Shown here: positions 1 through 64,000 of the stretch, in pieces
How positions within the stretch are numbered: position 1 is the first letter of the stretch
How the letters are laid out: each line of letters opens with the position of its first letter
Assembly: GCF_012027635.1 (NCBI RefSeq)
Contig: NZ_SNUS01000001.1
Span: 1,550,001-1,614,000, forward strand
DNA: 64,000 bases
Reading direction: 5' to 3'
Source: Thermococcus sp. 21S9
Lineage (GTDB): Archaea; Methanobacteriota_B; Thermococci; Thermococcales; Thermococcaceae
The notes under the pieces: model-generated
Databases searched by the model: none
What the model was told of the DNA's origin: nothing
The model's input: the letters and a program-made list of their open reading frames with translations, nothing else
Program-made: the position numbers and the translations under genes

Positions 1-885
1 CTTATGAGCATCGTAGAGTTCCTTCGCCCTGCCGTAGAGGAGTTTCCAGTTGTTGACGACGCGCGAGATGGCACCGACCATGAAGGGCTTTCCGTGGTAG
101 TGGGAGTGCTTGGCGAAGCTGTGCTCGACTACGAACTCCTTTATGTGCTCCTTATAACTCTCGCTCGGGAACTCGTTTCCGTCACTGGCCTTTATGTAGT
201 CGCCGTAGATGCCATAAACATCGTTCCTTGGCTTCACGGCGAGGTGCGTTATCGGTCCCTCGACCTCTTTGTACTGCTCAAGCTTGGCGAAGAGCTCGAA
301 GGTGTATTCGGCCTTTGGAAGGGCTTCCTTAAGTTTATTCTTCATCCTCTCAAGGGTTTCCCTGCCCGGAAGCTTTCCGAAACCACCGAGGACGACGTTC
401 TCCTGGTGTATGGCCCTCGCGCCGAGCTCGTCCATCATCCAGCTTCCGAGGTTCTTGAGGTCGAGCGCTATGCCTATCTCCTTCTTGTACTTATCGACCA
501 TGTGGAGCGGTCCGGAGTAGCCGAGGTAGTCCGGCAGGACGAGGAGGTAGAGGTGGAGTGCGTGGCTCTCAATCATGTCCCCTATGTAGAGGACCTCCCT
601 CAGGGCCTGAATCTCCTCGCGTGGGGTGAAGCCTATCGCCTTCTCGGCCGCTTCCACGGCGGTGAGCTTGTGCGCCGCTGAACAGAAGGAGCATATCCTT
701 GGGTAAACCGCGAGGGCCTCGTCGAGCTTCTTGCCGATGGTTATGGCCTCGAAGAACCTCGGCCCCTCTATGATGTTGAGCTTGACCTCCTTGACGCCAT
801 CCTCGCCGATGACTATCTCGACGCCACCCTTGCCCTCTACCCTTGCGATGTGGTCAACGGTGATTGGCAGGTAAACGTTTTTCAT
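1..885 (-). CDS. hydA: NiFe sulfhydrogenase I alpha (large) subunit, 3' end cut by window
   Basis: Catalytic large subunit of the cytosolic NADP(H)-dependent NiFe hydrogenase (hyhL in T. kodakarensis), which binds the Ni-Fe active site. The first 295 residues are present; the family is about 430, so the C-terminal second Cys-x-x-Cys motif lies outside the window. Residues follow the P. furiosus HydA N-terminus closely ([18 protein letters not shown]), and the proximal nickel-binding motif RICSFC is visible near residue 65. The ATG at 885 overlaps the stop of hydD by four bases (ATGA), so it is the last known gene of a hydB-G-D-A operon. Identity is very secure; only the end is missing. Confidence 0.97.
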
Positions 886-1676
886 GAGCCATCACCCTCA
901 AAGATTTTCTCAACCATCTCCTCAAGCTTCTCGTTGTGGGCGTTGAAAATCTTCATCCTCTCAAGGATTTCCTCCTTGGTGAGGCCCTTCTCCTTGAAGA
1001 CCCTCGCGAGGGAGTCGAACCAGGCAACGTCGTAGCCTATCGCGCCCCTGCAACCGATGCACGCTATTCCAAAGCCCGGACACCTCGCGTCACAGCCGGC
1101 CCTCGTTATCGGACCGAGGCAGGGCTCACCCTTCTCGAGGAGCACGCACGGGTTGCCCTTCAGCCTGCACTCGAGGCAGACCGGGTAGTCTATATCTTCT
1201 GGCCACGAGCCGACGAGGAACGTTCCGAGGGCGTAGAGGAAGTCCTTCTTCTCCGGCGGACAGCCGTAGATGTTGTAGTCTACCTTGATGTACTTCGAGA
1301 CGGGCTCGGCCATCTTGGGCTGGAACTTGACCTTTCCGTCGCCGTAGACGGTCTTCCAGAGCTCCTCAAGGGGCTTGTCCTTCTCCCAGCTCTGAACCCC
1401 GCCCTGAACGGCGCAGGAACCGACGGCCACCACTATCTTCGCGTTCTCGCGGATTTTCTTGACGAGCTCAACCTCTTCCTCAGTCGAGACGCTACCCTCG
1501 ATGAACGCGATATCGACGGGCTCGTCCTCGACGCTGTTCCTGTCGAGCATGTACCAGCAGACTATCTCGGCCTTGGGAAGGAGCTTGAGCAGTTCGTCCA
1601 TCATCGCCAGCTGGAGCTGACAGCCGTAACAGCTCGTTAGAGCGTAAAATCCAATCCTAACTTTCTTCTCCTCCAT
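882..1676 (-). CDS. hydD: NiFe sulfhydrogenase I delta (small) subunit
   Basis: Electron-transfer small subunit of cytosolic hydrogenase I (hyhS). It carries the [4Fe-4S] clusters that pass electrons between the NiFe site and the flavin/iron-sulfur subunits. The N-terminus has the proximal-cluster motif [10 protein letters not shown]. Further cysteines occur in [15 protein letters not shown], and a C-terminal cysteine-rich part with [18 protein letters not shown]. Of the possible starts (GTG 1685, ATG 1676) I chose ATG 1676 because GAGGTGG lies about six bases upstream and the protein then begins like its P. furiosus homologue. It is 264 residues. Its ribosome-binding site lies over the hydG stop; its own stop overlaps hydA. 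Confidence 0.96.
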
Positions 1677-1686
1677 CGCCACCACC

Positions 1687-2571
1687 TCAGTCCAGCAGGC
1701 CGGGCGTTGATATTATGTCGAAGTAGCCGAAGACCGGGCCATCTTTGCAGATGTACTTCCAGCTCGTGCTCGTTCCGGCAACGCAGTGGCCACACTTTCC
1801 TATTCCGCACTTCATCTTCCTCTCCAGCGTCACGTAGATGTTCTCCGGGCGGTAGCCGTAGTTGATGAGGGCCTCGAAGACCGACTTGTACATCCTCGGC
1901 GGACCGCAGATAGCCACTGCCGTCTTCTTCGGGTTGGTGTTGGCCTCGACTATGAACTTCTGGGGCCTTCCGTGCCTTCCGGGCCAGTCGGGGTCGCGCG
2001 TAACGCTCTGGATTATCTTGACGTTCTCGGCCTCGGCCAAATCCTTCATGGCTTCGAGCTCCTTGTAGAAGAGCAGGTCCTTGCCGTAGCGGGCGGTGTT
2101 GATGAAGGTTATGTTGCCGTACTTCCAGCGGTTGTCCATCGCGTAGAGGAAGACGCTCCTCAGCGGTGCCGTTCCGAGACCCGCCGCTATGAGGAGTAAG
2201 TCCATGCCCTCCCAGTCATCGACCGGGAAGCCGTTGCCGTACGGCCCGCGGACGAGAACTGTATCGCCTGGCTGGAGCCTGTGGACGACGGTGGTGACCC
2301 TTCCAGCTTTTCTTATGCACAGCTCGAAGAAGCCCCTCCTCATCGGCGAGGAGCAGATGCTTATCGGGACCTCACCAACTCCTGGTATAGTTAGCTGGAC
2401 GAACTGGCCGGGTTTGAACGTCCAAGTCTCGGCTATCTCGGGGTCCTCGAAGCGGAAGAGGAAGAGCTTCTCCGTATCGGTGAGCTTGTAAACCCTGAGG
2501 ACTTTAGCCCGGTGGAGGGCGTAGGGGTTATCGTCGGGCATCATAATCTCCTTGGGAACGACCTCGCTCAT
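1687..2571 (-). CDS. hydG: sulfhydrogenase I gamma subunit, FAD/NAD(P)H reductase
   Basis: Flavoprotein subunit (hyhG) that exchanges electrons with NADP(H). The 294 residues show a ferredoxin-reductase-type FAD domain (about 20-110, with FKPGQFVQL), a pyridine-nucleotide-binding domain (about 120-235, with [11 protein letters not shown] and ICGPPRM), and a C-terminal [2Fe-2S] set CGIGKCGHC followed by a further cysteine in YICKDG. The ATG overlaps the hydB stop (ATGA), showing translational coupling. Full length for the family and no defects seen. Confidence 0.96.
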
Positions 2572-3671
2572 ACGTCCTCACCCCTTATGTTTTCGGCGTA
2601 GGCGAACCCCTTCTTCGGTATCTCCTCGGCTATCTTGGCCGGGCAAGAGCGCTCCTCAAGGCCGAGGATGACGCGCAGGTTGCGAACGAAGCTTATCCCG
2701 GCGGGACAGAACGCAGTACAGCGACCGCAACCGACGCAGAAGCTCAACCCAAGCTTCTCGTTATAGGAGTTCTTACAGAGGTAGCGGTTCATGAAGCGGT
2801 CCTTTTTTGTGGGCCTGAAGTTGTGGCCTCCGGCAACGAGGCCGTGGCTCCTGAACTGGCAGGAATCCCAGCGCCTCTCGCGGTAGCCGGTTACGCCGTC
2901 GAGGTTGACTATGTCCTGCACCTCGTAGCACCTGCACGTTGGACAGGTCGTGTTGCATATTCCACAGGCGAGGCACTTTTCGCTCTCTTCCTCCCACATC
3001 GGGTGCTCCATCTCAAGCTCGAGCAGGTAGCGCAGGTCTCCCCAGTCCTCGTGGTACTTGAAGGCCTCGCTCCTCTTCCTCTCGAACTCCCTGAAGGCGC
3101 AGATGTCCTCTGTGGTGACCTCCTCGAAGAGCTTGATGTTCTTGTCAACTATCCTGTGTCCCTTGGGCGAGCCAACTCTCACCAGCCAGCCGTCGGGGAG
3201 CTCGTGGAAGAACAGGTCGAAGCCGTCATCGGCGAAATCCGTCTCGCGGAGGTTGCAGAAGCAGTACTCGTCCGGCATACAGCTGATTCCTATTATGATT
3301 CCCTTCTCCCTGCGAACTTTGTAGTACTTGTCGGGGAGCTCGTCGAGGTAAACGGTGTCGAGTATCTTGAGACCGAAGATGTCGCAGGCGTGAACGCCGA
3401 AGAGCACGAATGGCTCGACGTCCTCGATGGTCTCCCTGTACTCCGGCTTGCTGAGGTCGAACTCGAAGAGCTTCTCCCTCGGCTTGAAGAAGAACTTCTT
3501 CGGGGGCATTATCGTTCTCGTGTAGTGGAATTCCACCTTCCTGACGTCGTCAACTTCGCGGAAGTCGTAGAACTTCTCCGATATCTTGACCGGGGCATAA
3601 AGCCTTCCCCACTCCTTGAGCCTTTCAAGGAAGGCGTAGGTGTTTTCCCTTGGCAGTTTAACGTATCTCAA
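2568..3671 (-). CDS. hydB: sulfhydrogenase I beta subunit, iron-sulfur; TTG start
   Basis: Iron-sulfur subunit (hyhB) of cytosolic hydrogenase I, shuttling electrons between the flavin subunit and the hydrogenase dimer. It is related to anaerobic sulfite reductase subunit A, hence the sulfhydrogenase name. Two ferredoxin-like cysteine sets are visible: [14 protein letters not shown] near residue 225 and [13 protein letters not shown] near residue 310. The reading frame is open up to 3725, but homologues begin RYVKLP; here this corresponds to a TTG codon at 3671 preceded by GGAGGTGG. I therefore use the TTG start, giving 367 residues. It is the first gene of the operon and sits behind a SurR-type site. 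Confidence 0.93.
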
Positions 3672-3754
3672 CCCCACCACCTCCGATGAACATAAACATA
3701 CACACGACCATTTTTGTTCCCTCAATAGGGACTTACCCGGAGCCTAAAAAAGCG

Positions 3755-3762
3755 TTTTTAAA
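3755..3762 (-). promoter_or_regulatory. TATA box of hydrogenase operon
   Basis: TTTAAAAA on the minus strand, about 93 bases upstream of the hydB TTG start. This predicts transcription starting near 3733 and a leader of roughly 60 bases. It is the only good TATA match between the SurR-like site and the gene. Confidence 0.6.
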
Positions 3763-3775
3763 CCCGAGAATTCTA

Positions 3776-3792
3776 AACCAAAGGTTTACATC
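3776..3792 (-). promoter_or_regulatory. candidate SurR site upstream of hyd promoter
   Basis: On the minus strand the bases read GATGTAAACCTTTGGTT. This fits the published SurR consensus GTTn3AACn5GTT with a single mismatch. It also forms a 15-base palindrome (3774-3788, TAAACC AAA GGTTTA). It lies about 14 bases upstream of a TATA-like TTTAAAAA (3762-3755), the position expected for an activator. SurR is the sulfur-responsive redox regulator known to activate hydrogenase operons in P. furiosus. Assignment is by motif and position only. Confidence 0.7.
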
Positions 3793-3848
3793 GTTTGTTT
3801 AGCCTAACGAGAGAAGAAAACAAAAGTGCTTTAACAAAGGGCGGGTGT

Positions 3849-3864
3849 GTTAGGCTTTCCTAAC
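3849..3864. repeat. 16-base inverted repeat at the 3' end of the small membrane gene
   Basis: GTTAGG CTTT CCTAAC, perfect 6-base arms with a 4-base centre, overlapping the stop codon of the 54-residue gene. It could be a 3' hairpin of that transcript or an operator in the region upstream of the hydrogenase genes. A related GTTTAGCCTAAC lies at 3797-3808. Confidence 0.5.
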
Positions 3865-4024
3865 GTCCCTTGCTGAAGCGCAGGACGAAGAACAGGATTA
3901 CCATGAAGACGGTTATGTACTCGCTCCAGACAAAGGGGACGATGCCAATAACGCCGAGCGTGAAGATTATCGCAAGGATTATCACGATGACGAGCAGAAC
4001 CCTGTAGACGGTTTTCCTCTCCAT
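3860..4024 (-). CDS. small two-helix membrane protein, 54 aa
   Basis: An unlisted small gene. ATG at 4024 follows a GGTGAT ribosome-binding site and encodes 54 residues, ending FSKGR. Residues 7-33 are almost entirely hydrophobic (VYRVLLVIVIILAIIFTLGV...) and 38-50 form a second hydrophobic stretch (ITVFMVILFFVLRF), with basic residues at both ends. It is probably a membrane protein with two short helices. It starts 39 bases after the stop of the tandem substrate-binding lipoprotein and could be cotranscribed with it, although a T-rich tract lies between them. No function is recognisable. Confidence 0.7.
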   Translation of the reverse strand: MERKTVYRVLLVIVIILAIIFTLGVIGIVPFVWSEYITVFMVILFFVLRFSKGR

Positions 4025-4063
4025 GACATCACCGGAAAAGAAAAAGGGGACGGGGCTTAAAAA

Positions 4064-5944
4064 TCAGCCGGTTGCGTTGGCCGTTGTATTGGTGGAGCAG
4101 ACGAGGGGCTGTGGCTGGTACTTGAAGAGCTCGGGGTGAAGCAGTTCTGCCATCTCTTTGATTGCCAGCACAATCCTCGGGCTTGGCCTCTGGAAGACGT
4201 TGGGGTCGCTCACGGTGTAGACCCTTCCGTCCTTTGCCGCCTTTATCGTCGAGAGCGGGCCCGAGCAGAATATCTTCGGGTCAACGTAGGCAGAGGCTAT
4301 AATCACCACGTCGGGGTTCCTCGCCACAACCTCTTCCTCGCTCACGGCTTTCCAGCCGGTAACGTCCTCGAAGGCGTTCTTACCGCCGGCAATCTGGATT
4401 ATGCTGTTGGCGAAGGTGTCCTTTCCGGCTATCCAGTAACCGTTGTATGTGCTGACGAGGTACATCACGCTCGGCCTGCTCGCGTTGGCGACGAGACCCT
4501 CGATGTAGCTTATCTGGGCCTTCATCTCCGCCACGACGAGAGTTGCTTGCTCCTCCCTGTTGAGAACCTTTCCGAGGAGCTCAACCTGCTGGTAGATTCC
4601 GTCGATGCTCTTCGGGTCTACGATTACCACCGGGGCAATCTTTTCAAGGCTCTCCAGGAAGCCCTGCTTGTAGAAGACCGCGTTGTCGGCTATAATCAGG
4701 TCAGGCTTGAGCTTTGCAATCTCCTCAAGGTTCGCGTAGGCTCCGTAGCCACCGACCTTGGTGATGTTCTTAACGGCTGGAGGCCAGTCTGCGTACTTCG
4801 TGACACCAACGAGCTTGTCGCCGGCTCCGAGGTAGAATATCGTCTCGGTTATGCTCGGGGCGAGTGAGACAATCCTCTGGGGCTCCTTCGGGATTGTAAC
4901 GGTCCTGTTGGCCATGTCCTTAATCGTGAGCGGATAACTTGTCTTGAATGCATCGGGGTGGAGAATTCTCGCCATGGTCTCGATTCCGCGGATTAGCCTC
5001 GGGCTTGGGTGGATAAGGTCGTTCTCGTTCTCAATCATGTAAACGTGGCCGTTCTTCACCGCGTTGGTTCCGGCGAAGAGCTTGTATGCCTCCTCTACGG
5101 TCATGCCACAGTGGGGGGTGAGTATTATGACGTCCGGGTTCCTTGCGAGAACCTCCTCAAGGCTGACCTGGGGCCAGTTTTTGGTGTCGTTGAAGATGTT
5201 AACTCCACCGGCGATGCTGATGACGTCGCTTATGAAGGTGTTTCCGCCGGCGGTCATAAGGGGCTTGTTCCAGACGACGTAGAAGACCTTAACCTTCGGC
5301 TGGTCTTTCATGAGCTCCTTCATTGCATCGACCTTGGCGTTGAACTCGTCGATGACCTCTTTGGCCTTATCCTCCCTGTTGAAGACCTTCCCGAGAAGCT
5401 CTATGGCCCGGGGTATCTGGTCGAGGCTCTTCGGGGCGACGATTATAACCGGCGCAATTTTCTCGAGGCTCTCAAGGTAGCCCTGCTTGTAGAGAACGGC
5501 GTTGTCCGCTATGATTAAATCTGGCTTGAGGCTCGCTATCTTCTCGAGGCTTGCGTAGGCTCCGTAGCCACCGACTGAGGTTATGTTCTTGACCTCTGGA
5601 GGCCAGTCCTCGTAACCGGTATCTCCGACAACCCTGTTGAGCAGGCCGAGGTAGTAGAGGTCCTCAGTAATGGCCGGTGCGAGGGAAACAACGCGCTTCG
5701 GTTCCTCCTTGATTGTGACAGTCCTGTTCGCGAAGTCCTTGACCGTTATCGGGTAGTAGCTCTTCTCCATCTGGGTCGTGCTGGAACTGGTGACCTGGCT
5801 CGTCGTTGAGGTCGTTGAGCTGGTTGGTGTAGCTGTGGTCGAGGGAGATGAGGTTGAGCTCGTGCTCTCATTTGAGGCGATACAGCCCGTCGCTACAACA
5901 GCTCCCAGCAGGAGCAGGACGACGAGGAGTGCGGTTCTCTTCAT
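4064..5944 (-). CDS. lipoprotein with two tandem BtuF/FecB-type substrate-binding domains
   Basis: Probable extracellular binding protein of an iron-chelate, cobalamin or related ABC importer. It is 626 residues, about twice the usual length. A signal peptide with lipobox VATGC (cysteine near residue 21) is followed by a Ser/Thr-rich spacer to about 60, then two homologous domains, about 66-335 and 338-610. Both contain a near-identical core (VGGYGAYA, KPDLIIADNA, YKQG.LESLEKIAPV.IV). Start ATG 5944 has AGGTGA six bases upstream; an alternative GTG at 5953 would sit on that site. No permease or ATPase is nearby, so the transporter partner must lie elsewhere. Substrate is unknown. Confidence 0.88.
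   Translation of the reverse strand: MKRTALLVVLLLLGAVVATGCIASNESTSSTSSPSTTATPTSSTTSTTSQVTSSSTTQMEKSYYPITVKDFANRTVTIKEEPKRVVSLAPAITEDLYYLGLLNRVVGDTGYEDWPPEVKNITSVGGYGAYASLEKIASLKPDLIIADNAVLYKQGYLESLEKIAPVIIVAPKSLDQIPRAIELLGKVFNREDKAKEVIDEFNAKVDAMKELMKDQPKVKVFYVVWNKPLMTAGGNTFISDVISIAGGVNIFNDTKNWPQVSLEEVLARNPDVIILTPHCGMTVEEAYKLFAGTNAVKNGHVYMIENENDLIHPSPRLIRGIETMARILHPDAFKTSYPLTIKDMANRTVTIPKEPQRIVSLAPSITETIFYLGAGDKLVGVTKYADWPPAVKNITKVGGYGAYANLEEIAKLKPDLIIADNAVFYKQGFLESLEKIAPVVIVDPKSIDGIYQQVELLGKVLNREEQATLVVAEMKAQISYIEGLVANASRPSVMYLVSTYNGYWIAGKDTFANSIIQIAGGKNAFEDVTGWKAVSEEEVVARNPDVVIIASAYVDPKIFCSGPLSTIKAAKDGRVYTVSDPNVFQRPSPRIVLAIKEMAELLHPELFKYQPQPLVCSTNTTANATG
4734..5575. repeat. duplicated segment within the tandem-domain lipoprotein
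   Basis: The two halves of the gene remain similar at DNA level. A 23-base block (from GCGTAGGCTCC to CCACCGAC) is identical at 4734-4756 and 5553-5575, with further similarity on either side. This points to internal gene duplication rather than fusion of distant homologues. Confidence 0.7.
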
Positions 5945-5950
5945 GTTTAT

Positions 5951-5986
5951 CACCTGGACGTTTTGTCCGGATTAAATGTCCAGGTG
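5951..5986 (-). promoter_or_regulatory. leader hairpin masking the ribosome-binding site of the binding lipoprotein
   Basis: The mRNA leader contains CACCTGGAC (5986-5978) and GTCCAGGTG (5959-5951), perfect 9-base complementary arms. The downstream arm includes the AGGTGA that serves the ATG at 5944. Folding would hide the ribosome-binding site. It could instead be a DNA operator, as it lies between a TATA-like CTTAAAAAA (about 6010-6002) and the start. Seen directly; function inferred. Confidence 0.55.
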
Positions 5987-6027
5987 TGTTGAGAAAAGGG
6001 TTTTTTAAGGTTGTGGATGTCTGCCGA

Positions 6028-6594
6028 TTACGTCCTGCCTGTCCGGAAGAGGTCAACCCTCGTGATGATTCCGACTATCTTGCCCTCCCTGTTCTGGACG
6101 AGAACCGCTGGATTGTCCTCAAGGAGGTATTTAACGACCTCCAAATCCTCGTCCTCGTTAACTATCGGGAAAGGCTCCTCCATTACCTCCATGACCTTGC
6201 AATCGTAGATGTCCTCGTATTCGAGGCTCTGCCTCACGAGAGTTCGCTCGGTTACAGAGCCAACCACCTTGTTTCCAGAAACGACGGGAATCTGTGAGAT
6301 GTTGTGTTCGTTCATCAGCTTGATGACCTTCTCAACCTTCTCGTAGGGCTTGACGAAGATTACCGGCGATGACATAACGTCCCTCGCCCTGGGCTGGGCC
6401 TTCTTGCACTCAAGTAATGCCTGGAGAATTCGATTCAGGGTTGAGAGCCTCGGGTCAACTTTACCGGCCTCGAGCTTCGCTATGTAAGCCTGCGTTACTC
6501 CGGCTTTTCTGGCGAGCTCCTCCTGCGTTATGCCGAGCTCCTTTCGAATTCGCTTGATTTCCCTGGGGTCAATCGGCCGGGGGATGACCACCAT
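6028..6594 (-). CDS. HTH-XRE regulator with two CBS domains
   Basis: A 188-residue putative transcription regulator. Residues 10-60 form an Xre-type helix-turn-helix (IRKELGITQEELARKAGVTQAYIAKLEAGK), followed by two CBS domains (about 70-125 and 128-188; VMSSPVIFVKPYEKV..., VVGSVTERTLV). CBS pairs usually bind adenine nucleotides, so it probably senses an adenosine-containing ligand; the ligand is not visible from sequence. ATG 6594 lies just behind GGTGG. A palindrome between its TATA box and start suggests autoregulation. Confidence 0.9.
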   Translation of the reverse strand: MVVIPRPIDPREIKRIRKELGITQEELARKAGVTQAYIAKLEAGKVDPRLSTLNRILQALLECKKAQPRARDVMSSPVIFVKPYEKVEKVIKLMNEHNISQIPVVSGNKVVGSVTERTLVRQSLEYEDIYDCKVMEVMEEPFPIVNEDEDLEVVKYLLEDNPAVLVQNREGKIVGIITRVDLFRTGRT

Positions 6595-6603
6595 AAATAA
6601 CCA

Positions 6604-6619
6604 CCGGTTATTAAACCGG
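6604..6619. promoter_or_regulatory. palindromic operator of the HTH-CBS gene
   Basis: CCGGTTATTAAACCGG, a 16-base inverted repeat with two central mismatches. It lies between the minus-strand TATA-like CTTATAAC (6634-6627) and the ATG at 6594, covering the expected transcription start. The position is that of a repressor site, probably for the HTH-CBS protein itself. Confidence 0.6.
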
Positions 6620-6657
6620 CTAAGGGGTTATAAGCCTTCCTCAGAAGGGCGTCGAAT

Positions 6658-6787
6658 TGTGGGCCGGGCACAGAGGCCCGCGCTCATTCGCTCACGCGGG
6701 TGGATGCTCCCGGCCCTGTGGGCTCGGCGTGAGCACGCTCCGCTCATCGAACCCGACTACCTCGCGGAGGCGGGAAAACCGAGCCCG
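6658..6787 (-). ncRNA. double-hairpin H/ACA guide RNA
   Basis: On the minus strand two hairpins each end in ACA. Hairpin 1: base stem GGGCTCGG/CCGAGCCC (6786-6779 with 6727-6720), upper stem CTCCGC/GCGGAG, apical TTCGATGA typical of a kink-turn, then ACA at 6719-6717. Hairpin 2: base stem GGGCCGGG/CCCGGCCC (6716-6709 with 6668-6661), internal pocket strands AGCATCCA and CCTCTGTG, upper stem CCCGCG/CGCGGG, then ACA at 6660-6658. This is the archaeal box H/ACA architecture that guides rRNA pseudouridylation. A TATA-like CTTTTAAG (6850-6843) would start transcription near 6820 and include an extra 10-base-pair hairpin at 6789-6813. Target not determined. Confidence 0.82.
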
Positions 6788-6851
6788 TGCGAGGAGACGA
6801 GTTGTCCCCTCGCTGTCGGCGATGAAGAATAAGGCGGGGGACTTAAAAGCT

Positions 6852-7718
6852 TTAGCCGATGGATATGAGAATCACGCCGAGGACCGCCAAGATAAGTCCC
6901 TCAAATATCCTCGCGTTCGGCTTCTCCTTCAGCAGGAGAACCGCGAGCAGGGACGCTATTATCGGGTTTATCGCCGAGACTGGAGCGGCTATCGGCGAGC
7001 CAACGAGGGAGACCGAGTAGACGAAGAGGTACTGTCCAAGGATTAGGCCGAGAACCGCCGCACCGACGAGGACGAGGGCTTCCCTCCTGCTTATCCTCCT
7101 TACCTCCTCCCCGTACCTCGGGAGGAAGACCGAGACCCCAAGGGCCGCGAAGACCATCCTAACTCCCGCCAGCTGGAGCGAGGGTATGCTCTTCGTCAGG
7201 TAGTCCATTATCGTTATGGCGACGCTCCACGAGATTGGGGCCACGAAGGCGAAGATGAAACCGAGCCTATCCGCGTGCTCCTCTTCCTCTGCCCTCTTGA
7301 CGATTATTATCGCGAGAACGACGAGGACCGCTCCGATGATTACGTGGGGCTTGACGCTCCTGCCGAGGAAGAGTATCGCCCACAGGATTGCCCAGAGTGG
7401 ATACGTGGAGGTTATGGGCACGGTTCTTGACACGCCCATTCTCTTCAGGGCGTTGAAGTAGAAGTAGTCACCGATAACGAAGCCGAACTGGGCGGATATG
7501 AAGGCCAAGATGAGCAACCTCGCGGGGAGCTTAAAGACGCTCAGGTTCCCGGTGAGCGCGAAGATGAGCAGGAAGAGAGTTGAGGCAACATAGAGCCTGA
7601 ATATGTTGGCCCCTATGGGGGAGAGCCTCCTAAGCCCTACCCTAACGAGTATGGTTGATGAGGCCCATGAGAAGGCCGACGCGAGGGCGAGGAGGACTCC
7701 AAGGATTAGCGTTTGCAT
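6852..7718 (-). CDS. EamA/DMT-family transporter
   Basis: Integral membrane protein of 288 residues with about ten hydrophobic helices in two repeated EamA halves (about 5-140 and 150-286). It belongs to the drug/metabolite transporter superfamily, whose members export or import small metabolites; the substrate cannot be told from sequence. Motifs include ASAFSWASSTILVR at the N-terminus and SPIAAPVSAINPIIASLLAVLLLKE near the C-terminus. ATG 7718 is about 25 bases behind a TATA-like TTTTTTAAG, so the message may be nearly leaderless. Monocistronic in appearance; the H/ACA RNA lies just downstream. Confidence 0.9.
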   Translation of the reverse strand: MQTLILGVLLALASAFSWASSTILVRVGLRRLSPIGANIFRLYVASTLFLLIFALTGNLSVFKLPARLLILAFISAQFGFVIGDYFYFNALKRMGVSRTVPITSTYPLWAILWAILFLGRSVKPHVIIGAVLVVLAIIIVKRAEEEEHADRLGFIFAFVAPISWSVAITIMDYLTKSIPSLQLAGVRMVFAALGVSVFLPRYGEEVRRISRREALVLVGAAVLGLILGQYLFVYSVSLVGSPIAAPVSAINPIIASLLAVLLLKEKPNARIFEGLILAVLGVILISIG

Positions 7719-7811
7719 GGTTCTCGCTCAGGGTGAAGCCTTAAAAAATTAGCGCTTTAACGTTTAGATGAAAGTATGAAAAAGGCCTTAATAATCACGC
7801 GCCAACTATCG

Positions 7812-7869
7812 GCGATGATGACCTCGGCAGGGCTGACGTCAGGATGATGACGATCTTGAGTGCTGAAAA
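7812..7869 (+). ncRNA. C/D box sRNA
   Basis: Plus-strand order: C box ATGATGA (7815-7821), 11-base guide CCTCGGCAGGG, D' box CTGA (7833-7836), C' box ATGATGA (7844-7850), 12-base guide CGATCTTGAGTG, D box CTGA (7863-7866). All four boxes are perfect and spacing is that of archaeal 2'-O-methylation guides. TATA-like CTTAATAAT (7787-7795) is about 25 bases upstream. Targets were not identified. Confidence 0.87.
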
Positions 7870-7877
7870 TGGAAAGG

Positions 7878-9572
7878 TCAGCGGAGGATTACGTTTATTT
7901 TCTTTGGCTTGATGGAGACGCTGTATTCCCTTGAAACGTCGCGGATGATTCTGTTTATTGTCTCGGTTATGTCCCTCTTTATCCTCTCGTCCGAAACGCC
8001 CGAGTACGCGCCGAAGAGACCGCCAACGCTCTCCTTGACGAAAGAGGCTTCGATATCAACGTAAACCGTCGAGCCCTGAATCTCGTGGTTGAGCTTGAGC
8101 CACTTGAAGGTAACCCTTGGTATGAGCTTGAGCTCGGCGTGGATTCTGTTCTTGAGGGTTTCAATGGCCGGTTCAATCCTGCTCCTCAGGAGGGTTTCCT
8201 CTGCCTCCTTCTTCTTGACCTCCGTCAGTGGTGCCAGCTCGTCTATTCCCGCCTCCTTGAGGAGTTTCTCGACTTCCTTTTCGAGGAGCTCTTTCTTGGC
8301 CAGTATCTCGGCCGCCTTGCCCGTTGCGACTGTCTTTTTGGTTGGTGCAGGCTTGGTTAGGGACTTCTCCACGAGTTCAACTTCCACGTTGTGGACCGAG
8401 ATGTATCGGTTTATTGAGCTTGAAAGTTCCTTGGCGTGCCTGGTGAGAATCGTCCTGATTGTTTTCTCCGTTGTTGCCTTGTCAAAGGGGCCCTCAACAG
8501 CTATTGAGAGGTTTATCTCGAGTTCTCTCCTTCCCTTGATGTCAAAGTAGGCTTTGGTGACCTTCATTCCGGCGGTTTCAAGCTCTTTGACAACGGTTCT
8601 CGCGAAGTTGCTGAAGTACGGCCACACGTCCTCGAGCACGGATAGCTGAATTCTGCCGTCCTTCGTGACCGCTCCGGTCTTCTTCTTGTCCTTCTCGACT
8701 ATCTCCTGGGGCCTGGCCTCCTCGCCATTGAGAACCACGCTTATGTCCCTGAGTATCGGCTTGTGCTCGGCCTCTCTGAGGATTATCGGTGCATGCTTGC
8801 TGACTATGTGGAACAGCCTCTTCTCTGCAATCTCAAGGCTTCTCTTGTCTGTGCTCTCGGAGCTTCCGTAGACCCTGACGTTTAAGTAGACGACGCCTTC
8901 ACCAACGTTGGCGTCGAACTCTATCCTGTTTATCGAAACTCCCCGTATCCTGTTCGCCTCTTTGATGATGTTCTCGGCGTACTTCTTGAAGGCCTCCTCG
9001 GGAAGCGTTCCGCCCGTGAAGTTGACGACTATCTCGGGCTTGCCACTCGTCTGCCGTGGGGCGGGTTTCTCGATGGGCTGTGGTGCCGGCGGTGCCTTTG
9101 CCTCTTCCCGAACTTCCTCTCTGGGCTTCTCCTCTTGGGCGGGAGCCGGTTGTGGTTTTGGAGCCTCCACTCGCGGTGGCTGGACGGGTCCCCCTGAGAA
9201 GAGCTCGTCCAGGGGTATCTTTGGGGTCTCGGAGTAAACGTCAAGGTTCTCGGCTATTGAGAGCTTCATTTCAATCTCGTCGAGGGAGTAAACGTCAACG
9301 ACCATTGGTCTGCCGAGCAGGGATTTGAGAAGGTTTACAGCGTCCTCTCCAATCAAGGTCTGCTTATTGTCAACGACAAGGCATTCTACCGCTAAAATCT
9401 TTGAACTGTCGAAGAGAACAGTTATGTAGTACTTGGCGTTCTTGTCCTTGGCGAATATCTTGAGGAAGGCCCCCTTGCCCTCTGCAAGGGCTTTTCTGAT
9501 GAGCCCGTTGAGCTCGTCCGCAGACGTTACCACGACGTTCTCGACGAGCGGTGCCTTGTCCGGTAACTGCAT
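7878..9572 (-). CDS. conserved Thermococcales protein with threefold alpha/beta repeat
   Basis: Function unknown; possibly related to DUF2226 at its N-terminus, a guess. The 564 residues comprise an N-terminal domain (about 1-115), a Pro/Glu/Lys-rich linker (about 120-185), and three similar units. Each unit has a strand-rich part (such as VVYLNVRVYG, ELEINLSIAV, TVYVDIEASF) followed by an amphipathic helix and a final beta strand (RDISVVLNG, HNVEVELVE, KKINVILR). A charged helical segment separates units two and three. No signal peptide or membrane helix, so probably cytosolic. Start chosen at ATG 9572 behind GGTGGTGGAG; an upstream ATG at 9584 is possible. Confidence 0.75.
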   Translation of the reverse strand: MQLPDKAPLVENVVVTSADELNGLIRKALAEGKGAFLKIFAKDKNAKYYITVLFDSSKILAVECLVVDNKQTLIGEDAVNLLKSLLGRPMVVDVYSLDEIEMKLSIAENLDVYSETPKIPLDELFSGGPVQPPRVEAPKPQPAPAQEEKPREEVREEAKAPPAPQPIEKPAPRQTSGKPEIVVNFTGGTLPEEAFKKYAENIIKEANRIRGVSINRIEFDANVGEGVVYLNVRVYGSSESTDKRSLEIAEKRLFHIVSKHAPIILREAEHKPILRDISVVLNGEEARPQEIVEKDKKKTGAVTKDGRIQLSVLEDVWPYFSNFARTVVKELETAGMKVTKAYFDIKGRRELEINLSIAVEGPFDKATTEKTIRTILTRHAKELSSSINRYISVHNVEVELVEKSLTKPAPTKKTVATGKAAEILAKKELLEKEVEKLLKEAGIDELAPLTEVKKKEAEETLLRSRIEPAIETLKNRIHAELKLIPRVTFKWLKLNHEIQGSTVYVDIEASFVKESVGGLFGAYSGVSDERIKRDITETINRIIRDVSREYSVSIKPKKINVILR

Positions 9573-9689
9573 CTCCACCACCATTAGCTATATATATCTC
9601 TATCCGCCTAAAGAACTCGGAAGGAATTCACGGCTTAGTATATCAAAGCCCCTATTTAAACATTGTTGTGCAGAAAGCGGGTGATGCTG

Positions 9690-11153
9690 ATGAGAATCCT
9701 CATCCTCGGTGGTGGGGCCCTCGGACGTTCAATTGCCGAGGCTCTCAAGGGAGAATTCGACGTTGTCATCGTGGAGAAGGACGAAATACGCGCACGGGCC
9801 CTGGAGGAGAGCGGTTTCCACGTGGTCCAGGGCGATTTCTCCTACACAGCCACCCTCCTGAAAGCTGGAGTTGAGAAGTCTGAACTCGTAATAATCACAA
9901 CCATGGACGTTAATACAATCAAGAAAACGGTCTACGTAATCCGGACCAACAACAAGGAGGTTCCCATCCTCACCGTTCTTCCCGATGAAATCAGCCTTGA
10001 GGAGCTTACCGAAAGCATAAAGGAGAGTTTTGAAGCCGACGTCAAAGTGGATTATGCCATCTCCCCGAGAACCGCCCTGCGGGACGCGCTCATCGGTATG
10101 GTGAAGCACATCGGTGAGCGGAAGAACGTCAACCTTCTCGTGAAGAAGCTCCGCGAGTTAAAGAACGAGAGCGATTCCCTTCTCATCGTCATGCACGACA
10201 ACCCCGACCCGGATTCCCTCGCGAGTGCCGCCGCGCTGAGCGTCATAGCCCAGACCCTTGGATTCAAGACAAAGATAGTCCACGGGGGAGAGATAACTCA
10301 CCACGAGAACCGGGCCTTTGTAAACCTCCTCGGAATCGAGGTCACGCGCGTCTCAAGGGGTTCCTACGAGCTGAAACGCTACCCGTTCATAGCGCTCGTT
10401 GACTGCCAGCCGAACGGAAACCTAACAATCCTTGAAAGCTCCGACTACGGCAGGATTAAAATCGTCATAGACCACCACCAGGTTCTCCAGCACCTCTCGG
10501 ACGTTCTTCCCGATGATGCGTTCCTTGATATTCGGCCCGACGTTAACTCCGCCTCGTCAATTCTGGTCGAGTACCTCAGGGGGCTCAACATCTCCGTTTC
10601 GCCACCGCTCGCAACTGCCCTCTTCTACGGAATCTACATAGACACCAAGAAGTTCTCGAAGCTGAGCCCGGTTGACCTCAAGGCGATAGAGTTCCTGGCC
10701 GGTAAAGTTGACTACGAGCTCCTCGACAAGATTGAGCACCCTGACATAAGCACGGAAACGGCAGAAATCCTTGCGAGGGCCATAATGCACAGAAGGATTT
10801 ACAAGAACGTTATAATAAGCAACGTGGGGTTCATAACCAACCGCGACGCCCTCGCGGAAGCCGCTGACTTCCTCCTCCGCCTTGAGGGGATAACAACGGT
10901 TCTCGTCTTCGGCATAGTGGACGACAAGATTGAGATTTCCGCAAGGACGAGGGACGTCAGGGTGAACATCGGCGCGGTGATGAAGGAGGCCTTCGGCGAG
11001 ATGGGAAGCGGTGGCGGTCACGCCAGGGCCGGTGGCGCGAGGATAAGCCTCGGAATCTTCAAGCTCGCCAAGGACAAGAACTCCCTGCTGAAGCTCGTGG
11101 AAGAAGCCGTCACGGAAAGGTTCTTGGAGGCATTAAAGGTGAAAGAGGGTTAA
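9690..11153 (+). CDS. RCK-DHH/DHHA1 phosphodiesterase, possible cyclic-dinucleotide hydrolase
   Basis: A 487-residue fusion. Residues 1-115 are a TrkA/RCK-N Rossmann domain (MRILILGGGALGRSIAEAL), then a DHH phosphoesterase domain (about 160-310; motifs DNPDPDS, DCQPNGN, DHHQV) and a C-terminal DHHA1 domain ending in GSGGGHARAGGARIS. DHH-DHHA1 proteins hydrolyse nanoRNA, pAp or cyclic di-AMP. The RCK domain links it to potassium control, where cyclic di-AMP often acts, so that substrate is a reasonable inference. ATG 9690 has GGTGAT upstream; TATA-like CTATTTAAAC lies at 9651-9660. The stop overlaps the convergent PRC-barrel gene by four bases. Confidence 0.85.
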   Translation: MRILILGGGALGRSIAEALKGEFDVVIVEKDEIRARALEESGFHVVQGDFSYTATLLKAGVEKSELVIITTMDVNTIKKTVYVIRTNNKEVPILTVLPDEISLEELTESIKESFEADVKVDYAISPRTALRDALIGMVKHIGERKNVNLLVKKLRELKNESDSLLIVMHDNPDPDSLASAAALSVIAQTLGFKTKIVHGGEITHHENRAFVNLLGIEVTRVSRGSYELKRYPFIALVDCQPNGNLTILESSDYGRIKIVIDHHQVLQHLSDVLPDDAFLDIRPDVNSASSILVEYLRGLNISVSPPLATALFYGIYIDTKKFSKLSPVDLKAIEFLAGKVDYELLDKIEHPDISTETAEILARAIMHRRIYKNVIISNVGFITNRDALAEAADFLLRLEGITTVLVFGIVDDKIEISARTRDVRVNIGAVMKEAFGEMGSGGGHARAGGARISLGIFKLAKDKNSLLKLVEEAVTERFLEALKVKEG

Positions 11154-11359
11154 CCCTCCTTCGCCTTCACGAGGACGATGTCGCCAATGGCAGTAACGCG
11201 GTCGTAGGGAACTCCGACCTTTTCACCGGGCAGGACGAGCGCGAGAACCTTTCCCCTTCCCTGGTCAATGTCGATTAGAACTTCGTCAACGTAACCAACG
11301 TAGTAGCCCTTTGTGTTGTAAATCTGCTTACCGTAAAGCTTTGAAAGCCTCATCACCAT
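11150..11359 (-). CDS. PRC-barrel domain protein
   Basis: A 69-residue protein consisting of one PRC-barrel (MRLSKLYGKQIYNTKGYYVGYVDEVLIDI...GVPYDRVTAIGDIVLV). Such small beta-barrels in archaea are thought to bind RNA or partner proteins; some occur with cell-division or ribosome-associated factors. ATG 11359 is five bases behind GGTGAT; ATG 11353 is an alternative. Its stop TAA is shared with that of the convergent DHH gene (TTAA, 11150-11153). Confidence 0.85.
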   Translation of the reverse strand: MVMRLSKLYGKQIYNTKGYYVGYVDEVLIDIDQGRGKVLALVLPGEKVGVPYDRVTAIGDIVLVKAKEG

Positions 11360-11403
11360 TTCAATCACCGCCTTAGGTTATCAATGAGCATATTTAAGCG
11401 TTG

Positions 11404-11940
11404 CTACTTTCCTTTCCTGCCGAAGTTTCTGAACTTCTCGAAGCCCCACCTGCCGAGCGCTCCGAAGAAGGTGAGCGCCATCGCACTGCCGGTGACGATG
11501 AGTATCGCGGTAACCCCGTGCTCGACCGACTGCAGGGGGCCGTAGTCCTTCAGGAGGAGCAGGACCGCAGACGCCCCTCCAAGGTACGTCGCGGGGCTTA
11601 GAAGGGCGTCCGTGAAGTTCGTGGGCTTGATGAAGAGGCTCGTCCCGAGGACGATTCCAAGCATAACGTTGGCGAAGGTCGCGTTTATTCCCCGGTTCGC
11701 CCACCAGAGGGCGAGGGCGAGCGTCACAACCGCGCCGAGGACGAAGGAAACGGCCGAAGTCCGGAAGTCCCATTCTTCGTCGGCCCTCAGGCCGAGAATG
11801 GCCCCAATGATGAGACCCACGTAGATTGCGTAGGCGAAGAGCTGGTTTTCGTAGGGCCCGTAGGCGAAGACCGCCAGCAGGAAGCCGAAGAAGGCACCAA
11901 CCCCTGCAAAAGTTAGAGTTGCCCCGACATTGACCTTCAT
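11404..11940 (-). CDS. multi-spanning membrane protein of unknown function
   Basis: 178 residues with about five or six hydrophobic helices ([94 protein letters not shown]) and a basic C-terminus ([10 protein letters not shown]). I do not recognise the family. Its ATG overlaps the ribK stop by four bases, so it is the last gene of the translin-nfi-ribK operon. Confidence 0.8.
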
Positions 11941-12572
11941 TCTACCACCTCAATCCTAATCCTGTCCCCATCGTTGAGGCCGAGCTTTTCCCTCAGGTTT
12001 ACCGGTGCCACTATCTCGGCGATTTTGGGAGGATGGACTGTTCTTGAGGGTATGACTATCGCCCCCTCAACGCCGTCAATCCTCACGCGGTAAGCCTTGA
12101 CGTCGCCAAAGGTCCGGCCTTCTCTCGTGAAGCCGGGAATAACAACAGGCCTCGCGTTGCAGAGGGCATCGAAGACCGTCTTCGGAAAGAGAACTCGGAC
12201 GTTCAGCGTTCCGGGATAGGGCTCAAATCCAAGGTACTCCCTAATCAGGGGCGCGTACTGCCTGACGTAGTAGGCACCCTCCCCGAGGCCCGAAACGACC
12301 TCCCCCACAATCACACCGGTTGAGAGGGCCTTTGAAATCTCGTCACAGAGCTTCTGGAGGAAGCTCGCACCCTCCGGCGTCACCTCTATGAGGGTCTTCT
12401 TGCCCTCCACCTTTCTCTCGATTAATCCATCTTCCTCCATCTCCCGGAGGAGCCTTAAAACGGTTTGAGGCGAGACTCCGAGCTCGTCAGCGAGCTCCCT
12501 TACGGTAACCCTCGTCATCTTCCCTACCGCTCCTCTTCTCGCGAGGAAAACGAGGAGTTTTATGTTCTTCAT
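11937..12572 (-). CDS. ribK: CTP-dependent riboflavin kinase with N-terminal winged helix
   Basis: Archaeal RibK phosphorylates riboflavin to FMN using CTP. The 211 residues have an N-terminal winged helix-turn-helix (about 10-75; [30 protein letters not shown]) and the kinase domain (about 85-211) with the family motifs GLGEGAYYV and PYPGTLNV and the beta-barrel tail ending [12 protein letters not shown]. The fused DNA-binding domain is known in many archaeal RibK proteins and may make it a flavin-responsive autoregulator. Four-base overlaps with nfi upstream and the membrane gene downstream show tight operon structure. Confidence 0.93.
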
Positions 12573-13150
12573 CTTCTCACCTTCGAGAGCTTGTCGGCAA
12601 TTCTGAGCGGTTTTGGATAGCCTTCGCCAAGTGCCTTCACGATCTCAACCGCCGACCTCAAATCGACAAGATGTCCGACGCTTACATAAGCTTTTCCTAC
12701 CCTTTCGTAGAGGTTCTCCGGCACACCGCGGAGCGGTCTCTTCGCCACGCCGATGACGGGCCTTCCGAGGATTAGTCCGATATGAGAGGCCAGCCCGTAG
12801 CGTCTCGGGTGCGCCTTTCCGTGGCCTTCCACGAGAAGAACGTCGAAGTCCGCGTTTTTGACGACCCTCAAAACGGGCATCGTCTCCCTGAGGAAGAAAT
12901 AGGTGGGGATGTAGGGAACGGTCACCTTGACCCTAACCGTTCTCGTCTCGATTGGCTCGCATTCTGGAAAGGTGCATATTACGAGGACCGAGACTGCATC
13001 GTTCCCCCGGTAGGAGACGTCAACCGCTCCAACGGTCTTCACCCTGCTGAGGTCGAGCGGTCTCTCGACTATCCTTTTTGAGAGCCTCGCCTGGGCCTTG
13101 GCTATCTTTTTGAGTTTTTCAGTAATTATGTAATTCGTTAATTCAGTCAT
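12569..13150 (-). CDS. nfi: endonuclease V
   Basis: Repair nuclease that nicks DNA (or RNA) near deoxyinosine or inosine. The 193 residues contain VGAVDVSY (metal-binding Asp near 43), FLRETMP (catalytic Glu) and [19 protein letters not shown]. In bacterial enzymes the last motif starts with Asp (VDG), whereas here it is Glu (VEG); this residue binds metal in T. maritima EndoV, so the substitution is notable. It overlaps the translin gene upstream (8 bases) and ribK downstream (4 bases). Confidence 0.92.
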
Positions 13151-13763
13151 TCTTTAAGGCCTTCTCAAGTTTCTCCTCAAGGCTCCTGTTGAGCTTGGCC
13201 CTCGTGAGGTCCTCAAGGGTTCTCTCCAGGGCGTAGCGGGCCTGGTCCTGTTTCTGCCTGACGTTGACCAGTCCCTTTGGATACTCCAGCGTTATGAGGG
13301 CGTTGTAAACCCTCTCCATCTCGCGGTAAACCGTCTCAGCGGTGTCGAGGTCTCCCTCAAGAAGCCTGTGGAGGAAATACCTCCTGAGCTCGCCTATGAA
13401 GTCCCCAACACCGAGAACGTAGTCCGCCTCGGGGACCCCGAGCTCCCCTGGGGTTGGATACGGCCTCCCGCGGACGTAGCTGAGGAGGAGGGACGCTTCA
13501 ACGAACTCCTGATGGGCGGTCTGAACGTAGCCGGAGTAGTAGAGGTCGGGATGGTTTTTCAGCGTTTCCCTCAGCAGTTCCACTCGCTTTCCGGCTTCAC
13601 TCAGCCTTTCCTCCGCGAGGTTTAGCTCGTTCCGGTGGACGGCCTTGACAGCGTCCCCGCTGAGCCTCACTATTTCCCTCGTGACCTTGAGCGCCTCCTC
13701 CCTCAGGGAATCCTTCTCATCGAGAACTTTTCTGACTGACTCGATTATCTCCTCTATCTCCAT
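13143..13763 (-). CDS. translin-family protein
   Basis: 206 residues, almost all helical, with the family signature regions [21 protein letters not shown] and [26 protein letters not shown]. Translin/TRAX homologues form octameric barrels that bind single-stranded RNA or DNA; archaeal members can have RNase activity. Older annotations sometimes call it haloacid dehalogenase, for which no HAD motif is present here. First gene of an operon with nfi, ribK and a membrane protein, behind a TATA-like TTTTTAAGT just after the H/ACA RNA. Confidence 0.88.
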
Positions 13764-13800
13764 GTTCCCACCGGAGGGAGTTGGAGAAGGGACTTAAAAA

Positions 13801-13948
13801 TGTGGGCCCGGCCCATCCCCCACCATCATCGAAGGCATAGCCATCCTCAGGCGGTCCGGAGGAGGCGGGCCCTGTCCGCCCGGCATCGTCCACGGGACCT
13901 CATCGAAGGCCCAGCCCACTCCGTCCGGCGGGCCAACCGGGCGGGACC
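13801..13948 (-). ncRNA. second double-hairpin H/ACA guide RNA
   Basis: Minus strand. Hairpin A: base stem CCGCCCGG (13944-13937) with CCGGGCGG (13883-13876), followed by ACA (13875-13873); the apical part carries CCTTCGATGAG, a kink-turn strand. Hairpin B: base stem GGGCCCG (13872-13866) with CGGGCCC (13810-13804), upper CCGCC/GGTGG, kink-turn CCTTCGATGA, followed by ACA (13803-13801). The two-hairpin, two-ACA layout is the archaeal pseudouridylation-guide architecture. TATA-like CTTAAAAT (about 13980-13973) predicts a start near 13950. This RNA fills most of the 13764-14095 gap. Targets not determined. Confidence 0.85.
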
Positions 13949-13972
13949 GTCGTAGAAAATTCTTCGGCCGAA

Positions 13973-13980
13973 ATTTTAAG
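13973..13980 (-). promoter_or_regulatory. TATA box of the H/ACA RNA
   Basis: CTTAAAAT on the minus strand, about 25 bases upstream of the first stem of the H/ACA RNA. It is divergent from the metK promoter. Confidence 0.6.
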
Positions 13981-14035
13981 ACTTTCGAAGTTAATAACTC
14001 CCAGGAATGTTAGTTTTCCTAATTCATGCCGAAAA

Positions 14036-14043
14036 TTATATAA
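14036..14043 (+). promoter_or_regulatory. TATA box of metK
   Basis: TTATATAA preceded by a purine-rich BRE-like GAAAA, about 60 bases upstream of the metK ATG. It predicts a start near 14067 and a leader of about 30 bases carrying GAGGTGGTGA. Confidence 0.65.
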
Positions 14044-14095
14044 GCAGTTCACCAGACCCGGCTTTGCTAAGTTAAAAGCAGAGGTGGTGACGCTC

Positions 14096-15313
14096 ATGGC
14101 CGAGAAGGTTAGAAACATCGTCGTTGAGGAGCTCGTCAGGACTCCGGTCGAGATGCAGGAGGTCGAGCTCGTCGAGAGGAAGGGAATAGGCCACCCCGAC
14201 AGCATAGCCGATGGCATAGCCGAGGCCGTTAGCAGGGCCCTCAGCAGGGAGTACATCAAGAGATACGGCATCATCCTCCACCACAACACCGACCAGGTCG
14301 AGGTCGTTGGCGGTAGGGCCTACCCGCAGTTCGGTGGGGGCGAGGTCATCAAGCCGATTTACATCCTCCTCTCGGGAAGGGCAGTCGAGATGGTTGACCG
14401 TGAGTTCTTCCCGGTTCACGAGATAGCAATAAAGGCCGCGAAGGACTACCTCAGAAAGGCCGTCAGGCACCTTGACGTCGAGAACCACGTCATCATAGAC
14501 TCCCGCATAGGGCAGGGTAGCGTTGACCTCGTTGGAGTCTTCAACAAGGCCAAGGAGAACCCGATTCCGCTCGCCAACGATACCAGCTTCGGTGTCGGCT
14601 ACGCCCCGCTCAGCGAGACCGAGAAGATAGTCCTCGAAACCGAGAAGGTTCTCAACAGCGACGAGTTCAAAAAGGAGTGGCCGGCGGTTGGCGAGGACAT
14701 CAAGGTCATGGGCCTCAGGAAGGGCGACGAGATTGACCTCACCATAGCTGCAGCCATAGTCGACAGCGAGGTCGCCAATCCGGACGAGTACATGGCCGTT
14801 AAGGAGGCCATCTACCAGAAGGCCAAGGAGATAGTCGAAGCCCACACCGAGAGGAAGGTCAACATCTACGTTAACACCGCCGACGACCCGAAGAACGGCA
14901 TATACTACATCACCGTCACCGGAACGAGCGCCGAAGCCGGCGACGACGGTAGCGTTGGTAGAGGAAACCGCGTCAACGGGCTCATCACCCCGAACAGGCA
15001 CATGAGCATGGAGGCTGCCGCTGGAAAGAACCCGGTCAGCCACGTTGGAAAGATTTACAACCTCCTCTCGATGCTCATAGCCAACGACATCGCCGAGCAG
15101 GTTGAGGGCGTCGAGGAGGTCTACGTCAGGATTCTGAGCCAGATAGGCAAGCCAATTGACGAGCCCCTTGTTGCGAGCATACAGATAATCCCGAAGAAGG
15201 GCTACTCAATTGACGTCCTCCAGAAGCCCGCCTACGAGATTGCCGACGATTGGCTCGCCAACATAACCAAGATACAGAAGATGATTCTCGACGACAAGCT
15301 GAACGTCTTCTGA
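14096..15313 (+). CDS. metK: archaeal S-adenosylmethionine synthetase
   Basis: Makes S-adenosylmethionine from methionine and ATP. The 405 residues belong to the archaeal-type MAT family (distinct from bacterial MetK) and follow the P. furiosus protein nearly residue for residue, including [47 protein letters not shown] and [21 protein letters not shown] 14096 follows GAGGTGGTGA; an in-frame GTG at 14084 overlaps that site and is rejected. Monocistronic, followed by a T-rich tract. Confidence 0.97.
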
Positions 15314-15316
15314 CTT

Positions 15317-15329
15317 CCTTTTTCTTCTA
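15317..15329 (+). terminator. T-rich terminator after metK
   Basis: CTTTTTCTTCT directly after the metK stop. Archaeal RNA polymerase terminates at short T tracts, so this is a plausible end of the message. Nothing else supports it. Confidence 0.4.
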
Positions 15330-15356
15330 CTGTTCTGGAATCCAAAAGTTTAGAAA

Positions 15357-15569
15357 TCAGTAGGGGGCGCTCTGCTTCAGGGCCCTGAGGAGTTTGGCTT
15401 CCTCCTCCATTATGGCGAGCTTCTCGCTCTTAACTTTCGCGAGCTTAACGGCCACGTCCTTCTTCTGCTTGGCCATCCTAACGAGCCTTGCCTCCTCAAG
15501 AACGAGGAGCTCCTTCCTCTTCTTAACAACCTCAAGCCTCCTCTGGAGGATTGACTTAACCCTCTCCAT
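15357..15569 (-). CDS. small basic coiled-coil protein
   Basis: 70 residues, very rich in Lys, Arg, Glu and Leu with a continuous heptad pattern (LQRRLEVVKKRKELLVLEEARLVRMAKQ...). It is predicted to be one long alpha-helical coiled coil with no other domain. ATG 15569 is preceded by GGTGAT. Convergent with metK and divergent from the phosphoesterase gene. Function unknown. Confidence 0.75.
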   Translation of the reverse strand: MERVKSILQRRLEVVKKRKELLVLEEARLVRMAKQKKDVAVKLAKVKSEKLAIMEEEAKLLRALKQSAPY

Positions 15570-15696
15570 GGTATCACCTAATCCATTAGGGGGGCCTAAA
15601 CCTTATAAGGTTTTCGGTGAACGTTAAAGTTGATTTCGTCAATCAGCGAAGTAAAACTTAAGCGTATCGGGTCTTCTCGGTTACGGAGGTGAGAAG

Positions 15697-16344
15697 ATGA
15701 GGCTCGTCGCGATAACAGACATTCACGGCAACGTGAAAATGAGCCGGAAGCTCGCCGAGTTAATCGTGGAGGAGAAACCGGACGCACTCCTCATAGCGGG
15801 CGACATAACCCACTTTTCGGGGGCTGAAACGGCCAGGAAAGTCCTTGAACCACTCCTTGAAACCGGCGTTCCAATACTCGCGGTTCACGGCAACTGCGAC
15901 GGTAGGGACGTTCCGGAGTTGCTCGACGAACTTGGAATCTGGATTCACGACAGGAGAAGAGAGCTCAACGGGGTTGGCTTCGTTGGAGTCGGGGGTTCTA
16001 ACATAACGCCTTTCAACACAATCTGGGAGCTCAGCGAGGACGAAATCCGAGAAATCCTGCTGAGGAACTACCGCCCCGGCGACGTCATCCTCTCCCACGT
16101 CCCGCCGAAAGACACGAAGGCTGACCGCGTCCACTCGGGTCTTCACGTGGGAAGTTCCGCGCTGAGAGGGTTCATCGAGGAAAAGCGACCACCGCTTGTT
16201 ATCACAGGCCACATCCACGAAGCAAGGAGTATTGACAGGGTTAAGGAGACGGTAATCGTCAACCCCGGCCCGCTCTTCAGGGGCTACTACGCGGAGATAA
16301 GCTTGGATGGTAAGAACGTTGAGGTTGAGCTGAATTCCCTTTGA
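15697..16344 (+). CDS. calcineurin-like metallophosphoesterase
   Basis: 215 residues with the complete metal-binding motif series of the superfamily: DIHGN (7-11), GDIT, GNCD, SHVPP and GHIHEAR. Members hydrolyse phosphomonoesters or phosphodiesters; the substrate here cannot be named. No signal peptide, so cytosolic. ATG 15697 follows GGAGGTGAGAAG, an excellent ribosome-binding site. Confidence 0.9.
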   Translation: MRLVAITDIHGNVKMSRKLAELIVEEKPDALLIAGDITHFSGAETARKVLEPLLETGVPILAVHGNCDGRDVPELLDELGIWIHDRRRELNGVGFVGVGGSNITPFNTIWELSEDEIREILLRNYRPGDVILSHVPPKDTKADRVHSGLHVGSSALRGFIEEKRPPLVITGHIHEARSIDRVKETVIVNPGPLFRGYYAEISLDGKNVEVELNSL

Positions 16345-16495
16345 TTGAACTTTTGTCACTTTTTCAACTTTCTTGTGGTTGTGGGTGTAGTAATTTAACA
16401 ACTACTTGTATGTAATCACAAAAGTTGTTCTCCGTTCAATACCTACATAAAGAAACGTTATAATGAATTGTCTCGACCGGGACGCGGTGGTAACT

Positions 16496-16948
16496 GTGGA
16501 AGCGATGAGGGTGAAACTGCCTGAGGAGACCGTTAAGCGTCTCAGGTCCGATTTGATGGAGCTTAGAAGGGACATTCAGCGCCTGATGGTGATTGAAGAT
16601 TACCCGCTCCTCCAGAGGCTCGAGGATAGTCCAAGCCCATCCGATTGGGCAACGTTCAGTTCCTACCTGCGGATGATTCACATCAGCGACGACGTAATTC
16701 CAGGAGAAATTCGAGATAAGATTTCGAAGCATCAAAGAAAGTTTCTCAATGTTATCAACCGGCGCCTTTCGGTTGTTGACGGGCGCTACTGGGTAACTGT
16801 CGAGAACGGGGATACACTCCTGCACCACCTTGATGAGAGGGGCAACATCCGAAAGGTCAAGCTTGGCTATGTTGATGTCCTAAACATATTGGGCGCGAGA
16901 AACGTTCACCGCGTAGTTGAGAGAATAGTAAAGAAAGGAGGGGATTAA
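16496..16948 (+). CDS. unknown protein of about 150 aa
   Basis: I do not recognise this protein. Starts at GTG 16496 (four bases behind GGTGGT) or ATG 16505. The N-terminal half is charged and helical (VKLPEETVKRLRSDLMELRRDIQRL); the C-terminal half has alternating strands (RYWVTVENGDTLLHHLDERGNIRKVKLGYVDVL). The opening VKLPEETVKRLR resembles the ribbon or N-terminal segments of small DNA-binding proteins, but no complete HTH is seen. The upstream stretch 16345-16495 is AT-rich with a TATA-like GTTATAATG at about 16456. Convergent, overlapping the aminotransferase stop by four bases. Confidence 0.65.
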   Translation: MEAMRVKLPEETVKRLRSDLMELRRDIQRLMVIEDYPLLQRLEDSPSPSDWATFSSYLRMIHISDDVIPGEIRDKISKHQRKFLNVINRRLSVVDGRYWVTVENGDTLLHHLDERGNIRKVKLGYVDVLNILGARNVHRVVERIVKKGGD

Positions 16949-18114
16949 ACGAGCTTTCTCTCCCGTAGAACCTTCTCCATCCTGTCCATAGCCTCTTCGA
17001 GCTTCTCGTAAGCTGTTGCGTAGCTTATCCTTATGTAGCCCTCTCCGGCCTTTCCGAATGCCGAACCCGGAACGACCGCGACCCTGGCTTCCTTCAGCAT
17101 GAGCTCGCTGAACTCCTTATCTGTTAAGCCGGTGTCCCTAATCCTTGGGAAGATGTAGAACGCTCCCTTGGGCTTCACCGTTGGTAGGCCCATCTCGTTG
17201 AGGCGCTTCCAGACGAGGTTCCTCCTCCTGTCGTACTCGTTTCTCATCTCCTCAACTGCCTTCCAGCTCCTTGGGTCGTCGAGGGCTTTTGCAGCGGCAT
17301 ACTGGGCGAATGTAACCGGACAGGTGGCGTTGTACATCTGGAAGCGGGTCATCTTCTCGATTATCCAAGCGGGAGCCACGACGAAGCCGAGGCGCCAGCC
17401 GGTCATGGCGAAGGTTTTGGAGAAGCCGTTTATCGTTATTGTCCGCTCGAACATGCCGTCGAGGGAGGCTATACTGTAGTTTCTTGCACCATCGTAGACG
17501 AAGTGCTCGTAAACTTCATCGCTGAAGACGATGAGGTCGTGCTCGACCGCGAAGTCTGCAATCTCCTCAAGGTCCTTCTTAGTCAGAACCGCGCCGGTCG
17601 GGTTGTTGGGAGTGTTTATGATGAGCGCCCGGGTTTTGTCGCTCACATGCTTCTCGAGGTCGTCAACGGAAAGGCGGAACTCGTTCTCCTCGTAGGTCGG
17701 AACCTCAACCGGTTTTCCGCCGGCGAGAATAACAGCTGGAGCGTAGCTGACGAACATAGGGCTTGGGATGAGGACTTCCTCTCCGTCCTTGAGGAACGTG
17801 GCGAGACCCATGAGAAAAGCCTGGTTCGCCCCGACGAGCACCATTATCTCGCTCGTAGGGTCGGCTTCGATGCCGTTCTGCTCCTTAAGTTTCCTCGATA
17901 TCGCCTCGCGGAGCATCGGCAGACCTGCGTTCGGGCCGTAGTGAGTCATGCCCTTATCAAGGGCCTCCTTGGCGTACTCTTTTATATGCTCCGGCGTGTC
18001 AAAATCTGGTTCGCCGATTCCAAGTGATATGAGACCCTCAACGCCCTGGGCAAGGTCGAAGAGCTTTCTAATCTCAGAAGGGTTGACGAGTTCGAGTCTG
18101 TCGCTCAGCGCCAT
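16945..18114 (-). CDS. class I/II PLP aminotransferase (AspC-like)
   Basis: 389-residue fold-type I aminotransferase of the Pyrococcus aromatic/aspartate aminotransferase group. Visible features: SLGIGEPDFDTP near 34, YGPNAGLPMLREAI, NTPNNPTGAV (substrate and PLP contacts), SDEVYEHFVY (Asp and Tyr contacting the cofactor), SKTFAMTGWRLGF with the Schiff-base lysine, and YIRISYA with the carboxylate-binding arginine. Probably transfers amino groups among 2-oxoglutarate and aromatic or other amino acids. ATG 18114 is behind GGTGAG; the longer GTG 18123 start lies on that site. Confidence 0.92.
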   Translation of the reverse strand: MALSDRLELVNPSEIRKLFDLAQGVEGLISLGIGEPDFDTPEHIKEYAKEALDKGMTHYGPNAGLPMLREAISRKLKEQNGIEADPTSEIMVLVGANQAFLMGLATFLKDGEEVLIPSPMFVSYAPAVILAGGKPVEVPTYEENEFRLSVDDLEKHVSDKTRALIINTPNNPTGAVLTKKDLEEIADFAVEHDLIVFSDEVYEHFVYDGARNYSIASLDGMFERTITINGFSKTFAMTGWRLGFVVAPAWIIEKMTRFQMYNATCPVTFAQYAAAKALDDPRSWKAVEEMRNEYDRRRNLVWKRLNEMGLPTVKPKGAFYIFPRIRDTGLTDKEFSELMLKEARVAVVPGSAFGKAGEGYIRISYATAYEKLEEAMDRMEKVLRERKLV

Positions 18115-18208
18115 GAACCTCACCGCTCTTCCTTCTCGGCGATGTTTATAACCTTACCTGGGCGAAAAGATGAACATCGAAGTGCTAATATGGACGTTAA
18201 AGTATACC

Positions 18209-19390
18209 TTAGGGTGTTGGGGTTTTCTCCTCGCTAGGGAACTTCCAGTTCCGTGTAATCTTCGCGACGTTTCTAACGAGTGCCCGTTCCTCGCGGTTCC
18301 TCTCGACGAGCTTCTCAAGGAAAGATAGCAGGTCGTCGTAGGTTCCCCTTTCAACCGGGAACGGAACGCGGTCCTTTCCGCCAACAGCGTAGGTGAACTT
18401 GAAGGGGTCCGGTGGGTGAGTCACTCTGTCCTTCCAGCTCGGTGGAGTTTCGTAGACCAGCTCGACCACGAGCGAAAGTGCCCTCAGCGTGCTCGGCCCG
18501 AGTCCTCTGAGGAGAAGGAGTTCCTCGTAGTTCCCGACGCTCAGTTCCCTCGCGAATTCAAGGGCCCTTCGGTTGAGTTCCAGCTTCCCGAGGCTCTCGT
18601 AGCGCTTTAAAATGGCCCTTTCATCGACATCCCTCGGACGGTAATAGACCAGCGGACGGTAGCCCTTCGCGAGGGCCTTTATCGTCTCAACCTCGCGCGC
18701 CACCCTTTCCGGTTCCTCACTCACGAGGTCGAGGAGCGTTCCCTGGAACTCTCTGGAGTCCTTTGAGACCGTGTTGAGGGCCAACTCGGCACGGATTCCC
18801 GCTATCGCCTTGTGGGGGTCGAGGGTGAAGGTTTCGGCGTCAAACCAGTGATAGCGCCTCGCAAGTTTGGCTTTTTCGTTCATTCCCTGCTGTATCACCG
18901 CCCAGTTGCCCTCTTCATCGAGGAAGAATGCGTGGTGGTAGAGCTGGTAGCCCGTCTGGAAGGCTACGGTGTCAACCTTCGCGACGAGCCGGGACGTTCT
19001 AATGTACGGCCCCGGGTCGAGGTCGTAGTGCTCGGCTATGGTTTTCAACTCCTCCGGTGTTCTCCTGCTCGCCTTTCCTTTGCCACCTGCCACCTTAACG
19101 CCAAGCTCTTCCCGTGAGAGGGCCTCCTTTATCATGCCCACCGTCACCGTCGTCGAGCCCGATGAATCCCAGTCCATGCCGATGAGGTTGTTGAAGGCCT
19201 GGAACCAGACCGGGTCGGAGAGCCTCTCAAGTAAGCCCCTCGTGCCGTACTCGTCAACGGCGAGAATCAAGACTAACCTCGTCAGCTTTCTCATCCTCTG
19301 GGCAAGCCACGCAGGAACGTGACCGCCGTGGAGGGGCAACTCCGCTACGTTCCTCATTGAAGTTGGATACACCTTCGGGGTTTTAACCAT
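18209..19390 (-). CDS. DUF763 family protein
   Basis: Matches the DUF763 family by its signature N-terminus (VAELPLHGGHVPAWLAQRMRKL) and GMDWDSSGSTTVT. Function is not established. The C-terminal part contains a helix-hairpin-helix-like stretch (NYEELLLLRGLGPSTLRALSLVVELVY), suggesting nucleic-acid binding. 393 residues if started at ATG 19390; an upstream GTG at 19441 would add 17 residues and is less likely. It faces serK across a short divergent promoter region. Confidence 0.82.
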   Translation of the reverse strand: MVKTPKVYPTSMRNVAELPLHGGHVPAWLAQRMRKLTRLVLILAVDEYGTRGLLERLSDPVWFQAFNNLIGMDWDSSGSTTVTVGMIKEALSREELGVKVAGGKGKASRRTPEELKTIAEHYDLDPGPYIRTSRLVAKVDTVAFQTGYQLYHHAFFLDEEGNWAVIQQGMNEKAKLARRYHWFDAETFTLDPHKAIAGIRAELALNTVSKDSREFQGTLLDLVSEEPERVAREVETIKALAKGYRPLVYYRPRDVDERAILKRYESLGKLELNRRALEFARELSVGNYEELLLLRGLGPSTLRALSLVVELVYETPPSWKDRVTHPPDPFKFTYAVGGKDRVPFPVERGTYDDLLSFLEKLVERNREERALVRNVAKITRNWKFPSEEKTPTP

Positions 19391-19521
19391 TATCCCAGGA
19401 GATTTTTCGGGTTTTTTGAGTAGAATCCTACGAATCTCCACAAAAGTGTTGGAGTTTTCAACGGAAAGGCTTTTTATTGAGCGATTCGATTCCCATCTGC
19501 ATAGTCATGGGGGGTTTGAGA

Positions 19522-20250
19522 ATGGGAGTTGAGAAGGTTCCGAAGTATGACATTCCGACCGTCAAGGTGGACTACGTTTTTATCGAGCTTGACAAGATGA
19601 AGCCCCACGAGCAACTCGTTCAGAAGGAGCTCGAGGACTTCATCGAGAGCGTTACCGGCTCCGGTCTCTTCTGGAAGCCGATGCTCCTCGCAAAGATTCC
19701 GGGAACGGACGAGTACCTCATCGTTGACGGCCACCACCGCTGGGCCGGCCTCCAGAAGCTTGGCGCCAAGCGCGCTCCTTCAGTCATACTCGACTACTTC
19801 AGCGACGACGTCAAGGTCTACACCTGGTATCCGGCCTTCAAGGGCGACCTCAATGAGGTTATAGAAAGGCTCAGGAAGGAGGGCCTTGAGGTCGTTGAGG
19901 ACCCCGAGGCCGAGGAGAAGGCCGAGCGCGGTGAGATTGCCTTCGCCATAGTCGGCGAGAAGAGCTTCGCAATCCCCGGAGGCCTCGACGAGCAGAAGAT
20001 AGTAAGCAGGGTTCTCGACGAGATGAACCAGGAGGGCAGGATAGAGCTCATCTACTACGGCCTCAAGGAGGACGCGAGGGAAGACATGGCCAAGGGCGAG
20101 ATTGACTACGTCTTCATCAGGAAGGCCCCGACCAAGGAGGACGTTATGGAGCTCGTCAAGCGCGGAGAGGTCTTCTCGCCGAAAACAACGAGGCACGTGC
20201 TTCCCTTCAACCCGGACAAGATTGACGTCAAGCTCGAGGAACTCTTCTGA
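19522..20250 (+). CDS. serK: ADP-dependent L-serine kinase (ParB fold)
   Basis: SerK phosphorylates free L-serine to O-phosphoserine with ADP, feeding cysteine synthesis; it was characterised in T. kodakarensis. The 242 residues follow that protein from MGVEKVPKYDIPT to DKIDVKLEELF. The ParB-type core contains the Glu in FIELDKMKPHEQL and the DGHHRWAG motif used for nucleotide and phosphate contacts. ATG 19522 is the start of the known enzyme; ATG 19507 is in frame upstream but less likely. TATA-like CTTTTTATTG lies near 19469. Confidence 0.95.
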   Translation: MGVEKVPKYDIPTVKVDYVFIELDKMKPHEQLVQKELEDFIESVTGSGLFWKPMLLAKIPGTDEYLIVDGHHRWAGLQKLGAKRAPSVILDYFSDDVKVYTWYPAFKGDLNEVIERLRKEGLEVVEDPEAEEKAERGEIAFAIVGEKSFAIPGGLDEQKIVSRVLDEMNQEGRIELIYYGLKEDAREDMAKGEIDYVFIRKAPTKEDVMELVKRGEVFSPKTTRHVLPFNPDKIDVKLEELF

Positions 20251-20258
20251 GTTCCAAC

Positions 20259-20267
20259 AAGTTTTTA
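20259..20267 (+). promoter_or_regulatory. TATA box of C/D sRNA
   Basis: GTTTTTAAAT just after serK, about 30 bases before the C box of the next sRNA, placing the transcription start near 20290. Confidence 0.55.
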
Positions 20268-20292
20268 AATTTTGCATCTTTTATTCATTAGC

Positions 20293-20349
20293 TCCGATGA
20301 CGATGGATTAACCGGCTGAAGTGTGATGAAATCGGCCTTGACCGAGGAC
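20293..20349 (+). ncRNA. C/D box sRNA
   Basis: Plus strand: C box ATGACGA (20297-20303, one base off RTGATGA), 12-base guide TGGATTAACCGG, D' box CTGA (20316-20319), C' box GTGATGA (20323-20329), 12-base guide AATCGGCCTTGA, D-like box CCGA (20342-20345). TCC before C and GGA after D can pair as a terminal stem. Spacing and the promoter placement fit an archaeal 2'-O-methylation guide; two boxes are non-canonical, which lowers confidence. Confidence 0.65.
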
Positions 20350-20415
20350 GCACCTACATAACCACTTACAAAAAAGGGATATAAACTCCAACTTCCAAAG
20401 AAGGGCGGTGGGAAG

Positions 20416-20847
20416 ATGCTGAAGGCACTTGCTCCCCTCCTCGCGGGGGCCCTTGTGGACAAGCCCGGGATGGGACATTTCAAGATAGTCCACTCCATCA
20501 AGGAGATTCCCGAAGAGAGGGCGGTCGTCATCGGCAGAGCCGGCGCGAGGGTCCCGCCAGGGTGGGAGCTCGTGACAGTGAGCGCTGCAAGGGGCTTCTT
20601 CGGCCCGAGGGAGCTCCACAGAATCCTTGAGGGCATCGTGGCGAGCCTCAAGAGCGACCCGGACAAGGCGATTGTCATAGCGTGTCCGGAGTACCTGGCG
20701 CTCCACAACGGTTTCACTGCCCTCGTGAAGTTCCTCAACGACGTCCGCGACTACGCGATTCTCATGGGGGGCAGGGTTTACCTCGTCACCGACGAGCTCG
20801 CTTGGGACCCGCGGGAGTTCGCCCTTCTGAAGAGGCTTGAGGATTAG
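20416..20847 (+). CDS. DUF835-like protein
   Basis: 143 residues resembling the archaeal DUF835 family (ERAVVIGRAGARVPPGWELVTVSA...GPRELHRILEGIVASLKSDPDKAIVIACPEYLALHNGFTALVKFLNDVRDYAILMGGRVYLVTD). The pattern is an alpha/beta sandwich with no visible catalytic motif; function unknown, often linked to signalling proteins in this order. ATG 20416 is behind GGTGGGAAG with TATA-like GATATAAAC near 20380. Confidence 0.75.
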   Translation: MLKALAPLLAGALVDKPGMGHFKIVHSIKEIPEERAVVIGRAGARVPPGWELVTVSAARGFFGPRELHRILEGIVASLKSDPDKAIVIACPEYLALHNGFTALVKFLNDVRDYAILMGGRVYLVTDELAWDPREFALLKRLED

Positions 20848-20886
20848 GCCTTTAAACCCCCTCTTCCAACTTCTCTGGGGGTCGTG

Positions 20887-21561
20887 ATGCTTCGCGGTCT
20901 AATCTTTGATGTTGACGAAACCCTCGTCTACTACGAGGGCTACACCCTAAAGCGCTGGTACGAGGAGGTCGGAAGGCCGGCGATGGAAAAACTCGGCGTG
21001 GTTCTCGACTGGGAGACATTCAGGAGGATTGTGCGGGGCGAACTCTCGCGAACCTACGTCGAGCGCTTTGGAATCGACCACGTCGAGTTCTGGAAGGCCA
21101 TGGACAGGGCCAACAGGGCGTACCGTGAGAGGCTTCTTCGTGCGGGGAAAATCAAGCCGTTTCCAGACGTTGGGGCCCTTGGGGAGCTGAGAAAACTCGG
21201 ACTGAAGATGGGGGCGGTCAGCAACGCCTCCCAAGATAACACTGAGCTCGTTCTGAAAGCTTTTGACCTCGATAAGTATTTCGACGTAATCTTCGGGAAG
21301 GATTACAGCTATCTCGACGGCGTTAAGCCCAATCCGTACCTAATCAAAAAGGCTCTGAATGTCCTTGGTCTGAAGCCGGAGGAGGTTCTAATCGTCGGCG
21401 ACAGCTCCAACGACGTTTTGGCTGGAAAAAACGCGGGTATAAAGACGGTGAACGTCGTCCGTTTTGAGAAAGTCCCAGGAGCGGACTACTACGTAAAGGA
21501 CCTGTGGGAGCTCGTTGAAATGGTGAAAAATTGGGGCTCACATGCCCCCGCTGACCGCTAG
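20887..21561 (+). CDS. HAD-superfamily hydrolase
   Basis: 224-residue phosphatase of the haloacid dehalogenase superfamily with all four motifs: DVDETL (nucleophile Asp near 8), SNASQDN (motif II), the lysine in DGVKPNP (motif III), and GDSSNDVLAGKNAG (motif IV). A helical cap lies at about 18-85 (type C1, phosphoglycolate phosphatase-like). Substrate unknown. ATG 20887 follows GGGGGTCGTG. The C-terminal seven residues overlap the convergent sufB gene. Confidence 0.9.
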   Translation: MLRGLIFDVDETLVYYEGYTLKRWYEEVGRPAMEKLGVVLDWETFRRIVRGELSRTYVERFGIDHVEFWKAMDRANRAYRERLLRAGKIKPFPDVGALGELRKLGLKMGAVSNASQDNTELVLKAFDLDKYFDVIFGKDYSYLDGVKPNPYLIKKALNVLGLKPEEVLIVGDSSNDVLAGKNAGIKTVNVVRFEKVPGADYYVKDLWELVEMVKNWGSHAPADR

Positions 21562-22878
21562 CTCTATTATCTTCCTTATCTCGACGAGGAACTCCATCGG
21601 GATGTCCTTGAGCATCGGTTCGAGGAAGCCCTTGACTATGAGCTGTGTCGCCTTCTCCTCGTCGAGCCCCCTGCTCATGAGGTAGAACAGCTCCTCCTCG
21701 CGTATCTTGCCTATCGCCGCCTCGTGGCTCAGCTCGGCGTCGTCAACTTTGCTGACCAGCCCGGGGTAGGTCTCCATCGTGGCCCTGTCGCTGAGGAGCA
21801 GGGCGTCACAGCTTATGTGGCCCTTCGTCTTTGGCGCCTCTGCCCTTATGATTCCGCGCGTTATAACCGTGCTCTCGTCCATTATGACGGCCTTGCTCGC
21901 GTTTATTCCCCCGGCACCTTTGCCTTGGAGGTACATCTCACCGCCCAGGTCCACGAACCAGTCCTTCTGGCCGAGAAGAATGCCGTTCAGCTCGACGTAG
22001 CCGTTCTCATCAACCCAGTACTTTGGATTTGCGACGTTGCTCCTTCCGGTTCCGAGGCCGACGGTGGTGTTGATGAAGCGCGCCCCCTTTCCTATCCTCG
22101 CCCTCGTCATGGGCCTCGTGTGGACGTACTCCGGCCAGTTCTGCAGGACGGTCAGCTGGCCTTTGGCGTTCTCGTGGAAATAAGCCTCGGTCATGTCAAG
22201 GTGGAGCGAGTGCTTGACGAGAATTGGAGCGGTACAGCCCTCTATGAGGTGGAACTCCGTGTTCTTCTCTGCGATTATGATTATGTGCGGTGCTTGGGCC
22301 AGTGCACTCTCCTGTATCAGGAAGAACAGGTGGAGCGGGAACGGGACCTTGAGGCCCTCCTTGACGTAGAGGAAGATTCCACCGTTCCAGACTGCCGTAT
22401 GGTAGGCCGTAAGCTTGCTCTCGTCAACGCGGAAGAGCTTGAGGAAGTGCTCCTTGACGAGGTCGGGATACTTTCTCACCGCCTCCTCGGTTGGGAGGAC
22501 TATCAGGCCCTTCTTGGCCCACTCCTGGAGGAACTGGTTGTAGATAACGCCGGTGTCGGTCTGAACCGCTAAGCCGGCGATGTACTTCTGCTCGACCTCG
22601 CTGATTCCAAGCCTGTCAAGCAAAGCTTTCATCTCAGGCGGTAGGTCGTCGAGGCTCTCGATGTTCTCGGGCAGGCCCTCGATTTCGGGCTTCGCTATGA
22701 ACTGGAGCAGTTCCTCCTCGCTTATGACCGGGTCGTTCAGAGGGGCCCTCTCGAAGGCCTCAAGCGCCTTGTACCTGAGCCTGGTCATCCACTCTGGCTC
22801 TTTGTTCCTCTTCGCGAGCTCCTCAATCTGGTTCTCGATTATAGCTTTCGCATCGCTCATGGTTATCGTTTCCGTCAT
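21538..22878 (-). CDS. sufB: SufB-type Fe-S cluster assembly scaffold
   Basis: 446-residue SufB/SufD family protein that, with the SufC ATPase, builds iron-sulfur clusters. The C-terminal beta-helix core shows the family run RARIGKGARFINTTVGLGTGRSNVANPKYWVDENGYVELNG split by turns, then AEAPKTKGHISCDALLLSD and the conserved SHEAAIGKI...EELFYLMSRGL. The retained Cys (HISCDALL) and Glu/His residues fit SufB function; there is only one SufB/D gene here, so it probably homodimerises. ATG 22878 follows GAGGAGGTGGGA and overlaps the sufC stop by four bases. Confidence 0.92.
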   Translation of the reverse strand: MTETITMSDAKAIIENQIEELAKRNKEPEWMTRLRYKALEAFERAPLNDPVISEEELLQFIAKPEIEGLPENIESLDDLPPEMKALLDRLGISEVEQKYIAGLAVQTDTGVIYNQFLQEWAKKGLIVLPTEEAVRKYPDLVKEHFLKLFRVDESKLTAYHTAVWNGGIFLYVKEGLKVPFPLHLFFLIQESALAQAPHIIIIAEKNTEFHLIEGCTAPILVKHSLHLDMTEAYFHENAKGQLTVLQNWPEYVHTRPMTRARIGKGARFINTTVGLGTGRSNVANPKYWVDENGYVELNGILLGQKDWFVDLGGEMYLQGKGAGGINASKAVIMDESTVITRGIIRAEAPKTKGHISCDALLLSDRATMETYPGLVSKVDDAELSHEAAIGKIREEELFYLMSRGLDEEKATQLIVKGFLEPMLKDIPMEFLVEIRKIIELAVSGGM

Positions 22879-23615
22879 GCTCCCACCTCCTCAAAGATTC
22901 CGGCGAAGCCTTCCCTGTCTATCCTGTCGACGAGCTCTCCCCCGCCGGTCCTCACAATCCTGCCGTCCTTCATGACGTGGGCGGTGATTCTGTTCTTGTC
23001 GATGTGCTCGAGGATTCTGCCGTAGTGGGTTATCAGGAGTATCGCGGTTCCCCTCTCGTGGAGCTCCTCAATCTTCCTGCTGATTACGCTGAGGGAATCA
23101 ACGTCAACACCGCTGTCGGGCTCGTCCAGAATCAGGAGCTTCGGCTCGATGAGAACCGCCTGGAGGAGCTCGAGCCTCTTCCTCTCGCCACCGGAGAAGC
23201 CGACGTTCACGTAGCGGTGCAAATCCTCTTCCTTAAACCACAGCTCCTTCGCCTTCTCAACTATAAGGTCGTAGGCCTCCACCGGGTCGAGTCCCTTGAG
23301 TTCAACCAGAACTTGCTGGAGGAAGTCGATTATCTTAACGCCCTCGACCTCGGGCGGAACCTGAAAGGCCAGCAGAATCCCGCGCTTTGCCCTCTCGTCC
23401 GGGCCGAGTCCAGTTATGTCCTCGCCCTCGAAGAGAATCCTTCCGTCCCTGACCTCGTACTTTGGATGACCCGCTATGGTTAAGGCGAGAGTTGATTTAC
23501 CGCTCCCGTTGGGCCCCATTATGACGTGGAACTCGCCGGGTTTAATCTCGAGGTTGACCCCCTTGAGTATCTCCTTGTCTTCAACGTTTACGTGAAGGTT
23601 CTCAACTTTGAGCAT
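22875..23615 (-). CDS. sufC: SufC ABC ATPase of Fe-S assembly
   Basis: 246-residue soluble ABC-type ATPase. Walker A GPNGSGKST (about 36-44), Q-loop AFQVPPEV, signature SGGERKRLEL, Walker B LLILDEPDSGVD, and switch His in LLITHYGRIL are present. SufC energises cluster assembly on SufB. Start at ATG 23615 behind GGGGGTGAG; the frame stays open to 23660 but that part lies upstream of the predicted transcription start (TATA-like GCTTAAAAAA at 23657-23648). Confidence 0.95.
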   Translation of the reverse strand: MLKVENLHVNVEDKEILKGVNLEIKPGEFHVIMGPNGSGKSTLALTIAGHPKYEVRDGRILFEGEDITGLGPDERAKRGILLAFQVPPEVEGVKIIDFLQQVLVELKGLDPVEAYDLIVEKAKELWFKEEDLHRYVNVGFSGGERKRLELLQAVLIEPKLLILDEPDSGVDVDSLSVISRKIEELHERGTAILLITHYGRILEHIDKNRITAHVMKDGRIVRTGGGELVDRIDREGFAGIFEEVGA

Positions 23616-23717
23616 TAGCTCACCCCCGTGGGTAACGTAGATGGGACGTTTTTTAAGCATTACTGGACACGGATGTGAATTCCAAGAGGGGGAGAAACGA
23701 AAAGTAGAAAAGACCGC

Positions 23718-25622
23718 TCAGTGGGCGAGCGGAAGGGTCTCGCGAATCTTCCTGAGGAGCTCGTCCTTGGCCGGCGAGTCCTCGAGGGCTATCTCAAGCA
23801 CCTCGTCAATCCGCTCGACGGGGTAAATCTCTATTTTCTCGGCCTTGTCCGGGCTCAGGAAGACGTCCTTCTCGTTGGCCTTGGGGATTATGACCTTCTT
23901 TATGCCGGCCTCGATGGCGGCCTCTATTTTAGGCGTCGCACCGCCTATCGGCAGGACCTCACCGCGGACGCTGAGCGAGCCCGTCATTGCAACGTCCTGC
24001 CTTATCGGAATGTTCTCAAGGGCCGAGATGACGGCGGTGGCAACGCTTATGCTCGCGGAGTCACCTTCGACGCCCTCGTAGGTCTGGAGGAACTGGACGT
24101 GGATATCGTACCTGCTGATGTCCTCTCCCTTGTAGCGCTTGATTATGGCCGAGACGTTCTGAACGGCCTCCTTCGCTATCTCTCCGAGCTTTCCTGTGAC
24201 GATTATCTTTCCTTCCTCCTTGCTCGCCGCTGGGGCAACAACGGCCTCAATCGGCAGGACGATACCGCTTTCCTCGCCGATAACTGCCAGGCCGTTGACG
24301 CGCCCGATTTCGCTTCCCTCGCTCTTTATGACCTGGTACTCCTTCTTCCTCTCGATGTACCAGTCGGCGAGCTGTTTTTCAAGGGGCTTGGCGAGCTTGA
24401 GGGCCTCGAGAACGTCTTCGCGCTCGACGACCTTCTTGCCCTTCTTTATCGCGATGTCTCCTGCGGCCCTGACGATACCTCCGAGGTCACGGAGGCGTAG
24501 CGTTAGGTGGCCCTTCCTGCCGGCCCTCTTCTGGGCTTCGCGGACGATTTCCTCGACGGCCTCGCGAGTGAAGTGCGGAATCTTGCCGTCGCGCTTTACC
24601 TCCTGGGCAACGAACTGGACGAGCTTTCTCCTGTTTTCTATCGTGTCCGGCATCGTGGTGCGCATGTAAACCTCGTAACCGTAGCCCCTAATCCTCGAGC
24701 GAAGCGCGGGATGCATCTTCTCTATCGTGTCAAGGTTTCCGGCGGCAACCAGTATGAAGTCACAGGGGACCGGCTCGGTCCTCACCATGGCACCACTCGA
24801 GAGCTCGCTCTGGCCCGTAATCGGGAACTTCTTCTCCTGCATCGCGGTGAGGAGGCTCTGTTGCATCTTGAGGGTCAGCGTGGCTATCTCGTCTATGAAC
24901 AGGACACCCTTGTGGGCGCGGTGTATCATTCCCGGCTCAACGCGTTCGTGGGCGGGGGTTCCGAGACCGCCTGACTGGAACGGGTCGTGTCTGACATCCC
25001 CAAGCAGTGCACCGGCGTGCGCTCCCGTTGCGTCTATGAACGGGGCCTTGGTTCTTCCGCAGTTGTCAACGAGGAGCTTGGGGACGAGGACGGTGTTCTT
25101 GAAGCGCATGTTCGAGAGCGCCATCATGGTGAGGATTATGACGAAGATTCCCATGAGGAGCGTCGTTGCCGTGAACTGCAGGAAGAGGGCGAACATGACG
25201 GTGAACATGACGAAGAGCAGTATGTAGGACTTCATGCTCTCCTGGCTCTTTGCCTTCTCACGGTACTTCTCGACTATCCGCCTCCCCTGACAGGCCGGAA
25301 CGGTCTTGATTTTGGGCATGTTCTCGTCTTCCGGGTTCGGGAAAACGAGAATGTCCTCGAGGTTCTCCGTCGGAAGGAGCTCCGCCATCGCCTGGCCGAG
25401 CATTGACTTGCCCGTTCCCGGTTCACCGATTAGGAGAACGTGCCTCCTCTGAGTTGCTGCCGTTTTTATGACCTCAACCGCGTGGTCCTGTCCGATGACC
25501 TGGTCTATGAGTTTCTCGGGAACCTTGATTTCCTCGGTCGTCTCGAACTCGACGCCGAGGTCTAGATTTTCCCCGTACTCGCGCGGGAGGGGTTTTTCCT
25601 TAACCATCTCCTCCTCGCCCAT
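23718..25622 (-). CDS. lon: membrane-anchored ATP-dependent Lon protease, archaeal LonB
   Basis: 634 residues, matching the length reported for the T. kodakarensis enzyme. AAA+ domain with Walker A GEPGTGKS (about 55) and Walker [11 protein letters not shown], interrupted by the archaeal two-helix membrane insertion (about 125-165, [16 protein letters not shown]... and [13 protein letters not shown]). The C-terminal protease domain has the catalytic Ser in EGDSASIS and Lys in [10 protein letters not shown]. It degrades unfolded proteins at the membrane. No intein. The frame is open to 25859, but TATA-like GGTTATAAAT (25676-25668) puts the promoter inside that stretch; ATG 25640 is an alternative start. 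Confidence 0.94.
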
Positions 25623-25734
25623 CTCCTTTCCCTCTCTCATCTCTAAGACCCAATGAACCGGGCGATTTATAACCTTTTTCGACGTCGGTGGAAAAAGATA
25701 AAAGCCCGGACGAGAACTCAAATCAGGTGAGAGC

Positions 25735-26526
25735 ATGAAGGTTGAGGAGCACGTTGCGTTCACGGCCAAACATCGCGACTGGAGCGTCGCCAAAAAGCTG
25801 ACCGATATGGAGAACGAAGAGATAGCGCACTTTTTGGCTGGAGTTTCAAACACGGTCAACGCGAGGGTTGGTGGCTACCTGAGCGATGCAATAGACGTTG
25901 AGGGCGTGAAGGCCCTCGCGGAGGAGCTCAGGAAGGACTCGCTGGCCGATACCGTCGTTGCCCTCAAGTCCCCCGGAACCGCGAGAAAGCTCGGCAACCT
26001 CGTGAACGAGACCGACAAGAAGCTCAGGAAGCTCCTCGTGGATGTCGCCAAGGCCTACCTCGTCAGGGAGACGCTCAGGCCCCTCGTTCCAATCGATTAC
26101 CCCGAGGGAATCCTCGAAGGCGTTGACGTGGAGTTCCCCTTTGAGGAGCCACACGTCAACTTCACCGCGAAGCACGGGCGCTGGATAGTCGTCAAGAGGC
26201 TCATCATAGACGAGAAAACTCCAATGCTCGACGTGGCAAGACTGCTCGCGAGCATAAACGAAACCGCTACCCTAAAGCTTCCCGTTTACGCTGACATAGA
26301 CGTAGAGGGAATCAAGGAGGAGTTCTCGGCCTTCAAGAAGGTCAAGAAATCGGACATTCCAAAGGTCATAGAGGTTTACGAGGCGTTCGAGCCTTCACTC
26401 TACGCTGATGAACCCTTCGAGGAGCACGCGAGGGTTTACGCCCTCAGAATAGCGCTCGAGAAGATAGGCCTCAACCTTGACGTTCCCGCCAAATCCCTTG
26501 AGAAGTACCTCGAAAAGAAAGGATGA
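25735..26526 (+). CDS. DUF2666-like protein with internal repeat
   Basis: 263 residues, possibly DUF2666. Two similar halves begin [19 protein letters not shown] (residue 3) and [19 protein letters not shown] (about 138), each followed by a helical segment ending in a short DVEG-containing turn. No catalytic motif, signal peptide or membrane helix is seen; function unknown. ATG 25735 follows GGTGAGAGC. Divergent from lon. The TGA stop lies within the C box of the next sRNA. Confidence 0.75.
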
Positions 26527-26578
26527 TGAGGCCGAGGACACCCGAGGAAACGATGAGGAATCTTCGCTTCGCTGACGG
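26520..26578 (+). ncRNA. C/D box sRNA overlapping a stop codon
   Basis: Plus strand: C box ATGATGA (26523-26529), guide GGCCGAGGACAC, D' box CCGA (26542-26545), C' box ATGAGGA (26553-26559), guide ATCTTCGCTTCG, D box CTGA (26572-26575). Both guides are 12 bases, as in archaeal C/D RNAs. It begins inside the last codon of the upstream gene and ends just before the ribosome-binding site of ridA. No separate TATA box is obvious, so it may be cut from the mRNA. Confidence 0.7.
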
Positions 26579-26589
26579 AGGTGATTGAG

Positions 26590-26976
26590 ATGGAGAAGAG
26601 GGTTGTCTACACGGAGAAGGCCCCCAAGCCGATAGGGCCCTACAGCCAGGCGATATTGGTCGAGGGCGGAAAGTTCCTGTTCGTCTCAGGCCAGATACCG
26701 ATTGACCCCGAGACCGGGGAGATAGTGGGCGAAACCATCGAGGAGCAGGCAGAGAGGGCCATAAGGAACATGCTGGCGATAGTTGAAGAGGCCGGTGGAA
26801 GCGCTGAGAACGTGGTCAAAGTTACCGCCTTCCTCAGCGACATCAACGATTATCCAAAGTTCAACGAGGTCTACGAGAGGTTCTTCTCAAAGGCGAAGCC
26901 CGCCAGGGCGGTCGTTGAAGTGGCCAACCTGCCCAAGGGCGTCAAGGTTGAGATTGAGTGCATCGCCGTCCTCTGA
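26590..26976 (+). CDS. ridA: RidA family imine/enamine deaminase
   Basis: 128 residues of the YjgF/YER057c/RidA family, which hydrolyses reactive 2-aminoacrylate and related imines. Signatures: KAPKPIGPYSQAI at the N-terminus, FVSGQIPIDPETGEI, the conserved arginine in KPARAVVEV, and VKVEIECIAVL at the end. ATG 26590 is preceded by GGAGGTGATTGAG. The three plus-strand genes from 25735 to 27369 are closely spaced and may share transcripts. Confidence 0.95.
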   Translation: MEKRVVYTEKAPKPIGPYSQAILVEGGKFLFVSGQIPIDPETGEIVGETIEEQAERAIRNMLAIVEEAGGSAENVVKVTAFLSDINDYPKFNEVYERFFSKAKPARAVVEVANLPKGVKVEIECIAVL

Positions 26977-27000
26977 TTCTTTCCCTTTTGAGGTGGAAGT

Positions 27001-27369
27001 ATGAAGGTAAGGATTAGGCGCGAGCTCTTCGAGTACCTCCTTCAGCTCGCGAGGAGCGCGTATCCCAACGAGTTCGCTGGTTTCCTGAGGGAGAAGGACG
27101 GAATCTTCGAGGAGGTTCTGATAGCCCCGAACCCGCACGCGGGGCCAAGGAGCATATTCTTCGACACGTGGATGCTCCCCTACGACGAGAGCATCAAGGG
27201 GACGGTTCACTCGCATCCGAGCCCGGCTCCGTGGCCGTCCGAGGGCGATTTGGAGTTCTTCTCGAAGTTCGGCGGGGTTCATCTCATAATAGCGTGGCCT
27301 TTCACGGAAGATAGTGTAAGGGCCTACTCGAGCGACGGCGTTGAGTTGCCAATAGAGGTTGTAGATTAA
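27001..27369 (+). CDS. JAMM/MPN+ metalloprotease
   Basis: 122-residue stand-alone JAMM domain. The zinc motif is intact: Glu in NEFAGFL (about 24), then HSHPSPAPWPSEGD (HxH...S..D, about 64-77). Archaeal JAMM proteins cut ubiquitin-like SAMP conjugates or act on sulfur-carrier proteins; that role is inferred. It starts 24 bases after ridA, behind GAGGTGG. Confidence 0.92.
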   Translation: MKVRIRRELFEYLLQLARSAYPNEFAGFLREKDGIFEEVLIAPNPHAGPRSIFFDTWMLPYDESIKGTVHSHPSPAPWPSEGDLEFFSKFGGVHLIIAWPFTEDSVRAYSSDGVELPIEVVD

Positions 27370-27370
27370 G

Positions 27371-27382
27371 TTTCATATGAAA
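27371..27382. promoter_or_regulatory. palindrome upstream of ArsR-type gene
   Basis: TTTCATATGAAA, a perfect 12-base palindrome directly upstream of the TATA-like GTTTTATTA (27384-27392) of the following regulator gene. It is placed where a factor could block or assist TFB/TBP binding. Confidence 0.45.
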
Positions 27383-27418
27383 AGTTTTATTAATCCCTGA
27401 TGCATTATCCATTCGGTG

Positions 27419-27808
27419 ATGCACGTGAAGGTCAGGGAGCTCTTTGAGAAGCTCGACGAAAGGCAGAAGAAGACCGTTATGAGGTGCGTCGAGAGGTGTG
27501 GAATCCCCGAGCTCGATGCAGACGTTGAGCCCTCCGTGGACGATGAGGCCGTGAAGTTCCTCAAGGTCCTTTCAAACCCGCTCAGGCTTGCAATTCTCAA
27601 GCTCCTCCGCGACAAGTGGCTCTGCGTGTGTCTAATTTCGGAGGCCCTCGAGCAGGACCAGACCCTCATAAGCCACCACCTGAGGACGCTCAAGTCCCTC
27701 GGCCTCGTCGAGGAGAGGAAGGAGGGAAGAATGCGCTTCTACAAAGCAAAGAGGGACGTCCTTGAAGAGTACCTCGCCAAGGTCAGGGGGGAACTCCTCG
27801 GTGAATGA
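27419..27808 (+). CDS. ArsR-family regulator with Cys pairs
   Basis: 129 residues. The C-terminal two thirds form an ArsR winged helix (FLKVLSNPLRLAILKLLRDKWLCVCLISEALEQDQTLISHHLRTLKSLGLVEERKEG split by helices). Cysteines occur as RCVERC near 22 and in CVC at the end of helix 3, the position used by ArsR/SmtB metal or thiol sensors. It may therefore sense metal or redox state. Start is ATG 27419; GTG 27425, four bases behind GGTGAT, is equally possible. It overlaps the start of mazG. Confidence 0.88.
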   Translation: MHVKVRELFEKLDERQKKTVMRCVERCGIPELDADVEPSVDDEAVKFLKVLSNPLRLAILKLLRDKWLCVCLISEALEQDQTLISHHLRTLKSLGLVEERKEGRMRFYKAKRDVLEEYLAKVRGELLGE

Positions 27809-28103
27809 ATGGCAGAAGCTCGTTGACGAGCTAATTCAAGAACTCGGTGGTTATTGGAAGCCCTTCGAGATGTTCACCGCACTAACGGAGGAACTTGGTG
27901 AGCTTGCAGACGCCATGCTCGGCTACGAGGGAATCAAAGGAAAAGCCGACGAGGAAAAACTCCGTGAGGAACTTGGCGATGTTCTCTTCGCCCTCCTCTG
28001 CATAGCCAACCACTACGGGATAGACGCGGGAGAAGCCCTCAAGCTGAGCGTTGAGAAATACCGTGCAAGGGATTCCAAATCAGAGAGTTCGAAAACTCGG
28101 TAA
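27801..28103 (+). CDS. mazG: MazG-type nucleotide pyrophosphohydrolase; GTG start
   Basis: 100 residues with the MazG metal-binding pattern LTEELGELADAM and EELGDVLFALL (EExxE...ExxD). Such enzymes hydrolyse non-canonical or excess NTPs to NMP and pyrophosphate. I start at GTG 27801, which overlaps the ArsR stop; the ORF open upstream lies wholly inside the ArsR gene. Short single-domain form, as often in archaea. Confidence 0.88.
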   Translation: MNEWQKLVDELIQELGGYWKPFEMFTALTEELGELADAMLGYEGIKGKADEEKLREELGDVLFALLCIANHYGIDAGEALKLSVEKYRARDSKSESSKTR

Positions 28104-28232
28104 TTATGCCTGAGTAAAAGCCTTCTGTCTTAACACTTTGTTCTACATTTTTCCCCGCAGTCTCCGTTGCATCGGCGCTTTAGAATAACCGAATGACCGA
28201 TAAATGCTTTCAAAAACGAAATATTTTTATAG

Positions 28233-28246
28233 GAGTTGGCAAACTC
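28233..28246. promoter_or_regulatory. inverted repeat at the Lrp-family promoter
   Basis: GAGTT GGCA AACTC, perfect 5-base arms, right after the TATA-like ATATTTTTAT (28221-28230) and over the expected transcription start. Lrp-type proteins often repress their own genes from such a site. The rest of the 28104-28274 gap shows nothing else. Confidence 0.45.
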
Positions 28247-28274
28247 TCCCAGTAACTAAAACGGAGGTGAGCAA

Positions 28275-28724
28275 ATGAGCGATAAAATAACCGCCGTTGA
28301 CCTTCGGATTTTGAAGTTGCTCGCCAAGAACGCCCGTCTCACTTACAAGGAGCTTGCCGAGCTTCTCGGTACCACGAGGCAGAGGATATCCAGGAGAATG
28401 AACCGCCTCGAGCAGAACGGCGTCATCCTGAAGTACACCGTTATCCCCAACTATGATGCCCTCGGTTATATACATGTTATCCTCGGTGTTACTGTTAGGC
28501 CGGATGTGGACGTCGGTGAGCTAATCGCTACCCTCAAGGAGGACGAGAACGTCAAGATAATCCAGCGTGCCCTCGGTTCCCACAACCTGGTTCTGCACAT
28601 AATCGGCCCGAAGGACATGAGGGAACTTGAGAAGATTATAGCGGAAGTCACCAAGAAGATACCGGGAATAGAGCACCTTGACATAACCTTCGTCACCGAG
28701 ACCGTCAAATTCGAGGCCCTCTGA
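28275..28724 (+). CDS. Lrp/AsnC-family transcription regulator
   Basis: 149 residues. N-terminal HTH (about 5-55; LRILKLLAKNARLTYKELAELLGTTRQRISRRMNRLEQNGVI) and C-terminal RAM ligand-binding/oligomerisation domain (about 62-145; VILGVTVRPDVDVGELIATL...VKIIQRALGSHNLVLHIIG). Ligand unknown, probably an amino acid or small metabolite. ATG 28275 follows GGAGGTGAG. Monocistronic with T-rich TTTTTCTTCT after the stop. Confidence 0.92.
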   Translation: MSDKITAVDLRILKLLAKNARLTYKELAELLGTTRQRISRRMNRLEQNGVILKYTVIPNYDALGYIHVILGVTVRPDVDVGELIATLKEDENVKIIQRALGSHNLVLHIIGPKDMRELEKIIAEVTKKIPGIEHLDITFVTETVKFEAL

Positions 28725-28791
28725 TTTTTCTTCTACCTCGTTAGGGGAAAGTGTAATAAACCCCCTTCATAACTCACCCCAGGTGTCAGGG

Positions 28792-29505
28792 ATGCTTGAG
28801 AGGCTCATCACTGACGTTGCAGTCGTTGCAGTGCTTGGCGTAGGCTCGTACAAGTTCGGGGCCCTTGACGGAAAGGGGGCGGTCTCGGCATCCCTACTCG
28901 GTCTGGCCGTCATCGAGCTCGGTGGCATTTATCCATTCCTGGCGCTCCTCGCCTTCGTGGTCCTCGGTGTTCTTGCAACCAAATACCGCTACGATGAAAA
29001 GCGGAAGAAGGGCGTTGCGCAGTCCAACGGGGGTGTAAGAAGCTGGGGCAACGTGATTGGCAACGGCCTTGCGGTGGTTCTTTTCCTCCTTCTCGAGAAG
29101 CTCTCCATGATGGACACCTTCTGGGCGGCGACCTTCTCGGCGATAGCGACCGTGAACGGTGACACCTTGGCGAGTGAACTCGGAAAGGTCTTCGGCAGAA
29201 AGCCGAGGCTCATCACAAACCTTAAACCTGCAAGGCCGGGAACCAACGGAGCAATCTCACTCGCCGGTGAGCTCTTCGCCCTCCTTGGTTGCCTGGTGAT
29301 AGCGCTGTTTGCCCTCCCGCTGACGGCCCACAAAACTCAGATGTTCCTGGCCGTTGTGCTCGGTGGTTTCATCGGGGTCAACCTCGACAGCCTCATAGGG
29401 GCGACGCTTGAGAACAAGGGTGTTACCGACAACAACTCGACGAACTTCCTCGCGAGCCTGCTCGGTGGCCTCGCCGGAGCGGGGATATTCTACCTCCTTT
29501 CGTGA
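28792..29505 (+). CDS. DUF92 family membrane protein
   Basis: 237 residues with about six to seven membrane helices and the DUF92/TIGR00297 signature GDTLASELGKVFGRKPRLITNLKPARPGTNG (about 118-148). The same family includes plant VTE6, which phosphorylates phytyl phosphate with CTP; an isoprenoid-phosphate kinase role in archaeal lipid metabolism is therefore conceivable but unproven. ATG 28792 is behind AGGTGTCAGGG; the GTG at 28783 is within that site. Confidence 0.85.
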   Translation: MLERLITDVAVVAVLGVGSYKFGALDGKGAVSASLLGLAVIELGGIYPFLALLAFVVLGVLATKYRYDEKRKKGVAQSNGGVRSWGNVIGNGLAVVLFLLLEKLSMMDTFWAATFSAIATVNGDTLASELGKVFGRKPRLITNLKPARPGTNGAISLAGELFALLGCLVIALFALPLTAHKTQMFLAVVLGGFIGVNLDSLIGATLENKGVTDNNSTNFLASLLGGLAGAGIFYLLS

Positions 29506-29538
29506 GTTTTAAGAACCTCTTCTCCAGAAACCGAAACG

Positions 29539-29596
29539 GCGGATGATGACTACGGCGGATTCCCGAGCGGTGAGGACGACCTTAGGGTCTGACGCC
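29539..29596 (+). ncRNA. C/D box sRNA
   Basis: Plus strand: C box ATGATGA (29543-29549), 13-base guide CTACGGCGGATTC, D' box CCGA (29563-29566), C' box GTGAGGA (29570-29576), 12-base guide CGACCTTAGGGT, D box CTGA (29589-29592). GGCG before C and CGCC after D form a terminal stem. TATA-like TTTTAAG (29507-29513) gives a start near 29535. The second guide contains the complement of CCTAAGGT, which also occurs in the conserved helix 69 region of 23S rRNA, a possible target. Confidence 0.8.
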
Positions 29597-29613
29597 AGAA
29601 AAAGAAAAGGGGG

Positions 29614-30666
29614 TCACTCCCCCTTCTCGTTCTCCCTCAGGAACTCCTCGTAAACCTCCCATAGGGAAACGAGCGTCGCCGGAATGCCGTGCTCTGTGGC
29701 GAAGGTCATATACGGGGCCAAGTCGACAACGTAGTCAGCGAACCGGAACAGACCGCGCGGGATTCCCTCGCGCGAGCCGATGAAGACAACTACCTCCCTC
29801 GCGTGGTGCAGGTCCCTGGCGAGCTCCTCCTTGACCTCTGCCAGGGTCGGTCCCTTCGGGTCTGTGATTATGAGCAGTCTCTTGTTCCTCCTCTTGTCGC
29901 GAATCACCTGGTAGAGGTCCCAGAGCGAGACTGGAACCTTCTCCACCTTCCAGGGATAGGCCTCGCGCTGTATCTTGTAACGGCTCTCCTGGCCTGCCTT
30001 GACGCCCCTCAGGAACTCCATCAGCTCGAAGGCGTCCATCTTCTCCTTGGGCGCTATTATGAGCTCCTTGACCTCGAAGGCCTGTGCCGCGCGACCTATC
30101 TTCTCGCCGAACTTCCTGCAGGCTTTATAATCGCCCCAGTAGGGCATCTGAACTATCGTCAGCTTCCTGAAGAGCTTCCTCGCGTCAATCTTGTCTGGAG
30201 TGTACTTCCTGTATTCCTCGCCGGGGAGGACGGAGATGTAGGCTTTGTCGCCGATTATCTCGACCTGGACGACCTTGTCGGGCCAGCTGAGGTTCACGTC
30301 GGCGTTGGTGAGTTCCTTGATTTTGGCCCCAAGAACCCGGTTCACATCTATGCTCGAGAAGTCGTGCTTCCCGCGCCTCTTGGTTTTGACGGCGTAGGTC
30401 TCGTTCTCGCCGATGAGGTGTGCAATCTTCTCGGCGCTCTCGGCTATCTTATCGAGGTCGGCCTCGGTCTCGACCAGAACCGGAATCACCCTCTCGACCT
30501 CGGGAATCTCGAGGAGCTTTTCGAGGGCATTTTCATCGGCCTCAACTAAAACCAATCCCGTGTAGCCCATCGGCGCAATCCAGACCTCTGCATCGGGGAT
30601 TGCCTCCCTGATGTAGTTGCCGGCAACGGCCTCCATGTCGCGCTGGGTCTTGACGAGGAACTTCAT
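29614..30666 (-). CDS. THUMP-domain protein with SPOUT-like C-terminus
   Basis: 350 residues of the COG1818-type RNA-binding family. The N-terminal half (about 60-165) is a THUMP-like region (EKIAHLIGENETYAVKTKRRGKHDFSSIDVNRVLG). The C-terminal half ends with GSREGIPRGLFRFADYVVDLAPYMTFATEHGIPATLVSLWEVY, resembling the knotted SAM-binding part of SPOUT methyltransferases. Likely an RNA modification protein; substrate unknown. Start ATG 30666 behind GGGGTGAGAGA with TATA-like CTTTTTAAAAG upstream. Confidence 0.82.
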   Translation of the reverse strand: MKFLVKTQRDMEAVAGNYIREAIPDAEVWIAPMGYTGLVLVEADENALEKLLEIPEVERVIPVLVETEADLDKIAESAEKIAHLIGENETYAVKTKRRGKHDFSSIDVNRVLGAKIKELTNADVNLSWPDKVVQVEIIGDKAYISVLPGEEYRKYTPDKIDARKLFRKLTIVQMPYWGDYKACRKFGEKIGRAAQAFEVKELIIAPKEKMDAFELMEFLRGVKAGQESRYKIQREAYPWKVEKVPVSLWDLYQVIRDKRRNKRLLIITDPKGPTLAEVKEELARDLHHAREVVVFIGSREGIPRGLFRFADYVVDLAPYMTFATEHGIPATLVSLWEVYEEFLRENEKGE

Positions 30667-30714
30667 TCTCTCACCCCTCTGGAGTTGGAAGGGCTTTTAA
30701 AAAGGTTCTCGATT

Positions 30715-31797
30715 TCAAAGCTCCCTGAAAACCCTCTCAAGAACAGGGTCTGGGATTCTATACCCTTCCCCCGTCTTCTCAACGTAGCCAGACTTAACGA
30801 GGTTCTCCAGGAGCGCCGAAAAGTTGGAGTCGTTGATATAGCCGAGCTTCATCGTCACGTAGTCCTTGATGTCCCTCCAGCGGGAATAGCCGAGCGCTAC
30901 CGCCTTCAGAATCACCCGATAGCGCGGGCTGTATGAGAACAGCCTTGAGAGCTCCCTGCCGACTACCGTTCTGGCTTCCTTCAGAACCTCCGCGATGGCA
31001 TCGTCATGACCGAGGTTGCGGGTTGTCCTGACGTATCCGTAGAGGGCAAGCCAGCCGGGTATGCCGTCGAGTTCCTCTACGGCCTTCTTAAGTTCATCGT
31101 CTCCCACCGGGACACCTGCCTCCTCAAAGCCTCTCCTGAGGAACTCCTCGCTCAGCTCGGGCGGGAACCTCTTGAGCTCGATGTCGTGGTGGTACCTGCC
31201 GAAGAGGGGCGCGTCCGGGTCGTGAAACTTTAGGAAATCGAAGAGCAGACCGACCTCTGAGCCGGTAAGTACGAAGGTTAGGTTTTCAAGGTTGTCCACG
31301 GCGTAGGCTATTATGCCGTCGTACCTCGTTGCACCGCCGAACCTGAGGTACTGAGCCTCGTCGAAGGCTATAATCAACCGACCTTTTCTCTCCCCATATT
31401 CGTTGAGGGCCTCGAGCAGTTCCGTGAGAGAGAAACCCTTGGGGGAAACTTCAATCCTCAGGCCCGAAACGGCTATACCGCGAATTCTTGAGAGAAAATC
31501 CTTGAGCTCCTCCAGAAGCCGACGTCTGCCTTCCAAAGACGAGACAATCGCCCTTCCTATCGCGTACCTGCTCACGGAGGAATACTCGGAATAAGTCTTT
31601 CTCACGTCAACCTTCACCGAAGGATAAGGAAGCTCGTTGAGCGCGACGTTGAGGAGCGAGCTTTTGCCAAGTCTCCTGATGCCCAACAGCAGTATAAGCC
31701 TCTCCCCGCGCTCAACGGCGTGTTTAATCTCTCTCAGCTCCTCATCTCTGTCAAAGAGTTCCTCCCGTTTGGTCTTTGGATAGGGTGAGAACAGCAC
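30715..31797 (-). CDS. archaeal AAA ATPase with C-terminal winged helix
   Basis: 360-residue member of the archaeal STAND/MJ-type ATPase group. Walker A LGIRRLGKSSLLN (about 38-50), Walker B LIIAFDEAQYL, sensor LTGSEVG, and a C-terminal region with a winged-helix look (SRWRDIKDYVTMKLGYINDSNFSALLENLVKSGYVEK). The family is common in hyperthermophiles and is suspected in signalling or mobile-element biology; function is not known. Start GTG 31797 lies six bases behind GGGGGTG; GTG 31806 is inside that site. The promoter carries an exceptional palindrome. Confidence 0.85.
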   Translation of the reverse strand: MLFSPYPKTKREELFDRDEELREIKHAVERGERLILLLGIRRLGKSSLLNVALNELPYPSVKVDVRKTYSEYSSVSRYAIGRAIVSSLEGRRRLLEELKDFLSRIRGIAVSGLRIEVSPKGFSLTELLEALNEYGERKGRLIIAFDEAQYLRFGGATRYDGIIAYAVDNLENLTFVLTGSEVGLLFDFLKFHDPDAPLFGRYHHDIELKRFPPELSEEFLRRGFEEAGVPVGDDELKKAVEELDGIPGWLALYGYVRTTRNLGHDDAIAEVLKEARTVVGRELSRLFSYSPRYRVILKAVALGYSRWRDIKDYVTMKLGYINDSNFSALLENLVKSGYVEKTGEGYRIPDPVLERVFREL

Positions 31798-31836
31798 AAC
31801 TTGCACCCCCGCAAGTTACTTGTAGGGGTGCAAGTT
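31798..31836. promoter_or_regulatory. 39-base nested palindrome at the ATPase promoter
   Basis: Perfect 12-base arms AACTTGCACCCC (31798-31809) and GGGGTGCAAGTT (31825-31836) flank an inner perfect palindrome CAAGT-T-ACTTG (31812-31822). The outer arm overlaps the TATA-like TTATTAAC (31840-31833) and the other end touches the start codon. Such a symmetric element over TATA box and transcription start is a strong repressor-operator candidate, or a leader hairpin hiding the ribosome-binding site. Confidence 0.72.
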
Positions 31837-31897
31837 AATAAGCCTTTTGGAACGCGTGGGTAATTTGCCAGAGAGGAACCAGAAAAGAGATTTTTCA

Positions 31898-31915
31898 GGA
31901 GGCCATCAGGCCTCC
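31898..31915 (-). terminator. stem-loop at the end of rps3ae
   Basis: GGAGGCC ATCA GGCCTCC, perfect 7-base arms with a 4-base loop overlapping the rps3ae stop codon, followed on the minus strand by CTGAAAAATCTCTTTTC. A 3' stabilising or terminating structure for the ribosomal operon message is plausible. Confidence 0.4.
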
Positions 31916-32508
31916 GGCTCGGCGAGAACCTTAATCTTCCTAACCTCGGCGCGCTTAATCGGGTATATCTTCCTCGCTTCCTTGGCAATCTCTTGGGCAA
32001 TCTGGCCGTTGACAGACTGGAGGACGAAGTCGGCGAAGTTGAGTTCCTCGGCCTTCTTGTAGATGATGTCCTGCATTATCTTCCTTATGGCCCTCTCCTG
32101 GCTGGTCTGAATGCGCCTGTAGGCGATAACCATGCCCATAACGCGGAGCTTGTAGCCGTCCTTGGTGGTGATGTTGAAAATTCCGTCAACGCGAGTGGTT
32201 CTTCTCCTGACTAGACTCCTTATGTAGCTCCTCGCGAGGGTGTGGCCCTTGAACTTGGTGTAAGCGTTCTGGCCCTTGACGTCGTAAACCTGGAAGTAGA
32301 GCTTGACGTGGCTCTTGGTGAAGTCACCGGTGAGGTCCCTAAGGGTCGTCTCGATAACCCTTCCAACGACCTTCTCCGGCTCGTCGGCCGGGGTGAGGCC
32401 AATCTCCTTGCTTCCGAAGAACTCCGGAGCGTAAATCACGAACCAGTCTTTCATCTTCCACTTATCCTTGGTAGCGGCTGCCCTACGCCTTGGGTTACCC
32501 CTTGCCAT
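31906..32508 (-). CDS. rps3ae: 30S ribosomal protein S3Ae (eS1)
   Basis: 200 residues, the archaeal/eukaryotic small-subunit protein eS1. Typical features: basic N-terminus ([30 protein letters not shown]), [56 protein letters not shown] and [15 protein letters not shown]. Full length. It lies 15 bases after pcc1 in a four-gene minus-strand cluster with S15 and GAN; ATG is behind GGAGGTG. Confidence 0.97.
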
Positions 32509-32523
32509 CTTAACACCTCCAAT

Positions 32524-32784
32524 TCACACCTTTTCGGTCATTTCCTCGGCGACCTTGACCGAAAACACCAAATCATCGAGCGCTTTGATGAGGGTCTCAA
32601 TCTCACCCGAGTATTTAACCTTTGTTATGACGTCTCCATCAACCCATCGGGTTCGCACATTTAAACTTTTCTTTAGCTCCGCCGGCATGGCCTCATTGTC
32701 GACCTCTATCGCCTCCGCTATTGCCCTGGCCTTGAGTTCATCGCCGTAGTGCCACCGTATCTCAACGTTCGCCTCAATCCTCAT
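32524..32784 (-). CDS. pcc1: KEOPS complex subunit Pcc1
   Basis: 86-residue dimeric subunit of KEOPS, which makes the t6A modification on tRNAs reading ANN codons. The pattern [16 protein letters not shown]...[41 protein letters not shown] is that of Pcc1. It overlaps the end of the GAN gene by 11 bases, behind GGTGAAGAG. Confidence 0.92.
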
Positions 32785-34189
32785 TTCTCTTCACCTGCTT
32801 CGCCAGCGCTTCGTTGAAGTACCTGATGAACTCGTCTATCCTGCCCTTGGGGAACCTTATGCCCGCGGCAATGGCGTGGCCACCGCCTTCTCCACCGAGC
32901 TTCTCGGCGACCTCCTTCAGGGCCTCTCCAAGGTGGTAGCCCTTCTTAAGGGCCTTCTCGGTCGTCCTGGCCGATGCTTTGACGAGGTTCTCGTCCTCCT
33001 CGCTGTCCGCTATCACAACGACGGGCTTCTCGGGATTTGCCAAACCGGCGTTGATGGCCATGTTCGCCACTATGCCCACGAGTGTGTCGCGGATGTTCTT
33101 GCCGGCGTAGAAGACGTAGGCGTGCTCGCCTTCCTCGGCCATGCTCCAGTTCTGAATCAGAAACTTCCTCGCCTCTATCTGCTCCCTCTTGTAGTCCTCG
33201 AGCATCTTCCTGGCCTTCTTGTATGCGTCTTCATCGCCGAGGCATATCGCCACTCCGAGCGTTCCCGCGTTTAAACGGCCAGTAGCGTTGAGGAGTGTCG
33301 CGAACTCCCTCGCCTCGTGCCTGACGTCGCCCTCGGGATAGAGCGGGCTTATCACCACGTCGCCGATGAGCCTGTCTATTGCCTCCTTCGGCGCGGAGTG
33401 CTTTATCATGTGGACGAGCAAAGCCTCGTGGAGCTTCCGTTTTTCCTCCTCGCGGAGTTGCCAGTAGTGGACTTCCGGGTCGAAGCCCCTCGCGCGGAGC
33501 CACTCGATTGCCTTCCTCTCGTCGCCGGTAATCTCCGGTATTTCGGGATTGGTCGCGTAAGCCAACATCTGGTAGAGCGGTCTGCTCTCCCTGCCGAAGA
33601 GCCTCAACTCTTTTCTGACCTCGAGGATTCCGAGCTTTTTGCCGTCCTCAAGGATTTCAAGGTTGAGGCCGTGGAAGGTGCCGTCTATCTCCTGCATGTC
33701 TCCAACCGCGCCAACGGTCGCTACGTAGGCCAAATCCCTGTTCTTCCCGTCCATCTCCCTGGCCAGAAAGTAGGCGACGCCGGAACCGCTCAAATCGCGG
33801 ACGCTGTTGGCCCCGAAGGGAACCGGGTTGATGAGAACCTTGGATTCACTCGAGAAGTCTCCCTCCGGCGGGTGGTGGTCGGCCACGACGACCGTCCCGT
33901 CGAGCTTCTTCTCAATCAGCTCTATAGAACCGCTTCCGAGGTCGCTGAAGACGTATATCTCCCTGTTCTCCCGCGCGAGCTCGTCGATGAGTTCTTCGCT
34001 GACCTGCTTGACGATGCTGAGCTGAAACCTTCCGCCTTCCCTCGCTATCGCTTTGGCCAGAATAGCGCCGGCGGTAATCCCGTCCGCGTCGCGGTGCGAG
34101 ATTAGCCTTATGGTGTGACCTAACTCGATGTGCATCTTAATAAGCTCGGCTCCCTCGCGAACCCTCTCCAGAAAGGCTTCCCTGTCCAC
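32774..34189 (-). CDS. GINS-associated nuclease, archaeal RecJ/Cdc45-like; GTG start
   Basis: 471-residue DHH phosphoesterase matching GAN of T. kodakarensis, a 5'-3' single-strand exonuclease that binds the GINS subunit of the replicative helicase and is related to bacterial RecJ and eukaryotic Cdc45. Motifs: [12 protein letters not shown] (about 31), [25 protein letters not shown] and the C-terminal DHHA1 [13 protein letters not shown]. All catalytic motifs look intact, unlike Cdc45. Start is GTG 34189 behind GGTGATGCCCC. Its position next to S15 is the same as in T. kodakarensis. Confidence 0.93.
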
Positions 34190-34220
34190 GGGGCATCACC
34201 AAGGAAGAAGAAGGAGAGGG

Positions 34221-34676
34221 TCAGCGAACGAGGAGCTTTGCCTGCTCCGGGTCGTAGCGCCACTTCGCCGGAAGCTTTCCGGTTCTCCTGTAGTACTTGA
34301 CGAGGCGCCTAATCTTGCTCTCGGTGAGCTGGAGACCGCGCCTTGAGTGCTTGTCCTTGGGGTGCTGTTCAAGGTGCTTCCTGAGGTTGACGGCCTTCCT
34401 GATGAGGGCCATGAGGTCCTCAGGGTACTCGGGCGCGAGGCCGTTCTCCTCAAGAATCTTGGTTATCTTCTTGCCTGTGACGAGCTTAACGCTCGGTATG
34501 CCGTACTGGTCACGGAGAATCGTTCCTATCATGGCGGTGCTGTAGCCCTCTTTCCTGAGCTTAACGACGAGAGCCTCAACCTCCTCGGCGGTGTACTCCA
34601 CCCAGGTCGGCGGAGCGGTCCTTGGAGGCTTCTTTGAGCCTGACTTACCCCTCTTTCTCGCGTGCATCCTTGCCAT
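34221..34676 (-). CDS. rpsO: 30S ribosomal protein S15 (uS15)
   Basis: 151-residue archaeal S15, with the N-terminal extension typical of archaea ([34 protein letters not shown]) and the conserved RNA-binding part [36 protein letters not shown]. First gene of rpsO-GAN-pcc1-rps3ae. TATA-like GTTTTTAAAT (34752-34743) and a GC-rich leader of about 40 bases with GGGAGGTGG. Confidence 0.97.
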
Positions 34677-34797
34677 ACAACCACCTCCCGGTGACGGCCA
34701 GCTCCCGCCAGCCGCCCCTTCGCGTTGGGAATTGAGAATGGATTTAAAAACCTTTGCCCGGAACTGCCCCTCCCGGAGCGGGGAAAAATTGAAAACA

Positions 34798-35295
34798 CTA
34801 AAAAACCCAAATCCTCGCTTCTCTGTACTCCCTGAAGGGCATCGTCAGGAGGAGTGGCTTTATCTTCTCGAACGTTTCCGTCGGAACGTAGAACTTCACC
34901 GAGCCGTTGGGGGCTTTAAGCTCGACCGGGGTCTGACCGTTGGCCTCGTTGCCGAGGAAGCCCTTTCCGCGCTTTATGGAGGTCTCCTCAACCCTCGCCA
35001 CGAAGCTCCTCTCGCTCTCCCTCGCGTAGTCATCGGCGCGCTCTATGAAGTCCGGCGGAAGTTCAAGGGAGGAGAGGTACCTCTCAACGGCCTCTTGGTA
35101 CTCCTGACCCGCCTGGAAGGCGACGTACATGGATAGGCTTGCCCCTCCGTACATGAGTCCCCTGTTCAGGGCGTCGCCCCACGTTCCCTCCTTCATTCTG
35201 ATGTAGTAGACCTTATCTCCCACAACGGCCCATATTCCAAACTTGGGTCTTCCCCTCGCTATCTCCTGAACTGGAACTATCAGCTGTGGCTCCAT
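34798..35295 (-). CDS. unknown cytosolic protein, 165 aa
   Basis: I do not recognise it. It has a beta-rich start ([42 protein letters not shown]), a small hydrophobic Gly/Ala segment ([28 protein letters not shown]), and a final strand-rich part. No signal peptide or conserved catalytic motif. ATG 35295 is six bases behind GGGTGA. It lies just after the calcium-repeat operon on the same strand (54 bases), so it may be a trailing gene of that operon. A T-rich tract follows the stop. Confidence 0.72.
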
Positions 35296-35349
35296 CGGTC
35301 TTCACCCTTCGCCTCTGTTTGAACGACGTAAAAAAAAGAAAGGACCGCG

Positions 35350-37995
35350 TCAGTCAACGTCGTAGGCGTAGCCCCTGACGGAGAAGCTGTAAACCCTGCA
35401 GCCGAAGTCATTGCAGGCCTTAACAGTCACGTGGTAGGTCGTCTCGTGCCTTCTGGCTTCGAGCTCGCTCTCGTCCGCGTACTGGACTGCCTTCTCGGTG
35501 ACGTAGTCAAAGGTGGCATCGATGAGCTTCTCCTTGACCCAGTCGAGCAGGCCCTCCTTGAAGGCCTCCTTCGAGAACTTCTTGGAGTCGCGCGCGTCAA
35601 TGCCCTCCTCCGCCGGCGCGTCCTCGTCCTCGGGAATAAAGGCCTCGACACCGCCAACGATTGTCTTTACCCCCTTGGCCGTTGCGACCATGCCGTAGAC
35701 TATCTTCGAGCCTATGCTCCTCGCCTCGACCATCTTCGCCGTCAGGACGCCGATGTCCTTCCCGGTCTTCATGACCTCAACGCTGTCCTCGTACTTCGTG
35801 TAAACGGTTCCAACGTCGCCTTCACCCGGAACGGTGTAGCGGTGGGGCACTATCCTCGCGTAGAAGAACCTCAGGCTTCTCGTGGTTCCGAAGTTGATTG
35901 TCCTCTTCTCCTGTCCGTTGACGAGGGCCCCGGGGACGGTTATCGTCACGTTCTTGCAGAACCGGCACTCGAACCGTAGCTTTCCGACGTCGAGGTTCTC
36001 GTCCCACGTCGCGTTGAGGAGCCTCACCACTGGGTCTGTCCGGTACTTCGCCTCGATGTTGAAGGTGTAGAAATATCTCTTCCAGTCGCCGTAGTTCAGC
36101 TCAACGTTAAAGGATACAAAGGAGAACCCAATCTCGGTCAGGTTCGTGAAGGTTATCGTGTACGTGCCGTTGGCTCCCTCAACGCGGTCATCGTCGTTGC
36201 CGTAAATGCTTATGTAGCTGAGATTGTACCGCTCTTCCCGCCCTTCCGGGTAGATGACTGTAACCGGGGGAGCTTCAATCCGGAACTCCGCTGTGTCGCC
36301 GTCAAGGACCACCGTTATGAACCCGTCGGGCTCTATCTCTCTTCCGTTCAGCAAAAACTTCACATCGTGCTCTACCTTTGGCTTCGGCGGTTCCGTTAGC
36401 TTGTCCTCGACCTCCCCGTACTTCGGCACCTCTATCGCCGGCGGGGCCTTCGGGTGGGACAGCGGGTCGGTCGGGTCCGTTCCTTCCTTCCATTCCACGA
36501 AGTCCGAGAATCCGTCGCCATCGGTGTCTGGTTTCGTTGGGTCCGTTCTTATCGAAATCTCCTCGAAGTCCGTCAATCCATCGTCGTCGGTGTCCGGCTT
36601 CCTCATGTCGGTGTGCCACCACGTAACTTCGGCGTTATCGCTTATCCCGTCCCCGTCGCAGTCCTGGAAGTAGGCGCAGGAGTCCCCTTCGATTATTCCG
36701 TCGGAGTCAAGGTCCTGCGCGCTCGATGAACCTGTGGAAGATTTGTAAACCTCGGTAACTCCCTCCGGGACTACTGGAACAACGTCAACCGAGTCCAGAA
36801 GTCCATCACCGTCAGTGTCCGGGTTTGCAGGGTTTAGATGAGTAATACGCATCTCCGTGATGTTTGCGAAGAAATAGGCGTATTCAAAGTTCACCTCCTC
36901 GCCGTCGCTCAAACCATCACCGTCGGTGTCTGGGGAGAGCGGGTTCGTTGCCGGCGGGATAAAGCAGACCTGGCCTTGGTACTCAAAGTAGGAATCGTCT
37001 ACGATGGGTTCAGGATAGGCTGAGAGCAGGTAGTCGTAGTTCTGGGCGCAGACCATGCTCCACGTCAGGCTGTAATCGAGTGTCCAGTTGTAGTAATATG
37101 CGAGTGTATCGGTTATAACGACCCAGTCAGGAGTTGCGTTGTGGTAGGCGTAATACGCGAGCTCCGGGAGGATCTCCTTGAGGTCGCTCAGTCCATCGCC
37201 GTCGGTATCACCTGCCAGCGGATTCGTGCCGAGCCTGACCTCCCAGCCGTCGTAGAGGCCGTCATCGTCGGAGTCTATCTCCACCGGGTTCGTCCCGGCT
37301 TCCAGCTCGTCCCTGTCGTTCAGCCCGTCCCCGTCACAGTCCGGGCTCGTGAAGCAGATGTAGAACTTCTGACCGTTGAGGAGGGGGCTCGGGTGAGAAT
37401 CGCCGTCCATTTCATACGCCGAATACGGGTCGACCGTTGGGTGATACGAGCCATCGTAGGGCAGAATCTCGTTGCCGTCAACTATTCCGTCGCCGTCCCA
37501 GTCGGAATTCAGGTAGAACGGCCTCTCCCATGCCTCCTTCCAGGCCGTCGTCATCTTGACCTCGAAGTAGTCGTCTATCCCGTCGCCGTCAGTGTCCCAG
37601 GAAGTTGGGTCCGACGGGGGCAACTTGACTCCGAAATCGCCGTAGACCTCGAACTTGTCGCTCAGGTGGTCACCGTCGGTGTCCGGGCTCCTCGGGTTCG
37701 TGCCGTAGAAGGCCTCGATGGCATCGCCCAGGCCATCGAAATCGGTGTCGCTCAGAAAAGGACTGCTCCCGAACTTAAGCTCGAAGCCGTCTGAGAGACC
37801 GTCGCCGTCGCTGTCGGGGTTGGCCGGGTTGAGGTGGTAAACCATACCGTAGTGGGTCTCGTTGTAGGCCAGCTCAAATGCGTCGCTCAGGCCGTCCCCG
37901 TCGGTGTCGAGGTAGGCCGAAGAATCGGCGACTGCTGGCACTGGCCGGGCCAGTGAAGCCAGTAGGAGGAAGATGAGAAGGAGCGTCTTCTTCAT
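35350..37995 (-). CDS. secreted protein with 15 thrombospondin-3-like calcium-binding repeats
   Basis: 881 residues. Signal peptide at 1-24 (KKTLLLIFLLLASLARPVPAVA), then about 500 residues studded with DxDxDGxxD loops (DTDGDGLSD, DSDGDGLSD, DTDFDGLGD, DCDGDGISD and so on; I count 15), each a likely Ca2+ site. They are followed by beta-rich Ig-like regions (about 540-720), a helical part with KGVKTIVGG, and a C-terminal beta domain. No C-terminal membrane helix or anchor is seen, so it is either free or held by partners. Start ATG 37995 behind GGAGGAAGG; overlaps the upstream lipoprotein gene by four bases. Confidence 0.88.
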   Translation of the reverse strand: MKKTLLLIFLLLASLARPVPAVADSSAYLDTDGDGLSDAFELAYNETHYGMVYHLNPANPDSDGDGLSDGFELKFGSSPFLSDTDFDGLGDAIEAFYGTNPRSPDTDGDHLSDKFEVYGDFGVKLPPSDPTSWDTDGDGIDDYFEVKMTTAWKEAWERPFYLNSDWDGDGIVDGNEILPYDGSYHPTVDPYSAYEMDGDSHPSPLLNGQKFYICFTSPDCDGDGLNDRDELEAGTNPVEIDSDDDGLYDGWEVRLGTNPLAGDTDGDGLSDLKEILPELAYYAYHNATPDWVVITDTLAYYYNWTLDYSLTWSMVCAQNYDYLLSAYPEPIVDDSYFEYQGQVCFIPPATNPLSPDTDGDGLSDGEEVNFEYAYFFANITEMRITHLNPANPDTDGDGLLDSVDVVPVVPEGVTEVYKSSTGSSSAQDLDSDGIIEGDSCAYFQDCDGDGISDNAEVTWWHTDMRKPDTDDDGLTDFEEISIRTDPTKPDTDGDGFSDFVEWKEGTDPTDPLSHPKAPPAIEVPKYGEVEDKLTEPPKPKVEHDVKFLLNGREIEPDGFITVVLDGDTAEFRIEAPPVTVIYPEGREERYNLSYISIYGNDDDRVEGANGTYTITFTNLTEIGFSFVSFNVELNYGDWKRYFYTFNIEAKYRTDPVVRLLNATWDENLDVGKLRFECRFCKNVTITVPGALVNGQEKRTINFGTTRSLRFFYARIVPHRYTVPGEGDVGTVYTKYEDSVEVMKTGKDIGVLTAKMVEARSIGSKIVYGMVATAKGVKTIVGGVEAFIPEDEDAPAEEGIDARDSKKFSKEAFKEGLLDWVKEKLIDATFDYVTEKAVQYADESELEARRHETTYHVTVKACNDFGCRVYSFSVRGYAYDVD

Positions 37996-38600
37996 TTTCC
38001 TTCCTCCGTCCAGACGATTTTGCAGGAGTCCCCTGCGAGGAAAGTGATGTAGTCCCTCTCGACGGCCTTCTCCTGTCCGTCTTTGACGAGAACGGCGCTG
38101 TAGTGGTAGGAGCACGCCACGAGGTTCGTGCTGATGACGGAGCAGTTGGGCTCGCTTACGCTCAGCTCCCTGAAGTCAACCGCCCGGTAGAGGGCCTCGT
38201 GAAGCTCGACGAGGGACCCTTCGTCCACGACGCTCAGGTCGAAGAAACTGCTGACGTTCTTCTCGTCCTTAACCGCCGAGTAGTAGGCCTTTATCAACCC
38301 GGGTGCCTTCGAGAGGCAGTCGAAGGTCGAGTCCGGAACGAGGGAGGCGTTCACCGCGAGGGTTCTGTTGAAGACCTCCGCCGTCACGACCCCGCTGGGC
38401 TTTTCCTCGACTCCAGCCGGCGTTTCCCCGGTCTGCGTCTGTTCGCCGGTTCCCGTTGAAACGGAAGGCGTGCTCGACGAGCCCGTTCCGGTCGCGCCCT
38501 GCTCCTCATCGGGGGTTCTGGTTGGGCTCTGGGCCGTACAACCGCTCGCGATGAGAACGCCAACGACGAGGAGCACGAGCAGAAGTCTTACCGCCCTCAC
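37992..38600 (-). CDS. small lipoprotein; GTG start
   Basis: 202 residues. Signal peptide with lipobox LIASGC (Cys about 21), a Thr/Ser/Gly-rich spacer to about 70, and a compact domain with four cysteines (FDCLSKAPG, EPNCSVIS, NLVACSYHY, DSCKIVW) that could form two disulfides. Family not recognised. GTG 38600 is seven bases behind GGGGGAGA and overlaps the preceding stop (GTGA); its stop overlaps the calcium-repeat gene. Probably anchored outside the membrane and functionally tied to its neighbours. Confidence 0.82.
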   Translation of the reverse strand: MRAVRLLLVLLVVGVLIASGCTAQSPTRTPDEEQGATGTGSSSTPSVSTGTGEQTQTGETPAGVEEKPSGVVTAEVFNRTLAVNASLVPDSTFDCLSKAPGLIKAYYSAVKDEKNVSSFFDLSVVDEGSLVELHEALYRAVDFRELSVSEPNCSVISTNLVACSYHYSAVLVKDGQEKAVERDYITFLAGDSCKIVWTEEGK

Positions 38601-39022
38601 TTCAGAATCTCCCCCTCTTTCTCAAGCATCTTCTCGTAGTTGGCGAGCGTCAGCCTTATCTCGACCTTGTCATCGAGGCCTTTCTCCATCTTCACGATGT
38701 CGCTTTCGCGCCGGTAGTCGAACCAACCGCGCTCTTCCTCCTCGTCCTCGTCGTAGTAGTCCTCGTAGCGCTCGATGTACTCGATGAAGACCCTCTTCAC
38801 CTTAGACCTTCGTATGAGGCCTACCTCCTTCTCCGCCACGTAGACTCTCGAAATCTCCCACCACCAGTCCTGGTTGCCAGTCCTTATCTTAATCTCCGGC
38901 CGGTACCTGCTCAGGACGTTCCACTTCTCCGCGAGCTCTCCGGCCCTGAGCTTGAACTCCTTGTGCCGTATGTTTTTCACGATTGTTGATGTTGCCTTCT
39001 TCAGGGAATCCATAAACCCCAT
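38597..39022 (-). CDS. cytosolic protein of unknown function in exported-protein operon
   Basis: 141 residues with no signal peptide. Basic N-terminal helix (DSLKKATSTIVKNIRHKEFKLRAGELAEKW), a central strand region with WWWEISRVYVAEKEVGLIRRSKVKRVFIEYIERY, a very acidic stretch (DEDEEEE near 95), and a final segment. No known family. It is the only apparently cytosolic member of the operon and might be a regulator or inner-face partner. ATG 39022 behind GGTGAG. Confidence 0.75.
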   Translation of the reverse strand: MGFMDSLKKATSTIVKNIRHKEFKLRAGELAEKWNVLSRYRPEIKIRTGNQDWWWEISRVYVAEKEVGLIRRSKVKRVFIEYIERYEDYYDEDEEEERGWFDYRRESDIVKMEKGLDDKVEIRLTLANYEKMLEKEGEILK

Positions 39023-39064
39023 TTCATCTCACCTTCCGGGTCTTGAAATTTGAAAAAAGAAAGT

Positions 39065-41482
39065 TCACCATCTCCTGTGGTTGGGTCCAAGGAGGACGTA
39101 GAAGTCGTTTCCGGCCCAGGCGTAGTAGTAGTTCGCGTGGTAGCTGACGTGGCAGTAGCACTCGTCCTCACCGTAGACGTAGTCGGGCGTGAATGGAACG
39201 CTGAAGGACTGGTCGAGCGTCAGGTTGAGGTAGTACACCCTGTTGTCGTTCTCGTCATAGTAGTAGCCGGTCGTCACGTTGTATAGGGCTATCCTCCCGT
39301 CGAAGCCAACGGCCAGCTGGGTGTCGTAGGTGTTGTACATTATCGAGAACGTTTTGGCTCCGGAAATCGTAACTGTTGCCGGGTATACCTCGACTACCGG
39401 GACGTAGATGTCGTTGGAATCGTATTTGCCCGTCAGCTCAATCCAGGTGAAGCGGTCACCGTTGTATATCACCGCGTCCTCTGTGTAGTGCTGGTAGGCG
39501 AACTTTCCGGGGGCGTTGGTGAGCAGGGTGTAGAGCTTTCCGGCCCCGTACTTGTAGTAGCCGGCGACGTCGTAGAGGTAGAGGCCGGTCTCGGTTCTTA
39601 TCAGCAGACCTTCTCCGTACTTCATCGGATAAACTGCCACGATGTCCTCGGGGAGCGTTATCGACTTGGGTGTGACCGCGGGCAGTCCATTCTGGCGGGC
39701 GTCGTAAAGCTGGTCGCTCGTGTAAGCAATCACGTAGAGCGTTTTACCCTTCCAGGCCGTGTAGTAATAGTTGCTCCTCCTCGCGAGGGCGGTCACGCCG
39801 TCGGCGTCTATGTTCCAGCTCACGTAGCCGGTGGTTTCGTAATACCGGATTTTGCCCTTTGGCGTGTCCTCGCTCTTCAGTTCGTTGTCGTAGATTAGGT
39901 AGAGTTTTCCGTCGGTTCCCGCGAAGAAGGGCTCGTCGGAGTCGTAGATGTTGATTGAGATGTCCTTTGGCGTCGCGGGGAGAACATAGACGGCGCTCAG
40001 GCTGTACTTGTTGATGTCTTCACCGCTGTAGTACAGGTTCCTTATCTCCCCGCCCCTGACCCTAACGAGGTAATTCCCGAAGGCGAAGTAGACGTCGGGA
40101 AGCCCTGCCGAGGCGTACGAGGCCCATCCCATCCAGTCGTGAACGTTCCTATAATCCGGGCTCTTCAGCAGGTGAATCTTCACGCCCTTGAGGTCTCCGA
40201 AGTTAACCTCCTCGAAGGTGAACGATTCGAGAACGCCCTCAAGGTTCAGCTCCCCCGGCGCGGAGGTAGACGTGCCCGTCTCGCCCGTCGTCTCCGTTCC
40301 CGTGCTCTCACTCAGCTCCTTTCCAACGCTGAAGGTGTGCTCGCCCTTGAGCTCTGAAACGGGAACGACGATGTGGGCGAAGCCCCTGCTCCACGCCACC
40401 CCGATTTCAAGCGTGTTGTCGTCGGGCTGAACGAGTTTGACGTCGAGAACGAGGTCGGGGAAGGTTATGGTCCCGACGTAGTGGTACGCGCTGTCCTCGC
40501 CAAGCTCGTAGAGGTAGAGCTTGTTCCCGTACGCGAGCGCGAGGTAGAACCAGCTGAGCGATGCCGATGACGGCCGTTTCTCAACCTTCAGAGGCTCGCT
40601 CACGTAAACCGCGTCGTCGTCCCAGTCGTAGTAGGTCGTGACGACCGAACTTGAGTCGCTTGAGTACAGAACCACGCTTCCAACTTCGTCGTGGTCGTTC
40701 GAGACAATCTGCCAGCTATCATCGCCGAGGCCGGAATCGTGGACGTTGAGGTCGGGGTCAACGTAGTAGAACCCGCAGGTGGTCCCCATGTAGAAGCCCG
40801 CGATGGTCCCTTCTCCAAAGGCCGGGTGCATAGAGAGGATTGTGCAGTCAAAGGTGTACTCCTCGCTCTCGGCGTTTCCACTCTCAAAGGTCGTGACGGT
40901 GAGGTTGTCCTCAAAGGACGTCACTATCGCGAGCTTTCCCCCTATCACCGTGGTCGCGTAGGCAAGTACACCCTTCTTTTCGCGGTACTTGTTGAGGGAG
41001 CGCAGGTAAACGCGAACGACCCCGTTCTCCCAGCCGATGTACTTGTCATCGTCAAGCCGTATGAAGTCGAAGAGGTCGCCAACCACCCTTCCGGCCTCAG
41101 TGTAAACCCCATCGTCCCTGAGCTCGAAGTAGTAAACGTTCTTTCCGACCTGAAAGACCACGTTGCTGGCGGAAACCTCGTCCGGCGATGCCTCCCAGTT
41201 GGCGCTCGTCTTCGCGAAGTCCGCGGGCTTGTCAATGACTATGACTTCCACCTCGGCGTTCGTGCCCGACAGCGAACCCGTGTGAAGGGAGTAGCCAAGT
41301 TCTTCCGTCGGCTCAAGGTTGAGGCTCTGGTAGGCCCAGGGCTCTGTCTCCGGGCTTTCTCCGGGCGCGGTCGTTGAACTGGTCGCGGATTGGCTCTCGG
41401 TGGTTGGCGTGTTGGTTCCGCCCATACAGCCGGCGGATAGAACCACAAAAACGAGAAGGATTGCAATCAAAACCCTCTTCAT
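39065..41482 (-). CDS. large lipoprotein of unknown function
   Basis: 805 residues. Signal peptide and lipobox LSAGC (Cys about 19), a Thr/Ser spacer (to about 48), then repeated short beta segments with Tyr/Asp/Gly-rich turns throughout (VGKNVYYFELRDDGVYTE, KYIGWENGVVRVYLR, NKLYLYELGEDSAYHYVG, TGLYLYDVAGYYKYG). The pattern suggests a beta-propeller-like fold in two parts separated by a Thr/Ser linker (about 395-415). Family not recognised. ATG 41482 behind GGGGTGG overlaps the upstream stop (ATGA). Confidence 0.82.
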   Translation of the reverse strand: MKRVLIAILLVFVVLSAGCMGGTNTPTTESQSATSSTTAPGESPETEPWAYQSLNLEPTEELGYSLHTGSLSGTNAEVEVIVIDKPADFAKTSANWEASPDEVSASNVVFQVGKNVYYFELRDDGVYTEAGRVVGDLFDFIRLDDDKYIGWENGVVRVYLRSLNKYREKKGVLAYATTVIGGKLAIVTSFEDNLTVTTFESGNAESEEYTFDCTILSMHPAFGEGTIAGFYMGTTCGFYYVDPDLNVHDSGLGDDSWQIVSNDHDEVGSVVLYSSDSSSVVTTYYDWDDDAVYVSEPLKVEKRPSSASLSWFYLALAYGNKLYLYELGEDSAYHYVGTITFPDLVLDVKLVQPDDNTLEIGVAWSRGFAHIVVPVSELKGEHTFSVGKELSESTGTETTGETGTSTSAPGELNLEGVLESFTFEEVNFGDLKGVKIHLLKSPDYRNVHDWMGWASYASAGLPDVYFAFGNYLVRVRGGEIRNLYYSGEDINKYSLSAVYVLPATPKDISINIYDSDEPFFAGTDGKLYLIYDNELKSEDTPKGKIRYYETTGYVSWNIDADGVTALARRSNYYYTAWKGKTLYVIAYTSDQLYDARQNGLPAVTPKSITLPEDIVAVYPMKYGEGLLIRTETGLYLYDVAGYYKYGAGKLYTLLTNAPGKFAYQHYTEDAVIYNGDRFTWIELTGKYDSNDIYVPVVEVYPATVTISGAKTFSIMYNTYDTQLAVGFDGRIALYNVTTGYYYDENDNRVYYLNLTLDQSFSVPFTPDYVYGEDECYCHVSYHANYYYAWAGNDFYVLLGPNHRRW

Positions 41483-41880
41483 GACACCACCCCAAGAAAA
41501 CGCGGTCCGGAGGGTAATCCCACGGGAAGGCCGAGAAGAGCTGTTTTAGTTCCCCACAAACGACATGCTTGGTTTTTTCGTTGGCATATGGCTCCATCGG
41601 GGTCGGGATTGTTGGGAGGGGCCCGCGAAACGATGATGTCATGAGCATTGGGGAGTTGGGGGAGTTCATACTCCCCTTCCGCGCCATCCTGGAACTTCAA
41701 GAGCCCATCGGACGGACGTTCGAGGAACTTAATGAGAGCGGATTCGGGGTCAGGGCTATCCCCGTCGTTTCTTGGGGCCACCTCACGCCCCGGTTCCTGC
41801 GAATACCCGACGTAGACCGTCCCGGCGACGGCCCCGAGAACAATCAAAATGACGACCGCCACCGCAACTGCCTTCCTCAT
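41479..41880 (-). CDS. small membrane-anchored protein, first gene of the lipoprotein operon
   Basis: 133 residues. N-terminal hydrophobic helix (RKAVAVAVVILIVLGAVAGTVYVGY) without a lipobox, then an Asp/Pro-rich extracytoplasmic part. The last 30 residues (from CQRKNQACRLWG) look unlike a folded domain and could reflect a frameshift or a recently extended end. ATG 41880 follows GGAGGGCTTCCC. It starts the operon behind TATA-like sequences at 41918-41927 or 41945-41953. Confidence 0.6.
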   Translation of the reverse strand: MRKAVAVAVVILIVLGAVAGTVYVGYSQEPGREVAPRNDGDSPDPESALIKFLERPSDGLLKFQDGAEGEYELPQLPNAHDIIVSRAPPNNPDPDGAICQRKNQACRLWGTKTALLGLPVGLPSGPRFLGVVS

Positions 41881-41975
41881 GGGAAGCCCTCCAAAGAACT
41901 AAACGGTACCAGCGCCGGTATTAAATTAACTTGGCCCAGGGGATATATTATCCTTTCCTTAGGTCGCCCTAATTC

Positions 41976-42854
41976 TCAAATCAGAAAGCGCAGGGCGACG
42001 AAGAGCCCAATGACGAGGAGAGTGAGAACGAAGGTTACGCTTATCGCTTCCTCGGCCTTGAGCCTGTACTGAGCTAAAATCGCGTTGGCCGCTATTGCTG
42101 GGGGCATGCTCGCCTCGACGAGAACCGAGTAAAAGACCTCGGGCTTGGCCCAGCGGAGGGTGAGGAAAACGAAGGCGAAGGGAATCGCAATCCTGAAGGT
42201 TCCAACTTCCAGGAGCTTTCTGACGTCGAAGGCCCTCAGCGTTATCCTCGAGCCGAAGTAGATGAGGAGGAGCGGTATGCTGAGCCAGCCGATTGTTTTT
42301 ATCGGCTCGATGATTCCGGCGGGGAGCTTTACCCCCGCTACCACGAGTGCCAAAGCGATTAAATTGGCCAGCGTTGGCGGGAACTTGAGGGCCTTCAGAA
42401 AGCTCTCCCTGACGCTCGCGCCCCCGCTGGAGTAGTGTGCCGCTATGAAAGTCACAATCGGAATGACTATCATCGAGTTGGTCGTCGAGTAGAGTATCGC
42501 CGGCGTTATGTCGCTGAGGAAGAGGCTCGCGATTGGAAAGCCCAGCGCGGCGGTGTTGGGGTAGATAGAGAGCACCATCAGCGCGCCGGCCCAGGGGTCG
42601 TCCTTGAGCTTGAAGCGACCGTAGAGGTAGGACGTTGACAGGCTTATGCCGATGACGAGGAAGACGTAGAGGAAGACCGTCTTTATGCTGAGTAGATAGG
42701 CCAAATCCTTGCTCGCGACGTTGCCGAAGATAAACAGGGCGAGCAGAACGTCGTTGACCAGAATCCGGAGGTAATCGAAGGGCTTCTCCGATTTAATCAG
42801 CCTTTTGAGAACGTAGCCCAGAGCTATGAGCGCGAGCATCTCGGCGATGTTCAT
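41976..42854 (-). CDS. AEC family (auxin efflux carrier-like) transporter
   Basis: 292-residue membrane protein with about ten helices in the AEC/BASS-like pattern. Recognisable parts: LVNDVLLALFIFGNVASKDL near 35, LSIYPNTAALGFPIASLFL near 93 and SMPPAIAANAILAQYRLKAEEA near 250 (the helix-break regions used for substrate binding). Substrate unknown, probably an organic anion. ATG 42854 is at the end of the gene-poor 42855-42925 stretch. Confidence 0.88.
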   Translation of the reverse strand: MNIAEMLALIALGYVLKRLIKSEKPFDYLRILVNDVLLALFIFGNVASKDLAYLLSIKTVFLYVFLVIGISLSTSYLYGRFKLKDDPWAGALMVLSIYPNTAALGFPIASLFLSDITPAILYSTTNSMIVIPIVTFIAAHYSSGGASVRESFLKALKFPPTLANLIALALVVAGVKLPAGIIEPIKTIGWLSIPLLLIYFGSRITLRAFDVRKLLEVGTFRIAIPFAFVFLTLRWAKPEVFYSVLVEASMPPAIAANAILAQYRLKAEEAISVTFVLTLLVIGLFVALRFLI

Positions 42855-42912
42855 GGTTAGAACTAAAGCTCAGCGTTTAAAAAAATATTGAGATATTTGA
42901 ACTTGAATAGCT

Positions 42913-42940
42913 AGTGAATATAATCTCAGTGAATATAATC
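42913..42940. repeat. tandem 13-base direct repeat at the 3' end of the OLD gene
   Basis: AGTGAATATAATC occurs twice, separated by TC. One copy encodes the last residues and stop of the OLD-family gene; the other lies immediately downstream. It may be a slippage duplication at the edge of the acquired segment. Confidence 0.65.
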
Positions 42941-44845
42941 GAACTCATCACTAAATTCCGGTTCAAATCCACATTTTCTTATTGCTTTTTCAAGTATCTC
43001 CCTAAATTCAGATGGGACTTTTTTCTCTTTAAGCATCATTTCAAATAGTTTTGGGGTTATCTCCGCTTTTTCGTCATTCCATTTTTTACGAGATAGTAGC
43101 TTGTCAACACTCTTAACGATATCTTGGCAAGGAGATATTGTCATAGCTTTGAGCTCATTGTGTTTTTCTTCTAGCTTTCTTAATCTAGCCTCTATTTTTT
43201 TGAAATAATTAAAATATTTTCTTTCAAAATACTTTTCAATTTTATTCCCAATGTCTCTAGGGTGATCTTTGAGTTTAGTTTTATATTTAGAGTTAATGTA
43301 TCCTTCAGTGAAGTATTTTTCGATAATTTCAGGCAAAATATAATTTTCGATTTCTCTCTTTTTGAGAATATGGACAGTAATCCCATATTTTTCAAATTTT
43401 TCTTTTATCTCAAGCTTTTTAGGTTCCGGTTTGCAATTTCCATTGTCATCAATTTCACTTCCATCGGAATCTACAACAATAATTGCATTGGGAGTTAATG
43501 AAGCAAATCCATTAGACAAAAGTGTATCAGATAAATCATAAATATTATTTCCTCCTAAACTAATAATTGCAATATTATACTCTTCCCACTTAGGGCATAT
43601 TGCTTTTGCGATTTTGTTGAATACTTTAATCTCCGTTTTTCCTTCAACATAAATAATACCGTTTGATAGGAATAAATCACTTGGAGCCGCTCCAATTTCC
43701 TCAAGGATTTCAGATAACCCTTCAGCTTTCTCGAATGTTTTAATCTTTGTTTCTCCATTTTCTCTCTGTATGAGCCATATTGATTTTAAATCACTTCTAT
43801 CCACGAATATTGTTGAATGAGTTGTTAGGAGAACCTGAGCCTCGTTGCTTATACGTTTTAATGCATAGAACATCTTTTTCTGAGCCTCTGGATGTAAATA
43901 AAGTTCTGGTTCTTCAAAGAGGATTATATAACCCTTTCCTGCACCAATCTCCGCCCATGCTCTAAACATAGCCAAAAGAAATTCACTTCTAAGGCCTGCA
44001 CCTCTCTGTTCAAGTGGGACACCATTTGGCAAGTGTTTATCTTTGATTCGTATTCTAGGACTAAAGTTAATTTGGAGCTTATTTGGTTCAATTTCTATTT
44101 TTTCAATTGAATCACTAAATACAGCCATTTCAGCTAAAATAATTTCTTCTAACTTTTTGGACTCTTTACGGATTGCATCTTGAAGCTCTTTTTTTAGTTC
44201 TACTATACTTTTCTGTTCATTATCCCGGTTTTTTTCACTTTGTTTTTCTAGAATTGGAGAAAGAAGCTTAGACATTAAAAAACCAGATTTTTGTGTTGTT
44301 TCCTCAATTACATCTCTTATTGCCGAAATGTAGATAACCTCGGGGAGAGCGTGCAGTATTGTGCGGATAAGACCTTTATTTTCAATTTTAGTCCATTTAT
44401 TTTTACTTTCGTCAAAATACTCTACAACAGTCTCCCCCTTATAATTACGCCCTTTAAGCTTTTCTTTTTCAAAAATCCTTTTTATTTTTATCTTACTGTT
44501 CTTGGGGTTCTGTTTATAAGATTTATTAAAAAACGCTTCAAGTCCTTGTCCTCTTGGGAGGTTACCGCTAGAATTTATGCCTCTCATAATCTCATCATTG
44601 TCAGTAACATCAAATATTAAAGATATTTCAATGTTTTCATTGGTATTTTTATGGAAATCTTCTTTAGTTACTCTCACATTCTCCAAAACTATCCTGATTG
44701 CGTTTAAAATGTTTGACTTTCCAGCATCGTTTTTTCCGATGATTGTAACAAAGTTTTCAATCTCCTGATATTCTTTATCCTCTGGAAGCTCTTTGATGGA
44801 TCTATAGTTCTTAATTTTTAAACCAATTAATCTTAAAGTACTCAT
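42926..44845 (-). CDS. OLD-family ATPase/TOPRIM nuclease, solitary, AT-rich
   Basis: 639 residues. N-terminal SMC-like ABC ATPase: Walker A GKNDAGKSN (about 36-44), then a Lys/Glu-rich helical insertion, Walker B YIILFEEPELYLHP with catalytic Glu, and the His of TTHST. C-terminal TOPRIM: GIIYVEGKTEIKVF and IIVVDSDGSEIDD. OLD nucleases are phage-defence or DNA-processing enzymes; class 2 members (GajA) sit beside a UvrD-like helicase, which is absent here, so this is a class 1-type stand-alone gene. Base composition and Lys/Ile/Asn use are sharply more AT-rich than all neighbours. ATG 44845 behind GGGGGATT. Confidence 0.9.
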   Translation of the reverse strand: MSTLRLIGLKIKNYRSIKELPEDKEYQEIENFVTIIGKNDAGKSNILNAIRIVLENVRVTKEDFHKNTNENIEISLIFDVTDNDEIMRGINSSGNLPRGQGLEAFFNKSYKQNPKNSKIKIKRIFEKEKLKGRNYKGETVVEYFDESKNKWTKIENKGLIRTILHALPEVIYISAIRDVIEETTQKSGFLMSKLLSPILEKQSEKNRDNEQKSIVELKKELQDAIRKESKKLEEIILAEMAVFSDSIEKIEIEPNKLQINFSPRIRIKDKHLPNGVPLEQRGAGLRSEFLLAMFRAWAEIGAGKGYIILFEEPELYLHPEAQKKMFYALKRISNEAQVLLTTHSTIFVDRSDLKSIWLIQRENGETKIKTFEKAEGLSEILEEIGAAPSDLFLSNGIIYVEGKTEIKVFNKIAKAICPKWEEYNIAIISLGGNNIYDLSDTLLSNGFASLTPNAIIVVDSDGSEIDDNGNCKPEPKKLEIKEKFEKYGITVHILKKREIENYILPEIIEKYFTEGYINSKYKTKLKDHPRDIGNKIEKYFERKYFNYFKKIEARLRKLEEKHNELKAMTISPCQDIVKSVDKLLSRKKWNDEKAEITPKLFEMMLKEKKVPSEFREILEKAIRKCGFEPEFSDEFDYIH

Positions 44846-44949
44846 GTAATCCCCCAATAGTCATTTTACTTAAACTACTTAAAAATTTTTAGTACCCTTT
44901 CAGAGTCTTCAGTCTTCGAAAGAATTATGAAGAAAAAAGAAGTGTGGGG

Positions 44950-47900
44950 TCATTTCTTCCCCTTCTTCTCCGCCTTGTGCAGTGGCCACCAGGCCTTCTC
45001 GCCGAAGAGGCTCATCATGGCCGGACCGAGGAAGTAGACTGCCAGGGTTGCCGTTATGAGCACTCCAGCGGCCAGCGCGAATCCTATCTCCCTCGTTCCC
45101 CAGGTTGAGCTGGTCATCAGCGCCCCATAGGTCGTCGCCAGCACCGCCGCGAGGCCGATGACGACGAGGTCCATGCTGCCGGCAGCAACTATGAGGGCTT
45201 CCTTCGGCGAACGGCGCTCGAACTCGTCCCTGGCCTTGACCAGGTAGAAGCTGTTGTAGTCTATGCCGACTCCCATGAGCACGACGAAGACCATCAGTGG
45301 CAGGAACCACATGATTTCCTGCCCGAAGACCTTCTGGAAGAGCCACGTGGATATCGCTATGCTGAGGAGCACTCCGGTGCCGATGGTGGCCATCGTCGAG
45401 ATGACCGCCGGGATTCCTCTGAGCGTCGGTATGAGTGACAGGAACATCAGCACGAGCGCCACTGGGAAGATTCTGTGCCAGAATATGTTGTTGATGAGGT
45501 TGCTGAGGTCGAGGTCCAAAGCAGCTCCACCGCCGACCATGCCCTTTGCTATCTTTCCGCTGGATTCGTAGCTCTTCATGAGGTTCCTAATCTGCTCGAC
45601 CATCTGGTGGGCGGGCTTGCTCGTGGCCTGGTACTTGCTGACGACCTCGATGAGCACCATGTTCCCCGTGGTCGAGATGTACTTGCCTCCGCCGATGGCC
45701 TTGAGCTTGTCAAGGCTCGCGTTGACCGGCTTTCCGAAGGGCTGGGTCACGGTGTAGACGTACTTGACGCCGTCAATCTTCTCGATGTCCCCCACAATCT
45801 CGTTGATGGTCGCGAGGTCCTTATCGGTAACCGGGTGGTTGAACTTGATGAGGACGTAGGTTGCGCCCATGACATCAGCACCAAGCTTGCTCTGGCTCAC
45901 CTCGAGGAAGTGGTAGGTCTCGCTGTCCTTCGGGAGGAAGAGCTTGATGTCGTGGGTTCCGTTGAAGTTGGCGAAGGCGTAAACGGCCGGCGCGAGCAGG
46001 AGCATGAATATGAGTATGACCGCCTTGGCGTGCTTGATTGACCACTTGGCGATTCTGCTCTCCTCGTGCACGTTGGTCTCCTGAACGTGCCTGATGTGCC
46101 TCGGCCACCAGAATATCGGCTTGTCGCCGATGAGGACGGTTATGGCCGGTATGAATGTCAGGCTCGCTATGAGGACGACGATGACCGCTATGGGCGCTAT
46201 GATACCCATCTGCTTGAATATCGGGAACTCCCAGGCGAGTATGAAGCTTGCGAAGGCTATGATGTCCGTTGAGGCGCTGGCTAAAACCGCGTCCTTGGCC
46301 CTCTTCAACGCCTCGCTCGCAGCCCTGTTGTGGTCGTAGCCTTCAGCCAAGTACTCCTTAAAGCGGTGCAGGTAGTAAGTCGAGTAGTCTATACCGAGAC
46401 CTAACGCAGTCGTCACGGTAATCATCTGGGCCCAGCTTCCGACGTTGATGATGTCCCCCTTGGCGAGCAGGTAGAGGATTCCCAGAGCGGTGAGCGTTGC
46501 CGTCGCGACACCGGTGAACGGCAGGAGCGTCGCGAGGAGCGCAAAGCCGAGGATTATGAAGAGCACTATGAGCGCTCCGGCGAAGCTGAACTTCGTGGTC
46601 TTGTTGTTGTCCTCCTTACCGTAGTGTATCATCTCGTAGGTCTGAACCGGCGTTCCACTGATGTACGCTTGGGCGTTCGGGTAGTACTTCTTCATCTCCT
46701 TCAGAAGGACTTCCTTCGCCTTGAGGGTGTTCTCGTACTGGAACTTGCTCTGCTCCTCAAGGTCAGTCGTGTTGAGGCTCTTCGGAACCATCATTATGAG
46801 CATCGTCGTGTTGTCCGGGCTCTTGAGCATGCCGATGTAATCCTTGGCGAGGCTGTAAATGGACGGGTAAATCTGCTCCTCTATCGGCTTGACGTCCTCC
46901 CTGGTTATCTTGCTTGGGTCGTCCCTGAACTGGAAGGCTATGTCCACGAGCTGGGTGGCGTTGATGTGGAGCTCAACCCCGAGGTTTATCTCCTTCACGA
47001 ACTTCTCGACGAGCTTCGCCGTCTTCTCCTTGACGAGGGCCTCAATATCAGAGTCGCTCATCGGGTAGTTCTTCGCGACCGCGAGCATTATCTCCTTCAG
47101 CGTCTCCTTGACGTCCTCTGGGGCCGTCACGTTGGCGAGCTTCTCGTTGACGCCCTGTTCAAAGAGCTCGTAGGCTATCGTGTAGGTGTCTTTTCCAGCA
47201 TAAATGTCGTCAACGACCTTTCCGATGTCTATCGGCACGTTCCCGGCGAGGCTCGTGATAATCTCCTTGACGGCTTCCTTCACGCCAATTCCCCTGGCGA
47301 GCTCCTCAGGGTTCTTGACGACGGCGTTGACCATAATCGTGGCTACCTTCTCGTTGTGAAGCTTCTCGGCGGTCTTCTGAATTAAGATTTCCTTCGCTAT
47401 CGGCGCGACGTTTCCGTTTGAGTCGTAGACCTCGCTTATGACGCTCTCCGGAAGCTCAACGCCTTTCTCCTTCACAAGCTCGGCGAGCAGTGAAACCGTT
47501 GCCTTCTTTAGCATCTCCGGGTTCTTCGCCAGAACGCCGGTTGCGTTGGCATCGAAGGTAACGATCGTCTTCGCTATTGGCCTGGCCAACGGCTTCTGTT
47601 CTGCTGGAAGCTTCTCAGCCAGCGCCCCTGCGAGGAGGTTCTCCTCGAGCTCTTTGGTCGGACCGTAGACGAGGAGAGTCCTCAGTACTTCGTCGGCGTT
47701 GGGCATCTGGAGGAGCGGACTGCCTGCCATTAGGGCCTTTGCGACCTCGATTGTAGCATCTTCAACGGCCAATGCGCTCGGGTCCCTTCCGAGGCTTATC
47801 GAGACGTTGACGATGTAGGCGAGAGTCTTCGCGGGAACCTCACCGAAGCCTGGAACGGTGTAGCTACCACCTGCCATCTCGATGACAGCCGGCAGGTTCT

Positions 47901-49005
47901 TGAGTGCGCTGCTCGCTATCTCCTCAACGGGCCTGACCGCGTTCTCGCCAAGCTGAATGAGGGCGTAGTTGCTTCCGGCCTGCTCGTCAAAGGCCATAAC
48001 TCCCCTGTAGAACGCAACCGAGTAAGCCTCCGCGAGGTTCTTCTGCATCGGGTCGGTTATCTGGCTCAGAACAATGCCCTTCGTAACGTTGGCGAGGAAA
48101 CCGTCGGTTATAGCGCTTGCCCCATAGGCGGAGTAGGCAGGGTAAGTCGCGTTGTAGACAACGTAAACGAGTTCCACCGGAACGCCGAGCTGGGTCGCTA
48201 TCGCCTGGGCCGTGCCCTCATCAAGGCCCCTCTCGTAGGCACCGGACTGGACGAGGGCCCCGTAGGTTCCGAGGACACCGAGGTAAGTCTTGGCGTAGCC
48301 GTCGCTCAGGTTGTAGAGACCGGCGTTGAGGCCCGCTATCGTCGAGTTCAGGTTCTTCAACTGCTCGCTCGCCCGGGTTAGGTTCTGGTGGAGCTCAACG
48401 TAGGCCAGGTCCGTCTGGTTAAGCGCCTCCCTGAGGGCGAGGCTCTGGTTGTAGAGGGTCGTCAGGTTGGCCTCGAGGGCAAGGTAGGCCCTTGCCAGGT
48501 CTGGAACGGTTTCGTTGAGAACCTTCACCTGGTCGGTCAGGTTTTCAACCTGTATGACCGTCATCCGGTACGCCCTGCTGGCGTTGATTGCTGAGGCGTA
48601 GAAGATTCCGGTCAGGTTGGCCGTCGTTCTGGTGAGGTTCAGGGCTATGTCGTAGGACTTGTTGTGGAGCAAATCAATGGCATCGTAATAGGAGGTAAAA
48701 TTGCTCCCGTACGGCTTCGCTTCGACCTTAAAGCGCTCGTAGGCCTCCTTGGCCTGGGGGCTGTTGACGTTGATGTTGGTAATGATTATGTAAGTCATGT
48801 TGTCGTTCTGGGAGAAGCTCGGGAAGTACTTGCTCATGTTGTTCTGAACTTCAACGCTTTCAACGTGCTTGGGCATGAACTGGCTCATGCTGTAGTTGGT
48901 GATGTTGCTAAGCTTCATCGCCAGCGGTGTCGCGAGAACTATGACCACTATCCAGACCGCGACGATGAGCTTTGCGTGTTTCACAATCCAATCGTTCCAT
49001 GCCAT
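44950..49005 (-). CDS. giant MMPL/RND-superfamily exporter
   Basis: 1351 residues. First membrane helix at 11-30, then a very long extracellular loop (about 30-800) of helical Asn-rich repeats, a block of five helices (about 805-970, with GLGIDYSTYYLHRFKEYL), a second helix and shorter loop (about 1000-1160), and a final five-helix block with GVGIDYNSFYLVKARDEF. The paired GxGxDY motifs and two-part topology mark the RND/MMPL family, which exports lipids or hydrophobic compounds by proton motive force. The first loop is unusually long. Divergent from a PadR regulator with a shared operator. Confidence 0.92.
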   Translation of the reverse strand: MAWNDWIVKHAKLIVAVWIVVIVLATPLAMKLSNITNYSMSQFMPKHVESVEVQNNMSKYFPSFSQNDNMTYIIITNINVNSPQAKEAYERFKVEAKPYGSNFTSYYDAIDLLHNKSYDIALNLTRTTANLTGIFYASAINASRAYRMTVIQVENLTDQVKVLNETVPDLARAYLALEANLTTLYNQSLALREALNQTDLAYVELHQNLTRASEQLKNLNSTIAGLNAGLYNLSDGYAKTYLGVLGTYGALVQSGAYERGLDEGTAQAIATQLGVPVELVYVVYNATYPAYSAYGASAITDGFLANVTKGIVLSQITDPMQKNLAEAYSVAFYRGVMAFDEQAGSNYALIQLGENAVRPVEEIASSALKNLPAVIEMAGGSYTVPGFGEVPAKTLAYIVNVSISLGRDPSALAVEDATIEVAKALMAGSPLLQMPNADEVLRTLLVYGPTKELEENLLAGALAEKLPAEQKPLARPIAKTIVTFDANATGVLAKNPEMLKKATVSLLAELVKEKGVELPESVISEVYDSNGNVAPIAKEILIQKTAEKLHNEKVATIMVNAVVKNPEELARGIGVKEAVKEIITSLAGNVPIDIGKVVDDIYAGKDTYTIAYELFEQGVNEKLANVTAPEDVKETLKEIMLAVAKNYPMSDSDIEALVKEKTAKLVEKFVKEINLGVELHINATQLVDIAFQFRDDPSKITREDVKPIEEQIYPSIYSLAKDYIGMLKSPDNTTMLIMMVPKSLNTTDLEEQSKFQYENTLKAKEVLLKEMKKYYPNAQAYISGTPVQTYEMIHYGKEDNNKTTKFSFAGALIVLFIILGFALLATLLPFTGVATATLTALGILYLLAKGDIINVGSWAQMITVTTALGLGIDYSTYYLHRFKEYLAEGYDHNRAASEALKRAKDAVLASASTDIIAFASFILAWEFPIFKQMGIIAPIAVIVVLIASLTFIPAITVLIGDKPIFWWPRHIRHVQETNVHEESRIAKWSIKHAKAVILIFMLLLAPAVYAFANFNGTHDIKLFLPKDSETYHFLEVSQSKLGADVMGATYVLIKFNHPVTDKDLATINEIVGDIEKIDGVKYVYTVTQPFGKPVNASLDKLKAIGGGKYISTTGNMVLIEVVSKYQATSKPAHQMVEQIRNLMKSYESSGKIAKGMVGGGAALDLDLSNLINNIFWHRIFPVALVLMFLSLIPTLRGIPAVISTMATIGTGVLLSIAISTWLFQKVFGQEIMWFLPLMVFVVLMGVGIDYNSFYLVKARDEFERRSPKEALIVAAGSMDLVVIGLAAVLATTYGALMTSSTWGTREIGFALAAGVLITATLAVYFLGPAMMSLFGEKAWWPLHKAEKKGKK

Positions 49006-49045
49006 CGCTCATCACCTATGTTGCACTTCAACACTTCATTTTTAA

Positions 49046-49066
49046 ACATGTCTATTTTCGACATGT
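49046..49066. promoter_or_regulatory. PadR operator between exporter and regulator
   Basis: ACATGTC TATTTTC GACATGT, perfect 7-base arms. Another ACATGTCA follows at 49105-49112 over the PadR start. The repeat abuts the exporter TATA-like TTTAAAAATG (about 49045-49036 on the minus strand) and lies upstream of the PadR TATA-like GTTTATAAAG (49080-49089). The ATGT...ACAT symmetry is typical for PadR sites. Confidence 0.68.
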
Positions 49067-49106
49067 CATCAAGGGGAATAGTTTATAAAGGTTTTTGGTC
49101 ATCTAC

Positions 49107-49598
49107 ATGTCAGGGGTGGTTGAGACGGAGTTCGAGAGGAAAATCATAAAGGGCCTCTTCACGGTCCCGCTGAAGAACATCATCCTGGTTATCGTGGGCC
49201 TGAAGGGGGAAACCCACGGCTACGAGATACTCAAGGAGCTGGAGAAGTTCACCGTTGGAATCTGGAAGCCGAGCCACAGCAACCTCTACACTCTCCTCAA
49301 CAAGATGGTCGAGGAAGGTCTTCTTGAACCGAGGGAAGAGTATCGCGGTAAGGTGAGGCGCGTAAAGTACAGGCTCACCGACAAGGGTTGGGAGTACCTG
49401 AGGACGTCTAATGACTTGGCTTTGCGCTCACTTTACACCGCGATAAGCTACCACGAGAGGCTCAAAAAGAAGCTGGACGAGCGCGGTAAGGAGCGGAAGA
49501 TAAACAAGGAAACGCTGAAGGAGTACCTTGAGCTCCTCAAGCAGATTAGGGACCTGCTCGACGACGAGATTAGGGCCATAGAATCCAGGCTCGGATGA
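49107..49598 (+). CDS. PadR-family transcription regulator
   Basis: 163 residues with the PadR winged helix (about 14-95; GLKGETHGYEILKELEKFTVGIWKPSHSNLYTLLNKMVEEGLLEPREEYRGKVRRVKYRLTDKG in pieces) and a C-terminal coiled-coil dimerisation helix. PadR proteins are repressors that release DNA on binding toxic small molecules. ATG 49107 is about 22 bases from its TATA box, so the message is probably leaderless. It almost certainly controls the divergent MMPL exporter. Confidence 0.9.
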   Translation: MSGVVETEFERKIIKGLFTVPLKNIILVIVGLKGETHGYEILKELEKFTVGIWKPSHSNLYTLLNKMVEEGLLEPREEYRGKVRRVKYRLTDKGWEYLRTSNDLALRSLYTAISYHERLKKKLDERGKERKINKETLKEYLELLKQIRDLLDDEIRAIESRLG

Positions 49599-49722
49599 AT
49601 CCCAGTATCTTTGCCTCTTTTATCCTTCTCTGACTTTGTTACGCCGTACGTTCCTCAGTTTCTTAGATTCATTGCCCTGACGGTAAAACCGATAAACTTT
49701 TATATACCTTCGGCACCAGTTA

Positions 49723-49740
49723 AGTACAGAAAATTGTACT
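49723..49740. promoter_or_regulatory. operator at the ArsR-led operon promoter
   Basis: AGTACA GAAAAT TGTACT, perfect 6-base arms, about 20 bases downstream of the TATA-like CTTTTATATAC (49697-49707), covering the expected transcription start. A further half-like CTGTAC lies at 49748. The 49599-49765 gap otherwise shows only a T-rich possible terminator after the PadR gene. Confidence 0.6.
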
Positions 49741-49765
49741 ACAAAAGTCTGTACCCGGTGGTAGC

Positions 49766-50176
49766 ATGGACGAGCTGAAGGCCCAGCTTGAGGAACTAAG
49801 GAGGAAGCTGGCCCTGCTTGAGGAAAGCGTTGACCCCGTTGATGAGGTCATGCTATCCATAAAGGAGAGGCTCAGGAAGAAGCTGAGCGACGGCCAGCTC
49901 CCGGAACTCGACGAGGAGAAAGCCGCGAAGACCCTCAAGGCTCTGGCAAACCCGGACAGGATTAGAATTCTCAAAATGCTATCCAAACGGCCGATGGGCT
50001 TCAAGGAGATTAAAGAGGCCCTCGGCGTTGAAAGTCCAACCGTTTCGCATCATCTCAAGCTCCTTCTCAAGACGAGAATGGTCAGAAAGGGCGACAAGTA
50101 CGAAATCTCGCCCGACGGACGTTTGTTTTTGCGCCTGCTTGAAATCATAACCGCACTTGAGGAGGTGGAAGAATGA
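49766..50176 (+). CDS. ArsR-like winged-helix regulator
   Basis: 136 residues. N-terminal coiled coil (about 1-50; ELKAQLEELRRKLALLEESV), then an ArsR-type winged helix (about 55-115; TLKALANPDRIRILKMLSKRPMGFKEIKEALGVESPTVSHHLKLLLKTRMV). There are no cysteines, so it is not a classic metal sensor; similar regulators occur before membrane-stress genes. It overlaps the next gene by four bases and probably controls the operon through the palindrome at 49723. Confidence 0.87.
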   Translation: MDELKAQLEELRRKLALLEESVDPVDEVMLSIKERLRKKLSDGQLPELDEEKAAKTLKALANPDRIRILKMLSKRPMGFKEIKEALGVESPTVSHHLKLLLKTRMVRKGDKYEISPDGRLFLRLLEIITALEEVEE

Positions 50177-51459
50177 GCTATCCGTTTTATACCGAGGAAA
50201 GCCCGCGCTTCAAGGTCGCGGAGTACCTGAAGAAGATAACCGCCGTCCTGCTGATAGTCTGGCTCTTCAAGGGCCACCTCGGCCTCGAACCCTACAACCG
50301 CTACATGGTCTACGCGATAATCGCGCTGATATTCGCCTTCGAACTGCTGAACGTGGGCAAATGGCTCGGCATAACGATTAGCGGGATTATATTCGCGCTC
50401 GCCAAGGCCTTCCTCTGGACGTCCCTGTTCCTGTACTTCGGCGGGTGGCTCGGCATGCCCGCGGACCTTCACAACCTGGCGGGGAGGGCCTTCGCCTACG
50501 CCGTCGTCCTCGCCATAGCCGGGCTCCTAATTGGAAAGGGTAAGGAGAGAAACCTTGACTGGAAGGTCGAGAAGAAGGCCTACGAGTTCAGGGGGGCCGA
50601 CTTCGGCGACGTGAGGCTGAAGGGAAGTGGAAAGGCGTACCCAGTCAAATTCGGAGGAAAGCGGGTGGGCTGGGTGATAGACGGCGACGTTGAGGTGGAA
50701 GCCGAAACGCCGATAGGAACGATAAGACGGGCCCTCCTAAGCCCGGTGGCTGTTTGGGGCGAGGTTGAAGTCGGGAAGAAAACGAAGGCCGACGAGGGCT
50801 TCGTTGAGGAAGCGAACCGCCTGATTAACCCGGACAGGCTCTACAGGAAGGTTAAGAAGGGCTCAACGGCGGTGGACCTCGGCATCGTCAGGGTCTACGA
50901 GGGCGAGGACTTCGAGTACGTCAAGGTCCCGTTCGTTGAGGTCATCGAAACGCCCCACGGAGAGGAAGTGAAGATAGGACCCTTCAGAATCCGCGACGGG
51001 AACCCAAAGAAGCCTGAGGGCATGCTCACCATCAGGGAGCTCCGCAACGGCTTCCAGCTCACCAAGGTCGGCGACCGGTTGAAAATCCAGACCGACGAGT
51101 TCTCCATCGAAGTCGACGGGAACAGGGTTGTTTACAGGAGCGGAAACGAAACACTCAGCCTCGGTGAAGCCGTCTCGCTCCGCTCCGGAGATATCTCAGT
51201 TACCGTAGGCAAGGGGCGGGCGAAGATACGCATCGAGGACGTTGTAATCTCCGCCAGGGATGGGGTCGTCAAGATTAGGGCGGGCGGAAGGACCCACACC
51301 ATAGAGAACGAGGAAGCCTACCGCCTCGTGGTTAGAAAGGCGAAGGAAATCGTTGAGGAGCAGAGCGCGGGCCTCATCGAGGGGCTCGGAGTTGACAGGG
51401 CAAGGCTGACCCGGCGCGTCAAGGAGCTCCTCGACGAGCTGATGAACTACGTGGGGTGA
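50173..51459 (+). CDS. membrane protein with four helices and a cytosolic beta-rich domain
   Basis: 428 residues. Hydrophobic helices at about 20-36, 45-62, 68-95 and 108-122, followed by a soluble part made of many short beta strands (DVRLKGSGKAYPVKFGGKRVGWVIDGDVEVEAET..., SIEVDGNRVVYRSGNETLSLGEAVSLRSGDISVTVGKGRAKIRI) that look like a beta-helix or bactofilin-like stack, and a helical tail. Family unrecognised. It overlaps the regulator gene and is followed four bases later by a beta-helix-type protein. Confidence 0.8.
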   Translation: MSYPFYTEESPRFKVAEYLKKITAVLLIVWLFKGHLGLEPYNRYMVYAIIALIFAFELLNVGKWLGITISGIIFALAKAFLWTSLFLYFGGWLGMPADLHNLAGRAFAYAVVLAIAGLLIGKGKERNLDWKVEKKAYEFRGADFGDVRLKGSGKAYPVKFGGKRVGWVIDGDVEVEAETPIGTIRRALLSPVAVWGEVEVGKKTKADEGFVEEANRLINPDRLYRKVKKGSTAVDLGIVRVYEGEDFEYVKVPFVEVIETPHGEEVKIGPFRIRDGNPKKPEGMLTIRELRNGFQLTKVGDRLKIQTDEFSIEVDGNRVVYRSGNETLSLGEAVSLRSGDISVTVGKGRAKIRIEDVVISARDGVVKIRAGGRTHTIENEEAYRLVVRKAKEIVEEQSAGLIEGLGVDRARLTRRVKELLDELMNYVG

Positions 51460-51463
51460 TGGC

Positions 51464-52165
51464 ATGGGGCCAGAAGAGTGTTCCAACTGCGCTGAGGGTG
51501 CCCTCCTTGTGGAATTTGGGGATATTAAAACGGTCTGGATGAAGCTCGTCGATGCGGACGTGGAAATACTTCCTTCGCCCGACGGGACTGTTCACGTTGA
51601 AGCCTTGTCGGAGTCGGCGTTTTCCCTGAAGAAAAGCTCAGGAGAGCTTAAAATCCTCACTTCCACCGGCTGGAAGCTCAGAAACCTTCCGAGGAAGAAC
51701 AAAGAACGCGCTCGATTGGTGGTAAGAGTCCCAGGGAACGTGAAAGTATCGGCGGGAATGAAGAGAGCCTCTCTGCACGCCGAAGGGGTGAGCTTCGGCT
51801 CCCTCGCGATTGGGGAGACCACCGGGACGCTTACAGACTGCACCGTTAGAAAACTCGCAGTCGGCCCAGCGAGGCTCAGTGGTTCCATATATGTCTGGGA
51901 AAGGACTGAGATAGCGCTCTCAATGGGAAGCATTGAGCTCAAGGTGCTTGAACTGGAGGCACCAATCGATGTCTCGGTCGTCATGGGCTCCCTCAGGCTG
52001 TCCCTGCCCGATGATTGCGATGCATTGATTGAGGTTGAAGGGAACTATGAAGGGGTTATCCTGAATTCGGGACGCCTCCTTGGGAGTGGCGAGCACAGAA
52101 TTCAGCTTTCAAGCATGAAAGGTGTCATTGTAGTTGATACCTGGGGTGAGTTCGATGATGTTTGA
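51464..52165 (+). CDS. beta-helix-like protein, DUF4097-related
   Basis: 233 residues. An N-terminal CSNC pair (residues 6-9), then repeating beta strands (VKVSAGMKRASLHAEGVSFGSLAIGETTGTLTDCTVRKLAVGPARLSGSIYV in pieces) in the ladder pattern of DUF4097 adhesin-like proteins. No signal peptide or membrane helix. ATG 51464 lies three bases behind GGTGATGGC. It overlaps the next, clearer DUF4097 gene by 11 bases. Role unknown; likely acts with its neighbours. Confidence 0.72.
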   Translation: MGPEECSNCAEGALLVEFGDIKTVWMKLVDADVEILPSPDGTVHVEALSESAFSLKKSSGELKILTSTGWKLRNLPRKNKERARLVVRVPGNVKVSAGMKRASLHAEGVSFGSLAIGETTGTLTDCTVRKLAVGPARLSGSIYVWERTEIALSMGSIELKVLELEAPIDVSVVMGSLRLSLPDDCDALIEVEGNYEGVILNSGRLLGSGEHRIQLSSMKGVIVVDTWGEFDDV

Positions 52166-52811
52166 AAACGTCCGGGAAGTTGACCTGAAGGCCACGAACG
52201 GCCGGATTGAGATTGAGGGCTGGGAAAACGACCACGTCGAGGTTAACTACACGACACACGGCGAGGTGGAAGTGATAATCGAGAACGAAAACGGGAAGCT
52301 CGTCATAAGGGAGGAGCCGAAGAGAAAGTTCAGGTTCGTGGGCATCGTCAAGGCCGAGGAAGGCTGGGTCGAGATGGAGCTTAAAGTGCCTAAAGGCGTC
52401 CCTGTGAGGGCCAAGAACGTGAACGGGGAGCTCACAGCCAAAGGGGTTCGTTTCACGGAAGTGACCACAGTGAACGGGGAGATAAAGCTGAGTGACTGCG
52501 AGGCCGAGCTGATAAAGAGCGTGAACGGCGAGATAGAGGCCTACCTGCCCGTTGCCGGCCCGCTGGAGGTTTCCACTGTGAACGGAGACATAACGGTAAC
52601 GATTGAGGAGCTTGAAGGGGACGTCTCGGTGAACTGCGTTAACGGTGACATAACCCTCCGGCTAACGGAGTTCTGCGATGCGAGGGTTGAGGCGAAGAAG
52701 GTCAACGGCGACGTGGAGCTGGTCGGGATTCCCGACGGCGTCATTGGAACCGGGGACTTCCTAATCCGGGTGAAGACCGTGAACGGCGACGTCCGGGTCG
52801 AGCTGGTTTGA
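52155..52811 (+). CDS. DUF4097 beta-helix protein
   Basis: 218 residues with a regular repeat of VNGE/VNGD turns every 15-22 residues (NVNGELTAKG, TVNGEIKLSD, SVNGEIEAYL, TVNGDITVTI, CVNGDITLRL, KVNGDVELVG, TVNGDVRVEL), the signature of a right-handed beta-helix of the DUF4097 family. No signal peptide, so it is cytosolic or membrane-associated. ATG 52155 is four bases behind GGGGTGAG. Last gene of the ArsR-4TM-DUF4097 operon. Confidence 0.85.
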   Translation: MMFENVREVDLKATNGRIEIEGWENDHVEVNYTTHGEVEVIIENENGKLVIREEPKRKFRFVGIVKAEEGWVEMELKVPKGVPVRAKNVNGELTAKGVRFTEVTTVNGEIKLSDCEAELIKSVNGEIEAYLPVAGPLEVSTVNGDITVTIEELEGDVSVNCVNGDITLRLTEFCDARVEAKKVNGDVELVGIPDGVIGTGDFLIRVKTVNGDVRVELV

Positions 52812-52872
52812 TTCTTTAATCCTTTAATCACTTAATTCGACAACTAAAGAGTTAAAGAATGCGGTGATAGGT

Positions 52873-54138
52873 ATGAACTCTAAGGGCCTCGGCCGGAACT
52901 TCTGGCTCTTTGCCATCGGTCGTTTCATCTCCCAGCTCGGCTGGGCGGTTCAGGACGTCGCATTGCCACTCTACGTGCTCGACCAGACCCACAGCGGTTC
53001 GATGATGACGCTCTTCATATTAGCGGAGATAATCCCCTCAATCATCGTCATGCCCTTCGCCGGTGTCGTTGGCGACAGGTATAACAGAAAGTGGCTCATG
53101 GTCGGCTTCGACCTGCTCAGGGGAGTCCTCCTATTCGGCGTCATCGCCTTCAACTTCCTCGGCATCTATCAGCTCCTCGCCGTTCAGGTTGTCATGGCAA
53201 TCCTCGGCTCGTTCTTCTCCGCGGGAACGGGGGCGATGTTCCCGGATTTGGTGGATAAGGAGCTCCTCGAAAAGGCCAACTCGACGGTTGCCTCGCTGAC
53301 CATAATAGCGCGCCTCCTCGGTCCTGCTTTGGGTGGTTTAATCTACGGAATCGGCGGGATTAGGCTCGCGATTCTGATAAACGCGGTCAGCTTCTTCGGT
53401 TCCGGCCTGTTCGAGATGCTCATTCACTACGAGTGGAAGGCGAAGCCGATTGAAGGCATCGGCCAGGTGTTGAGCGACATAAAGGAGGGGGTCCGCTTCA
53501 TTTTCAGACACAGCTACCTTAAGACCCTGATGACGTTCGCGATATTCATGGGAATCTTCGGGGCGCCCTTCGGAGCAGTGCTTCTCCCCTACGCGATGAG
53601 GGAAGTGCTCAAGTTCACGAGCGTCCAGTTCGGCCTCATGGAGAGCTTTTTCATGGGCGGGGCTTTGCTGGGGAACGTTATCATAGCAGTGAAGTTCGGT
53701 AAGGAGGCCGGGCGCTTCCTCTTCAGGGCGATGTTCGTCAACGGCCTCGTGATGATGGTGTTCGTCTGGTTAATATCGCCCGCATCGAACCTGGACAGAA
53801 ACGGGGCCTTCGTCCTCCTGATGGCCGTTGCGATTGTCATGGGAGTTGCAGAGGCCTTCATAGACATTCCGATACAGTCGAAGATTCAGCGCGCCGTTCC
53901 GAGCGAGGTTCGCGGTAGGGTCTTCTCGGCCCTTGGAATCCTCACGAGGATTGCCACGCCCCTCGGTCTCGTCCTCGTCGGTCCCCTTCTGAACCTCTAC
54001 CCGGCGTGGCTCGTGGCGCTCGGGATATGGTCTGGCATGGCGGTCGTGGTGGTCTACTACTGGGTGAAATACCGGGATGTTCTTCTAAAAGACGTTGACG
54101 GACCACCAGAGGGAGAAGTGATGAATCCGAGGCCGTAA
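52873..54138 (+). CDS. MFS transporter
   Basis: 421 residues with about twelve membrane helices. It belongs to the major facilitator group of macrolide/multidrug exporters (FAIGRFISQLGWAVQDVALPLYVLDQT; the loop motif GVVGDRYNRKWLM between helices 2 and 3; SEVRGRVFSALGI between helices 10 and 11). Substrate unknown. ATG 52873 follows GGTGATAGGT. Own promoter likely in the AT-rich 52812-52872 region. Confidence 0.9.
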   Translation: MNSKGLGRNFWLFAIGRFISQLGWAVQDVALPLYVLDQTHSGSMMTLFILAEIIPSIIVMPFAGVVGDRYNRKWLMVGFDLLRGVLLFGVIAFNFLGIYQLLAVQVVMAILGSFFSAGTGAMFPDLVDKELLEKANSTVASLTIIARLLGPALGGLIYGIGGIRLAILINAVSFFGSGLFEMLIHYEWKAKPIEGIGQVLSDIKEGVRFIFRHSYLKTLMTFAIFMGIFGAPFGAVLLPYAMREVLKFTSVQFGLMESFFMGGALLGNVIIAVKFGKEAGRFLFRAMFVNGLVMMVFVWLISPASNLDRNGAFVLLMAVAIVMGVAEAFIDIPIQSKIQRAVPSEVRGRVFSALGILTRIATPLGLVLVGPLLNLYPAWLVALGIWSGMAVVVVYYWVKYRDVLLKDVDGPPEGEVMNPRP

Positions 54139-54191
54139 AACTTTTAAATACTTTTTGTAACTTTTGTTGACGAGCTCGTGGGGGTGGTAAA

Positions 54192-54560
54192 ATGAGCGCG
54201 GTGGACCTCGTGATGGGTAAAATACTCACGGACATGCTGGAAATCGACGGAGTCATAGGAACGATAGTGGTCGACAAGGACGGCCTCGTCATCGAGTCGG
54301 CGATGAAGAAGAACCTCGACCGCGAGGCCATCGCCGGAGTCCTCCACGAGCTCGTTTCTGCCATAAAGCTGATGGGCGACCAGTTCGGGGCAGGGGAGCT
54401 CAAGGAGGCCATTCTCGAGTTCAAGAACGCCAGGATGTTCACCAACCCGATAGGAAGCGACTACTACCTGATAGTCATCGGCGACGCCGACCTCAACCTC
54501 GGCAGGATGAAGCTTGAGCTCAGGAAGGTCCTTCCGAAACTTGAGGAGATGCTCTACTGA
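54192..54560 (+). CDS. roadblock/LC7 domain protein
   Basis: 122 residues forming one roadblock fold (MLEIDGVIGTIVVDKDGLVIESAMKKNLDREAIAGVLHELVSAIKLMGDQFGAGELKEAILEFKNARMFTNPIGSDYYLIVIGD in parts). Such proteins dimerise and often regulate small GTPases (MglB-like). No GTPase is next to it. ATG 54192 follows GGGGGTGGTAAA. Probably cotranscribed with the following 119-residue gene. Confidence 0.88.
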   Translation: MSAVDLVMGKILTDMLEIDGVIGTIVVDKDGLVIESAMKKNLDREAIAGVLHELVSAIKLMGDQFGAGELKEAILEFKNARMFTNPIGSDYYLIVIGDADLNLGRMKLELRKVLPKLEEMLY

Positions 54561-54570
54561 GGTGGTCGCC

Positions 54571-54930
54571 ATGCCCATTCGCATTCTTTCATTTTTGTGG
54601 AAGGACAAGCCAGAAATCTATGAGATGGTCATCACCCAGGACGGCCTCAGCCTTGAGGGCAACGAGAGGCTCGGGGCGCACATAGAGGACGTTCTCCACT
54701 ACATCGAGAAGAATGCTGGAGAGCTGGGCCTTGAGGGGAGCGTGGAGGTTTTCATCCGCAACGGGAAGAAGGTGATAGCGATAAAGCGAATCGGCGGGCT
54801 CGGAGTTGCCGTCGTCAGCCCGAGCCTTGAAGAGGCCGAGAAGGCATTGAAAGACGTGGAAAGCAGGGCAAACGAACTCCTCAGCGACCGCTACGAGGAG
54901 GCAATGGAGGAGTACCGGCGCTCTATTTGA
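54571..54930 (+). CDS. unknown protein paired with roadblock gene
   Basis: 119 residues. The start is beta-rich (PIRILSFLWKDKPEIYEMVITQDGLSLEGNERLG) and the C-terminal half is a charged helix (SLEEAEKALKDVESRANELLSDRYEEAMEEYRRS). Family not recognised. It starts 11 bases after the roadblock gene behind GAGGTGG, so the two likely act together. It overlaps the convergent adenosyltransferase stop by eight bases. Confidence 0.75.
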   Translation: MPIRILSFLWKDKPEIYEMVITQDGLSLEGNERLGAHIEDVLHYIEKNAGELGLEGSVEVFIRNGKKVIAIKRIGGLGVAVVSPSLEEAEKALKDVESRANELLSDRYEEAMEEYRRSI

Positions 54931-55438
54931 CCTCCCTCAGTTTTCCCTCGCGCTTTTCTATGAGCCTCGCCATCACGAAGAGCAGGTCGCTGAGCCTGTT
55001 GAGGTAGACGAGTGCCTTCTCCCCTATGCCGACCTCAAGGTAGAGCTTCGCGACCTTCCGCTCTGCCCTTCGCGCTATCGCCCTGCAGACGTCGAGCTTG
55101 GCACTCGCCACCGTTGAGCCCGGCAGGACGAATGCCCTGAGCTGGAGCTCGTCCTCGTACTTCCTCGTGAGCTCTTCGAGCCATTTAATCTCCTCATCAC
55201 CGACCTTGGCATATTTGCCCTTGCTCGCGAGTTCCGCCATCAGGTCGTAGAGCTGGACTTGAACCTTTTCAAGGATTCCCACCATCTCATCCGGCACGTA
55301 GTGCTTTGCCTCACCGATGAAGCTGTCGAGTTCATCAATCGTCCCGTTTGCCTCCATTATCGGGGAGTTTTTGGCGACTCTTTCGCCCGTGAAGAGACCG
55401 GTCAGGCCTTTATCGCCAGTCTTGGTGGTTATTGGCAT
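54923..55438 (-). CDS. PduO-type corrinoid adenosyltransferase
   Basis: 171 residues. Transfers adenosyl from ATP to cob(I)alamin to form coenzyme B12. Family motifs: TKTGDKGLTGLFTGERV at the N-terminus (ATP-binding), NGTIDELDSFIGEAK, FVLPGSTVASAKLDVCRAIARRAERKV and LVYLNRLSDLLFVMARL. ATG 55438 behind GGTGAT; the longer forms begin inside that site. It salvages corrinoids together with an importer elsewhere, possibly related to the binding lipoprotein at 4064-5944. Confidence 0.93.
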   Translation of the reverse strand: MPITTKTGDKGLTGLFTGERVAKNSPIMEANGTIDELDSFIGEAKHYVPDEMVGILEKVQVQLYDLMAELASKGKYAKVGDEEIKWLEELTRKYEDELQLRAFVLPGSTVASAKLDVCRAIARRAERKVAKLYLEVGIGEKALVYLNRLSDLLFVMARLIEKREGKLREVK

Positions 55439-55527
55439 GGGCATCACCGGCGTTTTTAACATCCCCATGTTTATTAGGCTTCCGGAAAGCTTTTTAGGGG
55501 GGCTGTGGATAAAGCTCGGGTGATGCT

Positions 55528-57639
55528 ATGAAGCGTCTGGCCGTTGCAATTGTGTTACTATTCTTGGTAGGGCTGATTCCAACGCCCATGTTCGCAGAGG
55601 TGGGTGCAACATCAAACTATGTAATAAAGACGGTTTCAATAGGGCCAACCGACGACGCATACGTTAAAAGCACCACGCCCGATACGAACTATGGGTCTTC
55701 ATATAACCTCTACGTGGGGACATACTATCGGGACCATGGAAATGAGCGAGCGTACCTCAAGTTCGACCTCTCGTCGATACCTCCTGGTGCAGTTATAGTC
55801 AGTGCTACCCTCCACCTGTATACATACTGGGGCACATATGCCCAGCCGATTAACGTCAGCGTTTATGCCGTTGAAAATGACTCTTGGAGCGAGGATACAA
55901 TAACTTGGGACAACAAACCCCTTGCGGGCCAGTTCCTTGATAAGGACCTTGTTCCAGACTCGAACAGAGGGGACTACCCGGTAAAGCACTGGTCTGTCTG
56001 GAATGTGACGGACTTCGTCAGGTCTCAGTTTGAGACTGATAAAGTTGTTAGCTTTGTTCTAATCTCTGATTCCGAGGGCATTGTAGATGAGAGTGTTGGA
56101 TACAACTCCAAGGAGAGCAAGTATGTTGACGAACGTCCATATCTTGAGATTGTGTACTACGTTCCCGTTGCCGTTAGCTCCCTCAACATAAACGAGCCCC
56201 TCTACTCTGGGCTCCCGAGCAAGGTTTATGTCAGCATCACCAACAGCGGAGACGCGGAGACCAACGTTACTTTCTACCTCAAGATAAACGGCGTCCCGCT
56301 CTACACCGAGAACCTCACCCTCGGGCCCAAGAGCACCGAGACCCTCGAGAAGGTGTGGATTCCGACCGCCACCGGTGACTACAACGTGACCGCTGAAATC
56401 GTTGGGGAGGGCGTTAACGACTTCATAACCAAGCAGGTTCACGTCTACGTCAACCCGTACAGGCTGTTCTATGGCCTCACTTACTTCTATGAGAACGGCT
56501 ACAACAAGATTGCACCCCAGCTCGATGAGCTCTACGCTAACTTTACAACCACCGTCCAGGAGCTCCAGAAGTGCGGTGTGAACCTCGGCGACCTCTCCGA
56601 CGACGTTAAGTGGATTGAGACCAACTACAACCTCACCAAGGCCGAGTACGCCAAGTTCCTTGAGATGAAGAAGAGGACTGCACTCTTCCTTTCCGGAAAC
56701 AGGCTTTACACCTATTCCGTTATGGTCCACATAAGGAAGGCGCGCTTCCTTGCTCAGGACGTCACGGAGAGAATAGAGAAGGTTCTTCCGATACTCCAGG
56801 AAACGCTCGCCAAGGTTGAGCCACTCTGCCACCCGCCGGCGAACGAGACCAACCAGACGGCCAATCAGACGACCGGAAACGTGACCGCACCCTCGAACGG
56901 AACCGTCACCAACCAGACTACGGCTAACTACACGATTCACATCACCAAGGTACTCATAGACCTCTCGCACGGTCAGTACTACTTCACCAAATACGGCTTC
57001 ACCGGCCTCCAGGAGGACATAGAGAAGCTCGGCTGGGAGGTCAACGTGACCTACGCCCCGCTCACCTACGATGAGCTGAAGAAGTACGACGTCGTTATAC
57101 TCACCAACCCCAAGACAAAGCTGAGCGACGAGGAAATACAGGCACTCAGGAAGTACGTTGAGGAAGGCGGTGCCCTGTTCGTGGCCGGCGACTGGTATAA
57201 GTATCTCAGCGACAGTCTCAACGAGCTCCTCGAGGGTACCGGCGTCCAGTTCGAGAAGACCGAGCTCATGGACGACGAGAAGAACAGTGGAAAGCCCTAC
57301 TATCCGTTCGTCGGAATCTACAACAGGAACTGCGCCATCACCAAGTACATCCCCGAGAACTGGACGATGTACTACAACGGTGACACCCTCAAGATTACCG
57401 GCGACGCTAAGTGGATAATCAAGGGCTACGAGAGCGCCTACGCTGTTGACGCCAACGGCAACACCATCTACGAGAAGGGAAGCGAGCCCGTCGTTGCCGT
57501 TGCAGTAACCTTCGGAAAGGGCAAGATAGTCGTCTACGGCTCAAGCAAGGCCCTCAGCGATGCCTACTACGGCAAGTACATCAAGAGCAACTGGCCGTTC
57601 ATCAAGGGCGCTCTCCTCTGGCTGGTTGAGGAGAGCTGA
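55528..57639 (+). CDS. secreted DNRLRE-CARDB protein with ThuA/GATase-like C-terminus
   Basis: 703 residues. Signal peptide 1-24; DNRLRE domain (about 35-212; DDAYVKSTTPDTNYG...YLKFDLSSIPPGAVIVSATLHLYT...WSEDTITWDNKP), a carbohydrate-related or stalk module; CARDB-type Ig domain (about 215-310); helical region (315-435); an Asn/Thr-rich linker full of NQT/NTT sequons; and a Rossmann-like class I GATase/ThuA-type domain (about 475-703; VLIDLSHGQYYF, YDVVILTNPKTKL, GGALFVAGDW, GKGKIVVYGSSKALSD). No C-terminal anchor. The first about 600 bases are more AT-rich than the rest, suggesting domain acquisition. Confidence 0.85.
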   Translation: MKRLAVAIVLLFLVGLIPTPMFAEVGATSNYVIKTVSIGPTDDAYVKSTTPDTNYGSSYNLYVGTYYRDHGNERAYLKFDLSSIPPGAVIVSATLHLYTYWGTYAQPINVSVYAVENDSWSEDTITWDNKPLAGQFLDKDLVPDSNRGDYPVKHWSVWNVTDFVRSQFETDKVVSFVLISDSEGIVDESVGYNSKESKYVDERPYLEIVYYVPVAVSSLNINEPLYSGLPSKVYVSITNSGDAETNVTFYLKINGVPLYTENLTLGPKSTETLEKVWIPTATGDYNVTAEIVGEGVNDFITKQVHVYVNPYRLFYGLTYFYENGYNKIAPQLDELYANFTTTVQELQKCGVNLGDLSDDVKWIETNYNLTKAEYAKFLEMKKRTALFLSGNRLYTYSVMVHIRKARFLAQDVTERIEKVLPILQETLAKVEPLCHPPANETNQTANQTTGNVTAPSNGTVTNQTTANYTIHITKVLIDLSHGQYYFTKYGFTGLQEDIEKLGWEVNVTYAPLTYDELKKYDVVILTNPKTKLSDEEIQALRKYVEEGGALFVAGDWYKYLSDSLNELLEGTGVQFEKTELMDDEKNSGKPYYPFVGIYNRNCAITKYIPENWTMYYNGDTLKITGDAKWIIKGYESAYAVDANGNTIYEKGSEPVVAVAVTFGKGKIVVYGSSKALSDAYYGKYIKSNWPFIKGALLWLVEES

Positions 57640-57654
57640 TTTCCTTCCTTTTCT

Positions 57655-58482
57655 TTAAATTTCCCTCGGCGGGACGAGAATCCCGAGTTCCGTTATTATG
57701 CCCCGGATGTATTTCCAGGGTGTGATGTCGAAGAGGAAGTTCCTCACGCGGTAGCCCTGCCTCGCGTAGGGCCTCTCGAGGATTTCGACCTCGTTGCTCT
57801 TAAGCTCGGGGTGGAGTTTGAAACTCTCGGTTGCAACGTAGAAGGGAACGCCGTTCTCGTGGCACGCCAGGGCGAGGAGATATGTGCCGGCTTTGTTCAC
57901 AACCGCTCCATCGCGCGTTACGTTGTCCGCTCCCACAAGGGCTATCGTGGCGTTCCTCGCGAAGAGGCCGAGCTGGGCGTCTGTTATGACCTCGAAGCGG
58001 ATTCCTTCCCGTTCGAGGGCGCTCGCCAGTGCTATTCCCTCGTAGTCCGGGGCGCTCTCGGTGAGAATTACCTTGAAGTTCACCCCCTTGGCCTTTGCAG
58101 TCCGGAGTATCTCGAAGACCGCCGACGAGAAGGAGTGCGTTATAACCGTGTCTCCGTCCTCTATGAGCTCGCTTCCGATGTTGCCGATTGTCTTCTTCGC
58201 CTCGTCAATCAGGCGGAGAAACTCTTCCGCCCGGGACCTGACGAGGATAGGATTGTCCGTTACGGGAATGAAGCGCGAGAGGTTGTAGAGGGAAGCCATC
58301 GTCGGGTTTATCCTTGGAAGCTCGTGCCTGAGCTCTATGAGGGCCTTTCTAAGCTCCTCCCCCTCAAGGAGGTCCGATAGAACCAGGTAGGCTTCCGCCC
58401 CCCGTCTGGCCATCCAGCTGGCACCGCGTATCCTCTCGGCGCGAAGTTCTTCAAGAATAGACCTGACCTCCTGGGGAAGCAT
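57655..58482 (-). CDS. eIF2B alpha/beta/delta-like family protein
   Basis: 275 residues of the eIF2B-related/ribose-1,5-bisphosphate isomerase superfamily. Motifs: NPTMASLYNLSRFIP, GDTVITHSFSSAVFEIL, LTESAPDYEGIALA, ALVGADNVTRDGAVVNKAGTYLLALACHE and FDITPWKYI. It is shorter than the characterised archaeal R15P isomerase (about 320), and the catalytic Cys of that enzyme is not evident, so it is more likely the archaeal aIF2B-type homologue of uncertain role. ATG 58482 lies 9 bases after the KaiC-like gene stop, so the two form an operon. Confidence 0.85.
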   Translation of the reverse strand: MLPQEVRSILEELRAERIRGASWMARRGAEAYLVLSDLLEGEELRKALIELRHELPRINPTMASLYNLSRFIPVTDNPILVRSRAEEFLRLIDEAKKTIGNIGSELIEDGDTVITHSFSSAVFEILRTAKAKGVNFKVILTESAPDYEGIALASALEREGIRFEVITDAQLGLFARNATIALVGADNVTRDGAVVNKAGTYLLALACHENGVPFYVATESFKLHPELKSNEVEILERPYARQGYRVRNFLFDITPWKYIRGIITELGILVPPREI

Positions 58483-58491
58483 CCCAAACCC

Positions 58492-59190
58492 TCACAGCAC
58501 CGTTCTGTCGGGGTGAACCACCATCCCGGTCTCGGTTATCTCGTAGGGTCTTATGACGTTGTCGAATCCGCTTCCGCGGAACTTGGTAACCTTAATGGCC
58601 CGCGTCAGCCTGCCGTCCCTCTCGAAGAGCTTCATCTCGATGACACCGCTGACAAGGTATTCCTCGATGTCTGTCCTCTCGAGCTCGGACGTTATGAGAA
58701 CAGTTACCTTGAGACGCATCATGCTCTTGACGAAGGTCAGAAATGCCTTCCTGTAATCAATCTCCTCCCTGCTGGCGAGCTTGAGCATGGTTATCGGGTC
58801 AACGACGACCCTCGAGTATCGCCTCATCCTGAACTGTTCCTTTATTGACTCCGTGAGCTTGTTGAGGTTCTTTGCAAAGGTCTCGAAGAAGTCCTCCACA
58901 AGGACGTAGTGCTCGGTTGTTGGGGTGGCATCGATTAGGGTGAAGTCCTCGTGATAAACGTCGAAGCCCATCCTTCCGAAGTCCTCTCTTATGTTCTCGG
59001 CGGGCTCTTCCAGGGTTATGTACAGTACACTCTCACCGTTCGCCACCCCCGCCATTGCAAAGTGCATTGCCAGGGTGGTTTTTCCGGTTCCAGGGGAGCC
59101 CTTGACGAGGTAAACCCTCCCGGGAATCAGCCCGCCGTGAAGCATTACATCAAGGCCAGGGACCCCGGTTGAAATCCTTCCTGCGACCAT
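58492..59190 (-). CDS. KaiC/RadA-like ATPase
   Basis: 232-residue single-domain RecA-fold ATPase. GVPGLDVMLHGGLIPG precedes Walker A GSPGTGKTT (about 32-40); Walker B SRVVVDPITML; conserved Glu in YITLEEPAEN. Members in archaea bind ATP and act in signalling, motility or unknown processes; this one lacks the tandem KaiC duplication. ATG 59190 behind GAGAGG. The 59191-59320 gap holds its promoter region (TATA-like GCTTATATT near 59228-59236) and nothing else I can identify. Confidence 0.88.
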   Translation of the reverse strand: MVAGRISTGVPGLDVMLHGGLIPGRVYLVKGSPGTGKTTLAMHFAMAGVANGESVLYITLEEPAENIREDFGRMGFDVYHEDFTLIDATPTTEHYVLVEDFFETFAKNLNKLTESIKEQFRMRRYSRVVVDPITMLKLASREEIDYRKAFLTFVKSMMRLKVTVLITSELERTDIEEYLVSGVIEMKLFERDGRLTRAIKVTKFRGSGFDNVIRPYEITETGMVVHPDRTVL

Positions 59191-59320
59191 TGCCTCTCAG
59201 CCATATCTTTTAACGGCGTTCCCAATATAAGCTTATCTCTCCCCGTGGAGGCCGAATACCTTTCGGCAGAACTTCGAAAAAAGGAATAGGGGAGAACTGC
59301 ACAACTAACATGAGTGGGAA

Positions 59321-61162
59321 TCAAGAGAGGGTCTTAAGCACGAATGCGAGCAAATCTGTCAGCTCTCTCGCCCTCGTCTCGGGAGAAGCGCCCATGTGCC
59401 CGCTCTTGGTCTCGACGCGGAGGTAAACCGGCGCTCCCACCTCTTTCAGCTTCAGGAAGAACTTTATTGCATGGGCCGGGTGCACGCGGTCGTCGTGCAA
59501 ACCTGTGTAGATGAGCGTCGGCGGGTATTCTGCAGGCCTGACGTTGTGGTAGGGGCTGTACTTCAGCAGGAATTCCCTGTCCCTCGGGTCGTCGGGGTTG
59601 CCGTACTCCGGAACCCAGACGCTACCGATGTAGAGCTTGTGGAAGCGCATCATATCTATAACTGGGTATCCTATTAGAGCGGAATCCATCACGTCCGGCC
59701 TCTGGACGAGGGTTGCCGAGACGAGAAGACCACCGTTGCTCCTTCCCCACGCGGAGACCCTGTATCCCTGCCCCTTCAGCTTCTCAAGGACGGCTATGAA
59801 GTCGTCGAAGACGTTCTGCTTATTTTCTCTCATTCCCGCCCTGTGCCACTTCTCGCCGTACTCGCTTCCACCGCGCAGGTTGGCCATTCCGAAGGTTCCC
59901 CCGCGCTTTATGAAGGGAATCACCTGCGGGAAAAAGCGAGGCGTCAGCGAGATGTTGAAGCCCCCGTATCCGAAGACCCACGCTTTCTTCTCGTCCCTCT
60001 CGCCCTTAACAAGGAAGTAGTGAACTCTCGTCCCGTCCTTCGAGACCGCGAAGTCCTCCTCGACCCTGAAGTTCCCTTCGATTTCTTGTCCCTCAATGAG
60101 CTTGAGCTCTCCGTCGAACTCGTAGAGCCGGTATGGGATTGTAAAGCTCTCGTAGCGGAGCAAAACCCTCTTTCCATCGGTATCGAGCGGGTAAACGCTC
60201 CCCGGGAGGTCAAAGGTTATCTCGTTAAGCTTTTCTCCGTCGAGCGAGTAAACCTCAAGTCTGTGGCTCGCGTGCACGAGCCTGCCCGCGAGGATTTTGT
60301 CCCCAACCAAGACGGCCCACTCAAGGGGGAACTCGCCCTCGGGGATTACCTCCTCGACTTTTTCACCAACCGCGATGAGCTTTCCTAAGCCTTTCCCTTC
60401 CCTCGTCAGGAGGTAGAGTTTGCCGTCGCGGACGTCAACCGGTTCAACCGGAACGTCCGCTGAGTAAACCTTCTCCCACTTCTCGGGCTCGTCTATCGGA
60501 CCGGCGTAGATTTCCGCGCTGTTCCAGCCGAAGGTTACCGTAACCATCGCCGTTCTCTTGTCACTGCTCTTCCTCAGCGAGATAAAGTAGCCGGAGCCGA
60601 GGCCCTCTCCGAAGACGAGTTTTTCTCCGCTTTTGTCCTTTCTGAAAAGCCTCACTGCTGGAGCCTTAACTCCATTGGGGGTCTCCCCACTCCTGTAGAA
60701 GCGGGCGAAGTAGTAGCCGTCCTCAAGGAAGGTGACGTTCCACACCGACGGCCTGAACTCCTCGATTAGCTCGCCGGTTTCGAGGTCTATTATTCTCGTT
60801 ATCCCCTCGTCGGCACCGCCTATCGAGAAGCTGTATGCCAAGAACCTGCCCTTTCCGTCCGCGGTGAAGCCCTGAAGAAGAACCTCGTCGTTAAGCTCCT
60901 TTTCAAGCTCCTTTGAGTCAACTATGACTTCCCCGCCGAGCCACCTGATGATTTGCCGGTCCCTCTCGCGGTACATCGCCACAACGCCCTTCCCCGTCAG
61001 CTTCGCAGAAACAAGGGTTGGAATCGAGTAGTACTCCCAGACCTCGGGGAAGAGTTCGTCGCTCAGCTTTCCTATGAACTCCCTGAAGCGTTTATTCTCC
61101 TCCTCGACGAGCTTCAGAACGCGCTCATCCCTCAGGTTCTCGGCCCATATATATTCGTCCAT
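59321..61162 (-). CDS. prolyl oligopeptidase
   Basis: 613-residue cytosolic serine peptidase of family S9A, cutting after proline in short peptides; well known from P. furiosus. N-terminal beta-propeller (about 60-370) and C-terminal alpha/beta hydrolase (about 375-613). Catalytic Ser in GRSNGGLL (about 470), Asp in GLHDDRVHPAHA and His in KSGHMGAS. ATG 61162 behind GGTGATTTTC. Start, length and triad agree with the known enzyme. Confidence 0.96.
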   Translation of the reverse strand: MDEYIWAENLRDERVLKLVEEENKRFREFIGKLSDELFPEVWEYYSIPTLVSAKLTGKGVVAMYRERDRQIIRWLGGEVIVDSKELEKELNDEVLLQGFTADGKGRFLAYSFSIGGADEGITRIIDLETGELIEEFRPSVWNVTFLEDGYYFARFYRSGETPNGVKAPAVRLFRKDKSGEKLVFGEGLGSGYFISLRKSSDKRTAMVTVTFGWNSAEIYAGPIDEPEKWEKVYSADVPVEPVDVRDGKLYLLTREGKGLGKLIAVGEKVEEVIPEGEFPLEWAVLVGDKILAGRLVHASHRLEVYSLDGEKLNEITFDLPGSVYPLDTDGKRVLLRYESFTIPYRLYEFDGELKLIEGQEIEGNFRVEEDFAVSKDGTRVHYFLVKGERDEKKAWVFGYGGFNISLTPRFFPQVIPFIKRGGTFGMANLRGGSEYGEKWHRAGMRENKQNVFDDFIAVLEKLKGQGYRVSAWGRSNGGLLVSATLVQRPDVMDSALIGYPVIDMMRFHKLYIGSVWVPEYGNPDDPRDREFLLKYSPYHNVRPAEYPPTLIYTGLHDDRVHPAHAIKFFLKLKEVGAPVYLRVETKSGHMGASPETRARELTDLLAFVLKTLS

Positions 61163-61175
61163 GAAAATCACCGTC

Positions 61176-61784
61176 TTAACGTTCGGCGGAGGGGATAAAA
61201 ACGTTTGCCGTCCCGACGCTCCACCCTTTGTCTTCCACTATCCCAATGGCGAGCACCTTCTTTTCAAAGGGAAGCTCCAGAGCCTTTCTCGCGAGTTCTT
61301 CAGCACTCTCGAAAGCTGGAAACTCAAGCTCGGTGAAACCGAGGTTGTAGGTTGCCGTGACGAAGGCCTTTCCTTCCCTCAGTTTCAGTTCCTTCACCCA
61401 GAACTCATCCCTTCCGGCGAAGCCGAGCCAGCCCTTACCGTCGGTTCCGATTATCCCGGCTATCCTCGGTGTGCTGTATTCATCTCTCTCGTAGTCGAGG
61501 GCATCAAGAACGTGGATTAGGGCCTTTTTCGGGCTTTCCCACTCAAGGGCCTGGGCTATGAAGTCCGTCTGGAGGCCGTTCGTGACTACGGCGTATTCGC
61601 TGAGGAGCCTCACCACAGGGTAGCTCACGTAGGGGTTGTCTGTCTTTGTTAAGTTCTCGATGTAGACGGCGTTTTCCCTTACGATTGCCCTCCTTCTCGG
61701 AAAGGAGCGGGAGCAGAGGAGGTAGAAGGCGAAGGGCTTCCCCTTCATAAGCCCGACCCCGAGGGTTCTGCCAGTGTAGGTCAC
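61176..61784 (-). CDS. purO: archaeal IMP cyclohydrolase PurO; GTG start
   Basis: 202 residues. Closes the ring of FAICAR to IMP, the last step of purine synthesis in archaea lacking bacterial PurH. The Ntn-hydrolase-like protein shows YTGRTLGVG at the start, NPYVSYPVVRLL, VVTNGLQTDFIAQ and IAGIIG. GTG 61784 lies three bases behind GAGGTGGTGAC and overlaps the purP stop (GTGA). Third gene of purC-purP-purO. Confidence 0.93.
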   Translation of the reverse strand: MTYTGRTLGVGLMKGKPFAFYLLCSRSFPRRRAIVRENAVYIENLTKTDNPYVSYPVVRLLSEYAVVTNGLQTDFIAQALEWESPKKALIHVLDALDYERDEYSTPRIAGIIGTDGKGWLGFAGRDEFWVKELKLREGKAFVTATYNLGFTELEFPAFESAEELARKALELPFEKKVLAIGIVEDKGWSVGTANVFIPSAER

Positions 61785-62713
61785 GTCACCACCTCCCCGA
61801 GCCGGTCTTCATCGATGGCCAGCCTGATTTCCCGCGCTATCCTCCTTCCGACGCTCATGGGCTCGTCCCAGTAGAGCCTTCCGTACCAGTGGAGGGCGTT
61901 TGAACCGCCGTCGATGCGCGAGGCGAAGCCTATCGCCCTAAAGCTACCGTCGTAGGCGAAGTGGAGCGCGAAGGGGCCGATGATTCCGGGCGGTTCGAGC
62001 TTCTTCATGGCTTCCACGAATGCCAGACCGTAGTCGTAGAGCCTCGGAAGGAGCGACTCCCTCAAAGCGACGCCAACGTTCCCCGCTATCGTGTAGGGGA
62101 GCGGTTTCACTGGCCAGCGGGCGTTTCCATCGGCTATAACAACGCGCTCGTCGACGCCGAGGAGTTCGAGCCTCCCCAGAATCGGCGAGTAGAAGAAGTG
62201 GACGTAGAGGTAAACGCCCGGGACGAACTCCTCTATTCTGTGGGGTTCCCTAAGCTCCCCTAACTTCTCCTCAAGCTCCTCCCCGCGCGCTATGAAGTGC
62301 CCGCTCCCTCCCCTCGGCCCCTCAAGGCGGACGAAGTAGAGCTTCCCCGGCTCAATCTCATCGGGCTCGATGACCCGAACCCTCGGAATTCCCGCCTCGT
62401 CGAGAGCTTTATCCTGGAGTTCAAAGCTGGTTTCCCACTTGAGGAAGTGCCTGTTGCCAAAGAGCTTTGCCCTGGCCCTCTCTATTCTCTCAAGGCCGAG
62501 GTAAGCCACAAAGGAGCCGTGGGGGATTACTATCCCGTCGTCGTCAAGAATCGCGCCCATGTCTTCAGTGACGACAAGCTCGTCCGCGAGCCTCGTGGAG
62601 GCGTAGAAGGCCCTCCTTTCGGGCTTCACGTAGAGCCTCGTCATGAACCCCTCGTCTTTGGCTCCGAGGAGAATCTGGAGGGATGAATGAGACGCTATCG
62701 TCGAGATTATCAT
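61781..62713 (-). CDS. purP: formate-dependent AICAR ligase PurP-type
   Basis: 310 residues, ATP-grasp fold. PurP uses formate and ATP to convert AICAR to FAICAR. Motifs: IASHSSLQILLGAKDEGF at the N-terminus, RLEGPRGGSGHFIARG (nucleotide loop), VHFFYSPILGRLELLG and IGFASRIDGGSNA. It is somewhat shorter than characterised PurP (about 340-360). Thermococcales often carry two PurP paralogues, so activity of this one should not be assumed. Behind GAGGTGG; overlaps purC stop by four bases. Confidence 0.9.
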   Translation of the reverse strand: MIISTIASHSSLQILLGAKDEGFMTRLYVKPERRAFYASTRLADELVVTEDMGAILDDDGIVIPHGSFVAYLGLERIERARAKLFGNRHFLKWETSFELQDKALDEAGIPRVRVIEPDEIEPGKLYFVRLEGPRGGSGHFIARGEELEEKLGELREPHRIEEFVPGVYLYVHFFYSPILGRLELLGVDERVVIADGNARWPVKPLPYTIAGNVGVALRESLLPRLYDYGLAFVEAMKKLEPPGIIGPFALHFAYDGSFRAIGFASRIDGGSNALHWYGRLYWDEPMSVGRRIAREIRLAIDEDRLGEVVT

Positions 62714-63369
62714 CCAACCACCTCCGAGAGTTCCTCGCGCGTCAGAATCCTCCCGTTCCTCGCGACGCGCATGGTATCTCCGCTTAGCTCGTCTATGACG
62801 ATTAGCCCGCCGTCAAGCCTGCCGAACTCAAGCTTAAAATCAACGAGCTGGAGACCCTTCGAGGAAAAGAACTCCCGCAGGATTCCCGCAACCTTTCTTG
62901 TGGTTTTCTTCATCGCCTCAACCTCTTCTCTGTTCGAGATTCCGAGGGCAATAACGGCTTCCTCCGCTATGAGAGGGTCGTCGAGCGAGTCGTCCTTCAG
63001 GGTGAATTCCACTATCCCGAGCCTCTGGAACGGCCTCACCCAGCCTTTGTAGCGCCGAAGGAAGCTCCCGTAGGCCAGCTCGCGGTAGATGACCTCCAGC
63101 GGAATCCTCTCGGCCTTCAGGAAGCGGGCTTTTCTATCGTCAATCCTCTCCACGAAGTGCGTCTTCACGCCGTTTTCCTCAAGCAACCTGAAGAAGAACT
63201 CGGTCTGCTTCAAAACGAGGCTTCCCTTCCCGGCTTTCTCGCCGATTACCTCGTTGCCCCCGCTGTCCTCACTGCCTTCCCTCCCGAGAACGGCGTCCTT
63301 GAAGTGGAAGACGAGGTAGGGGCCGTCCTCGTAAACGTCCTTCGTCTTGCCGGAATAGACGAGCCTCAA
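62710..63369 (-). CDS. purC: SAICAR synthetase; TTG start
   Basis: 219 residues. Joins CAIR and aspartate with ATP to give SAICAR. Family motifs: YSGKTKDVYEDG (phosphate-binding loop), KAERIPLEVIYRELAYGSFLRRY, LVDFKLEFGRLDGGLIVIDE and LSGDTMR. The first codon is TTG 63369 behind GGGGTGAGAGC; the next ATG would remove the nucleotide loop, so TTG is required. First gene of the purC-purP-purO set. Confidence 0.95.
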   Translation of the reverse strand: MRLVYSGKTKDVYEDGPYLVFHFKDAVLGREGSEDSGGNEVIGEKAGKGSLVLKQTEFFFRLLEENGVKTHFVERIDDRKARFLKAERIPLEVIYRELAYGSFLRRYKGWVRPFQRLGIVEFTLKDDSLDDPLIAEEAVIALGISNREEVEAMKKTTRKVAGILREFFSSKGLQLVDFKLEFGRLDGGLIVIDELSGDTMRVARNGRILTREELSEVVG

Positions 63370-63373
63370 GCTC

Positions 63374-64000
63374 TCACCCCTTCCTCAGCATGTCGTTGAT
63401 GAGCTTTATCGCGCATAAATCACCGCACATCGAGCAGGCCTCGGTTTTCGTCGGCCTCTCCTTCCTTATCTCGATGAACTTCTCCCTGTCCTGGCTCAGT
63501 TCGAACTGTCCGGCCCACTCGAGCCTTCCACGCGCGAGGCTCATGAGGTAGTCCTTCTTAAAGTCGGCCTCGAAGCGGGTCAAATTGACTGCGTGGGCGG
63601 CTATCTTCGTCGCGATTACTCCCTCGCGGACGTGCTCGACCGTCGGCAGTCCGAGGTGCTCGGCTGGAGTAACGTAGCACAGGAAGTCCGCTCCGTTCAA
63701 AGCCGCTATCGCTCCCCCTATGGCTGAAGTTATGTGGTCGTAGCCCGGGAAGATGTCGGTAACGATTGGGCCGAGGACGTAGAAGGGTGCGTTGTCCGTT
63801 GCCACCTTCGCGAGCTTTATCTGGGCCGGAATCTGGTCAATCGGCACGTGGCCGGGACCCTCGACCATCGTCTGGACTCCGGCTTCCCTCGCGCGCCTCA
63901 CGAGCCTTCCGAGGGTGTAAAGCTCGGCAATCTGAAGCTCGTCGCCGGCATCCGGAAGACCGCCGGGTCTAAGTCCATCGCCGAGGCTCAGAACAACGTC
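63374..64000 (-). CDS. thiC: phosphomethylpyrimidine synthase ThiC, 5' end cut by window
   Basis: C-terminal 208 residues of ThiC, the radical-SAM enzyme that rearranges AIR to the thiamine pyrimidine HMP-P. Visible: [69 protein letters not shown] and the C-terminal cluster motif [11 protein letters not shown] (CxxCx4C). The family is about 425 residues, so roughly half lies outside. It ends four bases before purC on the same strand; both draw on the purine intermediate pool. Confidence 0.97.

Follow-up and report, generated by a model that had tools for sequence, protein, structure and literature searches.

A cluster of genes in Thermococcus sp. 21S9 can be read as a modular, horizontally exchanged surface-display cassette, which serves contact or recognition and occupies one chromosomal slot in part of the Thermococcaceae; we give this reading a probability of about 0.5. 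The cluster lies in the window, i.e. the whole stretch of 64,000 nucleotides that was analyzed from this genome (G000; ~1.92 Mb). The cassette genes and their flanks are as follows.

Left flank, outside the cassette: 41976-42854, minus strand, PF03547 membrane transport protein (Pfam, E=4e-12)
Gene A: 41479-41880, minus strand, 133 aa, single N-terminal membrane segment; optional member
Gene B: 39065-41482, minus strand, 805 aa, putative lipoprotein with two predicted beta-propellers
Gene C: 38597-39022, minus strand, 141 aa, without signal peptide; cassette marker
Gene D: 37992-38600, minus strand, 202 aa, putative lipoprotein; partner of E
Gene E: 35350-37995, minus strand, 881 aa from the ATG, exported; TSP3 stalk at about residues 30-512, head at about residues 540-881
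Sixth gene: 34798-35295, minus strand, 165 aa, without signal peptide; belongs to the cassette
Right flank, outside the cassette: 32774-34676, minus strand, S15 (34221-34676) and DHH/DHHA1 (RecJ-like), from Pfam and synteny

A preliminary description of this DNA had reported five genes coupled by overlaps or short gaps. This arrangement is present: all five lie on the minus strand, four-base overlaps occur at the A/B, C/D and D/E junctions, and 42 bases separate B from C. The list of open reading frames gives E as 921 aa, starting from a GTG upstream of the ATG. The number five needs revision; the sixth gene, which starts 54 bases after E, also belongs to the cassette, and A is optional. Scattering of the genes in related genomes, which the description had named as the observation that would speak against it, was not seen. 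In the loci read, the cassette genes that are present lie together, and on this point the description therefore stands.

Protein E carries TSP3 repeats. Pfam TSP3_bac (PF18884) matches it in 11 stretches (E=6.7e-52; 173.3 bits with a curated cut-off of 25), and a motif count found 14 strict DxDxDG loops; in 2000 shuffles of E the strict loop occurred on average 0.13 times and at most three times. The fifteen loops counted earlier are reached only if the last one is included, because it reads DxDxDH. With such repeats, calcium would stiffen E. The protein has no anchor of its own, as had been proposed: its N-terminus is signal-like and no other 19-residue window exceeds 1.23 on the Kyte-Doolittle scale. 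The sequence of the stalk varies among relatives; the tail after the last loop is nearly constant, with a length of 388-396 residues in eight proteins. In an alignment of eight proteins, the last 234 residues of the seven relatives are 68-97% identical to those of the window's E, and four cysteines are kept in this part throughout.

The structural model of the E head is weak (overall pLDDT 59, pTM 0.47). It contains a fairly well predicted beta-sandwich at about residues 540-651 and a second sandwich, interrupted by helices that were predicted with very low confidence. Structural matches of this model are mostly to Ig and FN3 domains, the best with a Z of 7.8, which is within the range of chance arrangements; the head may be Ig-like. 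A sequence search of solved structures returned no match to the head up to E=5. Fold matches to viral proteins (36 at E≤0.001) were not used since their TM-scores were 0.35 or lower. A scan of genome contigs, which may omit records near the window's genome, found the head at two loci, both from Thermococcus MAGs that were already counted.

Proteins B and D both start with a hydrophobic stretch that leads up to a cysteine (C19 in B, C21 in D) and fits a lipobox, which makes them putative lipoproteins, in line with the preliminary description. The same source called D cysteine-rich; the protein has five cysteines, and one of them is the lipid cysteine. The alignment of D shows a variable linker, which is followed by a domain with four invariant cysteines. 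Neither Pfam nor sequence searches of solved structures assigned a fold to D. The best rows in the latter search were a pullulanase for D (E=0.007) and also for B (E=0.006); both matches lie in the signal and linker and were set aside.

The propeller-like nature of B agrees with structure prediction. The model (pLDDT 77, pTM 0.51) predicts a double beta-propeller, of which the C-terminal half is clear: residues 429-800 match a WD40 domain with a Z of 20.6 over 296 residues at 3.9 Å. For the N-terminal half, a propeller is suggested only by the strand pattern and by a few rows with two-propeller proteins. BLASTP found no similarity between the two halves of B, and no Pfam propeller family matched B above its cut-off. 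B occurs in several forms and positions among the cassettes.

Protein C had been described as cytosolic. A hydropathy scan indeed found no hydrophobic segment, but the N-terminal segment is strongly amphipathic, with a hydrophobic moment of 0.54 that was equalled in only 6 of 2000 shuffles. The moment was 0.47-0.59 in six versions of C, with 5-28 of 2000 shuffles as high. Searching solved structures by sequence with C gave nothing up to E=5, and neither this search nor Pfam assigned a fold. A relationship of C to the 165-aa protein found no support; the profile comparison gave a probability of 0.3%.

Gene A encodes the membrane-anchored peptide that was expected, with an N-terminal hydropathy of 2.82 on the Kyte-Doolittle scale. 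A homolog was found by tblastn in three of 52 loci besides the window, i.e. in four genomes. Its first ~60 codons are well conserved (pN/pS ~0.2-0.5 over this part) and its tail is not. Near the end of A a second frame is also well readable, which raised the question of a frameshift; this was rejected, as the region in question already overlaps B at its start and the tail is unconserved in relatives. The 165-aa protein is 80-95% identical among relatives. Six of the eight genomes that carry its gene have it directly after the form of B called B850/Bx853; in the window and in G013 the gene is present without this form, which looks like the relic of a swap. Of the proteins given to PADLOC, only C obtained a match, a single weak row (E=0.071); the 165-aa protein, B, D and E had none. 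Pfam matches to New_glue fall in the linker, with a best E of 1.4e-4, and are below the cut-off for the window's proteins. They were set aside as chance or low complexity, and so were those to SBP_bac_11 (best E=0.0037) and Imm42 (E=0.13, below the cut-off) and the weak ones to UL20A, DUF7537 and Arena_ncap_C.

The slot itself occurs in an empty and a filled state. The PF03547 transporter gene upstream of A is present in 57 of 61 genomes of the genus, and cassette genes follow directly downstream in 18 of these 57 (G043 and G048 were scored as filled by coordinates). In 37 of the 57 the slot is empty: a peptidase gene stands next to the transporter and the compared stretch contains no cassette gene. 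The spacing between transporter and peptidase is then 49-502 bp, and less than 100 bp in 31 of the 37 cases. The peptidase belongs to the M42 family (Pfam, E=2.2e-70, in the one genome checked). One genome, G033, was left unjudged, as its contig ends without a gene after the transporter. In G006 the transporter adjoins S15, and the cassette is found elsewhere, adjoining M42. In five genomes S15 plus DHH/DHHA1 replace M42 as the right neighbor: the window's, G013, G037, G050 and also G045, where the contig is split. The slot is therefore also a point of rearrangement. Genes neighboring the cassette include PF03547, OLD-like, MMPL, S15, DHH/DHHA1 and S3Ae. Among the genomes searched, the cassette was seen only in Thermococcaceae.

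A profile search found C in 23 of 94 genomes of the order, and in the same 23 among 115 genomes of the phylum; a match to C in G023 (27 residues, E=4.3e-4), which this search did not return, was dropped. B is present at E≤1e-12 in at least 20 of the 94, and 19 of these 20 also carry C; the sole exception is G033, a genome that is 74% complete. The lack of B elsewhere is not absolute, because in most genomes B was scored on the best ten candidates. Four genomes with C have no match to B (G037, G049, G034 and G048): B is absent at the locus of G037, the locus of G049 is truncated by a contig end, and in G034 and G048 bases are, or probably are, masked. The D profile matches 93 of the 94 genomes. 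Only 14 genomes, with E≤7e-67, were counted, and all 14 have C; the other matches, which among those listed reach an E no better than 4.7e-10 and run through the signal and linker, were dropped. The E head occurs in ten of the 94 genomes, all ten with both C and D. Two of these ten are cut by a contig edge, so that just the last 146 (G045) and 28 (G046) residues of the head are visible; for G045, the part of E before it was located at the end of a different contig. E could be judged in all but four of the D genomes, masked bases being the obstacle in those four, and D never stood without E where it could. The 165-aa gene is found in eight of the 94 genomes, always with C. Fisher p values for these co-occurrences, which ignore kinship among the genomes, are 4.7e-15 to 4.4e-6.

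In G064 and G065, C adjoins a B-type gene, without D, E or the flanking genes of the slot. Together with the counts, this makes C and the B-type lipoprotein the best-supported core, and D and E a paired add-on; A and the 165-aa gene are accessories. The fixed five-gene complex of the preliminary description does not survive: B is missing in G037, and D and E are missing in G064 and G065, and so no single complex fits all cassettes. Furthermore, the form and position of B vary, as do gene content and order, and A is confined to four genomes. The suggestion that a lipoprotein is the partner of E fared better. D accompanies E in ten of ten genomes, which fits a role of D as anchor of the unanchored rod.

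The cassettes are also mosaics. G007 and G009 share 97% identity in C and 88% in the transporter; between G000 and G010 the values are 56% for C and 94% for the transporters. Over 105 pairs the identities of C and transporter correlate weakly (r=0.36). A tract of 474 bp with 96.4% identity covers C in the comparison of G009 with G007; upstream of it, the transporter region forms a tract with 84% identity, and no match extends into the neighboring genes to the left or right. Between G050 and G007, the final ~218 bp of E contain two mismatches, and identity is 28-82% in the remaining 150-bp blocks of this gene. The transporter of G050 is 97% identical to that of the window, yet G050 has no match to A, and its B differs from the window's and sits after E. 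In these comparisons, the borders of recombination tracts fall inside E and set C apart from its surroundings. What varies is the stalk, B and the gene content; the head of E is conserved.

How could such a cassette work? The lipid of D would hold D in the membrane, and D would tether E. Stiffened by calcium, the stalk of E may carry the conserved head clear of the S-layer. B could form a second platform at the surface that displays binding surfaces, and C may attach to the membrane from inside via its amphipathic segment and help in assembly or signalling. Contact or recognition might be directed at other cells, surfaces or viruses, and a pressure for diversity would drive the swapping of parts from strain to strain. 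That exchange occurs between flanks which are closely similar points to diversity being favored. Three observations count against this explanation. The first is conservation of the E head, although the part that distinguishes strains would be expected to vary. The second concerns the proteins themselves, since single structure predictions, which had been proposed as a check, gave the double propeller of B and only a low-confidence head of E, and D and C lack an assigned fold. The third is the lack of any single complex that would fit all cassettes, as seen in G037, G064 and G065.

An unlikely alternative is that E and D are a contact-dependent toxin and its immunity protein: the TSP3 stalk would carry the C-terminal domain of E, its helical insertion would harm the membrane of a neighboring cell, and D would act as immunity protein. 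The constant pairing of D with E, the variable and patchy locus and the helical insertion in the model of the head are consistent with this idea. However, the C-terminal ends of toxins are usually variable, and in E this is the most conserved part. Orphan immunity genes are common in toxin/immunity systems, and D was never such an orphan where this was judged. Apart from the chance-level Imm42 match, no toxin or immunity family emerged from Pfam. Hence we consider a toxin/immunity function of E and D less likely than tethering and recognition.

It is similarly improbable that polymers are captured as nutrients, or the S-layer stabilized as an envelope scaffold, by the calcium rod together with the propeller proteins, so that the patchy distribution would mirror the niche. 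Many binding and scaffold proteins contain Ig-like domains, propellers or TSP3 stalks, and several structural matches of the E head are carbohydrate-active proteins, all with Z below 8. Pfam and NCBIfam revealed no enzyme, transporter or S-layer family on the cassette proteins, and the exchange within similar flanks argues for favored diversity instead. That the genes travel as cargo on a mobile element such as a virus or plasmid is very improbable. Patchy insertion at a fixed slot would agree with it, as would the C plus B units that G064 and G065 carry at unrelated sites, but there is no tRNA gene in the 64-kb window and no integrase among the neighboring genes scanned with Pfam, viral contigs scanned by pattern contained no relative of the E head or C, and the plasmid matches to E (36 records) are all below 60% identity, with none covering 80%, the ten listed falling within residues 16-379, i.e. 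the repeat region.

A surface cassette for contact or recognition thus remains our preferred reading. A bolder version, which we regard as rather doubtful, is an archaeal contact system for self and nonself that has not been described before, with E as a rod tethered by D, B as swappable receptors and C at the inner face, in which strains switch type by recombination through the shared flanks. If this is true, Thermococcus populations would recognize partners, rivals or viruses via the type of their cassette. Cell recognition and surface diversification are poorly understood in archaea, and the locus offers a compact test case. The slot is empty in most relatives within the genus, whose genomes otherwise lack its families; these relatives are natural controls, and the pairing of D with E yields a direct biochemical prediction. 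We found no account of the locus in open-licence papers, in agreement with the preliminary description, whose author knew of no archaeal system with this set.

Several known systems share single features with the cassette. The myxobacterial proteins CglD (NF033765) and MtsD (NF047639), named in NCBIfam as a gliding lipoprotein and a cell-cell cohesion protein, are also exported and have TSP3 repeats; similarity to E is confined to these repeats and far below the curated cut-offs (118.9 bits with a cut-off of 400 for CglD, 73.7 bits with a cut-off of 800 for MtsD). Polymorphic toxin systems likewise combine a long exported protein with a small adjacent gene in a variable locus, but the C-terminus of E is conserved and no toxin or immunity family scored above its cut-off. 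WD40-type beta-propellers have the same predicted fold as B, clearly so at residues 429-800; the identity is ~10% or less in the matches listed, and B is an exported putative lipoprotein.

The nearest published kind are the VARTIG islands of Thermococcales (Makarova et al. 2021, PMC8416519), which are described as variable, exchanged modules that encode exported proteins, contain Ig-like domains and recombine within genes. All these traits recur in the cassette, the Ig-like domains as a prediction for the E head. According to that account (PMC8416519), the large Ig protein stands at the 5' end of the operon and has a variable C-terminus, often with DNNxxxGG (D[ND]NxxxG[GD]) in many but not all members, and an RNase III-like gene lies beside the exchanged genes on several occasions. 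In the cassette, A and B come first, the TSP3 protein E is the fifth of six, and its C-terminus is conserved. The motif is absent near the C-termini of B, D and E, which were read, and Pfam detected no RNase III-like gene among the neighbors, although a very distant homolog could escape it. For CARDB-like Ig domains, which together with arCOG07710 are a further mark of VARTIG, Pfam gave no CARDB match on the cassette proteins at E≤1; the VARTIG paper used a more sensitive method. On gene position, C-terminal motif and RNase III-like neighbor, we therefore reject membership in VARTIG as described there. Its putative propeller lipoproteins set the cassette apart from VARTIG in that description, and Thermococcales would thus have a further variable module for the cell surface, the second one, with parts of another kind.

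Immediately upstream of the PF03547 transporter gene, which forms the left flank of the slot for the surface-protein cassette, lies the following gene:

42926-44857, (-) strand, OLD-family nuclease-like gene (PADLOC and Pfam)

It gave a PADLOC match to Old with E=5.3e-54, and Pfam assigns it AAA_15 and OLD-like TOPRIM domains. The G+C content shows a local dip across this region, 0.425 versus about 0.55. Because another genome, G013, carries a 150-aa gene at the position that the OLD-like gene holds in the window, the side of the transporter away from the cassette may be a second variable site.

The window's own genome contains another, weak TSP3-like match (E=8e-5; contig C1 1070625-1070750, locus L016 1501-1626), which sits within an open frame of 1272 residues.

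The PF03547 match in G090 is spread across two frames (locus L069 2520-3379); the transporter gene adjoining the cassette of this genome may therefore be broken. In G006 (loci L080 and L026) the transporter is found beside S15 at one site and the cassette beside the M42 peptidase gene at another, as if the slot had been cut by a rearrangement.
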